Below are positions 1 through 64,000 of a DNA stretch of 64,000 nt, one piece after another (position 1 is the first letter of the stretch; every line of letters begins with the position of its first letter). The position numbers and the translations under genes are program-made. The DNA is from Ceratodon purpureus. Its lineage: Eukaryota > Streptophyta > Bryopsida > Pseudoditrichales > Ditrichaceae. The notes below the pieces were generated by a model. It searched no databases and was not told the origin of the DNA. It saw only the letters and a program-made list of their open reading frames with translations. The stretch covers positions 39,339,799 to 39,403,798 of the forward strand of contig CM026426.1 of assembly GCA_014871385.1 (NCBI GenBank). Reading direction: 5' to 3'.

Positions 1-3000
1 GTCCCCGTGCAAATGATAAACCAATGGCCTTGGTCCATCCCATGTCGCGCTGATGTGTGATAAGAAAAAGATCCTCTATCCGAACCTGCATACAAGGGCT
101 TTCCGAGCTGCCTGGCGAAGCATACCATAACCCAGACGCGTCTCTGTTCCACCGTGCAATACAGTCGCCCTCTGAAACCAATGATGTCGGGAGATATAGC
201 AAGTTCGTGCGTGGAAAGCCAGGTAGAAATCCTACGTCGTTCAGTCCGTACTCTTGGTGGAACCAAGCGGGAGTCCGAGGCACGGGATGCGCAACTTCCT
301 TGCTTTGTGAATGCAACGTGATGGCCGACTTCGTTGTTGGGACCTGCATGTATGATGGTGTCGAACAGCGGTTAGTTATGAGCAGATGCTTCGTATTGCC
401 GAGTGAGAAGAAGGCACAGATGCATTAAATACTGGAAACATAACAGGGGATTCATATTAGTGACGTTTGTGACCGGCCATTACTCTGTTCAAGCGAGAAT
501 CAGCCAGGAACCTGAATTGTAAATATGCAGAAACTTCTTTAAGGAAGGGACAAGTCCCTGAATACCACTTGGGGAGTGTCAGAGGCAAGGGAGTCTTTCA
601 AATCCTTGGTTGCATCTACTAGCTAAAAGGCGAGTCTGGCAGGGTTGCAGTGGCATTGTGAGTCGACTCCTTTCGGGATAATACTTGCGGTCTGCAAGGC
701 CATAATCACATGAGACTGCGGTATGGGAAACGTAAAACCATATGACCATTTACGATGAGAAACCAATGAGTATAAGGAGGATATCGGATCTGCAGATGAG
801 AGATGTAGGGACAACGCACAAACGCAGGTTCTCGTCGAAGATGGAAATAATACTTACTCTTACTTGAGATAGCCTTCTTCAAATCCTCGACTGTTGCCTG
901 TGGGAAATTCAATTCATAAGAAGGAATTAGAACTGCCCCGCGGGCAATAAGAAAGCCAGATTTTCACAACTTAAGAAATGGAATACTCTTGCTCCCACAA
1001 CAATTGAAGTCCATACATTATTCTTGCAAGATGTTGGAGACGTAGCAATAGATCAGATGGTTTCATAAAAAACGTTTTTTCCCAGAAGCCGATCAAATAC
1101 TGGGGACATATTAACCACATACCCAAAGCCACCCTGCTCTAGAAGAAAAGAAACGCTCACTTCAAAACAACCATAAGTCACACGGCCCAGGAAACTATAA
1201 ACACAATAACATGTGCATTGCTACAACCCTGACACTCTGTTCCATAAACGCTTCTATCCCTCCTCCCACACCAACGAACACCCATTCCCAATCGCCCAAG
1301 CACAGACCCACATATCACCAACAATTGTAATATACCATCATAAACTGAAAACCACCAACCCGAAATTAAAAGTCATATATGGACGAAAAGTACATAACAT
1401 GTCTTAGAGTGACAGTGTACACTCCTCTCTCACAACAACGACCATCGCAAGCTCACGGTTCGCTATTTCGAATACAACTTAACAAGTCTCTGATGCAGAC
1501 TCTAATAAAATGTATGGGGGAGCTGCAGACAGAAGATCGAGGAACTTGCAGACAGAACATCGAGGAAATTAGAGACAGAATATCGGTGATACCCTTCTGG
1601 GAGCTACTACACTGAAGACCGATATAGTTTCCTCGATACTCAATGATTCCGGAGATTCAATCTGGGAAATGACGATGAAGGCTCAAGAGGAGGAGTTCCA
1701 CTTACCTCCGCTACCAGTGTAAGGAAATTGTGACTGAAAAAAGGTGAGGATACCATACGTATACATGCAATGGAGAAGGGGAGAGTGCACTTCAAGTTTT
1801 GCTTGAGGCTGTTGACACAATGACCTTGAGAGCTAAATCTTTCCTGCGCCCACGACGTGTCACTACGATTCTCTGCTGCCCTCCCGTCATGTCCATTCCG
1901 AATGCAAATCACCTAAGGACATCACTTTAATGATGAGTTTTCCTGCACTGGAGAGACCCTCAACTTGTCAATGAGGTGAACGAGACATGAGACGTCAACT
2001 CCATGGGATTGACATTCCCAGTACAACATATGGCTATCATGAAAATTGAAGTTTTTGTAAAGTTAATAACTGAATGGCTGTAACGTCGTTAGTTCTTGGG
2101 ACGTCCATGTATGGAATTCATGCTGACAATGCATGTTTATGCGTTTGACATCATGTCCCATTCTATTTGGAGGAAGAGTATGACGAATGATTATTCATTG
2201 TACTACTGTCCACTTGAACATGATAGGAGAACGTTGATTTCAACCACTGTCAATGTCCCCACATGAATCCTACTGGCATACATTGGGCACTCCAAGTTCA
2301 AGGTGATGATACAATTTTTACCCACAGGATACATCCATATTTCTTTTAAACTGAAAATGATTAATAGGTATGAAAAGGAATTTCTGTACTACAAGTAAAG
2401 GTAGAATGCTCTTGCTCACAGCAATTGGAAGAACCGACAGCTATTGAGGTTTTCATTGGAATGCGAAACCGCACAGAGGATGACATCGTGCCACAGTACA
2501 CAGGATTCCTGGATTTGAACGATGGCAACAAGAATCCTGATTTAAGAAAACAATATTCAAGGGAAAATAAGTAAAAACATAATATTGTCCAAAGTATCTT
2601 AACCAGTGAATATAGAACATTCCCCCTTGATATGAGTTCTTTGCTACATGTGAGGGAATCCAACACTGAAAATTGACATGTAAGAAATCCGAAGGGTGAA
2701 TCATTGAAACACTTGTGTGTCTACTCAAAAGCAGTAATTTAATGATCCAATGACAGATTTGGAAAAAATTTATACTCTTCCTGATTGTATTTGCATATCA
2801 CTACTTCTTTACCATTTAGACATCCCAGGTAATTGTTTGTGTGCATCTATTTATTCGTTAAAGTGGGAGTTCACCTATTGACATATGTAAGCATCCTCTA
2901 TTCAGATGTGAGGTGAACAATATTCTCCACTCCGATTATGCAATGCAAATGTTAAGAGGTTAAGAGGAAAACTAAAAATGGACTGTGAAAAAAAAAACAT

Positions 3001-4050
3001 CTAACCGCATTAACAACACTTTCATACTCAATAACCGAAAGAGATGTTGAGGAGAGATGTCGATAAGTATGTGAATATTGATTCAGTATAATCTCCAGCA
3101 CATAAAACCAGACAGTAGAAATTTGACATTTAGTGAGAGCTTCAGATATTAGTTAATGTCCAGTCGCAGTCCAGCTGCCAAAAAGGATCACTGCTAACGA
3201 TTTGGGTATTTGGAAACGATTTCTGCATAGCGAGCTGTGGTCCGGAAAAAAGATAAGCTGTTAAATGAGAAGAACCACCACAAACCAGCTTGTTCTTCTC
3301 AATTCAACGTGTACGTGTAGTTCAAATATTCACTTAATTTTAAGAATGAGCTGAGAATTTCATGAAATAAAGAGTTGCAAACTGATGAAACTTGGCTCGG
3401 ATTTTTAGAATTACAAAATAGACAATTCAATTCCAGTATCTGAATTTTCATAGACAAAAAGTAGTGAAGTGTATCTGTACCTCTGGAAAGAGTCATAATA
3501 TCAACGAGATCCAGAACTTTCCCAGTATCTGAACAGTCCACAGTATACTGCAATCAAAGAAACATATGCAAGTGTACAAAGACAATTGTTTTCAATGGTT
3601 GAACGCTTTTTTAAAAAATAAAAGTAAAAATAAAAAGAACTAAAAAGAACTCTTTTGGTAGTATCTTGTAAGAAGAAAGGAAAAAAAAAAAAAACTACTG
3701 GCACCTAGCGCAGGAGCAAGACTTATCGCTAACAGCACCAAGAACTTCTTCAATAGCGTCGATCTTAGTAGCACGTACCTGGTACTTCTACTGGAGGACT
3801 TCCCAAATACTCCTGACATTTTCGGTACAGACCCTACATAACAGTCATTTTCAGTAATTTGCATTCTCCGCACGTCTTTACTTCATGTCCATGCAGAGGA
3901 CCCAAAGACTACTAGACAAAACCATAAAAGAGCAAATCTAATATTGCATCACTAGTGCATAAATAAGAGGGAGGAAAACAACAAAGTGGACTTGGCAACA
4001 GACACAAACAGCAAGTAAGAAAACACTGAAAGGCTACTAAATGACTCACT
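1..4050. other. Mostly featureless, possible 3' part of the TPR-like gene
   Basis: I see no confident gene here. Short minus-strand runs ending in good GT donors (for example SYELNFPQATVEDLKKAI before AG|GTAAGTA near 850-920, and YTVDCSDTGKVLDLVDIM near 3,480-3,550) look like isolated exons. The open frame at 57-428 plus has no recognisable motif. Confidence 0.3.
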
Positions 4051-4053
4051 AAC

Positions 4054-4687
4054 CTCCGATATAATAAAGCTATCACCGCTGCCTTTAGTCTTTCCTATGC
4101 GTGAAAACACATCCCCAAGGCATGCTAAGATGACACCCACCCGTGGATGCCTGTCACTTGCCAGAATATTAATTGCAAAAATATGCGCATAATAACAAAT
4201 TTAGGGCTATATTGTGTTCTCCATCTCATACCCAAACTGACACGCAAACTCACCATTAATTTTCTCTGCTGAGTCAATGCCTCTGTAATTTACTTTCCTG
4301 CTTTGTCAAAATCCCTGTAAGCACGCATGTTAATACCACTCTTCAGGGTCAGCTGTCCCATATATACCTGAATAAGACAAAACAACTTGTCGCACAGGTC
4401 CTAACTATCAACGATTTCTCCAAGAATTTATTAAACAAGGCCATATAATGGTACCATTCAAAAAATTTAGAGTGAGTCGTTGTACCCCTTGTAAGCAGCA
4501 ACGGGACCTAAGCCTGCCAGAGCCCCAATGTGAACTTCATCTGGGGCCATTGCAACTGAAGCCAAGGTCACCTCGTTACCTTCCTTACAGTTTCGAATGA
4601 TAGCAATAGCTTTTTCGTAGAGCTCGCCAGCAATTATTTAGGAACCTCCTACATGGGCACACTGAGCAAGACTAAACACCGCGGCAG
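4054..4687 (-). pseudogene. TPR-like host gene, two exons, decayed
   Basis: Two minus-strand exon-like stretches sit between plausible splice sites. The upstream one (4,687 down to about 4,486, after an ATTTCAG acceptor) reads VFSLAQCAHVGG, then GELYEKAIAI and VAMAPDEVHIGALAGLG. The next (down to 4,054, before a GTTAG donor) reads DRHPRVGVILACLGDVFSR. This order, a helix pair with an LYEKAI motif followed by HPRVGVIL, resembles plant organelle-type TPR superfamily proteins; that assignment rests on remembered family pattern only. An in-frame TAA lies between VGG and the second helix, at a place where glutamine would fit. Further exon-like pieces at 3,300-3,873 and 850-920 may belong to the same gene but are too short to place. 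CACTA sequence starts about 400 bp upstream, so the element may sit in an intron. Confidence 0.4.
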
Positions 4688-5110
4688 CTGAAATACAAGT
4701 ATTCCACCCAAGTCAGTCCCTTAATATGATTAAATGATGCAAAATGAGGAGATCTAGACTTCGATGCTACTAAAAAGGTTACAAAGCCGTGAGTAATCTA
4801 TTCCTGCTAATGCATGGGAAGGGACTAAATGTAGGTTGAGCCCTTTAATCAAATGAATATTGAATGGAAATTTTGATAGTTGTCTAACTTGCAACTACGA
4901 GCTTGCTCGTTGGAGCTACCATCTGCAGTCAGTGATCATCATTATTCTGCGTCACATCAATCACAACATGCCCCTCCACGTTGTGCACACATGCACATGA
5001 ACATCGTACATTGCCAACTGAACGATAGTGCACTTGATAATATAAATTTAGCTGATATGTTCACGAGCAACAGCATTTACCAAAAAACAATCATGTCCAA
5101 CATTGCCGAC

Positions 5111-6097
5111 TCAATAACCTGCACACTTTGAAATTAAGGTTTGCTTTGGATTACCATTTAATCGTTGCTTATGGTCATCTATGACATCCTCAACTTCCGC
5201 TGTAAAATTAGCGTCCTCCCATTGCTCAGCAGCGCCTTCGTCCTTGTCAGAATCCATCTCTTCTTCATCGCCGTGTTCGTGTCCGCCTTTGTCGTCAGCC
5301 TCTTCATATGCGAGAACATGAGCTACATCTGCCTCCAATACAGGGTGTAGTCCTTGGGATTCCTCCAGATTTCTGTCAGCGGATATGTTCGTCGTGACGT
5401 CAGATCGACCGGGAGCACTTAATGACTCCTCTCTAGACTCAGCTGTCACGCGCCTGGAGCGAGGCTCTACATCACGGACTATCCTCCAATCTGGATCCAA
5501 AGGATCCTGTATGAAGTAGTCCTGCCAACAATGTAAGCTCCGGTTCAGGTTATTCAACGTAATATCAGTTTCACAACTGCATCATTACGTTAGCATTCGC
5601 ATAAGTGCTGGCAGGAGAAGAGAAAAGCAACCGACGATGAGAATTTGGAAGACATGCACCTGTTTTGCATGGAGTGGCATGATGTACGGTTCTATTGCGG
5701 GATACTGTCGGGCATTGAACTTTACAGACCAGGAACCATGGTCATCTACGCGGATGGTTCAATTGCCTCCTACATTGGGCCTAATCCAAGAGCATTCAAG
5801 TACGGTATATTGGAGGTGTCCGTAATCCACTTCAAGTATATCCTTTAATATTCCAACATACTGCAATGGAGCCTCAACAGGGTGTCTGTCTCGCGTTGAA
5901 GACCTACATGTCTGAGTGGCAATGCACGCTACTCCAGAATCAAAGGAAACATTGCTCCGTCCCTCCTCGTCATCCACACGGATGTGATATCCATAGTCGT
6001 ACATTGAAGTGTAACGTTTCACTACTGGGATTGGCAGCTTGGAGAGCGTGGTGAGAGACAGATTTCTGGGCAGGCCGTGGTCTGCCATCGACTGCAC
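5111..6097 (-). pseudogene. CACTA (En/Spm) TNP2 C-terminal part, DUF4216 and tail
   Basis: The piece at 5,759-6,097 reads PLQYVGILKDILEVDYG and then VLECSWI, the pattern of DUF4216 at the C-terminal end of plant TNP2 transposases (YYGVLxxIxELxY...LFKCxW). The piece at 5,111-5,557 continues with QDYFIQDPLDPDWRIV, matching the family's VFYVxDPxDxxWxVV stretch, and then runs into an acidic tail (GDEEEMDSDKDEG). Both lie on the minus strand in the expected order below the DUF4218 piece, with a different frame in between, so the gene is spliced, broken or both. The role in an intact element would be cut-and-paste transposition. Confidence 0.75.
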
Positions 6098-6459
6098 GCG
6101 TTCCTTGAGCCAATGAGAGAATCGGCTGAACCGTCTCCTAGATCGGGTATCTTGTGCATTTTGTAGGTCTAAATACTCACTGCAAAAAGGGTGTACAATA
6201 ATACCACAATTTCAACTACTCAGGAACGCAGATTACAAGCTAAAATCCGAGAACTTCAAACTGTAGAGCAAGTACAATGTAATGTACTTGGTTTTATGGA
6301 AGGACAGACATCTCAGTTCAGCATGGCTGACCGTTAGGGCTCGAACATTGTCAAATGCTGCGGATAAATAACACAATGGTTTCTCAATAGAACATGACAT
6401 AATGGAACAATAATTGGATGGAAAAATTATGAGTCCTAATACAATCAGAGAAGAGGATA

Positions 6460-7452
6460 TTACCGGTATAAGGCCTCCGTGAAAGTTGAGTGCTGGATAA
6501 TGTACTCATGCACCTCTAATAAATCAGCCGCACTCAAATGCACATCCACTGGCCTCCCCTCAAGAACTTCGCTACAGTCCTTTAAATCTTTGTCCATGTC
6601 CCAGATTACACGTGCAGGAATTGGAAATGACCAAAATTGTTCAGTCACAAATCCCAATGCTTCTTCAATGATATACCCCATTGCAATGCTGCCCTCAGGC
6701 CTCGCCTTGTTTTTGACCAATTTTTTAAGATGTCCCATGTATCTCTCGCCAGAATACATCCACCTTGCATGTACGGGACCGCACCAATACAATTCATGGG
6801 GCACATGGTTGACCAGATGTGGCATGGTGTTCCAAAATGCTGGAGGGAAGTGGAGCTCCTTTAGTGACATTGTCTCTGCAACGTATGTTTGCAGCTGTGT
6901 CAGCTCGTCCACATTGATGATCTTTGCACAGAATTGTCAAAAGCAGTGACCCAATCTAATGAGACACACCATTGGACCCTCTGGTAGTAATCTACGTATG
7001 GCAGCCGGTAGTATTTCTTAAAGTAGAACGTGCCAATCATGTGTTTTCATGAATTGCAGGCATTCCTTCTGTAAGTTCACAAGCTTCTCAAAATTTGCGC
7101 AATGTCCTGATGGTGTCTGCACAGAATGTATGGTACGCAGGAACTTCCGTTTTTGTTCCCGCAGAAGTACATAAGGGGCATGTGGTTTTATAAATGCACC
7201 ATCAACACCGTTCCTCTGAAGATGAAGATGATGCATCACATTTGCTTGTTGCATGTCCTTTCTGACTGCAATTGTATCAGTGTCACCCATCACAAATCCA
7301 ATCGCTGTGGCAACCATGTTTTTCTCAATATGCATAACATCGAGGGTATGCCGCACAGGATGTTCCTGTAACAAGATCAAAAATTCATGAGCCAGCGATG
7401 GAAAGAGTTCACAAGAGTATACAAGGACTATGGCTGATTCTAAATTCTCCAT
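6460..7452 (-). pseudogene. CACTA TNP2 central part with DUF4218
   Basis: The upstream half (7,452-7,018) contains RHTLDVMHIEKNMVATAIG and ends CLQFMKTHDWHVLL, the well-known TNP2 stretch LDVMHIEKNV...LKSHDCHVLMQ. The lower half (6,912-6,460) contains LHFPPAFWNTMPHLVNHV, GPVHARWMY, ERYMGHLKKLVKNKARPEGS and GYIIEEAL, which is DUF4218. Between them the frame stays open in sense but for a TAA at 7,018 exactly where the family has the Q of HVLMQ, and a TGA nearer 6,930. Both are changes that C-to-T or G-to-A substitution would make. Family assignment is firm; activity is lost. Confidence 0.85.
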
Positions 7453-8600
7453 TACTGTTTCAATGATTGCTTGCTACAACATAGTAAAGGTATAAGTACA
7501 TTGCTTTGAATAACCCGTTCCTGTATTGCAAAGCAGACATTACACATCGTCGGCCAACACAGGACATTACAAATGAACGGGTTATAAACTTCGTTAGTAA
7601 CGCAGGCGCCAAAAAAAAAACGAGTGGCCACTTCCCCAATCATAAAATAAATAAACTAAATACTGACGCAGCAATTGTCACGTATACACTCTTCAAAACC
7701 ACTTCCATGAAAACATGTCCACAATCTACCAATGCTCGAAGCACCCCCTCCACCTCCCTTACTGGATCTTCCATTTCCACAGCACTCTTACACCTCACAA
7801 GCTAGTAACAACACTCCGAATAAGGAGAAACACAATTGAATACCAAAAGCACTCCAACAAGACAATTAAATGTGATTCTCCAACTAGAAAAGATGTAGCA
7901 AGCTCTACAGCAAGAGTAACGAAAGTCCAACGAGCTGCTGGAAAAGACTTGTTTTGTACTGAATTGGACCTGTAAGTAGTGGATGACAAGAAAAATTCGA
8001 CAATAACTTTCAAAACTGAAATGGAGAAACAATATGGCCGAATTCGTTATCATATTTATGTGAGCAAAAATGGCGTTCAAATGTTCGAGATCCTTGAAGG
8101 CCATTTAATCCCGGGGACAGCCTAAGCAACTGCGCAACTTATAACTGTGCCACATATCCCCCATTGCTATTCTCTATTCGGGACTCCAACCCACTCATAA
8201 GAACATCATACTGTTGAAGATACTGGGCATTTGAAATCAAAATGCCAGTGATGTCTACAACAGCCTAATACTAACTGAAAAAAAACCTCTGTTGGCACCC
8301 ATATCCAGAGCGGAGCATCCAAGAAAAGAAATATTCGTGAACATCAAGGTGAGTTCGTTACTAGCAGTTGGGCCCAAATTCTTAACGTCTTGCTGCACCC
8401 TTTCCTTTCACCTCTAGATCTTCCATAGCACACCAATACAGGACACAATTGTATTCCAACACTCAGCTGAATTCTTGCCTCGCCTCAAAGGGGGAAAAAT
8501 AAATGAAATGTTTAATCAAGTACGTAAGGACAAAGATGCTACAAGAGACAACACAACAACGAGCTCATATGTTGCGCTACCAATTGAATCTCCGAATCCA
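7453..8600. other. Gap within the CACTA gene
   Basis: The family's central region (YLACPVC zinc motif and flanks) would be expected here but I cannot find it. The sequence looks non-coding on both strands, so it is either an intron or replaced sequence. Confidence 0.4.
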
Positions 8601-8689
8601 CCTCAGACAATAGAGCAAACATCTTTCCCCACCAAAGAGCCTAACCCCCAAGACCAAGACAATAAGAGGAGCCATGTACAAGACTCGTC

Positions 8690-9163
8690 AATAAGAGGAG
8701 CCATGTACACATCAAAGTGCTCAGACGTCACTGTCTTTGGTCCCGGAATTAGCATTGCCAAAATGATAAAATAAAATTTTGTGATTAACCAATAAGCCAT
8801 GTTGTAATTCAAAAGAAGGATTGGCCAAATAGAGTACGTACTGCGTTTGTCAGAAGATGGATTGAAACCATCTGCAATGAGGCCCATCCGGACATACCTG
8901 TCATCGTATGCAAACTTCTCCCAGCAGCGTTTGTTTATCCACAACCATTGTTTGGAGTGGGAAACATGTGACATCAGACCATCAGTCCTCTGCTGCATTG
9001 CATGCCATGTCATGGCTGCTGCTTGCAGAGGACTCCGAAATATTTGTTTCAGCGTGGGAGTAACGGGAAACACTCTCAGCACCTTCTGCGGAACAAGCGA
9101 CTTCCCGGCTCTCTTTTTCCTTGGTGTAGCACGACGTGGTACTCGTATTCCTCCGGAAGGCAC
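8690..9163 (-). pseudogene. CACTA TNP2 Transposase_21 part
   Basis: Minus-strand translation gives KVLRVFPVTPTLKQIF, MTWHAMQQRTDG, RYVRMGLIADGFNP, YSIWPILLLNYNMAYWL and AMLIPGPK, ending DVYMAPLIDE. This is the Transposase_21 core of En/Spm TNP2 (VRLGLxSDGFNPF...YSxWPVxLxxYNLPPWL...LIPGP...DVYLxPLIDEL). After PLIDE the reading goes off-family, at a 29-bp tandem duplication around 8,660-8,715 (AATAAGAGGAGCCATGTACA twice). Upstream it stops at about 9,165, where the retroelement-like insertion begins. Confidence 0.85.
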
Positions 9164-9169
9164 TTAATT

Positions 9170-12100
9170 GACACTAAATACCCTCCAAAGTAAACCACTC
9201 TGTGTTCGTTCCCACGAAGACCTATAGTTTTCTTCCTTTTAGACCATAACAATAATCACCACCCGGTTCCAATCGTCTTCCGTTCCACGGCTGGTTGTCC
9301 GGACCGGTAGTTTTAGCCTCGTTCCTATTTTCCGGATTTTTAGACTAGTGGCCGGTTCCCACTCATCCGTCTATACTTTCAAGTGGCTCGATTCTCCACT
9401 GTCCCGAGACTTAAAGTGGCTGGACACCCCACTATCTCTATCTACCACCCGGAGAGGGGTGTAATAATCCTTACGTATGACTAGAGACCGGTCCGGATAA
9501 CTACTCAGTGCCGGTTACAGGGACGGAACTCATACTACAATGACATCAACGAACGGTTGCATGGTATCCTAACTATATCATCTCCCTTCCGGATTGGTTT
9601 GCAGTAGATAGTCCGGCTTTTATCCCATCGACAGGAAGCGACCGGTCCAATCCTGGATTTCGGTGTACACACGACTCTCCGTGTCCTTAAGACTACCAGC
9701 CCCCGCTGCAGTACGTCTTTCCTCCCCTGCAGGCTCCTTCCGGTACTGGATACCGTCAACACTCGGCGTTTGACACCTTCCCAAATCTCTCCGGGCGCTC
9801 TCCAAACTCCCACACTGTTCAACAGTCCTCCAAAACACTACTAGAGACAATAGTACCAACAAACTTTTATAGTAACGGACCCGTCAGTCAGCCGGTCGAT
9901 ACAACAAATCCAAAAGTATATTCTCAATTGCAACAACAAAACGGCGTACAAAAACAAGGCCCCAGCCTTTGAAAAACGTCAAGCTTAAGTACTAATCCTA
10001 ACGGGCCTATAGCAAACAAGTGGCCAACCGAGATCTAGAAATTCCGGATCTTGGATCCCGGGCATCCCGGACCAGTGGCCGCCTTCTATTCCTAGGTACT
10101 GCCGCTATCTATCCGGATTGATAGCCGGGTGCAAGTGAGCTGCATCGTTAGTCGCTGCCATTTGATGAGGTCCTTATTCTCGCTCCTACTCCTTGTCCTT
10201 TTTGAACCTTGGGCTATGCCGGGTTCCATCCGGCCGTACCTTCTTCTGTGGCGCCTTCTTCAACTTCTTCAGGGAGGAGCCATCCCTGGAGTATTAGGTA
10301 CCGGATGGTCGGTCGCCTTCCGAACTCGTCCTGCCTGTGCCAGGGATGAAGGAGACCGCGTAGCTAGCGGTCTTACCCCAAGATCCGTCGGTGCCCGTTC
10401 CGGGGATGGAAAGCCGTGCACCGGGACAAAGCTCGCTTCCGGTGGTGGTCTCTGGCTTCCCTCCTAGTGGATGTTCTCCGGGTCAACGACCTCTACTCCC
10501 TCCGGTATGACCAAGTTGTGAAGACTGTCCAAGGTGTCCGAAAGAGGGTCTGCCAACGGTTGTCCAAGCTCTGGTTGAATTGGCCGGATGGTCGACTGGA
10601 CTAAAGAGGCTATGGGTGGCATCTGTTCCGGTCCCATGGTCGGGGCTGATGGTCTGTACTCCTCTCGATCTGCCGGTGGCCCTGGTGGGTTTGACGGACC
10701 AGCCTTATCATCATGGAGAATTTCCACCAAGTCCCTCATCTTCATCCAGGTGTCCTTCATCACCAGTGTCCTTCATCACCTATGTCCGTTGGTGCATGAA
10801 CTTCACAATTAACTTTCGAGCCGGATCTGGTTGACGGATCAGGAACTCTTGGTAGACGGCGCACTGATTGGCCACATCCACAGGAAGGGCTATGGTGGTC
10901 TTGACCTCCGCTACACTCTGGATGGCCTTGGCTGCCCGGTCACGGGCTTCCCAGAAGTCTACCTCTGCATCATGCACCTCCTGTCGGAGTTTGACGATCG
11001 TCTCCCGGTACTGATCCAGCTGTTCGACATGTTCGGCCTGCAGGCTGGCCAGGTCCCGGTGCTTGTGAAGAATGGTAATGCATTCTCCCAACCGGTCGGT
11101 GCCCGTAATGTGAATCACCTCCTTCGTCAACCGGCTTTCGAGCTGGCTGTTCTCCTGCAGGTACCGGATATACGCCGTCATCTGTTCTGACAGGTTGGCC
11201 AAGTCTTGACACGGATCTCCGGTGTGGCCCAGTTGGCCAGTAGGTTTGAGGACTTCCGTGCTCAAGTTACGTTTAGCCGGTGTGGGAGTCCGGGGAGAAC
11301 CGGATGGCTGCCCCTTCTCCGGACAGGTTCGTGGTTTCTTCGCCGGAGTGGGCAAGACTTCCGCCACAGTGTCATTGTCCTCGGACACCTCCTCCCGTTC
11401 TGCGTACCGTTGGAGGCTTTTCAATACGTCATACTCCAAGACCTCCTTAGGGGTCAACAGAGCCTTGAGACGGTAAAGGTGAACAAGGAAAGACGGAAGG
11501 CAAGTGGCCTGTTTCTTGGTCTTCATTAGGTTGGCCACCTGCCAGTCGACTATCGTTGTAATCATAAGACCCCAGTCCACGGTGATATGGGCGTCCATGG
11601 CTCCAACGAAGACGGATGCCCACTTCATGGTGATCCGTTTGGGCTTTTCTGGATGGAAAATTGGGTTCATAAACCCTATCACCCTCCGGGCTCTCAGGTC
11701 CTTGATGTCGTCCAAATCCCAACCCTCCTTCAAATCTCCAGACGTCTTGATGTGATCGAAGACGAAATCCCGCATCTCCGGAGCCGAAACGTCCCCACCA
11801 TCTTGGAAGCCATACGTGTCCCTCCAATCCTACGACGTCCACTGTTCCGGTTCTCCACGGATGGTTCCTCGATTGTTGGGGTTTTTGACGAGGATTTCGT
11901 GCGCCGGAAGGGCCTGCTTCCATCCCCATGCCTTGTCTAGTAATAACGGACAACCTATGATCTCCAAGGCATTCTGGAGAAGCATGCACTCGTCGTCGTC
12001 TACCGGCAGCAACGGCATAATCCGTTGTACCCTTAGCAACGGTCCTTCAGCGGCCGGTTCCTTCCCCCTCCTATCCATATTGCTAAACGTCCTCACAGTC

Positions 12101-12650
12101 ACTTGGGTAACAGCTGCACGCACGAATCTCCCCTAGTCCCTCGACTTACGGAAACACTTCCGTCTCACCGTCTCTTTCCTACCGTCCTAACTAGTACTGC
12201 GAACTACGCCGAGGAGCACAAGGTTCCGACACTCACAAAACGACAATAGAAAGGAGGAGCACGCTTGCCCTTCCTCCTTTTATACCCAGTTTCACCCCAG
12301 GCCGTTTGTAGCTCATCATGGCGGACGGTTGTAGCCCTTCATCATTGGACGGTCGCGGCCGGCGGCGCTTTAATTGTCGCAGCCGTCTCTCCCGCGTGAA
12401 CCACATCCTGCGGCTGTTGCCCTAAGTTTGCTTGGGTCAGGGTTCCGTCGCGTGGGCTGTTCTCCACCTTAACCGGCTATGTACGACCGGATCTAACCCG
12501 GTTACCCGTCCGGTTCTTTTATTCATTCAACCAACCGTCTTAACCGGTTGTTACCTATATCTACCTAATACTTCCGTGTTTCTACCACAAATTTTTTAAT
12601 TTTTATCATTTTTTTCCACCGGATTTAGTACTCCGCTGTGCCAACCGGGG
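9170..12650 (-). mobile_element. Gag-like retroelement fossil inserted in the CACTA gene
   Basis: A roughly 3.5-kb CCGG-rich block interrupts the TNP2 gene between its N-terminal and Transposase_21 parts. Its largest minus-strand frame (10,780-11,775) has an alpha-helical segment, a Pro/Thr-rich linker and then a long coiled-coil region, like the gag-type proteins of plant LTR elements. I see no zinc knuckle, protease or polymerase domain, and no clear LTRs. It is therefore probably a non-autonomous or reduced LTR-type copy. It looks broken, with several breaks. It is younger than the CACTA insertion it splits. Ends are approximate. Confidence 0.45.
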
Positions 12651-12654
12651 AAAT

Positions 12655-13500
12655 CACTTTCCACACTTGGTGAGCGGCAGTTTGGACATGATATGGCGTC
12701 CGCCAACTCGTTCCCGTATAAGCAGCAATCATTAGGACACACGTCAAAACTTGTGTACGTGTGCTCTTGACGCTTTACATATTCAGCGGCTTCTCTATAA
12801 GAGGACGGAAGAGAATTCGGTTGAGGTAGAATGGACTTGCTCATGAGTCGAAATATCTCGTCCATAGACACATCGGTGCTACCATGAAATTTTCCAGAAT
12901 TCAACAATAAGTATGTACAATCCAAGCTGGACATGGTGGAGCCGTAAAGTAGTGGGGTGGCTGCGGCTTCTTGAAGTGCTGTTATGGATGCCTCTGTCTC
13001 GCTATCTAAGTCTCCCCATTGAAGGTCAGATTCATCCCGAGTCCCTGTGTTGAAATCCTCAGATAAGAGTGGGCTTCGTTGTCCCTCTTCAACTGCTGTA
13101 GCTGATTGCTTTTGCCCTGCGTTTTCCACATCCTCTGATTGCACGTCCTCTGGCATGAATACGTTCTCTTTACCGGTCTCAGTTGCATTCTCCAGGGGCG
13201 GACTGCGATGTCGCCTTGGTGACGGAACATGGTGCAAGCCATGTCCTGCTGAATCTTCTGAATCCCCACCAACGCCCTCCGCAGGGACTGGCTCGTTTCG
13301 CAAACCACCTCTTTCCACCTCAGCCTCTTGACGATTCAAGTCCGCCACGCCGTACGTGTCCGTGACCATGTCCACAATGTTAATACCACTGTCTAGGGTT
13401 ATATCTCGAGCTCTTCGAATTTCCTCGTTCGCCCTAACCCCGTGGTACCAGAGTATATGATCATTCCATTCCACATCGGAATCGTCGTCTTCATACCCCT
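12655..13500 (-). pseudogene. CACTA TNP2 N-terminal part
   Basis: The frame contains DCTYLLLNSGKFHGSTDVS, FRLMSKSILPQPNSLPSSYREA, VKRQEHTYTSFDVCPNDC and LYGNELADAISCPNCRSP. This matches the TNP2 N-terminal block (LPxSYYEAKKIIKxLGLxYxKIDACPNDCxLYWKEHxxxxxCPxC), with paired cysteines for a zinc-binding site. The stretch begins after a plausible acceptor (AAATCCAG) at about 13,500. Upstream exons were not identified. Downstream the gene is cut by the retroelement-like insertion and resumes at 9,163. Confidence 0.8.
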
Positions 13501-13699
13501 GGATTTGTAAGAAGACAACGTAAACATCAAATACCCCCTGTAAATATACATAACAATGCAGCGAACTATGTTCAAGTCGATATAAATCAATGATATCAAA
13601 GAGATAGCAGCGAAATGAACTGGAATTCCTTATAAGCAAATTGTAGAAGTGAAACCAACATCTAGTGCGGAAGTGAACAAAGGGGATGCGTATGGCAAG

Positions 13700-15140
13700 C
13701 AACGAAAGGGCTCACATGAAGTTTAAGATATGGACTGCAAAAAGGGGAATGTCGCGGCTAGAACGTGTACTCGACATAACTTACATTTGTTATATTGAAC
13801 CCATATTATGTCAACACCGGCACAATACATGGATCCTGACAATTACATGGTCTGCGCTTGCTCAACATTGTTCTCCCTCTAATAGCACATCAGGCCCCAA
13901 TATTTCAAAGATAGTATATGATCGGCAAACAATGGTTCATGATACAAACTTACCTTACTGCTTCCGTAGAACCACGGATGTCGACCATTCCGTGTCACAC
14001 AACGTCAATAGGATGTTAATGACAGGGAAGAGCGTTGACCACATGTGTGAAAATTACACGGACATTTCAATTTGAATAAACCATGTCTCCGAGCATGAGC
14101 GATTTCTCTCTCTAAGAGTTTCACGGACCACGCACGTATGCGCCTCTACCCAGGTGACTGCCGTCTAATTCCACCTTCCATGTCAACCACTGCCTATGGA
14201 GAGGACTTCAGACATCCTGTAAGAGAAAATGATGAAGCCAACGGGTACTTCCTCGATGTCCTGCACACATACCATCAACGGTTGTAATCGGAAATAATCG
14301 TGCAGATATACAAGGTTCACCAACAGTTCAAATTAGAATCATCATTGCCGATGATTGTAACTAATTACGAAGGCATGGATCTTTATGGAGGACTTCCGTG
14401 TGGAGACAAAGCATTGCCAAAAGCAATGAGGTTTGTATTTCTCGGAAGAGCAGTGACCATGGTCGCCGTCAGACACCAAGAATAACAATCACGCAGCGTT
14501 TTAATGCAATGATGAGGAAAGGGAATTGAAATTCACAAATTGCAGACGACATTCAGACGTAACGGCAGTACCTAGCAAACATTCTGCAATGCAGGTATGC
14601 AAATCTTGTAACACGTGTGCCTTATGTGAAGTTGTATGATTTACTGGAAAAGAAAACAAATCATGCAACAACATCAGCTTCCATTATGTATGGAAGACAG
14701 GACCTAGCTGGCGTTACGCCAATTGACGTATGGTAGTCCAAACCATGTAAGCATGGCATGGGAATTGTGCGGATCCAGACCTCCTACATTCCTCTACTGA
14801 GATCATACAAGAAATGATGACGCTGGCTTAGTGTCCTCCAGAGGAATGCTTCTGCGCTCGAGCATAATAAACTATATAAGACGTCCTCAACGGCTACAAC
14901 ATTGGCATTAGCAATAGGCTTCTAAATTACCGGCGTTTGACATCCTAGGAGAGATGAGGCCATCGTCAACGGTGGCGCTTCACAATCGACCAGGAGCACA
15001 CTAGTAGTCGCGCTCTGTTGTAGAGTCCCAGTAATGGTACCGGAGATCATCGACGCGCAACCGTATGCCCTACACTCGCTGAGAAAACATGCTTATGATC
15101 AAGAAATTCTCCGTCTTTTCCTTGGATGAGATGCAGATGA
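13700..15140. other. No recognisable gene
   Basis: The region holds only short open frames without family motifs. It should contain the 5' end and terminus of the CACTA element, but no paired CACTA terminal repeat could be matched by eye. Confidence 0.3.
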
Positions 15141-15149
15141 TGCTGTGTC

Positions 15150-15770
15150 GTCGGTATCAATTTCTTCAGTTTTATTTCTGTTCCCTCCAAATCACACTGC
15201 GTTTGTCGATCCTGTTGGAAGAGGTTCCGTGGAGCCCACTTTTATTAGCAGCTCTGTTCGTCCCCAAGAGTCTTTAGCGCTAAGCAGCCAAATCTCTCCC
15301 TCGTCTGCGACAGTCAGCATACGCCTTATCTCTCCCCTAGACGATATTATAAACTGCCTAGGACTGTCACTGCGATCGGCGTCGGACCCATCAAACTCGG
15401 AAGGCAAACTATACGAGCTTACATGAGTATCTTTGCGTTCTTGCGTCGTCATCTTGAGAATGCATTTACAACAGTTGTCATTGATAAAGAATCCGTAGTC
15501 TGGAGCACAATTGCACCTTAACCATTTTAGACGCATTGCTTCCTCTAAGCCGGTCGTTTTTCCCCACCGCAATGACAACACCCGCAAATTGCTCTCTGAA
15601 ACCATCTGTACCGTCCGCATGTGATACAGTCACATGTTTCGCACCCATGTCGGGGCCCTGGAGGCCCCAATTCATACTCTCTGATAACCGTCTGCATCCA
15701 GGTGGGATTCCCATTGAATCTATCGCGTCTGTCCAACCTCTGCCCAAAATCCTTTTGGTAAAAGATCACG
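15150..15770 (-). other. Unrecognised coding-like stretch
   Basis: Three overlapping minus-strand frames read like one decayed coding region: NPTWMQTVIRE, then MGAKHVTVSHADGTDGF and AGVVIAVGKNDRLRG, then MRLKWLRCNCAPDYGFFIN and FIISSRGEIRRMLTVADEG. Codon character and the way sense passes from frame to frame suggest a former gene with frameshifts. I recognise no family. It lies between the CACTA N-terminal part and the LCB2 remnant, and could belong to either host or element. Confidence 0.3.
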
Positions 15771-16427
15771 ATGGCATCCTCCCTCTCTCCGGAGTGGAAC
15801 CTATCTACAGATGAAACACAGAGACGTGCCGATTCGTAGCGAATTCATTTAGACGGAATAGGAGGAATGTGAGAAGGCAACATACCTTGGCATGGTGTTT
15901 GATGGACGATGGCCTCCCAGTGAACGCTGAAGGGGCCTCACTGTGGAGCTCAATCTGGCGCAGACGCAGGGTCAGCGTGCCCTCTACCCCACCTCCGCAT
16001 TTCTCTTAGAGATTCCGCCTTGTCCTAGCGTGTGGTATGCAGTGAAATGCCGCTCGGAATTATGACAGGACTTCAGGCAGGCAAGATTCCTGTTCTCGTA
16101 AGCAGTGCACTTGGATGTGGTCCCCTCCCCCGTATGGGAGAATGGAATACACCGTCATATTTATACTCCTCGTGTATACCATTTTGCTCTCTTTGTCCTC
16201 TGTTACCTGAGATGTGTATCTCATTTCCATATACATCTAATAAGACTACTAACGTGCGTAACAGGGAATACTGTTATTCAAGTGTTCACTCTGATGCTGA
16301 CATTAAACGATACTTTCAATGCCTCTGCATATTGGATCTCTTAGGCATACTCCGCAGGGCAATCCACAAAGATTCAATGTTATGTATATACAAAATGTCA
16401 AACTCCCGCTACTCTTTATGAAATTGG

Positions 16428-17660
16428 ATGTTAGTCCAACCCAAGTTTGACATTCCGAACATTCAACTTACTGCATCAATGATGAGATTCCTCAAATGGC
16501 AGAAAATTCTTGTTATTATTGAAGGTATTTACAGTATGGAGGGCAAATTATGTCGACTCAAGGACATTGTGCAAGTGGCAAAGAAGTATAAGGTATGTTT
16601 GTCTGTCCTTGTTCGACATCGATGTTCTTGAGCGCAAATATAGTTTATCAAACTGCCTTTTGAGTAGAAGAGTATCTGTATTCTCTTGTTGTTACTGTAC
16701 GAAAACTCTTTAGTGTGTTGACAGTGAATATTTCTGTCCCATCTTCATAGGAATCTCATTTTCCCCTGACCAATTGACACAATATATATAATGTCTTTAG
16801 TTTCACTAGCCAAGACCTCTCTACACATGCATAGGCTTACATTTAGTTAGATGAAGCACATAGGATAGGAAAACGGGAAAGGACATTTGTGAGCTGCAGG
16901 GTGTAGACCCCGCTGGCATTGATGTGATGATGGGTACCTTCACAAAGTCTTTTGGCTCATGCGGCGGGTACATTGTAGGATTTGAGGTATGTTCGGTATC
17001 AGTAACCTTTTTGAAATTCTTCGTTGTTTGTTAAGAGAATTTAGTACAAATGCATCTCACAATGTTGAACTTGAATTTCACATGTTTGTGTACACTGTAT
17101 AGCGTTAGGAAAGTTGGAAACCACACCTGAGACATGTCTTCAGTATCTATGTGAACTTAGCTGTGAGTTGCTACGTCAAATTAAACAATTTTCCAACGGT
17201 TTGTACAGAAATTAATACAATACATGAAGTATGCCAGTCCTGCTCATATATACGCGACATCTATGTCAACACCTGCTGTACAGCAGGTTATTTCTGCTCT
17301 AGAGGTGATCCTTGGCCAAGATGGGATTGATCGGGGTAAATACTTGTAGCGCCCTTCTCATTTTCAATATACCTATATTTCGCAGCTTTTAGTGCAAATG
17401 CAATGAGCTTGCCTGTAAAATCTCAATTGTGTTATGACTAGATGATTTATGGTTTTTCTTCTCTTACTACTGGTTTAGAAGATGGCTTAAGACTCATGGG
17501 ATGCCCTTTCACAAATGTTGGAATATATTCATGATTTTAATTCAAAAGTGATGGCAGCTTGCTACGAGTTCTCTATGAACGTGTCGTAACATTTATCTTC
17601 TCTCTTGCAGGGGCCAAAAAGCTTGCGCGGGAGCGAGAGTCGGGGTCGGAATTGATAATG
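16428..17660 (+). pseudogene. LCB2: Serine palmitoyltransferase LCB2 remnant, four exons
   Basis: LCB2 is the catalytic, PLP-binding subunit of serine palmitoyltransferase, the first enzyme of sphingolipid synthesis at the ER. Four exons with GT-AG introns are visible: to 16,592 (ILVIIEGIYSMEGKLCRL), 16,847-16,986 ([20 protein letters not shown], which keeps the PLP lysine of TFTKSFG), 17,209-17,335 (YASPAHIYATSMSTPAVQQV) and 17,611-17,660 (GAKKLARERES). Order and intron positions follow the family. The second exon has lost bases around the expected EAHSIGAVGKTGRG region, which shifts the frame. The N-terminal half and the C-terminal end are missing, and the last exon is diverged. Introns are retained, so this is a broken genomic copy and not a processed one. 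Confidence 0.8.
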
Positions 17661-18270
17661 GTAACTGGAATTTCCTACTCTATTGCATAACAATTATTTC
17701 TTAGGTTTCAGCCGATTTGGTGATCCTACGTCTCTGCAATTGAATGTTCAGGATATCCGCAGAGAGTCCTAATTCATGTAAAAGAATTTCACACATTTCT
17801 CTCTGAACTATGGCAACAAAATGTTTCGACATATACTACTGCATGGAATCTTTGCAGGGAAACCTTGCAGAAAAAAACAGTGGTGCTACCAAATGTAAGT
17901 GAGCAACAGACGCAACGAAATGACTACTTTCACAACGACAAAAGGCAGGCAAGTTACGAAAGATGTAATATCAATTTTTACAGTAGCAACATTGTTTAAC
18001 AGACAAAGTCCAAGTAGAAAGTTCATAAATTTGCACATTCAAGTGCATAGCCAAAAGATTACCTACGAGTCTGCAGAAACTGGATTTACAATTTCCAATC
18101 TCCCTAAGTCGGAATCCTTGAACCGATCGTACAAAATGAGAGGGGAAATCAGAACAGGGCTACGTAGCTAAATACTTGAGCTTCGTAGAATGCAAAAGAT
18201 CGGCCATTTTTAGACTAACATTTAACTTTGAAAATTGTCGTCTTGGTCGGGATGGTTTTTACAATGTTTA
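17661..18270. other. No recognisable gene downstream of the LCB2 remnant
   Basis: The missing LCB2 3' exons (family motif LGDNDSPV onward) are not found here. Open frames are short and without motifs. Confidence 0.3.
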
Positions 18271-18271
18271 C

Positions 18272-18840
18272 TCATCTCACCCGTAGGGAAGAGTCAAGGT
18301 GGAGTCTCCGTTGACAAGACCTGCCCAGGGACGGCGCCAGGCCTACTGGCCCAACTATTTCGCTTGCTATTCCGGAGGATGCGGGGCTGGAGACGTGGCT
18401 GCTGCCGCTGCTCTCGCATGTTACGTAGCTCTGCGACCATGGAGCAGAGTCACGGCTGCTTTCGACTGATGTGTAGCTCACAGACCATGACGCCGAGTCT
18501 TCGATGTCACTCGCATCATCATCGCCACCATCTCCACTCATGAGAATAGGGTGTTCAGGACATGATCCGCGGAGGTTCGCAGATTGGCAATGACGTCGGT
18601 AATACTCGCCAAAGTGAACGCTTGACACTGCGCCAAGCGACAACACCTCCTGTACACACATATCACTCCAACAATGTTCGTTAAAAAACTGAAAGAACAT
18701 GGCAAGGGCTGGCACATTGGGGAGCATGAGACTATGACTTTCTCTCCTCATATGGACCTCCGACAACCAACCCAAAAGGAGAACTTTATCCATTTCAGAT
18801 GGGTTGGGGTGAAAGAACTAGTCGGAATCAAACTACTGCG
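18272..18840 (-). pseudogene. Unrecognised family, copy 1
   Basis: The minus frame reads HPNPSEMDKVLLLGWLSEV, LMLPNVPALAMFFQFFNEHC, then CVQEVLSLGAVSSVHFGEYY, followed by an acidic, serine-rich tail (SGDGGDDDASDIEDSASW). The same order, a LLGWL..V helix, a FP/LPxV segment, an N..xxW segment, a (V/Q)xxLGxxS segment and an FxEYY or YRKY segment, is found in the minus-strand frame at 52,320-52,778. The two are therefore diverged relatives. Just upstream the frame runs on through two TAG codons (near 18,825-18,840) at plausible glutamine positions. Function unknown; two copies in a repeat-rich window suggest an element-encoded protein. Confidence 0.4.
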
Positions 18841-18849
18841 AGAAAACGA

Positions 18850-19930
18850 GTGGAGTGACTCTCTCAGCAAACAGAGTCCACAATTGCCAGGGGATATCAA
18901 AGACAGTGCAACAGAAAGAGAATGCTGAATTGTGATCACCTCCAATGTTAAAACCCGTAGGTATGTAGTTGTCTGAGTTGGCCTTCTGAGATAGAGTCCT
19001 TTCTAGAGAACCTCCACCTAGAGTATTAGGATTCCAGAAAGTGAAGCTTGCAGATCTTTCAATTACAACCAAATTTCGAATGCATGCCGTGGAAGTGATT
19101 GAAATAGGAGTAGACTGAAGAAGTTGACGTCATTGCTATCAATTGAACTGATGAAAACTAGCTTGTACAGGCAACCGGAAGGCCTGTCATCGTACAAATC
19201 TAAGACAGATAATGTCCTTGCAGTGTACCTCCACCTCCTCTCGGAAATAACGTGTACAATCCTTAGATTTTGGATATCTTTGCTTGCACGTGTGAAAATT
19301 GCCCATTTGACTTGTAATGAACCCCTTGTGAAACTCTCAAACTATGGATGTTTGTGTTTGTAGACTATGTGAAGGATTTATTGTATGTATCGACACTTGT
19401 ATACTTGGACTTTTGACAACCAGTATGTTATTCAAGAACAGTCGCTGCACAGGATGAACTGAATAGGTGGATGTTGCGGTACTGAAAAAAACCAGAAGAA
19501 GGCGACGTGGGTTCCAATGTAAAAACATCTTAGAGAGACTCTCTGGATGAGCGAGAGCTTCATGCAGTTGAGTTAGCGTGAACACTCTGATGAATAACTA
19601 ACATATAGGACATGTTAGGATGGGCAATGACAACTATTTTGCCGTGTTAAAAATCTTGAGCTAAACAAGTTTATGACTTTAGAGCTCACTGTTGAAAGGT
19701 GTATCTTCTGGAGAAGGATTGTTCAGTTCAATCAACACGGAAGGGAATTGCAGCGTGAGCAATGAGGAATTTTGGAGGATATCAACTCGTTCAGATCTTC
19801 ACATGCTCCTGGTTCTAAGCTTGCAGAAGTATACATCATATAGCTCGTACTCCAATCAATGGATTCATGATCACAGTTGCCATGTCTTTCTTAAATACTC
19901 TTTCAATGTGGAATTTAACTCAAGTGGTTC
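18850..19930. other. No recognisable gene
   Basis: Only short open frames without motifs are seen on either strand. Confidence 0.3.
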
Positions 19931-19934
19931 CATC

Positions 19935-20670
19935 GGGGGCAAGCACAATAAAGTGTACCAAAAAAGTGCTTAACTATTTGACAATTTCAGCCCTTCTTAT
20001 AAACACTCAAGAAAGTGGGATCTAAGTTATGTTGATTCAAAATTTAGTTATGGATTTCAAAAATAGACTTGATTCTCTTGAACTTCCCAAATGTGCGAGA
20101 CAAGACATCGAGGTTTAGAAGTGGAACGGATACCGCGAAGTCGGTTCAAGTGAATGGGATTATTTGCGAAAGTGAAGAGAAATGTTTATGGATTCCTCGA
20201 AAGTCACATTTAATTTCGCTGTCCACTCCGTTCTTAAGGTACCATTCTAGAAATGCGGGGGTTCCAACAGTTTGGACCCATAAAGTGTACCAAAAGTACC
20301 GTCGTGACGTTTTCTGGACACTGTTTTGGGCGAAACTTTTGGAGCTCTTCCCTTCAAATATTGTGGTGTTCAAATGCTCAAAAAATAATTTTCTGATGTT
20401 TGCAAATGGTCGGGAAAAAAAAAGTGAAAAAAGAACATCTTCATTTTCATGATTTAGAACTAGCGGTCAAATTAAGTTTCAATTGAAGATGTTTTTCTTA
20501 TGGAGATGCCTGTAAGATACCTTGTGACACCTTAAAAAGTGACGAAAATGCTCAAAAACTACACCAAAATGCTCAAAATCAGCTTTGAGCCTTAAAAAAC
20601 AGCACACTTCATATTCACTTGTTGGTGGTCACATGTTGCACTTTGTGGTACACTTTATTGTGCTCTCCCC
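19935..20670. mobile_element. 736-bp non-autonomous DNA element with terminal inverted repeats
   Basis: The left end GGGGGCAAGCACAATAAAG matches the reverse complement of the right end (GGGGAGAGCACAATAAAG), and both continue with TGTACCA and an AAAGTGC run. The sequence CCATC abuts both ends (19,930-19,934 and 20,671-20,675), a possible 5-bp target duplication that is not typical of a named superfamily. An internal copy of ATAAAGTGTACCAAAAG lies at 20,280. No transposase is encoded. Confidence 0.6.
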
Positions 20671-20725
20671 CCATCCTATTTGAGTTTGGGTTCACAACTC
20701 GTGGACCATGGTCTTCTAATCATTA

Positions 20726-21115
20726 GGTGCAAAATGAGGTCATGAAAAGGCCATGTACGCAGCACGTGAGAGAAAAAAATGGCCGTTGCCCGCGTACTTT
20801 TTGACATGGCACCGAAGGTGCCACCGTGGTGCCAACAAACGCCACGGGGGGTTGAACCAATGACCTCCCCGCAAGGCGTGTGGAGGGCGCTGATACAGTG
20901 GCGGGCTGACAGCATTCTGCCCACTTGGGACCAAACCCCAAGCCGACCCGATCAGTCAGCTCGCATATTCCGAGGACCTTTGTTCACAGTGCGCCACCAA
21001 GGTCCCTACGGGCAGTGATTCTGGCATCCGCTGCCAGCGGCAGAGGGGCTTTGGGCAAGAAGTTCACTTAATTTGGTCAAGCTTACGCAGCCTTTTCATG
21101 ACCCCATTTTGCACC
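20726..21115. mobile_element. 390-bp MITE, PIF/Harbinger-like
   Basis: The 26-bp terminal inverted repeats begin GGTGCAAAATG and end CATGAAAAGGC with one mismatch between arms (left GAGGTC, right GGGGTC). TTA flanks both sides (20,723-20,725 and 21,116-21,118), the target duplication typical of PIF/Harbinger elements. The GC-rich interior has no convincing coding content. Confidence 0.75.
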
Positions 21116-21851
21116 TTATGTTTTTTGGTGAAAATAACAGATGCAGTTTTGAACACCTATTGTGATTCTGGTCGTGACGAGATGAATTCTCACAAGATGT
21201 TGCAGATACTATGAGAGTTGCATGTGGTAAAGACCTGTGTCCTCCCAACTGAACAAGGTATTTAAAATAACCCATAGCCCCAAGTTCTCATTGGTTGCAA
21301 CTTTAGTTCCCAGTAATTGTATAATTTCAAATTTTCTTTTACAATCAAGTCTAGAAACTGTGATATTGCTTGTGCATGTGATAATGAAGACGTGTGACAT
21401 AGATAAGAATGATGTTTCGAACTTTAAAGGTCTCTGTTTCTCATGAGAATGCATGACTTCTTCTTTGGGATGCAGGCGTTCTTCAGATATTTTTTACGTA
21501 ATTCACTGGATTTATGATCAGTAGACGTGGTGGATGATTAGAAATAGAGCCCAGGATAAAATAACAAATATAAGGCACCAACAAATGTTGAAGTGCTACG
21601 CGTCATGGAATAAACTCTATTCGAGGTTTAGTATCGAGAAGAATAACAAGTTGGAGTTGTGGTATGTCTGTGTTTTCTTGACGACTTTCATTTCGGTCTA
21701 AAATGCAGGTTGTTGGTATTTCATTGCAGAGGTCTCTTATTCGGTGGACACAAATATAGGAGTTGCGAGGGCAGAATCCAAAGACAGTGCTACATAACAT
21801 CAAATTCCAAATTCCAAAGACAGTGCTACACAGTGCGTATACGTGGAACTC

Positions 21852-21859
21852 ATCAATTC
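21852..21859. repeat. hAT target-site duplication, left
   Basis: ATCAATTC directly outside the left terminal repeat; identical to 50,698-50,705. Confidence 0.9.
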
Positions 21860-21989
21860 CATGGTTGTCATAATGGACCGACCATCCGTTAGTCCGTTAG
21901 TCCGTCATGGTGACAAGACAGACCCCCGTGTCCGTCACATAAGGGCGTTGACCAGTTGACTCACGGTAAGGGTAAAACGAACTTACCTA

Positions 21990-22275
21990 GCGCTGAATTA
22001 GTGCGGGCGCGAGCAGGACGACGGGCGCAAGCGTCTGCGCGAACGCGATGTCACGGGCGCGCGCTGGAGTGCGGGAGAGCGAGGGCGCGTGCGTCGTTCC
22101 GGCCGCGCGCGTGCGCGTGCGAACGGGCGCGAGCGTCGCTGCGGGCGCGATCCAGTTGACGGTCGCGAGCACACTTATCGGGCGCGGTCATGTGGGCGCG
22201 AGCCTGGATCGGGCGCGTGCATTCGGGTGAGTGCGCTGCATCGGGCGCCGGCGATCGGGCGCGAGCGCTGCAGGT
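21990..22275 (+). repeat. GGGCGCG array 1 (left subterminal)
   Basis: Many copies of GGGCGCG followed by AGC, TGC, CGC or ATC, spaced roughly 10-30 bp, G-rich on the plus strand. It lies about 130 bp from the left hAT end and downstream of the kinase gene. Open frames here are Arg/Ala-rich artefacts of the repeat. Confidence 0.85.
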
Positions 22276-22458
22276 TAGTAGGGAAAGAGCGACCTCGGGC
22301 AACATCACAAGAGAGGGCATGTATTTCAAGAGAGGGCAATTGGGAAGTGCAATGTTTATTGAAAAGTATTGCAAAATTGTGGCAGTAAACCACTTACAAA
22401 AAATGTCCCCTCTTATGGAGAACTGAGAATATCACATTGTTGTCACTACTTGCCACTT

Positions 22459-24026
22459 CTAAATATGTTTGCGATAACAACACTCTGGGATTTGGAAATT
22501 GTAGGGAGGGGCTATTACAGTAGCGTGGACCAACTGCAAGGTGGAGCGGCTCTTGGGATCGGGATTTGTGAGCTCCTTCAACGCCACCGCAAATCTAGCC
22601 GTCCTCGCTGTATCCTTGAAAAGGTCGATGTCGTCCTCGTTATCCCAAATCTTATTTGCTACCACTCCAACCGAGTACGCATCGGCAGCCTGCGTATATA
22701 GATGTCTCCTCCTTAGAGTTTCAAATGAGTTCTCCGAATTTGGCTTACCATAAGTGTACCACAACTCCGGAGCCACAAAAGTACCACGTTCCTTGAAGGC
22801 AGCCGTACGCGCCTGAGTAGTTGCGTAACCATAATTTGAAGGAGTTGTCTCACACACCCGACTTGCAAGGCCCCAATCGCATACTCCAATGTAAACTTCG
22901 CTCACTTTATCCTCTGGGAAGTGAAGCAAGACGTTTCCCGGGGAGATGTCATTATGCTGCAAATACCCCTTATGGACCCGGTCCATAATACAGATCAGTG
23001 CCCAAGCTAGCTTGGCCCTATGGGTGCGGAAGGCCTTAACACGGTCACGTGTTTCCATGGGCATATCGGTTTGCTTGTGGATGTTACGGTTCTGAGTACC
23101 CTCACCGATATTTGAATTGAACTTGTGCAGAAAATTCTGCAGGCAATCCCCATTCCACCAAAGCGTGTAGGCTTCCATCGTCCAGTCATTGACCGCAAAA
23201 AACTTAATAACGCCGGGAAGGTCAATCCTGCAAACCATGGCTTCTATTGATGTCTCGTACCGCTCCTAGGTCTCGTCAGGAGCCTTGGACGTCTTCCCCG
23301 CAAAGACACAAGTCTCAGGTATGGTTTGCATGCCAACAATACGTAATTTTCGGACTTTACCATAACCGCCTTCCTTTGTGCCTGACAACGGAACCAACTT
23401 GACCCCTCTTGGAACTCCAACCACTGCTCCCCACAAGTACTTCTTTATTGCGCTTTTCAGTCCAGCTTCAAGCCATGGCCTCACCCTCGTCCTATTACTC
23501 GAGAATCTTGCGCACGAATCTTGGACATATTTGAGCTTCTCTATCTCCTCCTTCTGGCACGCGAGTAGCCCTCCTTTGGCTTCTTGTTGACACACTCATA
23601 GACATGCACAATGTTCGTAGTGTTTGTTGTTATTTGTTGCTCCATCCACTTAGGGAAATGAAAGTAATGAATACAATCATTATATCTCTCGGAATTGTCC
23701 AGCTTCTTCCACAAATACTCTTCCAAATGGGTCTTCAAGTCCTTAATTCCGGTCTCCCCCTTCTCAACGTATGTACGAGTAATCATCTCCCGTCTCCGAC
23801 ATCCGTACCATTCCAATGCTAGCTCTCTAACGAAATCCTGGTACCCAGGAGGTGGGTAGTCCGGGTCCCTCTCACTTGCCGACTTCCGATTCTTCTTTCC
23901 CGATGAGCTCGATGACGGGTTTGAGCCTGTATGAGATGGTGCTGTGGAGGTTGCCATCACATCATCTACAGGAGCATCAAGATCTACGTAGGCGGGGCGT
24001 TTCCCGGATCCACGAGAGACCGACAT
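22459..24026 (-). pseudogene. hAT-borne protein kinase
   Basis: From ATG 24,026 the frame gives a Ser-rich N-terminus, a helical region (LALEWYGCRRREMITRTYV), then a kinase domain in canonical order. It has a glycine loop GGYGKVRKL, a beta-3 lysine in FAGKTSK, the catalytic loop LQHNDISPGNVLL (HxDxxxxN, near 22,950), DWG in place of DFG (near 22,870), GTFVAPEL for the APE motif, and DAYSVGVV for the subdomain IX aspartate. All catalytic residues are present, so the ancestor was probably active. This copy has one frameshift near 23,555-23,590 and an in-frame TAG at 23,266-23,268. It lies between array 1 and array 2 inside the hAT, on the same strand as the transposase. I know of no hAT family with a kinase; the substrate is unknown. 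Confidence 0.8.
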
Positions 24027-24199
24027 AGTTGGAATAATGAACTGGACACACAATAAAAAAAAACAAAAGATCCCCCCACCCAATCTGGTTGCTCCCACTT
24101 CCTGCAGTTCCAAGCAGAGCACGTGGAGTTACAAGCTAGGACAAGGAGCCACCTGGAAGAGGAGACTTTGAAAAGTAGAAAATAAGGGTTAAGGGCGCC

Positions 24200-24206
24200 T
24201 TTTATG
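24200..24206 (-). promoter_or_regulatory. TATA-like box of the kinase gene
   Basis: CATAAAAGG on the minus strand, about 175 bp upstream of ATG 24,026 and directly next to array 2. Confidence 0.5.
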
Positions 24207-24209
24207 CTC

Positions 24210-24575
24210 CCCTCGGCTGATCGCGCCCGTAAGCGCGTACACGCGTGCGCACAGGGCCTCCACACGTGCCCGTCCGCATGCGCCCGTCGACCGCGTTCGC
24301 ACGGGGGACTGCCCGCGCCCGTGCCCATGTGTGCGCGCCCGTGCCCACGTGCGCGCCCGTCAGCCCACATCGGGCGCGCCTAACGATGCCGCAGGCGCCC
24401 GTGCCTGCGTGCTCGCGCCCGTAACCCTGCGCGCGCCGGTTATCTGTACGCGCGAGCACGCTTCATGCGCCCGTGACCGCGCACGCGCCCGTCCCCGCGC
24501 ACGCGCCCGACTCCGTGCACTCGCCCGCCTTCCTGTACGCGCCCGTCCACGTGCACGCGCCCGGATATGCAGCGT
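24210..24575 (-). repeat. GGGCGCG array 2 (kinase promoter side)
   Basis: Repeats of GGGCGCG with variable 3' bases, here G-rich on the minus strand, opposite to the other arrays. It starts within about 10 bp of the kinase TATA-like box. Confidence 0.85.
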
Positions 24576-24903
24576 TACATACACTGTACAGGTTCGGTTA
24601 CGGTATACTCGTATATTGAACAGAATCCAAAAAAAAATCATTGCGAAATTACTCAATGGAGATATATTAACCGCATTTAGCGCTCAAAAAATAATACAGA
24701 GCACAACCATACAATTCCTTTGAGTGTGAGATAATGAACTAGGTTGAATCTAAGTAACAGTATAAGTCTACGTAATAAGAAGGTGCTACCAAAAAAAATA
24801 AAAATAAAATTAAGAATAACATAGTATTTTTTTTGGGTTTTTAGCCGGTAGATTGTATGGTTAGATTTACTGCTACTTCATGCGCTAAAAAGGTGACCAC
24901 AGT
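24576..24903. other. Spacer between kinase promoter array and transposase 3' end
   Basis: AT-rich non-coding sequence with homopolymer runs. It is probably the 3' untranslated region of the transposase gene. Confidence 0.4.
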
Positions 24904-27900
24904 CTAGACTCTCCTTGCTTTGCGGGGCTTCTTCTTGCGTGAAGATTGTCTTTTCCGAGCCACAGTGGGCCCCAATTCGTGCCGGATTATCACATCTTCG
25001 TCATCTGGCGCCTCATCGCAATCCGGGTCTTCCTCCTCTGAGTGCTCGTTGTCACCTTCATCCTCAGGAGCTCCGACCACTGGAGCTTGTACCTCTCCTT
25101 CGACCTCCGATGTAATATTGCGCACTTGCATGGAAACTTCACCCGTATCGCCATCTCTGGCACTTACTAGGCGCTTCATAGGCCTCTCCTATCCGGAATT
25201 ACCGATGGCTGTGATGCCATCCTCACTGATTATGCGTGTGCGAACAACCCCAGTTCCAGAAGATGGCCCCCCTTCAGTGTACCCTATATAGAATGGGAGG
25301 GGATCAGGTCTGGTTCTTTTGCTTGACTTTCGTGTTCCTCCACGGGATTCTTGTGATGGTGGTTTTCTAACAACCTTGTCTGTGGACTTCTTCGCACCAC
25401 GTTGGGCCACATTCTGTACGGCGTCGTCTATAGCTAGCGCCACGGGGACTAGCTTGGCGGTGGAGGCACCACGCCGACTACCACCTGCTCGATTGAGTGG
25501 AGGCCTCGCCGCTGCAGATGATCTAAGGAGTCGAGCTATTTTTGCGCCCATTGAACTTGTGGGCCTCCGAGCCAGGCCTCCATCCACAATTGTATCTGGT
25601 TCGTTACCCCCCATATGAGTCGGTTGCGATGGACGCACAGTCCGTAGGGGGATTGCGTGAACGGTCCTTCTCTCCTGAGCAGGAGGAATCTCTTGAAGCA
25701 AGCTTGAGTCTCCTTGTGCCGGAACGGTTCCCCAATTGCCCTCCCCACTAACGAGGCCGGTCCAATGAGGTCCATCTACAGCCCGTCCATGACTTCCATC
25801 ACCCCCTTCGTCACTGTCCTCGTCATCATCGCCAGCATGGTTATCGTTGCCAAGATGGTCCTCGCTGGATGAATCATCTGCAACCCCGTCATTGTCCTCG
25901 GGATTGATATGGACTGGAATAGCATCTCCTACGTCACGTGCGTCTCTTCCTTCTGCATTAGCCGCTTCATCAAATACCGGGAGTGTGGGTAATTCGTCTC
26001 TGTAGATGTTCATGTCCGGGTTTCCTTGGTTATATTCTGGTTCATTGTTGAAGTCGTACGCATCACCGTTATCATCGTGGTTGTTGCGGTCACGAGGATT
26101 GTTGCGGTTAGCGTCACCGCGCCCATTGCCATTACCGTCGTTTTGCCCAAACGTGTTAACGTCGACGTTATCATGTCCCCAAACATCATCATCCCCACTG
26201 CCGGCGTAGTCAACTGGTATGTTATGATCGTCGTCATCTCCGTCCTCTTCGCTTGGATCTCTCTCCGGATCTGACTCCTCTGACCATGCATTGTTCTCGT
26301 ACCATCTAAGGGGGTTGGGCTTTGGGCGTTCGCGGAGGAGTCTGCTATTCGTGTAAATGTACACCAAGGCCTCAGACTTCTCCAATCCTAGGCGGTTGCG
26401 TACCTTGTTGTGGACAAACGAATACATGCTCCAATTCCGTTCACACGATGAGGCGGAGCAGACCTGAGATAAAATGCGCTTCGCAATGACTGCCAAGGGC
26501 CCCCCTCCAATCCTCTGCCACCATTGATGGGGTTCCAGCTTCAAACCTCTGATATCGATGGTCACTTCGGGGCTGTAAGGGCCACGTCCCTCGTCGAACT
26601 CGATCATCTCTTTCATAAGAACGGCAAATGGAATTCCCATTTGGCCACCCACCTGACGAAACACCCGATTGAGAGCCGCCTTCGCTTCTCCTATGACTTG
26701 TAAGCCCTTATGCGTTCTAACCCAAGGGTTCAAGAGCGCCGCGGCATAATGAAGATCGGTGTGCATCATGTTTCATCTACGGTCGAACCGCATCTCCATC
26801 TTTGTTGCCATGACAGGTGGGAAAAAGCAAGGGGATCCTCGGAGACTGTACACGTGATCCTTTAGGTTGCTCATTGTAATCCATGCCTTGCCCATTGCGG
26901 GCTGGTTTCCATCGAACGTTCTGAGAGCTACCAGGGCTGGTTTCACCAGGTGCTTGAAGTTGTCACACTGATGCCAGAACCCATCATCACGAATTGTTTG
27001 ACGCACTACGCTTGCGCGTGCATGATTACGCACCCCCTCGGTTTGGTTGAATAAATCGTCGACATAATCGAACCACTCCGATGCCATGACCACTTGCTCC
27101 AAAGCAAATTTAACCTCCATAAGGCGCGCTATCATCAGATAGTTACAAGCGAATATGGTTTCAGCGGGAACCACCAAGGACAACTTCGGTTCAAATTTGC
27201 GGAAAAGGGCCATGGGAACATGATGTCTCCGAATGTAATGACACACGTGTTTAGCCTTGGCGACCAAATCCTTCACAAAGACTTCCTTGCCCGAGTCCTC
27301 CATAAGAAGATCTAGAATATGGGCACAACAGCCCTGCTTGTACATGTGAGGAAACTCCTCTAGGATATTATCCATGGCGCCAAGCATGTTGGCTGCATTG
27401 TCCGTGCAAATCTGGACATTATTCTGAGGGCCAATTTCTCGAATGTACTTCTTCATCTCCCCGGCAATATATCCCATTGACTTCTTCTCGCCAGTCGTAT
27501 CAACAGACCCAAGAAATACATCGCTTGCCGGACATACTAGCATGACATTCATCAACGGTCGGCGATTCACATTATCCCAACCATCAGAGCAAATGGTAGC
27601 CCCGTATAACTCGGTCGACGTTTTCGTACGTTCATCAACCTTTGCCTTGATTTGCTTCTTTTTTTCCTTGATGTGCGTTGTTCGCATCGCGTCATAGGAA
27701 GGAGGACCGTAGTTAAATCCGGCAGCCGCGGTTGTGCTCACCGCCTTAATAAATGTTGGGTGCTTGGCCACGTTGAATGCAACGTTGGCTTTGTAAAAGA
27801 AGGATGACCACAGCATGTCCAGCTCCTTTCGCTTGGCGATCTGGAGTGCTTCACTCATGTCCTGTTGCCGCAAGCTCCTAGTGGTATTCGAGCCGGCCCT

Positions 27901-28350
27901 ACTAGGTGCAGCACAGGAGACATTTTGGTCCTCTTCGGTATCATTATACGAGGGTTCGGATCCACCGTACAGAGTGCCGTGTGTGGAAGCACTGGAACAC
28001 CCACGTTGAACTGACGCGGGGAACGTTGGCCTCATACCATCCATCTCCTCCTGTGTCAAAGGGCCGGGAATCTTTCCAGCGCAAAACTGAATCTTCCTCT
28101 TCACTAGAGTAGGTGCCTTTTGGCAAACCCTCGAGATATTGGACTGGTCCCAACCATAATGCTGAAGGCACCTATGCTTCACGTACGAAAACTTGGTCCT
28201 GCAATAAACACATTGGGCTACCTTATGTGACAGTGACCCTTCCTGGAGCTTGACCGTAAACCATGGTGCCCACTCTCTCGTACCGAGTCTCGGAATGGCT
28301 CTAGCCGGAGCAACCACTTCAACCGGTTCAACCGCTTCAACCGGATCCAT
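24904..28350 (-). pseudogene. hAT transposase (BED finger, DUF659, hAT dimerisation)
   Basis: Cut-and-paste transposase, nuclear. From ATG 28,350: a BED-type finger (CVYCRTKF...LQHYGWD), a DUF659 core (SDGWDNVNRRPLMNVML, TGEKKSMGYIA, ICTDNAANMLGAMDNI, GCCAHILDLLMED), then LHYAAALLNPW and the C-terminal dimerisation block (SSCERNWSMYSFVHNKVRN, LVYIYTNSRLL). A long acidic, Asp/Asn-rich extension follows, ending in a basic nuclear-localisation-like tail (RKRQSSRKKKPRKARRV). The whole 3.4 kb stays in one frame but is cut by TGA at 26,770, where the family usually has tryptophan (RRW), and TAG at 25,189. There is no frameshift, so decay is recent or purely by point changes. It is the only transposase gene assigned to the large element. 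Confidence 0.9.
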
Positions 28351-28784
28351 ATTGAATGATTAGGGAAGTCTCTGGACTAATAGGACCAGTAGAACCAAAA
28401 GATTATTATCTGATATAACTTAGTGTGTCTGAAAAGTGCTTGACACATTGATTTATGGAGAGAAGAATTTTTACATTCCCCCCACCCAAACCAAGTGTCT
28501 CCCCAAGCTAACAGTTTCAAGCAAGGAGCCCTGAAGGAGACCCAAGAGCAACCACTTCAACCGGTTCAACCGCTTCAACCGGATCCATAGTGAATGATTA
28601 GGGAAGTCTCTGGACTAATAGGACCAGTAGAACCAAAAGATTATTATCTGATATAACTTAGTGTGTCTGAAAAGTGCTTGACACATTGATTTATGGAGAG
28701 AAGAATTTTTACATTCCCCCCACCCAAACCAAGTGTCTCCCCAAGCTAACAGTTTCAAGCAAGGAGCCCTGAAGGAGACCCAGG
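28309..28784. repeat. 238-bp tandem duplication over the transposase start
   Basis: The block beginning CAACCACTTCAACCGG and ending GAAGGAGACCCA occurs twice in tandem with a 238-bp period and almost no differences (CATATTG versus CATAGTG just before the start codon). It duplicates the first codons and the leader of the hAT transposase gene. The near identity implies a late event. Confidence 0.85.
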
Positions 28785-28832
28785 ACATGAAACACGCAAG
28801 GAAGTAAGGTGGATGTCAAATCAAGGGGGCAG

Positions 28833-28840
28833 TTTATATA
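28833..28840 (-). promoter_or_regulatory. TATA box of the hAT transposase gene
   Basis: TATATAAA on the minus strand, immediately downstream (in gene sense) of array 3. The leader between it and the start shares GGCTCCTTG, GCTTGAAACTG and TTGGGTGGGGGGA with the kinase leader. Confidence 0.6.
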
Positions 28841-28844
28841 CTGC

Positions 28845-29215
28845 CGCCCTCGACCGGGCGAGTACTGTCCGGACGGGCGCGACCGAACGGGCGCGCGCGC
28901 ACTAGAAGATCGGGCGCGCTCCGACGCGAACGGGCGGGCGCAGGTGGGTGCGCGCGATTGCAAGCCGCGTGGCAGATAGCGCGCGCGGGGGAAGACGGGC
29001 GGGGGCGGGCGCATGCGGGCGCGAGCGCTAGAGCGCAAAGCGGGCGGGCGCGGGCGGGCGCGGGTGGAGAGCGGCAGGCAAATGCAAGCGCGGGCGCGCA
29101 CGGGCGGAGAGCGGCGGGCGAATGCAAGCGCGGGAGCGCACATGCGGAGAGCGGCGGGCGAAGGCAGGCGCAGGCGCGCACGGGCGGTTGGGTGCGGGCG
29201 CGATCGAACGGCCGA
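28845..29215 (+). repeat. GGGCGCG array 3 (transposase promoter side)
   Basis: Dense GGGCGCG and GGGCGGGCG repeats interspersed with GAGAGCGGCGGGCGAA units, starting within about 10 bp of the transposase TATA box. Confidence 0.85.
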
Positions 29216-29544
29216 GATCGACTTGGCCACCTCAATTCATTGAGAAGAAGTAACAACGAGAGGGAAAAATGAATAAAATTTAAATAAATTAAAGTGTGTG
29301 AACTACATACACGTGCACATCTACATAAAAAGGAATCCTATTAAAGTGAAAAGATTGAGAAACATGAAAGTGCGGGAGGACTACCCACCCCATTCACACA
29401 TGTCTAAGAACTGGAGCACGCTGTCATCTTGCCCTTCATGTTTCTGCCCTCCCACAGGAAGGTAAGTCGTTTTAAGCTAACCTCAGGCAGTGTTAACTTA
29501 AAATATGGGATAAATTTTACTAGTTACTGCGTTAATCCAGTTAA

Positions 29545-29795
29545 AACCACGAGCGTGCGCGCACGCGGCGTAGTTGGGGACGGGCGCGAGCAGGCGCGCA
29601 CGAACGGGTGGGCGCGAGCATGGCGCGCGCAGTTCGGCGAGCTCGCGACCGCGCGTGGAGAAAGCGGGCGCGCGCACGTACTTGCGGGCGCGGGCGCGCG
29701 TGGGCAGCTTCAATGGGTCGACTGCGGACGCGATCGCGCGGGCGCCTGCTGGCGCGCTCGGACGCGCGCGATCCAAAAGGGCGCGCGCAATGAAG
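29545..29795 (+). repeat. GGGCGCG array 4
   Basis: The same motif family as the promoter arrays, followed directly by a poly-A run at 29,815-29,836. No gene with a TATA-like box was identified beside it. Confidence 0.8.
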
Positions 29796-29879
29796 TTTAA
29801 AAGTCGTAAGTTCCAAAAAAAAAAAAAAAAAAAAAAGCTTAAGGGAGAGAATGGACTACACTGAAATACCATACATTAG

Positions 29880-30500
29880 TATGGGAGATTGGAGTACCCA
29901 AAAGAAAATAAAATAAAATAAAGTAAACGAATAGGCATTCAAATTTATAAAATGAACACAAAAATAAAAAACAAATTAAAGAGCGTAGGAGTATTGAATA
30001 AATATAAGGCGGGAGGATGGGGGAGAGGTGGAATTATAAAAATGAACAAGCGAAATAAGAGAAGGAATTAAATAAGAGCATAGTGTTCAAAGAAGGGGGA
30101 AAAAATAAATAAATAAATAAATGAAGAGCGTAGGAGTATTCAATAAAAATAAGGCGGGAGGATGGGGGAGAGGTGGAATTATAAAAATGAACGGACGAAA
30201 TGAGAGAAGGAATTAAATAAAAGCGTACTGTTCAAAGAAGGGGAAAAAAAAAAAAAATATGGGTATTGACGAATCATTAGCTGAACTCAAGCGCTTAGAG
30301 GATCTTTAGGTGACTCTGGGTCGACGTGAAGATTTACTAGCTTTAGTATATTATAGAAATGAACGGACGAAATGAGAGAAGGAATTAAATAAGAGCGTAG
30401 TGTTCAAAGAAGGGGGAAAAAAAATAAAAAACAAATTAAAAAGCGTAGGAGTATTGAATAAAAACAAGGGGATAGGATGAGAGAGTGGTGGAATCATAAA
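29880..30500. repeat. AT-rich repeats of about 145 bp, one interrupted
   Basis: The unit GAGCGTAGGAGTATT...GGATGGGGGAGAGGTGG...AAAGAAGGGGGAAAAA starts at 29,981, 30,126 and 30,441. A different stretch of about 93 bp (30,258-30,350) interrupts the second unit. No gene here. Confidence 0.7.
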
Positions 30501-30529
30501 ATTTATTTGAGTGATGTTGTTGGAGTGCT

Positions 30530-31310
30530 CGGGCGCGTGCAAAACGGGCACCCGCACTGATGGGCGCGAGCGCGTGCGGGCGCGTGCAAATGGGTCGAGG
30601 GAGTTCGAGGGGAGAAATTAGTTCCATGATATGGTTGCAGTGCTCGCGCGCATGCAATGACGGGCGCGAGCAGTCGGGCGCGTGCGAAATTGGGCGCGAG
30701 CGGAATGCGGGAGACATTGTGGAGAGGGAAGAGTTTCAGAATCACGCGACCGTGCGCGCGCGGTTGGTTTGACGGGCGCGATCTGGACGCGCGGGCCCGT
30801 GCGGGCGCGTGCAAATGGAAAAGAGAGTTTGGGGAGAAAAATTAGTCCTCCACCCAGGTTGCAGTGCTCGCGCGCGTGCAATGTCGGGCGCGAGCAGTGG
30901 GGCGCGTGCGAAATCGGGCGCGAGCGGAATGTGGGAGACATTGTGGGAGGGGAAGAGTTTCAGAATCACGCGACCGTGCGCGCGCGGTTGGTTTGACAGG
31001 GGCGCTGTCAGAACGTGCGCGCGCGTACGGGCGCGTGCAAAAGGAAAAGAGAGTTCGGGGAGAAAAATTAGTCCCCCACCCAGGTTGCAGTGCTCGCGCG
31101 CATGCAATGTCGGGCGCGAGCAGTCGGACGCGTGCGAAATCGGGCGCGAGCGGAACGACGGAGACACCGTCGGGTGTTCCACATTTCGGTATCCGTTCGC
31201 GCGCTGTTGGTGCGACGGGCGCAATCCTGGGTTTACTCTCGCTGGGGGCAGGTTTGCGGGCGCGCGGGTACGCACACTACGGGCGCGCGCAAACGCGCGC
31301 GTGAATGCGG
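30530..31310 (+). repeat. GGGCGCG array 5 with 225-bp higher-order repeats
   Basis: Within this array a unit starting TTGCAGTGCTCGCGCG recurs at 30,635, 30,859 and 31,085 (periods 224 and 226 bp), each with the same order of GGGCGCG motifs, a TTTCAGAATCACGCGACCG block and a GAGAAAAATTAGTCC block. A diverged partial copy precedes at about 30,525. The last copy ends at 31,310. Confidence 0.85.
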
Positions 31311-31732
31311 GCGGGTTCAGAGTTCAAATCCACGTAACATAAAATTCAGTCCATAAGCTAAATACACTTACAATAACTTAAGTTTTCTTACCGTGACTTA
31401 AATCCACAGAACATATTAAACATTTTGGTGTGCAACAGAGATATTTATACACTTATCATACGATGGAAGGAGATGAGACAACGGGCGGAATGAATAACAT
31501 GATTGGCAATTAAAAAAAGGGAGGCCAATGTATTATGTAGGGAGAATAAAAGCATCTTGAGAACCACGACAATGATTTACAAAAGAAAATTATCATCCAT
31601 TGTTTGAGTTTAACAAACATTAAACATGTGAATGTAATCCTAAACCTATCCATACCCCTATGCCTTCTACATGTATTTCTATTCCAATATCTTTTTACAG
31701 AACGTGGTCTTCACTCATGGATCTCCACGACG

Positions 31733-34047
31733 TCACGTGCCCGATGCAGAGGAACTCGATCCACCCTCATCGTGTTGTGCACGAGAGCTCCCCGCTGCAC
31801 TACTTTCTGCCCCATCGCTAGCGATCAGTTTCCGCTTCGCAGAACGGGTTCTCTTCGCTATGCCATCTCCTCCAAGCATTGCTTCCATGAAGTTGCTGTC
31901 GCACATTCGACAGAGCACTGTTAGGGTCTTCGGAGTATGTTGCGCGCATAGGAAATCCACGGCTTGAGCCTTGAACAAGGTATCCCATTCAGATTCCGCT
32001 GCTTGTAAGTCATGAGCGATCTGGAATTCCTCTTCGTTCATTTCGTGCAACTCCTTGTGCTGATCCGCAACCAGCTTCCCTTTAGTTCCACCTAAATCCA
32101 AGAGGATGGGCGCCGTACTGGAATGTATTGGTTTGAACATCCCAGTATCTTGTAGCACTTGGTAGAAGAAATTCCTCCTTCCCTCGAGTTCGTCCTCTGT
32201 CCCGCTCCTGATGAGTTCGTGGCAGATCCTCACAATCTCCGCAGGATCCTAGTCCCACCGCCATTGCGTGCTCATTTCTTTAGCATAGGTCTGGTGCATT
32301 CCCAGAAGCCAATTCCAAATCAAGTCCTCACCCCACTTGTCCGGAAAGTCAGGAGTATTTTCCTTATTTTGCTCCCAATGCGGTGGCATCCAGGTCGCTA
32401 AGCCGAACTGCTCATAAAAACGCTTGTGTAAGGGGGCCTTACATACTGTACACCACCGACGTATCATGGCGTGGGAAATCAAGCATTGTGGATGATACAT
32501 GCACTGACAGGATCCCAATGACCAGCCCCCCTCTGGCCCAAATGGATTGGTACAAATGGGACACTTGGTTCCATCCAACACATACTTTGGTGGATTGGGC
32601 CAGAGCAATCTTGGCTTTATACTACTATTCTCAGGGATCTTCCCTTTAGATTTGGCGGTCTTGCACTCCCACTCCAACTGCGTCCAATCTATTTCCTTAC
32701 CAATCATCGGTATGTCGTCAGGGAACATTTCATCTGGATCTGCCCACAAGGTAAGTTCGAAATCCCTCTTGGAGTTAAGCTTGAGGTAGTCGTGGTCAAT
32801 CCTCTTGAACTCACTGTACATCTGTTTGTAACGGTCAACGTTCAGAATGCATGCAATCTTCCATTGGTAGTACTATTTGCTCATCTGGATCAGATATGTT
32901 TTGAGCATCCCGTTGGTAGCTTGCAATTCGGAGACAGTGGGTACCGATGGCTGTTGAAATCCCAAAGAGTCCTCCGTCTCTTGAAAATCCACGAACATGA
33001 TTTGCCGCTGGGGGGGGTGCATCACTTGACTTGATGACGCGAATGGGATGATTGGCTTACGGGGAACTCGGACCGGGGTATCTTCCCGGAGACCGTGCGT
33101 GGCCTATTCAATGATGGCATTCACGTCTTCCTCGTTCATTCCAGGGCTACCAAGGATTGGAGCTTGGCTTGCCTCAGGTACGTAAGTCAGAGCCCTCGCA
33201 GATCGAAGTTGCGAAATCTCTTCATTCTGCTTCCGTATAATCTCATTCATCCTATCAGCTTCTTCGTACAAGTTCTGGATTGTCTTCTCCATCTCAGAAA
33301 TCAACGCATTTTTTCCTTCCAGCTCGTTCTGCGATGCATCGCCTTGCGGGCCCTGGGCATCAGCAGAGGCTATTGTAGCCTCCAACTCATCTGCAAACCC
33401 AGTGTCATCATCTTCCATTACATCACTCGGGCCCGCAATCTGTAAATTCAGTACAGGAGGAGCTACATCAACATTGCTCGGGCCCGCAATCTGTGGAACT
33501 AATGTAGGAGGAGCAACATCAACATTGCTCGGGCCCCCGACGATTGCTGGAGGAGCCTGATGAGGAATACCCGGTCCAGTAGGATTTGCAGGCGGTGCAC
33601 GATTCCTCGTCGACAAACAGGCAGCTAGCACAGGGTCCTTCTTTTTTAACCATGTGATTCTAGCACTAGTCGCTGCTCTTGTTTGTGACTGAGGGGGACA
33701 GTCTACCATACCATCAGAATCATTATCCTCCCCTGAGTCACTCCATTCAACAGGCGCATGATCCTCAGGATCATCCAAGTATGCCCAGTCCACACCTGGA
33801 AATCTTAGGACCCCTGTAGGTATCGCCATCTCATGTGGACGCCGCTGGACGCTAGGAGTCAACCGTATGGTCCTCCAATCCACCTGCCTATGAAGCACTA
33901 CCTCGGCATATACCATTCTACAAATAAAGAGCGGAACCTCATTTCTATCGTTCATCGCCTGGTTGTATAGAACCTGCCACACCTCCAAACACCGCCTCCC
34001 GAATTGACGGTTCTTGCAATATTTCATGTTCGCCTTGTTTGAAGTAC
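31733..34047 (-). pseudogene. hAT-borne RING-finger protein, main part
   Basis: The frame opens where the MULE cut it and gives FGRRCLEVWQVLYNQAM, a proline-rich linker with a repeated GPSNVDVAPP unit, a coiled coil (LISEMEKTIQNLYEEADRM), and then a RING-like finger: CPIC, CQCMYHPQC and CTVC (C-x2-C ... C-x-C-x2-H-x2-C ... C-x2-C) around 32,420-32,560. A helical region and a Ser-rich basic tail ending at TGA 31,733 follow. RING proteins are usually ubiquitin or SUMO ligases; that role is inferred. Three in-frame TAG codons (33,104; 32,873; 32,249) interrupt the frame, with no frameshift. With the 5' part at 48,690-48,930 the frame is exactly 852 codons including the stop. Confidence 0.75.
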
Positions 34048-34056
34048 GATTATTAT
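34048..34056. repeat. MULE target-site duplication, left
   Basis: GATTATTAT, identical to 48,690-48,698. Confidence 0.85.
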
Positions 34057-34319
34057 GGGGAAAGTTAGTATGTGAGCGGAGAGCGTAGAGCGGAGAGCGG
34101 AGAGCACAGAATGGAGAGCACAGAGAGGACTATTAGCTAAATTTTCAAAAGCAAAGTGGACCCTATAACCGTGGAAAATTACTAAATTAAGGCTTGATTT
34201 TGACACTTCTTTTAGGAAAAGAGTATTTTTATTGTGGAAATCAGGGTTCTCTCTGGTAAGAATTTATTACGTTTGTTCCCTTAGATACAAATTAGGGATG
34301 ATGTCATGATGACGTCATG

Positions 34320-34545
34320 CATACATTCCTTTAGATTTGTCATGGGTTTAGGCAAGATACAGTGATCATGCGTTAAGTTTTAGATCAATCAAATAATTCT
34401 TTCATAGGATTATGTAAATGCACAAGGAAAAAAACAACTTTCACAGAACCTAAAGTAGGCAAGGTTCGAAAACTTCCTGGAATATTTCAAATTTCGTGTA
34501 TAATATCTGAACTGCTGAAACCAAGATATACCTTGTTAGAGTCCT
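34320..34545. repeat. Diverged direct repeat, left copy
   Basis: ATACATTCCTTTAGATTTG, then TGGAATATTTCA and GAAACCAAGAT in the same order and spacing as at 35,228-35,430. The two copies bracket the small gene at 34,828. Confidence 0.6.
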
Positions 34546-34827
34546 TGTCTTCATCGAAGATTACTCTCTCTTCGTAGGCAGCGAAGCATCTTCATTTGAG
34601 TGATAGAAGAAGGAGATTTTCATCATGAAACAACACTTGGTAAGCTGGGTTCCAGAGAAGGAGGTCACTCTTGGTTTCTTTAGCTTGTTTCTAGGTGGCG
34701 TATTAGGATAGTGACACAGTCCTTGGCATTCTGTGATGTATGCGAAGGTAGCGTAGGAGTTCGGGGGGGTCAATCTGCAAGCTTGCGTGGAACGTTTTAA
34801 AACGACAACAATTTAGTCTGTTGCGCG

Positions 34828-35199
34828 ATGCCGAAGGTGTGTAATGCGAGATCGAGGAGGACGAGAGCGGCTGTAGGTTTGCCCCCAAAGGCACCGGCGA
34901 GTTATCAGGAGCTGCGGCCGTGGCTGTTGGAGGTGGAGCGCGCCAGAGAACGAGGCATGGACCTGCCACCGTTTAGGCACATCGGAAGCCTCCATGTTGG
35001 TGAAGGTGAATGGCGTTGGACAGTGCTTTGTACCAATGAGCTTCTCCGTATTATGGAGTTGTCCCTAATCCCGTATCCCTTGCTATCGAACGTCGATGAG
35101 AATCCAGTTGTTCAGCTGCCCGAAGTGATCATATCGGATGGCGAAACTTGCTGGTTTGATATGGACAAGAGTTGGACTGTATATCCTCCGAAGGATTAG
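34828..35199 (+). CDS. Small MULE-borne protein, 123 aa, unrecognised
   Basis: The frame is open from ATG 34,828 to TAG 35,199 and reads well: a basic start (MPKVCNARSRRTRAAVGLPP), a helix (ELRPWLLEVERARERGMDLP), then a mixed alpha/beta stretch WRWTVLCTNELLRIMEL and IISDGETCWFDMDKSW. I know no family. It lies on the plus strand between two diverged direct repeats inside the MULE, upstream of the convergent methyltransferase-like gene. Confidence 0.45.
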   Translation: MPKVCNARSRRTRAAVGLPPKAPASYQELRPWLLEVERARERGMDLPPFRHIGSLHVGEGEWRWTVLCTNELLRIMELSLIPYPLLSNVDENPVVQLPEVIISDGETCWFDMDKSWTVYPPKD

Positions 35200-35227
35200 T
35201 ACTGTGAAGTCTAGCGGGGTGTTCGAA

Positions 35228-35430
35228 TACATTCCTTTAGATTTGGTCATTTATTGGATCTAGATACGAGTATTCCTGCATGATGGTTTTAGATAATATA
35301 GAGGATTCTAGGAATAAGAGAACTCGAAACCAACTAAAAGAAATGGTCTTAAAAGTTCGTGGAATATTTCAGATTTTGTGTACAGTAATGGAGTAGCGGA
35401 AACCAAGATGCACACCAAGTCAAGAGTAGG
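35228..35430. repeat. Diverged direct repeat, right copy
   Basis: Partner of 34,320-34,545; ATACATTCCTTTAGATTTG at its start and GAAACCAAGATG at its end. Confidence 0.6.
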
Positions 35431-35713
35431 TAACATGGCTATGGAAATGTGGGATTTTCAATGATTAAAATATAAATTACCGCGCAATTTAAATTTTGAG
35501 CATTTCTTTTGTAACATTTCATTCTTCATATTATATTTTGAGCATTACAGTTGTGACATTTCATCCTTTACATACAAGGAGACGATTTGGAAATGAGAAT
35601 CGTAACAAGTTTAGGTTTAGGGTAGTAGAGTAGACGAAGGATTACGCAATGAACTCCAATTAAATCAAATCAAATCCAATGAAAACAACAATAGACCGAA
35701 GCCTACTTCAAAC

Positions 35714-38700
35714 TCACAACATGCTATAGTCGCTACTTTCACTCTCAGAACTAGATGACTCTGAATCTCCTTCTTCCGCCTCGTCATCGACGAATAGAAG
35801 AGCCCTGGGATCAAAAGTAGTTGGCCGACTAGGAACATATGTAAGGGCTCCAGATTGAAACGCCTGTGCTAAGCCCTCTGCGTAGTCCGGAAGTATGAAA
35901 GGCTAAATCGGGCTGGAATGAAGACGCCACGATGGAGTGGACACTGATCTTGGCCCACGTGGCGGTGTTGCTGAAACTACTCTGCAATAGAGAACCGATT
36001 GTGGTTAGATCGAGTACGTAGAGCTGCAAAGAGAAGTAATGCTTGGATAATTTGAACAAAGAGTAGAAGACTTACACCACTTTTCAGGTCTTGCTCTCTT
36101 TGGAGGCGCTTCGTCTCCTACTGCCAGCCTAGGATGTTTAGGAGGGCCCATGGCGGATGGTCTAGCCATGCACGGTTTGAGAAGGGCGTTGAATATGGCT
36201 TCGTCCTCCTCAAAAGCGAGAATGTGACGACCAATAGCCTGGGAAGCCTTGATGGAGGCCCCTGAAACTCGGAGAGAAACAAAGAAATGAGAAACTGTGG
36301 GAAAAACGAGAGGAATAATTAAGCAGAGATATGCATGAATAGTTACCTGTCCCAGCATTTGAATCAAGAACTATGTCGCCGGGCTTTGACAGCTCTTCAA
36401 TTTTGCCCTGCATCATCTCAGGGGATTTCTCCCTTGGGCCTCTCCACGGCACCCCCCCCATTCATGAGCTGCGATTCCAGATCGGTGAAGTTGAAAATGG
36501 CATCACTCTCGGTAATGTTGAGGAGCCCATGTATCAGCTCGGATTTCTTTGTTTGGAAGGAGAAAGTACTGCCGTTACGAACGTCGACGCGAATCCAGAA
36601 CCGCATAGTCTGCAGTCAAGCAAAACTAGTGAGTAAAATTAAGCGGAAGGGTTATCAATAAGTAAAGGGAAGGGTATGTTTAGGGAAATGACCAAGTTCT
36701 CGGGCTTCGTAGGAGAAGTGAGGCCGAGGACATTGACGCCCCACCAGTCCTTGAAAAGCACGTAGTCACCGCCATCAGCTTCTTCCTCGATATCCTTAGT
36801 CAGCTTCTGATCAGTGTTGTAGATGAGGCAGATGGCACCATCTTTCTGCAGGTAGTTATCTGCAAAACGGAAGATGTCGAACACATAATCCTTCTCGCGA
36901 GAGTTCCAAGGCGGAATACTCGTGGGGGGAACGGAAACGGATGGGACGGGAAGATTCTCAGGGATGTCGGCAATGATCAAGTCGACTCCCAGATGGTCCT
37001 CTTGTTTGCACCGGTCGGGAACTTCGTTTTCGCTGCCTGCTCCAAACTTGAGGAAACAAGAAAGGAGAGTTAGTAACTACATAGCGAGTAGAGGTGGCAG
37101 AATCCATTAAATGTCATAATATAGGAACAAACCTTGCGAATGAAGTCTTGAGTCTTGATCCAATCCGGGTCGCCACCTTTTCTCTCCTGTCTCCTATTTC
37201 GCCGCAACAGGGAATCCACAGATGAGTTGAAGACGGAAACATGTGTGGAAATCGAAGCTCCAGCGGAAGAAGTTGTTTGAGGATATAGTTTGGCCTTCCT
37301 CTGCTGAAGGAGACCTCTGGTGATCTCCGAAGCACTGATCGATGAAGGAGCCGGCGAAGAAGCTGGAGAAGGTTTGGTAACGACAACACCTGGAGACGGA
37401 TCTGGTGCCTTGTCAGCTGGCGCGGAAGACTCCGCACCAGTTTGCTGTGAGGCCTCTGACTGCGAACACAGAGATTTCAGTCGCCTTCCTCTCCCTCTCT
37501 TCGGTGGTGGAGCAGAAGACTGATCCTGCTCTCCTTCAGGACATTCCGCATCATCCACGGAGTCCTCCACCACAACCTCACCCCCATCGTGTAGAGTCTT
37601 GACGTCCGCCTCTGAGTCAATCGTGAAACCACGAGAGCAATCAAGATACCAGCATCCCTCAAGCAAGTGAGGGTTTTTGTACCTTTTGAGCTGTCGGGGA
37701 GAGTACATACACTGGTCCGAGGTTCTTGAAGTCCAAGCAGTAAAGAAGTTAGGCAGTTGCTGAACTTTAAGTGCCCCCTTCAGAACAAGCTCTCGCTTAA
37801 AGTACCTAAGGAAACCAATATGGAGAAGGTTAGTATGAGAAAGATATGTAGAGCTCATTATGGAATTTGAATATGATTAAGGGAAGTAACTTACCGGTAA
37901 GTAACCCGCTTGACAACCTCAGCGGTTCCAGGGAATTTAACGAAGTTGGACTTCTTGTCGAACACCTTCTCAGCATTCTTTCCAATGAACGTAGGGAAGG
38001 CCTTGTCCCATAATAGAATACGTGAACTCTCGACAAAATTGCCCGGCTCTTGAACATCAGGAAATGCCTTCCAATTGATAACGAGGTTCTCCGCCTTGCA
38101 TAAGTCCTCGACTTCGTTGATGACGGCTTCCTCCAACTAATATACAGAATATATATCAGTAGTAGTAAGAAAGATATGAGGGACAGAAGAATGGTTCAAG
38201 TCATGAATGAAGAACGCTTCATGAATGAAACTTACCCCGGCCCAGAATGAAGCTTTGTTCAACCAAGGGTCGAAATCGGTGTCCTTGAATTCAGCTGGCG
38301 GAAATCTGTAAGACTTTCGGGAAGTCGGAGATGAGTTCCACCACCTCAACCAACGAGCCTTGTACTTGGCCTCAACGGCCGCTGGAACAACCTTCTGAAG
38401 CTTATCGAGTGACATCTCAGGTTTGGGGTCTCACTATAATGCCGATTAATCTGCAACAAATGGAGAAGAGTTAGGAAATATGAATACAAATTTAAAGTAG
38501 TGAAAAGAAATACTTAAGTCAACTACGGTAAGGATATCACCTCGTTGAGGAAGTTGTCACCGTTCTTGGGATTTGCAATTGTCAAGTACTTGGTGAAGTC
38601 CTTCTTCTTAATGGATTCGACCATGTTGTTTGAAGCCGGTGTCATGGCATCCCAAACACCTGCTGCGGTTTGGTCTTCAATGGCTGTTTTCTCCTTGTAG

Positions 38701-39709
38701 ATTCTTGCAGCTTCGTCTGAGGCAGCCGTGAATTCTCTCTGGAAAACATAGTTATCTCCCTTTTTAGTACACAGACGAACAAAAATCAATTGTCGAATCG
38801 AAGTGTGAGAAAGGATGGATCAAGTGCTCACACAATAAAGAAACGCGATGAAGACTTTGGTTGGCAAGGTAAACCAGGATGGAGTAGATGGTTTATGATT
38901 CAAAGATATTTGATACTCCTCTGCTCTAAGCAGATCCTTGAATTCCTCCAATTTCATCACACCAAAAGAGCGAATCCGGAAAAGTTTAGCCGGAAGATTG
39001 CTCTTTACATGATCATTTTCTGTAGACCTGCACGAATAGACGGTAGTTAGTTAAATGCATAAACATCAACACGTCTGGCCAGAATAGAGGGGGTTCATAT
39101 TCTCACCAATTGATGTCGTGCATGGCATGAAGAAGGTTTCCCACATGTCCGCGTGGGTCAAGAACAATGCAGTGCACAGAGATGTGCCACGCTGGATCGT
39201 CGCTGTGATGCATGTTGATATGTCTGTACCATGCGGCAAGGCGATGGTTACCTTCCCAGACATAGAACATCTTCCCAGAAAACTCCTTCCAATCCGGGTC
39301 AGCCAAGAGCTCATCTTCGAAAGCATCATTCGCTTTTTGCCAACAGGGGCTCCACTCAGCCTTGATCTCCTCAATGACATCGGCTGTCATCTCTTCGTGG
39401 TTGTACATGGAAATGTACATGACTCTGTCTCCATCTCTATAGCCTTTAACAAACTCTCGCTCCAAATGTTGAACTCCCATTTCTCCCACAGGTCGCACTC
39501 TTGCCATTGAGAGCATTCGGCAAAGGGGAACTTGGATACGTGACTTCGTCTTTGGATGTACTCGGAGCTTGTTGATGACGCCATTGGAGTCTTGCTTGTG
39601 TTGTACCCGATGTCCCAATTCACTGTCCATTACATTCGTCAATTCACTAGGACAAGAGGGCGCTCGCAACGTATCCTGTGTCTGGGTTATCTGCCATAAG
39701 TCATACATT
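35714..39709 (-). pseudogene. ParB-like plus DNA methyltransferase-like protein, ten exons
   Basis: Exons (minus): 39,709-39,107; 39,027-38,832; 38,738-38,541; 38,415-38,236; 38,136-37,895; 37,805-37,133; 37,046-36,693; 36,609-36,347; 36,261-36,078; 35,981-35,714. All have GT-AG borders and matching phases. Exon 1 has a ParB-like box (MFYVWEGNHRLAAWYRHI; family form DGxHRxxAA). Exon 6 is a Pro/Ser linker with KRGRGRRLK. Exons 7-9 give a beta-class N6-adenine/N4-cytosine methyltransferase order: VDLIIADIPENLP at motif IV, DYVFDIFRFADNYLQKDGAI, EKSPEMMQGKIEEL, then KPGDIVLDSNAGTG and GRHILAFEEDEAIF at the SAM site. Motif IV has DIPE in place of the catalytic DPPY, so activity is doubtful. Exon 8 carries one extra G in a G8 run, and exon 10 an in-frame TAG (35,903). 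The start lies in an upstream exon not fixed; it could be the gene above it. Confidence 0.75.
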
Positions 39710-39829
39710 CTGAGGATCAAAAGAAAAATCAAACAATTATGAAGAGCAGTAGAACAATAGCTTCCTGTACTTATACATCTCGTTTAAAAAACAAATCATA
39801 AGCCACAGTAGGTAGTTGTACGTAGGCCA

Positions 39830-42788
39830 CTAGGTACGTGGAGCACGGCTATAGTACTCCCTAGCCTGTCTACAGTTCCAATGACGGCGCCTCCTCCAAA
39901 AACGCCTGGTCTGCCGGACAGGGCACGGCAGTATCGCCGGTAGGGCGAAGACAACATGGGCTGGCCTCCTCACTCTAATAGGCGAGGAACGAGAGGGTGG
40001 AGACATCGGCGGGGTACCAAGTCATGGAGAAGTAGGCATGTAGCCCGGGGATGTAGGCTCATAGACAGGAGATGTAGGCATGTACTGAGGAGAGTGGACC
40101 TCGAGAGGTCCACTACCTAAACCTACAGGGTTTCCTAAATCACATCTACATAAATGGGGCTGATCAAATGAATCCGAGAGGTCGGAGACATTGATCACTG
40201 TGATTGGGGAACTGATGGACAAGGGTGCATCTGAGAATACCTACAAGCATAGAGAGAAAGACAATGTCAATTTAAAATGCCATGTAATTTAGTTTAAAAT
40301 AATCTACAATGCCATGTTTATTACAAAATGCAAATACGATCAAATTACCTCAGTTTCTGCAGGAGTTGGGCCATCAGCTTCAGTCGCAGTAAGTTGATCC
40401 GTGAATTCCTACAAAACATAACATATACAGATTATAACAATTATGGAAAAAACATCATATAACAATAAAAAAACAAGAGTTGTAGTCAAATATGCCCCCT
40501 CCTCTTGAGTGGCATTTATCACTCAATGCCCCCTGGGGAGACTCCACTCCTTTGCGGCCATGGCTCGGTTCCCCTCCTTCTGGATGGCATTCGGTGCCGA
40601 ATGCGCCTCTCCCCGGGTCCAAGTGCTTGCAGCCATGGCGCGGTTCCTCGCGGCCCCCTCCTTCCCCAAAGCCCTCCCAGAGTCTTCCCCCTCCCTTTGG
40701 GTGGCATTCGGTGCCGAATGCGCCTCTGCCCGGGTCCAAGTGCTTGCGGCCATGGCGCGGTTCCTCGCGGCCCCATCCTCCCCCAAAGCCCTCCAAGAGC
40801 CTTCCACCTCCTTGTGGGTGGCATTTGGTGCCGAATGCGCCTCTGCCCGGGTCCAAGTGCTTGCGGCCTTGGCTAAAATCCTCGCGGCCCCCTCCTTCCC
40901 CAAAGCCCTCCCAGAGTCTTCCCCCTCCTTGTGGGTGGCATTCGGTGCCAAATGCGCCTCTGCCCGGGTCCAAGTGCTTGCAGCCATGGCGCGGTTCCTC
41001 GCGGCCCCCTCCTTCCCCAAAGCCCTCCCAGAGTCTTCCCCCTCCTTGTGGGTGGCATTCGGTGCCGAATGCGCCTCTGCCCGGGTCCAAGTGCTTGCGG
41101 CCTTGGCAAAGTTCCTCTCGGCCCACTCTAGAAGAGTATCCCCATCCTCAAGCTTTAACTTCGCGACCGTGCCTTGCGCATTCTCCACCTAAATACTTGC
41201 GGCTATGGCTGCAGTGAAATCTGCATCCCCCACCTCGCACAGCACGGCCCTGACTGCGGCAGGGTCAGGGTTTTCCACCTCGCACCTTGCGGCTATGGCC
41301 GGAGTAAGATCTGCATCACTCCTCTCGCCCATCACGGTCCTGACTGGTGCAGGGTCAGGGTTCTCCACCTCGCACCTTGCGGCCATGGCCGCAGTAAGAT
41401 CCGTAATCCCCACCTCAAACCTCGCGGACCCATCTCGTGCAGGCTCCGAATCCCCAACCTCGCACTTCGCAACCATGGATGCAGAGGGATTCGCAACCCT
41501 TTACTGAGACATTGCCTTCCTTTGAACTGCAAAGTCTGAATCCGCGACCTCAAATCCTGCAACATTCACCAAGCCCACATCTACAAAAGCCCAAGTCCGA
41601 TTACTTACCTCCTCTGTGGCCGTACCTCGGTCCGTCTCACCACCCGCGCTCTCCATCTCCTGCTCCGCGCGGTCCTCTCCACGCCCATCCATGTTCCGAA
41701 CAGATGCCTCCACTTCCAATGCCGCAAGTTTGAGTTCTGAAGTGCCCTCACCTCTACTCTTCCCTCGACTACCTCGACCTCTCCCTCTCTTTGGAATATT
41801 GAACCCTCTCCCTCGATCCGCGACCTCACCCACTTCACACTCGATGTTGACTTCGGGTCCCGCCAATGTATCTTGCGAATGATCTTCGTCTATACTCCTT
41901 TCCGATGGACTTCCCGGGTCCCCTCGTCCCGCCTGTCTTGCAGCTATTGCTTTGCCTCCTTCGCCCGCCTCCATGATTTCGCGTCTCGCTCTCCGAGCTA
42001 CTTTTATCAAAATATCAGTATCTGAATCCTCGCCCGCATCCACTTCAGGCGTCTTATCCTCTGCAACGTCTTGCTCATTCCTTAACCAATCGACAATCTG
42101 CGCATATATTTTAAAAATGACCAATATTACTAATCGGCTCTCCTATTTTAAACAACCATACAGTTCATGACGCATCAAAAATTTAAGTGTGGTGAAAAAG
42201 AAACCCGCAACATAGACAATACGTAAAACTTAACATAACTCTACTACAATGAACGTTAAACTTACTTTAACATACTTTACATGAAGCATATTTAAATGTA
42301 TCAATTATGAAACTTACCATATCCTTGTTAGACTGGTCGCCCGAATGTGTATCCGTCCCTCTTGTTGAACACTCCTTGAATCCAAAAGAAGGTTAAGGTG
42401 TCTCCAAAGTTGGACTGCAATTGAAACCTAATTCTTCCGTCATCTCTATCTGTTTTTCCCCACTACTTATTACCTCGTGCTCCTGAAGCTCAACTACGTT
42501 GTCCTCTAAAACCTCTTCTTTTACCTCTACTATGGACTCTAGAATGAGTTTACGAATGCTACAAAATTTAATTGTCACAGGCAGCCCAGCCCCTCGAACC
42601 TTTAGAGGTGCACTCAAGAGGTCCCCTTCCGACTTTGCCTTTCTACGTGATTCTCTCCTCCTCCTCGCTCTCCTATTCGTAAAATCTGTACCACATGGTT
42701 TTCTTCTAGGTCTAGGAGTGACATAAGTGGAGGGAGCTGAGCCTCCACTCTCCTTCATGTGTCTAACTAACGAGAGAACTGTCCCCAC
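39830..42788 (-). pseudogene. MULE-borne repeat protein with CTD-like heptads
   Basis: Exon 1 starts at ATG 42,788 (basic TNRRARRRRESRRKAK, then an acidic region) and ends at a GTAAGTTT donor near 42,317. Exon 2 begins at 42,097 (IVDWLRNEQDV) and carries RGRGRGSRGKSRG, two to three 30-residue units (MAARCEVENPDPA) and five 39-residue units (AASTWTRAEAHSAPNAT). A small exon follows (40,409-40,347, EFTDQLTATEADGPTPAETE). The last exon (40,240-39,830) holds three heptads YMPTSPV, YEPTSPG and YMPTSP, close to the RNA polymerase II CTD unit YSPTSPS, and a basic tail. In-frame TAA (42,393; 41,501), TAG (41,189) and TGA (40,523; 40,022) break it. A GAG|GTACT donor at the end would splice in phase to the methyltransferase exon at 39,709, so both may be one gene. 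Confidence 0.55.
40560..41130 (-). repeat. 117-bp coding tandem repeat, five units
   Basis: CCCGGGTCCAAG recurs at 40,612, 40,729, 40,846, 40,963 and 41,080, exactly 117 bp apart (39 codons). All six frames stay open across the array because the unit length is divisible by three; only the minus frame connects to the flanking gene. Confidence 0.9.
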
Positions 42789-43357
42789 AATATAGCTCTC
42801 CTCCTAACTTCCCTCTAGCTTATATATCCCAAACCATAACCCCCTGACTCAGCCCTAAATACTGACCTTATTCTAAACCTACTTAAATTAATGAAAACTA
42901 TATATAATTGCATTTTGAACTAAAGCTGATGAGATCAATCTATATAGGAAGAGAATAAACCAAGCCCACAAAATTTTAAAAGATTTGAATTAAGCACTGG
43001 AATACTTGTATTAAATATGGATGCAATTAACGGCTCATTCTAATCTCACCAAACTGCACATCGAATAGAATCGGTTCTACAATTCATATAATAAATAAGT
43101 ATTTCTAATAACTCCTACCATGTTAACTTGGTCCTGCAAAAAGCAACATTCTAATTAGTTAGCGCCGTCTCTCTTTAATCAATCATTCGTTACTTAACAG
43201 AATGAATCATTACCTAGTGGTCCACATGGACATTCCAACTAGAATAAAATGATCAACAGCGATGCATCATTCCTCTCACATTGCTCTCGCGATACTGCTG
43301 CGCTAGTACACTCCCTTTCTCCCGTCTACCTCTAGTATCTCTGAGTTGCCTGCGAAT
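42789..43357. promoter_or_regulatory. Divergent promoter region of the MULE genes
   Basis: A 570-bp AT-rich spacer lies between the minus-strand start at 42,788 and the plus-strand start at 43,358. A TATATAA element occurs on the plus strand at about 42,900 and TATATATTT-type runs near 42,820. It is inferred to drive both transposase and cargo. Confidence 0.35.
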
Positions 43358-46300
43358 ATGGGGATGGTCTGTCTGTATGCCCAAAGCATGGGTATCCCTC
43401 TTAGCTTTTGCGTAGATGACGATGGCCTAGCTACGGTGTCCTCTCTTCGCCTCAGTCTCAGATTCCATTTTCGTGAGGATTCCATCAGTATAGAGGAGGA
43501 GATCTTTGATGACGTTACTGCCGAGGTTACCCACACCCTCGGGCAACCTTCAGTGAGAGATGAGAACAACATATTGCAGTGGAGACTTCTCCCTAGGTCC
43601 TATAGAGTCTATGGTCTTACTGATTCTCTGATGGCTGCATCCACTAAGATCCTCACCCCCCGTCGCTCTTCTACTTGCACAATTCAGACTCACTTACCTC
43701 GTGATGTCAAGGTCAAAGTCGAGCCCGGTTCTGAGACTTCCGATGTAGAAAAACATCCTCCTCCGTCCGTCATATCCCTCTCCTCTGATGATGAAGTCAG
43801 TCCCGTCAAGTCGGTGCCTAAGGTCGACGCTGCTGCTCCTCCTTCCATTGTCCCAGGTCACAGTTAGCATTGTTCCGCTCCTTAAAGAGATTGCTAAGAC
43901 GCGTGGGTCAAAAAACATTTTAAAGAAGATAGACTATTCCACTATTAGACACGAGAGAGTGGAGTACTTGCCTGCGAAGTTTGATGGTCCGGTAGTTTTG
44001 GACTTGCCCCTAGCTGCTGCAGGATCCTCTAAGCTCGCCGCAAAGTCAATGCAGGGAATGGACAAACAATACGACGGACACTTGTGGACCAAGACCATCA
44101 CAACAAACATCAAAAACGACTTCGGACTATCTTTTCGAAGTTCCACCTGCGTCGGATGGCTGCGCTGCAGCAACAAGGAGTGTGACTTTCTGAAGCGTGT
44201 TCCCAAGATCTTCGAGGATAATGAGACTGAGTTTGAAGGGTGTACCCTCCAAGCTTTTCTAATGGATCAGCCTCCTCCATCTGACTCCAGGCTAGTGTGC
44301 AAGGTATGTAAAGAACCTCCATCATGTGTAGCTACATGCGAGGCTAGGATTTATTACGTAGTGGGCAAAGCCAATCAGACTAGAGCTTCTATTCACATAG
44401 GAACACATGATCATCCAGTGAAAGTTGGAGACTACAGAGACTCTAAAGCAGAGATTAGTAGCTTAATAGAAGAGCAGGTAGAGATGAACATCAAAGCAAC
44501 AAAGAGCGCCGTCGTCTTGGAGGCGAGCAAACTCCTCATCGGGAGCTACCTGCTATAGCCCGAGGATGCACCACCGAGGAAGCTTACGATGGAGGAGCTG
44601 GTTCCTGTTTTAGATCGTTGCAAAGACATGGCGTCACCCAACATCCGCAACAAAGTCGCCACCTTCAAAAAATTCAAAAGGTACGGAATCATGGACGGTA
44701 TCACCAAGCTCCGTGGAAACAGTCTCTGGGCGTATGTCCAGGAGAATAGGTTTCCTGGTCAGGGATCTATGCGTGACAAAGTCTTCCTCTTCAAGATGTC
44801 GGAGGTCGGCCCGGGAAGTGGTGTCGACTTGGTCAGCCGAATGCAAGCTGGTAGCGACTTGGAGAACGCATGGATCATGTTCGACCATGTCAAACGCGTC
44901 AAAGACTGGTCGACGATGGCCTGCCATGTGTACGACGCCACCTACTGCCGCGTGATGACAATCGCCACTTGCGACATGCAGTCCGAGGACACGGAGGCCC
45001 AGCTCGTCTTTTGGAAAAACCTGAACCTGGTCATGGAGATCAATGGCGTTGCAGCGCCGAACTTCAAGGGGTTCATGGCGGATAACGCACAGGCAAATTG
45101 GAATGCAGTGCGAATCCTTTACGGCAATGGCAACAAAGAGGACCCAATGGAGGACCGGGAGAGGTCGTGCTTGTTCCACTGGACTCAGAACATGGTGGCG
45201 TATACGCAGAAGCACTTCCCCGAAGAACTCTGGGAACAACTCAAGAAGATGTGCACTCAGTACAAGAATGCGACCAGCATGGCAGAGGCGGAAACTCTGT
45301 ACCACGCGTTGCGAGCATGGTGGGCATCCACCGGGGTCGTTGGCGAGAGCGGGCTCATCAAACTTGATCAGTGGCTGTCATTCTGGCACCACCGCTTCCG
45401 CCAGTGGGGGGGATTCATGACCGAGGTATTATTACGGCACTCTGTTTCCATGTTTTTGATATTGGTTTCCTAGCCCTAACCTACAAAACTGTAATCGGTG
45501 AATCTAACAGCATGTACTGTCAAATCTGCAGAAATTCACAAAAGAAGAACTCACAGAGATGCCCACCTGTAACCTCGCCGAAACAGTTCACAACAAGTGG
45601 CTCCAAGCTTCTGGAAACAACGGGAACAACCTGTACGTTGCTACCGTGGACGATTTCATTCGGGCATTTCTACAGGTTGTCAACTACTACCAGTTCCTCA
45701 AAGGTGACGTCGGCGGAACAGGACCGTCCAAGAAGGAACTCAGGCTCCGGATGGTTGAACGCAACGCGAAGAAATGGGGAAATCCTACACTGCTCGATAA
45801 GCCCATGCTTGATATGCCAGGCGCGGATGAGTTCTGCACCCGTCAGCCTATCATGCCTGGAGCGGAAGTCTTTGGTTCACAGAAGCGAAAAGCCGACGTC
45901 CTTATCGGAGCTGACGAGGAGTCTCATCGCCCGGACAAGACAAACTTCTCACGCCCAAGAGGCCCAAGACGTGCCGTCAGAGCTCAACCTATGCAGATGC
46001 CTGTCATTGTGGAAGACGACTCCGAACACGACCCCGAGGTAGAAGGTACCCAATCTCCTGCCCACGAAGTTGATTCCCCTTTACCTTCACCAGTGAACAA
46101 GGGCGGCATTTGCCATGTCAACGCGGTTGAAGAAACTAAGGTGGACGTGAAGGAGTGGCACATTTCGAGACTTCACAAACTTTCTGCGAAGTGCTGCTGG
46201 GCCCAAAGAGCTGAAACGAAGAAGAAGTGCACTGAGAGAATTGTCAGGGGGCCCCATTGCACAGCTGCCCCGACCTACACTGGGCTTTGGACTAACTACC

Positions 46301-47025
46301 GCAGGAACACAGTCGTGAAGACAGAGTTCTTCTTCTGCTCTGATGATATTGAGCGCTGCGTGAAAGGCTCTAAGCGGAAGTGCGTAGCACACTACTCAAA
46401 GGACCAGGAATTCCCCTCCATTCCAGAGGTCTCGCCAGTGAAACTAGGTACTAACCTAAAACTCACTGAGATTCTTGCCCTCGAAGCAGCGGGCTTTCAA
46501 CTTTCGCCGAAGAAACCGGTCTCCCCAAGACGCCTGTTCTCCTCTGCCCCGCCCCCTGCAAATCTCAGCTCGGTGCCAGTCCCTTCAGACGCTGACCGCT
46601 ACCCAGGCAAGAGAGACGGCAAGATGGTGAAGCGCACTGCCACTCGTCCCAATCAAGCGCAGCGACTCTCCATGGGCTCCTCCGAGTCTCTTAAAGCGCA
46701 CCTCCGTTCCGTCACCATGATACCTGAGCCGGGCCACGGTTGCATCATTGGGCTGGATTCGGGCGTCGCTCCACACATCACACGGTACCAGATTACCATC
46801 AATTCTTACCCTGGTTGCACTTGCCCAGCATTCAAGAAGACGATGACTACGTTCCGTGGCAAGACTCAGTTCACGTATTGTAAGCACCTATACTACATAC
46901 TCTTGAAGGTCTGCAACCGTGATCCCGAAGCCGAGCTTTTCATCCATGCGCCTACCTTCAGCTTCAACGAGGTCAAGCTACTCTTAGAGAGTGGAATCTT
47001 GCGTCACCCCTTGGCGAAGAAGTAG
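43358..47025 (+). pseudogene. MULE transposase with WRKY-GCM1 and SWIM fingers
   Basis: The start is ATG 43,358 (MGMVCLYAQSMGIPL). The N-terminus carries VKVEPGS, a sumoylation-type site, and VISLSSDDE, a SUMO-interaction-type motif. Next come a WRKY-GCM1-type finger (GWLRCSNKECDFLKR ... IHIGTHDHPV, 44,150-44,430) and the MULE catalytic region (YDATYCRVM; FMADNAQANWNAV; RSCLFHWTQNM). An intron at 45,426-45,531 joins TE to KFTKEELTEM in phase. The C-terminal SWIM finger reads CTCPAF...YCKHLYYIL (46,815-46,890). It ends at TAG 47,025. The frame is interrupted by a TAG at 44,557 (SYLL-stop-PEDAPP) and by a frame change near 43,850. Fusion of MULE transposases with WRKY-GCM1 fingers is a known association. 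Confidence 0.85.
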
Positions 47026-47267
47026 GTAGCCCTCCTACTTTAGAACTGCCATTTCCACAATGGCCATTTGTCACGTAGTGAATGATTTTAGTAATATACC
47101 ATGTACTAAGTCAGCAATACAGAAGCTGTATTGACTTTTTCATTATAAAGGTTTTGTTGTTGACATTGATTGCACTCTATTTCAAAACATTCTATCTTGA
47201 ACAAGTGCAGTATATACCTCGTATCCCCTGACATGTACCCTTTATTACAACAAACATATACTTGTTA

Positions 47268-47729
47268 TTAGATGTCATAATCTTCGAACCTAACACGTTT
47301 AGGGTTGCCCACTACACTATCAGCAGGACTGCCAGCCGCTGACTATACTACAGGAAAAACTACATTCGCATTCACTTTCGTTCCCACACTTGGAGCGTGT
47401 TCTTGGTACGAACGTTTCAGCAATGGCCCACCTCCCTGCCTCCAATTAACTGATTCCCTGGAATAAGTACCCTTTGGGATCTTTCCAACCTTCGAGTATG
47501 CATGTGGTTGCAAAGGCACATCTGCGTCCTTCTCTAGCACTATGATTTCATCCGAATTTTCTGAACGTGGAGGGTCAGCTCTTACATCCGGTTGCACGTC
47601 AACATCCCTTGTCAAAGGACGCCCTTGGCTGTTGGCCATCACTTCTTCTTCGTCCTCCACCTCAACATATGGTTGAAATGGACAAACATCGTCAGCAAGT
47701 GAAAAAACAATATCTCTGACGTCTTCCAT
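47268..47729 (-). pseudogene. Small acidic MULE-borne protein
   Basis: From ATG 47,729 the frame gives MEDVRDIVFSLADDVCPF, an acidic segment EVEDEEEV, SDEIIVLEKDADVPL (resembling a SUMO-interaction motif, EIIVLEKDAD) and GPLLKRSYQEHAPSVG. It passes through an in-frame TAG at 47,343 and continues sensibly to VGNPKRVRFEDYDI and TAA 47,268. It lies convergent to the transposase gene. Function unknown. Confidence 0.45.
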
Positions 47730-48480
47730 AGCTGCTGTCCCGCACTACGGAAAAGAGCTTCACATAACACCAACACAAAAGAGGCAGAGACATTCCCTAC
47801 TCTTATCTTAAATATCCCTGAAGAAGATGCTTGGCGCCCTTGAAAATCGGCTATTCATTCATTTAAAAGTTGTCATCCTCCTAAACCGAATGGAAAAAGA
47901 TGAAGGTTTAGCAGAGGTCATTTAGCATTTTAAAAAAATTGGAAAATGAAAATTAAAAAAAAAAAAACATTTATATAAATTGAAATTAAAAAGATTAAAG
48001 TAAAGAATAGCAATATTTAATATGAAGGTTGAAAATAATATGACGGAGATTAACAAATTGAATGTGAAAATAAAATGATTGTGAAAATAAAATGAAGGAG
48101 AGAATTAAATGAAAAGAGGCTTTTGACCCCTCTAACAAGATAGATATAATAAAGAAAATTTTATAAAAAATACAAGACAAATATCAAAAAAATTAAAAAA
48201 AAATAAGAAAAAGGAGAAAGGCATGCAGACTATGGTGGATGAATTCTAGCAATGCTAAGAAAATGTTACGAAATTAAATGTTACTTGATCCCTGTTCAGA
48301 GGTTCAATACCAATACATTTTAAGTAGTAATTTGCATATAAATTTAAGGAGATAATGGGAATTACTATATGCCTGAACTAGTTAGAAGGAGCTGGAGCAT
48401 AGTAATTGGTGCACATGAAAAATTTAATCACCAAGAAAAGAGAATATGAACTACAAATTCAATGAAAATACTGTATTTAG
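47730..48480. other. AT-rich inner right part of the MULE
   Basis: Strongly AT-rich, with poly-A runs and no credible coding frame. It passes into the right terminal inverted repeat at about 48,480. Confidence 0.5.
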
Positions 48481-48689
48481 TCCACGGTTATAGGGTCAAT
48501 AAAATTACTAAAATAAGAGTATTTCTAAAAATACACTAAGAATATTCGAATCTTCTAATTTTATAATTTATTTTTAGTTTAAAAAGTGCTATTTTTAGGT
48601 TTTGTCCCCCATTCTGTGCTCTCCGCTCTCCAAATCTGCGCTCACCGCTCTCCGCTCTGCGCTCTCCGCTCACGTACAAGCTTCCCTCC

Positions 48690-48698
48690 GATTATTAT
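48690..48698. repeat. MULE target-site duplication, right
   Basis: GATTATTAT, identical to 34,048-34,056. The ATT units continue a little further on this side. Confidence 0.85.
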
Positions 48699-48930
48699 TA
48701 TGACGGTGCAACGGGAATAACTTCCCAATGTGGCACCATTCAATGAATTGTTCACACGTTGCTAGAGTCCATGGTTGCGGTGCAGCTTCCCACCCTCTGA
48801 ATAGCTTTGCTGGATTCAATAAGACATAAACCCTCTTATGTTGGAGGTTTCCATGCCTGACCCGTCCCGCATCCTTTTGCTTTTTCCTCTGCTCTGCCGC
48901 CGTGAGCTGATTTGGTTCTTGCCGTTCCAT
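48690..48930 (-). pseudogene. RING-finger protein, 5' part beyond the MULE
   Basis: The start ATG is taken at 48,930 (MERQEPNQLTAAEQRKKQKD), giving a basic N-terminus, then VYVLLNPAKLFRGW and CEQFIEWCHIGKLFPLHRH. At 48,698-48,690 it meets the GATTATTAT duplication of the MULE. Reading past the MULE and one copy of the duplication, the frame continues without change into the part at 34,047, which shows both that the two pieces are one gene and that the MULE is a clean insertion. Confidence 0.8.
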
Positions 48931-49132
48931 ATCTGCTCGAGGTAGATCGTTCTTCGAAGTCTTCCAAAAGTGCAAAATTAAAAGCCTACGACTACCCCAA
49001 AACCTCAATCACATTTACAAATTATAAACATTTACAAAATTCTCAAATGTAATACACAGACACCATAGAGTTCTCGAGAACAAAAACAAAGACACGTGTC
49101 AGAGTGCTGGGACCCACCTGAGTACCTCGCAA

Positions 49133-49215
49133 TCAGCTACCAAGGGCTGTTGAAGGCAAGGTGCTCAAAGGGGGGGGAGTGCAAAATGAGGGGGGAAATC
49201 GCACTTGTATACTCA
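49133..49215 (-). promoter_or_regulatory. RING gene leader and TATA-like box
   Basis: On the minus strand CCCGTGAGTATACAAG (TATA-like at 49,206-49,211) is followed by a leader containing TTGCCTTCAACAGCCC and GGTAGCTGATTGC. The same blocks occur in the leader of the small gene at 50,149-50,240. Confidence 0.55.
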
Positions 49216-49565
49216 CGGGCGCCAGGGAACGGGCGCGAACAACCTGCTACAGGCGCGAGCGGAAACCCGACGGGCACGCGCGGGCGCCGACGGCGGGGTT
49301 TCGGCCGTGTATACCTCCGCGCCCGCGCGGATATCAACGAGCGCGAGCGGTTCAGTGGCGGGTATATGACTGGCGCGAGCGGGTTTTACTGCGCGCGAGC
49401 GGGTACCGACCCAGTCTTCGTCGGGCGCGCCCGGGCGTCGTCCGAGTACCGAAGGGGCGCGCGCGCGGACGTCGATGCGGGAGCGCGGATATTAGTCGGG
49501 CGCGATCCGAATTGCACGGGCGCGACCGTCGGGCGCCAACGCTGGATGGACGGGCGCGAGCACTA
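49215..49565 (+). repeat. GGGCGCG array 6 (RING gene promoter side)
   Basis: GGGCGCG(A/C)(G/C)C repeats, starting next to the TATA-like box of the RING gene. Confidence 0.85.
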
Positions 49566-49696
49566 GTCCAGGACCAGCGCCACCACAAACTAGAGAACTG
49601 TTAAAAATCAGCGTAACCATAGAGAACTTGCAAATTCAGAGTTAAAAAAAAATACTTTATTTATTTTGAAAATGTATCACTTCATTGTAAAGTCGA

Positions 49697-50101
49697 TTAC
49701 AGTGCCATGCACTCTAGGTACCGGTCCTCTAGGTCTTTCAAGTGCGTCTCGAAATGGTTCGTTTGAGCACTAGAGACAATATTAGGGACACAAAGTATTG
49801 CCATCTCCTTCTTCAGTTCTTTGATGAGATCGCCAATCTCATAGTCAAGTTCTTCGACAGTCGCTTGGGTTGCCAACTACTCTTCAGTGGTTGGAGGCAG
49901 AGGGCGTCCATTCTCTGCGTAGGCCACCAATTTGTCACGGCGAGAGATCCAATCCTCAAAGAAGTCATTCAGTTGACGGAGTCGCTCCAGCATTGACCAA
50001 ATAACTGTGTCCGTTCGCTGTGCAATGCCCGGTGGAGTGGCACCATTCGTTAAACTCATAATCGACTTGATTTGTTGGCAATTGCAGGCGTTGGAATTCA
50101 T
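49697..50101 (-). pseudogene. Small helical hAT-borne protein, 134 codons
   Basis: From ATG 50,101: MNSNACNCQQIKSIMSLTNG, then helices with heptad-like spacing (MLERLRQLNDFFEDWISRRD; VEELDYEIGDLIKELKKEM; FETHLKDLEDRYLE), to TAA 49,697. It is probably a coiled-coil protein. One in-frame TAG lies at 49,877 (PTTEE-stop-LATQ). No family recognised. Its promoter (TATA at 50,221-50,230) and leader are close copies of those of the RING gene, so the two may be co-regulated. It is the first gene inside the right end of the hAT. Confidence 0.55.
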
Positions 50102-50148
50102 GTTGGACGGTACAGCGAATGTTGAGAAACCCACCGTAACACTAAGCA

Positions 50149-50232
50149 ATCAGCTACCCTTGGGCTGTTGAAGGCAAAATGCACAAAGTGAGGGGGGTGC
50201 GAATCAGTGGAGGAGGGTGGCATTTTATACTC
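50149..50232 (-). promoter_or_regulatory. TATA box and leader of the small helical gene
   Basis: Minus-strand CGTGAGTATAAAATGCC followed by a leader with TTGCCTTCAACAGCCC and GGTAGCTGATTGC, matching 49,133-49,215. Confidence 0.6.
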
Positions 50233-50234
50233 AC

Positions 50235-50550
50235 GGGGCGGACAGTGTGGGCGCGAGCAGGTTGGGCGCGCGCAGGCTGGTACGGGCGCGAACACGTTCA
50301 TCCTAAGCTACGGGCGCGCGCGACCGTGATTTGGCGAGGGTAATCAGGCGCGATCACTGTGCGCGCGCGAGACAGACGACGGGCGCGATCACTGCGAGCT
50401 CGCGACGAGCGCGGGCGACCTTGATCGGGCGAGGGTAATCGGGCGCGATCACCGCGCGCGCGCGAGACTGACGACGGGCGCGATCAACCACATATGACAG
50501 GCGCGAACAGGCGCAAAGACGCGCGCGGACACGACGACGGGCGCCACCCA
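50235..50550 (+). repeat. GGGCGCG array 7 (right subterminal and promoter side)
   Basis: GGGCGCG(A/C)(G/A)(C/T) repeats between the TATA box of the small gene and the right hAT end. It ends about 147 bp from the terminus, mirroring array 1 on the left. Confidence 0.85.
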
Positions 50551-50697
50551 TGGTAAACAATAGTAAACTGTGAGGACAGTAATTTTGCTCGCGGTCGGGA
50601 GCCCGTCCGATAAGCGTCCGTCCGATAACCGTCCGTCACGTTCGTCACGTGACTACACGACAATTTTTTGGCCCGTCCGTCCATTATGTCAACCCTG

Positions 50698-50705
50698 ATC
50701 AATTC
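50698..50705. repeat. hAT target-site duplication, right
   Basis: ATCAATTC directly outside the right terminal repeat; identical to 21,852-21,859. Confidence 0.9.
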
Positions 50706-51120
50706 TTATTCACATGTTACGTTTAAAAAATTGTGCAGTCAAACTCAGTATCATGAATGTTCGTCATTTGCCATGGCACCATGTTCGTTACAGTATCCGC
50801 ACCCATACCTAATCCTATACCAAGGATAATGTTAAAGATTAGTGGTAAAGGCAGGATTTAAACACTAAACCCTAGCCATCAGAATCCCATCAAAACCCAA
50901 CAAAACCCAACTAAACTAAGTGCTCCAAACCCTCATAGAATGCTTGAAATGTACAATGCAAGTGCAAAAAGAGGTCAAAACTGCATAAAATGGGTCAAAA
51001 GAGCCCCAAAACATGGTACAGCAGCTCCTAACAGCTCTCAGACCTCTCTGACTCTACCTGCTCTAGTGTAGAATGATCTTCCAAAACCCTAAACCTGCCT
51101 CTTAAAGCCTCTGAAAACTA
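50706..51120. other. No gene; flank of the hAT insertion
   Basis: Non-coding, with direct short repeats such as CAAAACCCAACTAAAC near 50,890-50,925. Confidence 0.4.
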
Positions 51121-51124
51121 AGAG

Positions 51125-51237
51125 AATCATCCAGTCGGCTGCGATAGAATTCATCCAGTCGGCTCCGATAGAGTTCATCCAGTCGGCTCCGATAGAGTTC
51201 ATCCAGTCGGCTCTGACAGAGTTCATCCAGCCGACTG
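51125..51237. repeat. 24-bp minisatellite, about five units
   Basis: TTCATCCAGTCGGCTCCGAT followed by AGAG, repeated with few changes. The last unit is followed by an inverted half (CCAGCCGACTGGATGA), which allows a hairpin. Confidence 0.85.
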
Positions 51238-51239
51238 GA

Positions 51240-52315
51240 TGACTGTCGGGGACAGGGATGAAAAACTGTAAAACAACTAGTGGAGACTAAGGAAGGAGAG
51301 ATTAAGAAATCTCCTGTTAACAATTAGTGAATATGTAACTCATTTCTCATGTGGAATTGTAGACTGTCACATGGTGAACTCCTGACAGGCATTTACATAT
51401 TACTAAATAAACAAAAAGTTGCAATCCCCCAAATGAGAACGTGTGCAGATTCTTTGTCCTTTCTGACGTTTACACCCCGTATAGATCTTATTTTATAACA
51501 TCTACCTCTTGACACAGGACTCGTGATTTTGAAATGATTATCGGACGTCAACTTGTAGATGTAGAACTACTTCCCAAAGCAGGCCCAAAACTGAAGTAAG
51601 TATGTTGAACATACTAGCATGGCTTAACGACGTGATATGTTTCCGCTTCCACTTTGACAGTTCATATGTAGGAGCAAAATTAGTATGCCATGCTGAATGC
51701 AGAGTATTCGTTGAGCTAAGAAAGTGTACAAAACAAAATGTGAACTGCCTAACACTGTAGCGGTCCACCATACTTGGGGTCAACCCCTCCATGTATGACG
51801 GTGAATTTTAACATGGCTGTCATTTCCTTGCTACAGGTAGAGGTTCTATAACAGTGTACACTCTATATCAAAACCTCCGATTTCCATGAGATGATAGTTC
51901 TTCTTGGAATGCCATCAGAAGTAATACCCTAATAGTATATAGTATTATGTTTATGTCCGGACTTACAGAGTGCTACTGTGGAAAACAAAGTGGCAGCCAA
52001 AAAAGGTATGTAGACTTTGTCACTCCTTTACGACCCCTCCCTCAGAAGTGGAGAACAGGCCGATCCGTCCACCAAATTTGTCATCTTCAACGAACTACCC
52101 TCCATCTTGGTGTTCACAAACTGAATGGCTCCCAGAGTTGTAGGTGATTCCCTGAAACGAAGTATCTGCGCCTACATACATTTTTGACAGTGTCCACAAT
52201 TGAAAATGCATCGCAGATGGAAGATGGTAAAATGAAACTAAAATCAAATTAGGCCATGAACGTAGCACACATGATTCAAATTCAACAGAGTGTACTTACC
52301 TTTTATGCGGTCTGT
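51240..52315. other. No recognisable gene
   Basis: Short open frames only, without family motifs or convincing splice-bounded exons. Confidence 0.3.
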
Positions 52316-52319
52316 GTTC

Positions 52320-52778
52320 TCATGTCGTCCCCGTCATCTCCGGAGTGGCGCTTCTTGCATTTGCCGTGTCACTACAGTCCGTGCTCTCGACAGTGGACAT
52401 CAAAACACATGTACCACATTTTTTTTTTTGGTTCCTGGCTTGAGGAGGCCTGTAATCGTCGTCAGTATCAGCGATTGGAGATGTCGGTGATGCAAACATA
52501 CTTAGCTCATGCTGATTCTGGGCACAGAGGGTTTCAGCGTACTTCCTGTAAGGTAATTCACTAATTTCTCCTAGCATGTCAACTTAGCGGTAACATGCCA
52601 AGCTCCACTCCTCTTCATTTGACATGTTTATGAAATGACCGATCGTGAGAACTTTAGGGAACACCAACTGATTTCTCTCACCAATTCCGCGGACTGCTGC
52701 AAGCCACCCTAGCAGAGTACTCTTCCCCATAGTAGGCATTCCCGTAGGCGTGGTATCGCAATACATGTGGCCCGACAT
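52320..52778 (-). pseudogene. Unrecognised family, copy 2
   Basis: The frame reads MGKSTLLGWLAAVRGIGERN, LVFPKVLTIGHFINMSNEEE, WSLACYR, then after an in-frame TAA VDMLGEISELPYRKYAETLC and an acidic stretch PIADTDDDYRPP. Segment by segment it matches the minus-strand protein at 18,272-18,840 (LLGWL, FP/LP-V, N..W, LGxxS, Y..Y...C, acidic tail). It is a second, diverged copy of the same family, outside the hAT. Function unknown. Confidence 0.4.
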
Positions 52779-53421
52779 GGAAGCACAGACACCGATCGCT
52801 TCTCAATATTCTATGCGACTACAATATGATGAACAGATGCTTTCCTCCTAAGGAGCAGTCGATTTCCCTGGCGTTTCACATGAATGAAGTGGTGTACCGC
52901 TCAAGACTGATACATAAGAGAGAAGGGCTCTCCAATTAGCACAGGTTCATCTCGACGTATTCTAGAATTAAACAGGATTCCGGCTGAAGTAGCTCGGAAG
53001 GGTCCGCCTTTATTATCCGATACCTAAATGTCATGTCATGTGAAGTCTCTGTTCACAACTTCTAGTTACTACGACATTGACGTCTTTCTAAGCTTTTTGA
53101 ATGTCTTATGTAAAGGAGCGGCATTTATGTGGCGGGATAAACCCTAAACCGTACTTTTGTAAAGATGCAGTCATGTTTACTTGTGTTAGCTACATGAGTC
53201 GCTTTGTCAACTTTTCTTCACCGATTTGGTTTATCGCCACATGTGACGAGGAGAATGCAAATCACCTAAGATCATATATACAGCGCATGTTAAAATCGGA
53301 ACACCTGACTGTCGATTGATCAGATCGGAACACTGGTAGCTTCGAAGCTGCCTTAGCGCTGTGCTTTGCACTTTCAGCGGGTACTTGACATGTTCATACA
53401 AAATATGACAAAATATACAAG

Positions 53422-53900
53422 TATGGCGTCCAAGTAGTTGGGCTTGAATGGGCAGATGAAGGTTTGGGCTCATGGTGCTTGAAATCCAAACATGGGGAGA
53501 ATCTGGGAAGATTCAAACCCGTTGTTGTGGCCGACAAAGGTGCTGCTAAACTTCTCTTTGGGCAGACTGCTTATTCGCCTCTTTTAGGTGAGAATTCTCT
53601 ACCCTATTGATCTCGCCGACATGTCTAAGTTCTTCTTCATGTGTAGACTTTAGCTTGGAAGTCACAGCACTCAGTAAATCAGTATTACGGCGGCGTAACT
53701 ATTAGGAAGGATGAAGACGTTTAATTTTGACGTGTGCTATAAATGCAGAGGGATCTGAACATTTTGAGATGCACAAGAAAGTTGCTGCTGTCACAGCAAC
53801 ACATTGCTTTGCAGTCATGATGGCCTTTCCTTCACCCCTTGATTTAGTGAGTGCCCTACAAGCAGATGGCTGTGCATTGTATTATCTCATTGAACACTAA
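53422..53900 (+). other. Two spliced exons of an unrecognised gene
   Basis: Exon 53,422-53,587 (YGVQVVGLEWADEGLGSW, then RFKPVVVADKGAAKLLFGQT) ends at a GTGAGAATT donor. Exon 53,749-53,900 starts after TGCAG and joins in phase (GSEHFEMHKKVAAVTATHCF, MMAFPSPLDLVSALQADG) to TAA 53,898. Splice phases fit and the text is protein-like, so a former or present host gene is likely. I do not recognise the family, and neighbouring exons were not found. Confidence 0.4.
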
Positions 53901-54516
53901 ACTATTCCTTTGCCTGATGAAGAGTCGAACTGTCGACGACTCGACCCTGTTCTCCTTCCTTTTCTTTTTTTATACACGTGAAATTAGTGTATCCCACTTC
54001 AACTGAACAAGTAAAATTGCCAAGTATATCCTTACCGAGCGTTATAATGGGCGAACTAGAGTTCCTTAGGCATTAGAGCGGAATGTTGTATTCAGAGAAT
54101 CATACTTGGTGCTCTCTTATTCATTGAGTGGTTCTTTCGCGGGGGATTTATTTTGTGTGATGCTTGTACATACCTCGGGCCATAATTGGATTCTTTTGGC
54201 ACTTGCTTGCTATTTGCAATGGATTTAGTGGCAAAGATGTTGTTGAAGTATCGGCGTGTGAGCTGGTTGTTGAAAGCACTTTTTCAGGAACAGAGGCCTG
54301 AGTTTGATGCTGCGTTTGGGTTGCTCGGATTCTGGTTGGTATTGCTCAGAGTCTGGTTAACTGTGTCCATTGTCATCAAGTGCATTGCGATTTTGTTGAC
54401 GAGTTAGAGCTACGCTATTTGTGACCATTGTCACATATTCATGATGATGTCGAATTACCCTCTCAAGATCTTTAGGCAAAGTTGAGTAGAGAGGGGAGAC
54501 AGGGAGAAAAGTAAAC

Positions 54517-54879
54517 ATGGCGAGGGAGGTGGCTAGTCCGTAGAAACAAGCGGAGTCTTTTGAAGGACCAGGGTAACATGTACTTCAAGAAGGACCGACT
54601 AGCAGTAGCAATTGAGGCTTACACTGAGGTCTTCTTCTTTCCATTTTTTTTTCCCATATTGAAAAACCTTTGTAACCATAGATTATGTGCTCCAGTCTTT
54701 GATGGTTTGCTGCATATGAGTTGGGCAACCGGACTGCTGCCTATATAAGTAATAGCATGCTCCATTGTCGTCAACAATATATCCAGAGTCGTAGGTACTT
54801 GCAGTTCTAAGATCACATGGTAATGTTTTAACAAATAGGGTATTATGAGCAGGCAATTAGTCTATGTCCGAATGAGCGG
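54517..54879 (+). pseudogene. TPR-domain protein, first two exons
   Basis: Exon 1 (54,517-54,628) starts MAREVASP, meets a TAG, then after a frame change reads LKDQGNMYFKKDRLAVAIEAYTE, a textbook first TPR helix pair (LKxxGNxxFKxxxxxxAIxxYTxAI). Exon 2 (54,839-54,879) after an AATAG acceptor gives YYEQAISLCPNER, the next TPR, and ends in a GTATGTATT donor. Such proteins are often co-chaperones or assembly factors; which one cannot be said. Nothing of the gene is seen after the donor, where the unclassified minus-strand element gene begins within a few dozen bases, so an insertion in intron 2 is likely. Confidence 0.6.
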
Positions 54880-54889
54880 GTATGTATTG

Positions 54890-57800
54890 GACCTTCAAGG
54901 ATGGCACCTGTATCCTGCAGACTTGGTTCTCCAAGTTGCGGTGCTTCCGGACTACGAACTCTAGTTGAAATACATTCCAACGCCCGATGCCGTTCCAGGT
55001 CATACCGTGACAAAACCAAGTCAGACCCACAGTTGTCGCTGCCGACTGGTCCACTGGAGGGACCATCGCCCGATCCCATCTCGTTTAGTGAGGGATCCTC
55101 CGGGGTGGCTCGAATCCTTTCATCTGGTGCTGATTCCTCTGCACCCTGGGTCAAGATCAACTTTCGAGACGTACTTTCCTTCCGCAGCCGATGGAGAGTA
55201 TGAGTACTGTTAGCGTCATCATTCCAGAATTCTGGACCCGGTACTCCTCCTTTGAATGTCTGGGGGGAATTCACTTCTCCATGATGTACCTCTTCTGAAT
55301 CATGGTGCTCATCAACAAAATGGCGTAAGGATGTTGCAGGAGCGTCATCGTCAATCCTACATTCCTTCCTAAACAATCTCTCCTTCTTGCGGAGAACATC
55401 ACTCGATTCATCTTCGCTTTCTCCATCTACTGATGGGGACATTCTGGGAGCCTGAGTTTGTTCCTCCTCGCTCTCTGTGTCGTCGGAATCAGAAGCGTTT
55501 GATTCCTGGTCAATATCTTGTTCCTAGTCAGCAACTGGATTAATCATTGCAAGAGGCGGGATGTGATGCACGGCATCGTTTGTCTCAATCCGGCTATCGA
55601 AGAAATAGGACAACATCTTCAGTCCTTGTTCATAAGTACTAAGAAAAAAGTCGTGAGAGCGCAAAGCGCTAGTAATGGCAAAGGGACGCAGGCCCTCCAT
55701 CTGTGACAAACGGAGTAGAAATTATTGCACAGTTCTTGGTCAATTGACTATATAAGTGAATACACATGACTCGTATCAGTATCTTACCAGAGCAGCGAGC
55801 ATCGGCTTCCGACCCGCCAAAACACAAGCGAAGTTACGACCACCCAAATTCGTGATGTCCGTGACTCGCAACACTTCATGGATAAAACGAATGTACGTTT
55901 CCATGCGTAGTTCGTCGTCGTGGACCTTGAGCTTCTGCTCTCCAAAGTATGTTTGCTTCTTCATAAACCTAGGATTAGATCTTGTAACCTCGCTCGGCCA
56001 GTTTAGTTCAAATTCAGGGGTATGATCATCGTGGACTATGAAAATGATGGTCTGTGTACCCCCTCTGTTACGAGCCTTGAGACCATGAAACGAAGTCCCT
56101 GCTACTGTGGACACATAATCAAAACTTTCTATGTTATATCCAGGAAAAAAACGCAACAGAGAATTTTTGATGTTCATCTTATTCCTAGAGTCTCCAATTA
56201 TCATCCATCTAGGAACAACATGGAGGAGGTCGTAAGGATCATTGTTAAGCGTTTCAAAGAGCGGCGTATACATGGCCGTCCTTGCAAAGCCCTGCGCTTC
56301 TAACCCCACTGGAACCAAATAACAAAGGTCCATCACCCCTCTAACAAATTGCGTAGCTGAAAATTCAATTGTGGTGACACACCTTTCCTCCCCATGCGAT
56401 TTGCATAGAAACTGACCAATGGAAGAATCAGAAATATTCAAATGTGCTACAGCCGGCCGCAGTGCTTCGTTTCCGATCCACATGTGTGCTGCAGCCCGTA
56501 GGATTTCCGCGACAAATTTGCTTGGTGGATTGCCTCGACGATCAGTGCGAGACTTAATCCACTGGCCTTCATTCCCGCGTCGAATCAATTCGTCCATGTG
56601 CACTCGAAGGAATCCTGACTCCTTCTTCCAATTCTGCCAAGCCACTGTGTCAGCGTCTTCGTTTGATGTCCACACCTGCGTTACACCACCCCTCCTATGG
56701 AGCTCTTGCACAACAGTGTTCTTAAATCGCTTGCGCTTGCTCTTGCACAACAGTGTTCTTAAATCGCTTGCTAACTACAGAGTCAAACTTTTTCGGCTTT
56801 CCTTTGCCTAGGAAGACTTTTGGATTTTCATCCTGTATGAGGTTTCCTTGGTCATCCACACCTCCAAGGATTTTCCTACTGAGTTCCAGTAAGGAAGTTG
56901 GTCCAAAACCACGCAAGGTTTTGAAAGTGTACGCGGAAAGCGCTGGGACGGTGTAGGTCTTCCCTTTCCACTTCTTACCGTCCTTGCGTAGCTCTTATGT
57001 ATCTGGATCCTTTAATCCGCCCGTACTATAATCGAACAACAGGCTACCAAACTTCATTAGGAGACGTACTAATCATCAGTTCACCTTGGAATGCTGTCCA
57101 TTTCTTTGTTTTTTTCATTCCGTACATAGAGTTGAAAATAGAGACGACCTTCTCCCGCACAGACTGCAGTTAGACAGGGCCACAACTGTCAGCATAAAAA
57201 TCAGTACTTTGTACCGTTGACACATTCTATGGGCAATTGATTACAGAAAGTAAAGACTCCATGATACCCCTCGATCAACATTCCAGGTAATGTGGATAAG
57301 CATGGATATATGGCAGTTGACGATAGGCAAGCAACACAGACCTTCTATGCAAGAACATTCTCATCTCCTTCCCTTACCGCCCGTTGCCCTACAAAGACGC
57401 GGCGTGGGCGCTTTGCTAAGTCCCAGACCTTCCGAGCATGTTGTAGATACAGTACAATGTCTGGATACCTCCATTGTAAGCTGTTAGTGTGGTTTATTCG
57501 TTCCGCTAGCTTCATTATTTCTACTTCATCTCAGCTCCAAATGAAGTTACACTTCCACTTCTGCAGCATACTCTTCCGTTCTTCTGAGATGTGGGGATGT
57601 CGCACTAATTTCTGAGCAGCTGCCCAAGTGTGCTGCCCATTGATAATGTAAAACTGGCCATCCTTCACATCATCTCATGATCCTGGTTTCTCGTCGCATA
57701 CAGGCATGAGAGTTAGAATGTTTTGCGGTGGAATCAAAACAGTCAGGAAATAATCATGTAGCATGTCTCGCAGAGAGTCGTGGAAGGGACGAATTCGATA

Positions 57801-59250
57801 TTCATCTAGAGGCTCACGCATGCTGTCAATGTGCACCTCCCTATAGTTGTGCGCACCAAACATAAAGAGAGGGCTCATTAGGCTTGAGAACTCTTCTCTC
57901 TCGTCGTTGGCCTCCTTCACATCCATCCTTGTTCCCTCTGCCGGAATAATTGGGAATGGCTTCTTAGGATTGCGAATTTTCCGCCGCCCAGCTCCTCTGG
58001 AGCCGCGCAAATTGGCTGCAGCCATTGAGTTTACTGCGTTCATTACTTGAGTCTTCGATGGACGTCCGCCAATGGACCTGCCACTGCCGCGTGTTGTGCC
58101 AGTGTTTCTTCTACTATTCAGACGACCATCCCCCCTAGTGATGACATTGCTCGTATCCTCGATGGCTGTGATGAGTATCCCTCGCGCGGACCTACACCTA
58201 GTGATTCTGCTACCTCGAGGTGTAAGCTTCCTCTTTGCCCCTGGTGAACGACTAGTTCCTTGTTCTGGATTGGGTGGTACTGGGATGGGAGACTCTGGAG
58301 TCGCAACCCCTTCTTGATCGCATTGTTGGGTAGATGGTGACGGAGCTGATGGCGTCTGATGAGTGGACATAGCCGGTGTCTCTTCACGGGCAGGTGTGGA
58401 ATCTACCGGTATACTTCCCTCAGTCCGTAGTCCCGCTTCGGCCGAGTCTTGATTTTGAGACACTCTTGGCGCTCCGCTAGTTTTGCCTCTACTTCTAGTA
58501 TCCCGGCTACCAGCCTTGGGGACAGTAGAGTCACCGGATGCAACACGCTTTCTCCTACCAGGAGGTTGGGGAGCCGTGAGTGCTTCATGCTCCATGTGCA
58601 GCATGTGATTAGTCCTCTCCAATTTAGTTAGATAACGCTTAATGAGGTGAAATAAAATACGTGCAGTACCATGGACGTTGCCGCTCTCAGTTGGAGTCAG
58701 CATGAGTGCTCCAGGGACGCCACGCTTTAGGCACAGATCATGTGCGGAACGAATACTATCGACAAAATACCCTGCCTGGAATTTATCAGAGGCTTCCTCC
58801 AAAATAAGACTGACCGGCGCACCTTCGTGCGTAAGGAGCCACAAGTATATTGTTGAACCGTAAAGTCTAATGTCCACGACTGCAACGGTAATCAACGTCA
58901 CCCAAACGGATTCTCCATCAATAGTTCCAGCTCCGTCAACAGCGACAGTCAGGAAGAACGACAACTCCTCTTGTTGGACAACCCTGCATAGTTCCAGAGA
59001 CCACTTCCAAGGCTTTGGTAGATTCGGATGAAGCACGATATATTTCCCTTCCTGAATAGTATCGGAAGGGAAAGAGACCTTTGGATCCGGGTGGTACTAG
59101 ATAACCGTCTTCATGCATCCTCTGAGAGAGAAGACCAGTCCACGACGATCGCCACCTCCCATTCTGAATTCTGCAAACTGTGGAGATACTATGGTTAGGA
59201 ACTTGTCGCGTACAAATTTGTGACACTGAACGTGGGCAACTGACTAGCAC
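54890..59250 (-). pseudogene. Unclassified element-like gene with ParB-like box
   Basis: A multi-exon minus-strand gene. 59,250-57,675: FFLTVAVDGAGTIDGESVWV, then VPGALMLTPTESGNVHGTAR, and a basic, Ser/Pro-rich stretch (RGSRGAGRRKIRNPKKPF). About 57,670-57,378: DGQFYIINGQHTWAAAQKL, a ParB-like box (FxIxxGxHxxxAA), then KLAERINHTNSLQWRYPDIV and a GTAAGG donor. 56,920-55,776: LRGFGPTSLLELSRKIL, SKFVAEILRAAAHMWIGNEA, LYTPLF-like and VPRWMIIGDSRNKMNIKNSL segments, ending GRNFACVLAGRKPMLAALVR. 55,709-54,890: an acidic C-terminus. The last part may be a very diverged methyltransferase fold (AGR... and PFAITSALRSHDFF at SAM-site-like positions), which is speculative. Several breaks. Element ends were not found. 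Confidence 0.5.
56702..56776. repeat. 37-bp tandem duplication
   Basis: GCTCTTGCACAACAGTGTTC and the following TTAAATCGCTTGC occur twice, 37 bp apart, inside the element-like gene. Confidence 0.85.
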
Positions 59251-59605
59251 ATTTGTCTGAGCAAGACTGAAGACTGCACAAATACATAATAAACTGGATA
59301 GGTTAGTGGTAACTACCTACCACTGGAAGTCAGCGAGGCCGCGGATAACCAAATACGTAAAATGTAGCTCCTTTTTATTATCATTCGGAAATAACCTGAA
59401 ATCAACCAAATTCCGTGGTCAACTAACTACGCACTTCAGAATTGCGAATCAGGATCGGAATACCAATAGAAGACGTATCTGGAAGACTGGTTGTAAAGAA
59501 TACAGGAAAATGGATACGATCCTCGAGGGCTACGGTCTCCGTATCTATTAACACATGACAGTATAATCGCAAAAATTACAATACAAATTGAGCCTAAATC
59601 TACGA

Positions 59606-59890
59606 TCACCAATTTTTTACCTCATTGACAATATGGAACCCTTCAGTCCAGTATCCCTGTGTTGCTCGTATGCCCACTCCCTGACTACTGAATCTTGACC
59701 TAGTTTTACATAAAGAAATGAATCGATGGCTTAGCATGAATACAACAGCACTTATGAGAAGGAAGCATAATTTTGAACTATCAAATCCAGAATGGAAGAT
59801 GTCTACGTGTTCTTGATTTAACATAGAAAGACCTACACAATCTCCACTCACAAAGTCCTCATCAACTAAAACCTTGCATCGCTGCGGCAT
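59606..59890 (-). other. Exon of a predicted membrane protein
   Basis: From ATG 59,890: MPQRCKVLVDEDFVSGDCVG, LSMLNQEHVDIF, then a hydrophobic segment LCFLLISAVVFMLSHRF that could span a membrane, then RFSSQGVGIRATQGYWTEGF, ending at a GAG|GTAAAAAA donor. The text is protein-like and the donor is plausible. No family recognised. An open frame at 60,292-60,507 upstream could be a leader exon but has no support beyond being open. Confidence 0.35.
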
Positions 59891-59899
59891 TCCACTGAG

Positions 59900-60530
59900 C
59901 TAAATCTATGCTCAGCTCAAAACAAAGTAATACCCAAACCAACTACCTCAGAAACAATGTTCACAACAATTGGAAGAACATCTACAAACAGGGATACAGT
60001 GTCGAACAAAAGATAGACTGATTTGACGGCTTACCAGCGCATAGAGAAGTTGCTCCCGGTGATGTATCGGCCTGAATCTGTAGAGGAGACTAACCACCTT
60101 CACACAGCTTGTGGCCTCTCAGCGGTCTCCTTCCACGGCACGCTCACGTAATGTCACCCTACACAAACAATAATCCGAATCCACCCGAGTTTGTCGCGTT
60201 CACCCCAGTTCCTCCTATTAGATTCTTGAGGCCGATTGATGCAACTTGATTTCCTCAACCCTGCAATTCTTCGTCAAATCCATGCTGACGCTCATCGAAT
60301 AACCTGAGAAGGCACACAAGCCGAAACATTCTCCACACACGCTCCAAGACAAAACGGTACCGTCCTCACATTGATCGACGAGTTGGGAAGTGTGCAGTAA
60401 ACCCTAAACTTTTCCAACATGGAGAGAGACGAAGGCTGCGGGCAGGGCAGTCTCGAGATTTGTGTGCCCGCCGTTACTGCCCGTATTGGCATTGAATGCC
60501 AATCCATACTAGGATTCGCTTGGACACGTG
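59900..60530. other. No confident gene; possible 5' region of the membrane-protein gene
   Basis: Non-repetitive, moderate GC sequence with one open minus-strand frame (60,292-60,507) lacking motifs. Confidence 0.25.
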
Positions 60531-63400
60531 GTAGGTGCAGATTTAATGGTTCTCACCAACCGGGCGATGTCTTCACTAATTAACGGTTTTGGAGAAATAA
60601 AAGTTATCCAACCCTAAATTCTGTATGACGAAGGAAAAGAGAAACAGTAAGTTAATAAAATAATAGCCTAATGAGAAAAACAATAAGTTCATAAAATAAT
60701 AGAAAATGAAACATAAACAAAATAAATTGTGAGATTTACACAAAAATATAATAAGAAGAGGAAAAAAAACATTATTAATGTTAGAGATACACAAGATTGA
60801 ATAAGAATAATATCAACATAGAGAATGTACAGAATCTATGCTAGTGAAAAAAAAAATTAAAATAAAGAAAAAAAAAATAAAGAAAAAAACAGGTGGAGGA
60901 GGGGGAGTGAGGAAAAATGAAGAAGCAAATAAATAAAAGCCCAAAAAAGGTAACAGTGACGTCAAATGAAAAAAAACTGAATTAGTAAACAGGTGAACTA
61001 ATAGGGTAATAAAAGAATAACCGAATGGTAAAATATTGAAAACAAATAGAATTAAAACAAAATAATGCAAATTGTGAAAATAACAACAAAAAATAATTAT
61101 GAGAGGGGGTAGGTTAAAGTAACGTAATAAGCGAATTTAGTATTTCCTTTCTTAACTTTTGCTGGAAGAATAGATCTTTAGATCGTTATTTTTTTAAATG
61201 CCCATAATTGTCTGTTTCTTTGAGTATGCTTGTTTTTTTTTATTCTTGTACTATTTAATTCTTTTTTTTACCAATAAACCTTTTGAACACATTGTGTTAA
61301 TCTTTAATCGTTTTTTTAATATATATATTATTTTTTCAAAGATTCTAAGCTGCATATTCTATGTTTTATTTTGAACCTTTTAAGTTTATAGATTTTTTAA
61401 TATGTAGGTGTTTTTTTTCATACAACTTCAAATTTTATATTTCCTTTCAAAATTCTTAAAGTAATTGATTTTTTAAATGTTATTCTACTAGTTGCATTTT
61501 CTTCGAAATTGCCCATTAGTCTCTTAATAATTTATTTTTTATCAAATGTAAAAGAAAACTCAATATTTTAATTTCATACATCTACCTTCACTCATTCCGT
61601 TCTTTGTCTCTTTATTTGGCTATTATTTCCTCTTCTTCTAATTTTATAATTTCCAAACAAATCATATCTCTTAAAACACCACATATATTAATCCTATACG
61701 ACATATATTACAATATAATAGAATAAATGAATGTAATAAGCATTATATTAAAGAATAAAAAACTTTTTCAAAGTAGATAATCCATTACAAATTATTTTTT
61801 TATTGCCTATAAAGTTTTGGAATTTAAATTTTATATACAAATTACAATGTGAATTCATTTTCAAATTTACATTTCAAATGCAATTCTAAATCATATTTCA
61901 AATTTTGGACACAAAACCAATCTTCATATTTTCATTTTTAATCTTCATATTTTCATTTTTAATCTTCATATTTTCATTTTTAATCTTCATAGTCTGATTT
62001 TTAATCTTCATTTTTTTATTATCAATCTTCATTTTTTGATTATTGATATTTATTTTTTATTGGAAAATCTTCATTTTTGAAATTTTTACTCTTTGAAATA
62101 AAATTTATTTGAATAGATATACTCTAATTTCTATATTTTTCATTTGAAAGTATTATTGTTAAAAAAAATATCGAAAACAAATTGGTTTCTTAACCAATTG
62201 AAAACATTAAAAATTATATCAAAGTGTATGCTATGTATACCCAATCGATCATTAGTTTAAGAGTTTCATCTAACTACCAAATACCTCCATAATTTAAGCG
62301 ACGTTTTCATCCACAATTTCATCCATATTCTCATCCAAGTCTTCATCCACATCTTTTTCTAAGTTTTCATAAACATGTGTGAGAAAATTATTTCAGAGTT
62401 TCAGTGTCACTTATTTCACTTATTTCAGAGCTCTGTCTTCTTAATTTGAGCAGAACAAAAGTTCAAAGATACTCAGTGGCAAACATCATATTGGTTAAAT
62501 TGACCAATTCCCATTACGTTAGCTACTGCAAATAGTGTGACTATGGATTAAGAAAATATGTATAAAGGATAAAGAAAATATGTGCAAGGTTAATTAAGAT
62601 GGCAAAAACAATGCAGTAATGATATAGAACAAGTAACAAAAAAACCAAATAAAGTGCAAAAAACTAAAAATTATAAGAAAGTATTATTGGCGATGAACAT
62701 ACTAGTGGAAAACATAAGTTTTACTAAAAATATTATTAAATTTCAAAAATTATATCTTTCAATTGAATATATAATACAAATATTGTTGAAGTTACATTTT
62801 CATGGTATTTCAAGGCTTTGTATTATGTGTAGTGATATATGAGTAATTGTAGTATAAGAATGTTGTTTAGGACCGTAAAATCTATAGAAAGTGGAATCAA
62901 CTTACAATTCATTGGTAGGGAAAAGGAATTTCTTCCTTTGTCCACAAATCCAATAGAACCATAGAGTTTCATCCTAGGTATAAGTAGGTTTTAATGGATG
63001 AATACCATATACTGATATTTTAATACCCATAAAACCTACAACATACCTCCTCCCAAGATTATACACCTTCAACAACATCCTTATATTCATTCAGTCGTAT
63101 ATGACTACATATAACACTAGGCCTCAAAATGCCTTGAAATAAAAGCTTTAATATGTCATAAAACCTAATAATGCTAACAAAATCAATAATCGTGATAGCT
63201 TCAACTCCAGCATGAGCTTTATAAAGAAAACCCACAAAGATCCCACATATCACCCTTGAAACGCACAGCATATAACAATATTCCAATTGTACACTTAAAG
63301 GGACGCTAACTTTTTCTTCCGACCACTAACCATTGATAGAACCAGCTACATAACTTGCAAAAGCTAATTTGATATTTTTAAGCACAGAAACCGAGCACTT
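60530..63400. other. AT-rich intergenic region
   Basis: Very AT-rich, with homopurine and homopyrimidine runs and no credible gene. Around 62,785-62,845 and 63,095-63,150 there is a weak inverted similarity (TTTCAAGGC...TATGTGTAGT against its reverse complement) that may be an old palindromic repeat. Confidence 0.6.
61919..62035. repeat. AT-rich tandem repeat, 21-bp unit
   Basis: AATCTTCATATTTTCATTTT plus T, about three good copies followed by diverged ones (AATCTTCATAGTCTGATTTT and so on). Confidence 0.85.
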
Positions 63401-63411
63401 AGGTTACAGGT

Positions 63412-64000
63412 CACTAGTGGAATCGGTATGTGAATACACCGATAAGTACACTCAGATCTGGTGTGCACTATGGCGTTCCGCTTCGGTGTACAAGGATTCA
63501 CTTCGGTGTAATAGTGCACCTGCTTTTGCTAATACTGGGGCTTCTTTGTTTCTCTGACGATTCGATCCGGGGACCCACTGCGTGCCTCGAAAAGCATGGT
63601 CTCATCCACGTGGTGCATGTGACTGTGGGACGTTACCCCGTTCAGTAAACTTTTAACCGCTGATTTTCCACAGGATGGATGTGGACAGCAAATTAGTTTT
63701 CATCCAGGTGTGTCTTACCTCCGACTCAGTCGCAGTTACTTTTGAGAATCGAAGTTACTTCGTTGACTACGACGATTGATGACCGCGGATATGTTCTGTG
63801 GGTATGGCCTGGGGGTATACTGGTTATGTCCGTTTCTGAGGACCTGATTGATAACTACTGTTCTACTCAGGGTATACGAAAGGTGCATGATAACATGGTA
63901 CATCCGGATAGAAGGGTCCGTTACATCGGTTTAGGGTATACCCGACATATAATAATATCCGGTTGATGTCCGTGAGTTGATATCCGAAATGTGTATTGAT
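63412..64000 (+). mobile_element. Possible CACTA-element terminus running off the window
   Basis: CACTAGTGGAATCGG at 63,412 has the CACTA(G)TGG start typical of plant CACTA termini. It is followed by repeated short motifs (TTCGGTGTA near 63,483 and 63,501; GTGCAC near 63,453 and 63,514) like subterminal repeats. The other end and any duplication lie outside the window. Confidence 0.3.

Follow-up and report, generated by a model that had tools for sequence, protein, structure and literature searches.

The transposon and its two genes

The window, that is, the whole 64,000-nucleotide stretch of DNA that was analysed, contains a transposon with two oppositely oriented genes. A transposase-like gene lies on the plus strand, and on the opposite strand, also inside the element, lies an accessory gene that encodes the SAM-binding half of a methyltransferase. 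The features are listed below, in window positions.

34047–34056: left target-site duplication, CGATTATTAT, the same 10 bp being found beyond both element ends
34057–48688: whole transposon, 14,632 bp, delimited by terminal inverted repeats and duplication
34057–34125, plus strand: left terminal inverted repeat, GGGGAAAGTTAGTATGTGAGCGGAGAGCG..., aligned over 34059–34125
39708 to about 36078, minus strand: accessory gene, nine exons, splice sites picked by eye
38541–39708, minus strand: exons 1–3, N-terminal region with the ParB box-II-like WEGNHRLAA, motif at 39229–39255
37133–38415, minus strand: exons 4–6, middle region defined by open in-phase splicing, with a Pro/Ser/Lys-rich stretch inside
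36693–37046, minus strand: exon 7, VDLIIADIPE at the position of motif IV, aligned with phage methyltransferases
36452–36459, minus strand: run of eight G at which the reading frame changes; the spliced frame stops just downstream
36347–36451, minus strand: exon 8, methyltransferase motifs X and I, PREKSPEMM...KPGDIVLDSNAGT, matched by PF01555 together with exon 9 and off-frame relative to the upstream exons
36078–36261, minus strand: exon 9, methyltransferase motif II, GRHILAFEEDEAIF, from the Pfam match, the phage alignment and the exon model
43307–47022, plus strand: transposase-like gene, from open reading frames and sequence
48619–48688, minus strand: right terminal inverted repeat, aligned over 48619–48686
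48689–48698: right target-site duplication, CGATTATTAT, a perfect 10-bp copy of the left one

The arms of the inverted repeat, 34059–34110 and 48635–48686, are 52 nt long and 87% complementary. They start two bases inside the element, and the outermost two bases of each terminal repeat were added from the edge of the duplication. As a chance control for the duplication, pairs of places were drawn, skipping pairs nearer than 2,000 bases, and 16 of 200,000 shared any 10-mer within ±3 bases. MULE elements generate target duplications of 8–11 bp, and a C-terminal SWIM zinc finger is frequent among them. The preliminary description had named the element a MULE without giving its limits; we call it only MULE-like, since the 10-bp duplication and the terminal repeats fit that name yet no MULE transposase family was matched.

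The transposase-like gene begins with an open frame at 43307–43864, whose join to the second frame is not part of the gene model. It has an in-frame stop at 44556–44558 and a GT-AG intron at 45426–45531, found by eye. Near 46813–46900, in its C-terminal part, stands a SWIM-like CxCx(n)CxH pattern, and the SWIM family (PF04434) reached 11.5 bits (E 0.23) on the core of the gene, below its cut-off of 19.6. No MULE or other Pfam transposase family was listed for the separate open reading frames (E limit 1) or for the joined core (E limit 10), and a search of the core against solved structures gave one chance-like match (E 0.13). The name transposase-like for this second gene comes from its location and shape and not from any family match.

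In the accessory gene, exons 1–8 can be joined in phase through seven GT-AG introns (79–125 bp) to give 878 codons with no stop. Between exons 8 and 9 lies an eighth GT-AG intron, of 85 bp, across which the motif I frame continues, and the nine-exon model totals 964 codons. Because the introns are GT-AG and in phase, they speak for a eukaryotic, formerly coding gene and against bacterial contamination. A start of exon 4 farther upstream, which brought in an apparent frame change, was discarded in favour of a later acceptor that removes it. The last open stretch, 35981–35714, was left out of the model; no join of it that we tried by eye stays in frame, and the placement of the 3' end of the gene at 35714 is therefore uncertain. 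The middle region (exons 4–6) gave only a sub-threshold Pfam match, to RITA (E 0.0048, 16.9 bits, cut-off 29).

The single spliced product assumed in the preliminary description does not hold for this copy, in which motifs IV and I end up in different frames because the frame changes within the G run at 36452–36459. Given this frame change and the in-frame stop in the transposase-like gene, the copy is most probably a decayed remnant, unable to make the complete accessory protein or the complete transposase; sequencing errors could instead account for both defects. A tblastn comparison with the window, using residues 1–878 of the accessory protein and the transposase-like piece as queries, found only their own exons.

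A methyltransferase half of prokaryotic type

Exons 8–9 match the Pfam family N6_N4_Mtase (PF01555) with an E-value of 4.1e-07 and 30.6 bits, above the cut-off of 26.7, and a longer joined piece still reaches 27.9 bits against the same cut-off. Joined exons 7–9 match DNA methyltransferase families of PHROGs, with E-values down to 1.8e-8. Scored against a home-made profile built from 13 phage methyltransferases, exons 8–9 obtain 46.9 bits, a value that none of 10,000 shuffles reaches. The PF01555 match and the shuffle test together rule out that the methyltransferase is a chance open reading frame. SPEMMQGKIEELSKPGDIVLDSNAGT is located in exon 8, and KPGDIVLDSNAGTG runs from 36386 down to the end of that exon at 36347 and continues past the next intron.

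At greater distance, a sequence search against solved structures placed CcrM best, with a weak E-value of 0.0058, and a search of a phage collection returned 322 records at E ≤ 1, the lowest E-value among the 20 listed being 2e-6. We built no methyltransferase tree, because the phage matches over the shared stretch are distant.

Beta-class amino-methyltransferases carry motif IV ahead of motifs X, I and II. The exon model has the same order, IV and then X-I-II, when aligned with the 13 phage enzymes. The motif IV half is less securely placed: on exon 7 alone the 13-enzyme profile gives −0.2 bits, a score that 203 of 10,000 shuffles also reach. Since this score is not significant, motif IV was assigned only through its place, its order and its VDLIIADxP shape. 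Of the amino-methyltransferase fold announced in the preliminary description, then, the SAM-binding half stands, with 30.6 bits against a cut-off of 26.7, and the motif IV half is recognised by shape and order only.

The earlier reading of motif IV as DIPE and not DPPY was correct. DIPE lies at 36957–36968 on the minus strand, whereas D[PL]P[YF] stands in each of the 13 phage comparators, with the aromatic residue that is missing here. Motif I is altered as well, with Asn at a position that is Phe in 9 of the 13 comparators. We regard the C-terminal SAM-binding half as confirmed, at the level of sequence, as an amino-methyltransferase domain of prokaryotic type. With the element delimited at 34057–48688 and the PF01555 cut-off passed, the proposal of such a domain inside a eukaryotic DNA transposon is upheld. 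The predicted accessory protein is filed as an N6_N4_Mtase relative by descent and not as an active enzyme, because its motif IV reads DIPE and not D[PL]P[YF].

A short-pattern search of viral contigs, suited to close relatives only, yielded no confirmed relative of the methyltransferase, the N-terminal part, the middle region or the transposase core; genome contigs likewise held no confirmed relative of the transposase core.

The N-terminal part and the ParB question

Box II of ParB proteins has a conserved Arg (GxxR), and the first exon carries WEGNHRLAAW, of which EGNHRLAAW occupies 39229–39255 on the minus strand. No ParB family, PF02195 included, was listed in searches of Pfam, NCBIfam and PHROGs at an E limit of 10, in which the HMMER filters drop most matches above 0.1. 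Among phage records, the sole match of the N-terminal part at E ≤ 10 (tblastn, E 0.8) is a protein of a mycobacterial phage annotated as 'ParB-like nuclease domain protein', which itself matches no Pfam family at E ≤ 0.01. In a pairwise comparison with this partner, preselected as the best in the database, 24 of 92 residues are identical and the alignment is collinear beyond the box.

Profiles gave results that depend on their members. A profile of 14 phage ParB sequences that includes the mycobacterial partner scores 4.9 bits. Eight of 10,000 shuffles attain this value, and no frame does so among the 126 other open reading frames of the window, a set that excludes the query's own; in an earlier run of a 14-sequence profile, 2 of 1,000 shuffles were above the score. 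A profile of eight ParB sequences without that partner scores 0.6 bits; 127 of 10,000 shuffles reach this, as do 3 of the 126 other frames. In pairwise comparisons with 14 phage ParB proteins, at least one of 200 shuffles equalled or beat the true score in 12 cases, the two exceptions being the mycobacterial partner and a ParB-like protein of a Rhizobium phage.

A single-sequence fold model of exon 1 had a mean pLDDT of 38.7 and was unusable. A sequence search of the N-terminal part against solved structures listed phospholipase C chains on top (1qm6, E 0.0021; 2wxu, E 0.0025), followed by matches at E 0.33 and 0.79, and no ParB; the phospholipase C matches are probably due to chance or composition. 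We also take as chance the matches of this part to DUF6568 in Pfam (E 0.23) and to phrog_22730, a family of unknown function (E 0.13). The one plasmid match of this part (E 5), to an oxidoreductase gene, was set aside on the same ground.

The GNHRLAA box is real, and the 'ParB-like' label for the N-terminal part is an unproven lead, made likelier by the ParB-like part of a published algal architecture described below. The box reported in the preliminary description is thus present at the nucleotide level, with neither a ParB profile family match nor a usable fold behind it, and we do not file the predicted protein as a member of the ParB-CTPase fold. The profile searches through which the preliminary description proposed to check its two domain names accordingly divide: N6_N4_Mtase lies above cut-off, while the lists from Pfam, NCBIfam and PHROGs contain no ParB family.

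Related systems and interpretation

Fusions of ParB-like and methyltransferase parts do exist in tailed viruses, in line with the preliminary description: PhiCh1 (M.PhiCh1-I) matches N6_N4_Mtase at E 3.4e-35 and ParB_N at E 5e-5, the latter with 23.7 bits, under the cut-off of 26.3, in one scan and with 26.7 bits, over it, in a second. M.PhiCh1-I and two actinophage proteins, prophiT49-1 gene 46 and Salvador gene 82 (methyltransferases by their annotation as DNA methylases), resemble the accessory protein in having a ParB-like part ahead of the amino-methyltransferase, and the motif I-II region of M.PhiCh1-I aligns with that of the window protein. All three differ from it in being only 404–419 residues long, without the middle region of several hundred residues, and in having DPPY where DIPE stands here. 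According to PMC12704722, the N6_N4-methyltransferase is one of the domains whose fusion to ParB folds is commoner in phages than in bacteria.

The closest published likeness comes from algae. PMC12477816 describes genes for ParB-like plus N4/N6-methyltransferase proteins in transposons of brown, red and green algae, among them a 21.5-kb Sola1 element of Ectocarpus (Sola1-1_Ec32) whose accessory protein of 1104 residues is encoded opposite to the transposase. Set side by side by that published description, the two systems share a two-part protein of similar length (1104 residues against 964 codons), an amino-methyltransferase domain, a giant DNA transposon as carrier and a gene running opposite to the transposase. 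They differ in the carrier, which is Sola1 there and a MULE-like element of 14.6 kb with a 10-bp duplication here, and in the host with plant-type transposons, the DIPE motif and the broken copy found here. From red algae, PMC12477816 also describes giant EnSpm elements that carry accessory genes, and it calls the green and red algal transposon proteins similar, citing Iyer 2011 and Petroll 2025 (Bostrychia); likened by description only, these come from another host group, with EnSpm carriers. A looser parallel is offered by PMC5890265, which describes cytosine methyltransferases in retrotransposons of dinoflagellates and of the charophyte Klebsormidium, a streptophyte alga, as well as Dam-like adenine methyltransferases in DIRS elements. 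There, too, a DNA methyltransferase is borne by an element and may mark its DNA, and one host is a streptophyte alga, whereas the elements are retrotransposons and the cytosine enzymes derive from the host and have an unrelated structure. The word ParB has 0 occurrences in the texts of PMC5890265 and PMC12695648 as available to us. Among the papers listed by our literature search, which ran largely outside the subscription journals, PMC12477816 was the only one to report the class, and there was no report of it in streptophytes or MULEs.

We favour, with moderate confidence, the reading that the element is a large MULE-like cut-and-paste transposon of a plant-type genome, with an accessory ParB-like plus methyltransferase gene of the algal class, and that this copy is now a decayed relic; the accessory protein itself is a probable further member of that published class. 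For intact relatives we infer binding of the element's DNA by the N-terminal part and methylation, by the C-terminal domain, of amino groups of adenine or cytosine in that DNA. Such methylation might mark the element's own DNA to the element's benefit, a role proposed for these proteins in PMC12477816, so that the self-marking idea is not new. Horizontal acquisition of the gene is plausible.

The most serious competitor to this reading concerns the N-terminal part, which might be some other, undescribed DNA-binding domain with GNHRLAA by chance, leaving only the methyltransferase as prokaryotic-type. The missing ParB family in Pfam, NCBIfam and PHROGs, the 0.6 bits of the eight-sequence profile (a score that 127 of 10,000 shuffles attain, as do 3 of the 126 other frames) and the phospholipase C chains in place of ParB among solved structures all agree with this. 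We nevertheless consider it doubtful, as the sole phage match (E 0.8) is to a ParB-like protein and is collinear past the box with 24 of 92 identities, the 14-sequence profile score is reached by just 8 of 10,000 shuffles and none of the 126 frames, and the relatives described in PMC12477816 have ParB. A different possibility is that the accessory gene came from the host and was picked up by the transposon. Such capture occurs in MULE-type elements, and PMC12477816 mentions Pack-MULEs. The methyltransferase is nevertheless of bacterial or phage type, and the same layout is described from algal transposons of other superfamilies (PMC12477816), which makes capture in the manner of Pack-MULEs very improbable.

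The preliminary description went further and suggested a SAM-binding reader. The corresponding alternative is a methyltransferase-derived pseudoenzyme that has kept SAM binding (motifs I, II and X) and lost catalysis (DIPE), serving the transposon as a SAM-gated factor that binds DNA. In its favour, the half with motifs I and II is well kept, motif IV lacks the aromatic residue of all 13 comparators, and exon 7 is missed by the profile. This is a single copy, however, with the frame broken between motifs IV and I, a stop in the transposase-like gene and Asn for the Phe of 9 of 13 comparators in motif I as well. Decay is simpler and explains DIPE equally well, and the reader does not stand as a conclusion; we judge the pseudoenzyme unlikely. 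In a decayed copy DIPE needs no functional explanation, and decay is a likelier cause of it than a new function. The wider conjecture, that plant-type MULE-like elements carry a catalytically silent SAM-binding family that binds element DNA, a reader or SAM sensor derived from a phage-type modification enzyme, seems to us slightly less likely still.

If the decayed MULE-like member of the algal class is the right reading, the element would extend the recently described class of prokaryotic-type DNA-modifying transposon cargo to a MULE-like carrier and to a host with plant-type transposons. One broken copy does not settle whether transposons of eukaryotes place 6mA or 4mC in their own sequence; should intact copies exist, this would become testable.

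Scans of the window with Rfam (gathering threshold) and for tRNAs gave 0 matches. The window also contains two adjoining hAT-type open frames, matching DUF659 (E 8.1e-33) and, above cut-off, Dimer_Tnp_hAT, and a match to DUF4218 (E 4e-28). We take these frames to be typical of plant transposons, and for this reason the host of the element is probably a streptophyte.

Repeats within the element

Between its accessory gene (a methyltransferase with a possible ParB-like part) and its transposase-like gene, the MULE-like element carries 117-bp tandem repeats in the intergenic region (40456-41157). It is possible that these repeats form a binding array for the accessory protein, and we consider them a candidate for this role. 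By eye, we also found an additional inverted stretch around GACCCTATAACCGTGG, located at 34142-34190 and 48470-48530, immediately internal to both terminal repeats.

Short motifs and a third open frame

Upstream of the accessory gene, an open stretch on the minus strand of the element (40022-40240) terminates in three heptads, YMPTSPVYEPTSPGYMPTSP, which we take to resemble the RNA polymerase II tail. In the transposase-like gene, the stretch VISLSSDDE (43770-43800, plus strand), which resembles a SUMO-interacting motif, lies within the first open frame. A third open frame, 123 aa long, also lies within the element (34828-35196, plus strand); a Pfam search at E <= 1 returned no match for it.

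Open frames outside the element

Elsewhere in the window, a protein-kinase-like open frame (22462-23265, minus strand) is surrounded by transposon remains; its match to the Pfam family Pkinase (E 2e-06) falls short of the cut-off, at 27.8 bits against 31.7. Directly outside the left target duplication lie minus-strand open frames (31736-34027). One of these (32252-32872) includes a RING-like stretch, matching zf-RING_2 in Pfam at E 0.015, under the cut-off. The first ATG of the other is found about 20 bp from the duplication, and the element may therefore be positioned directly upstream of a gene at its left flank.
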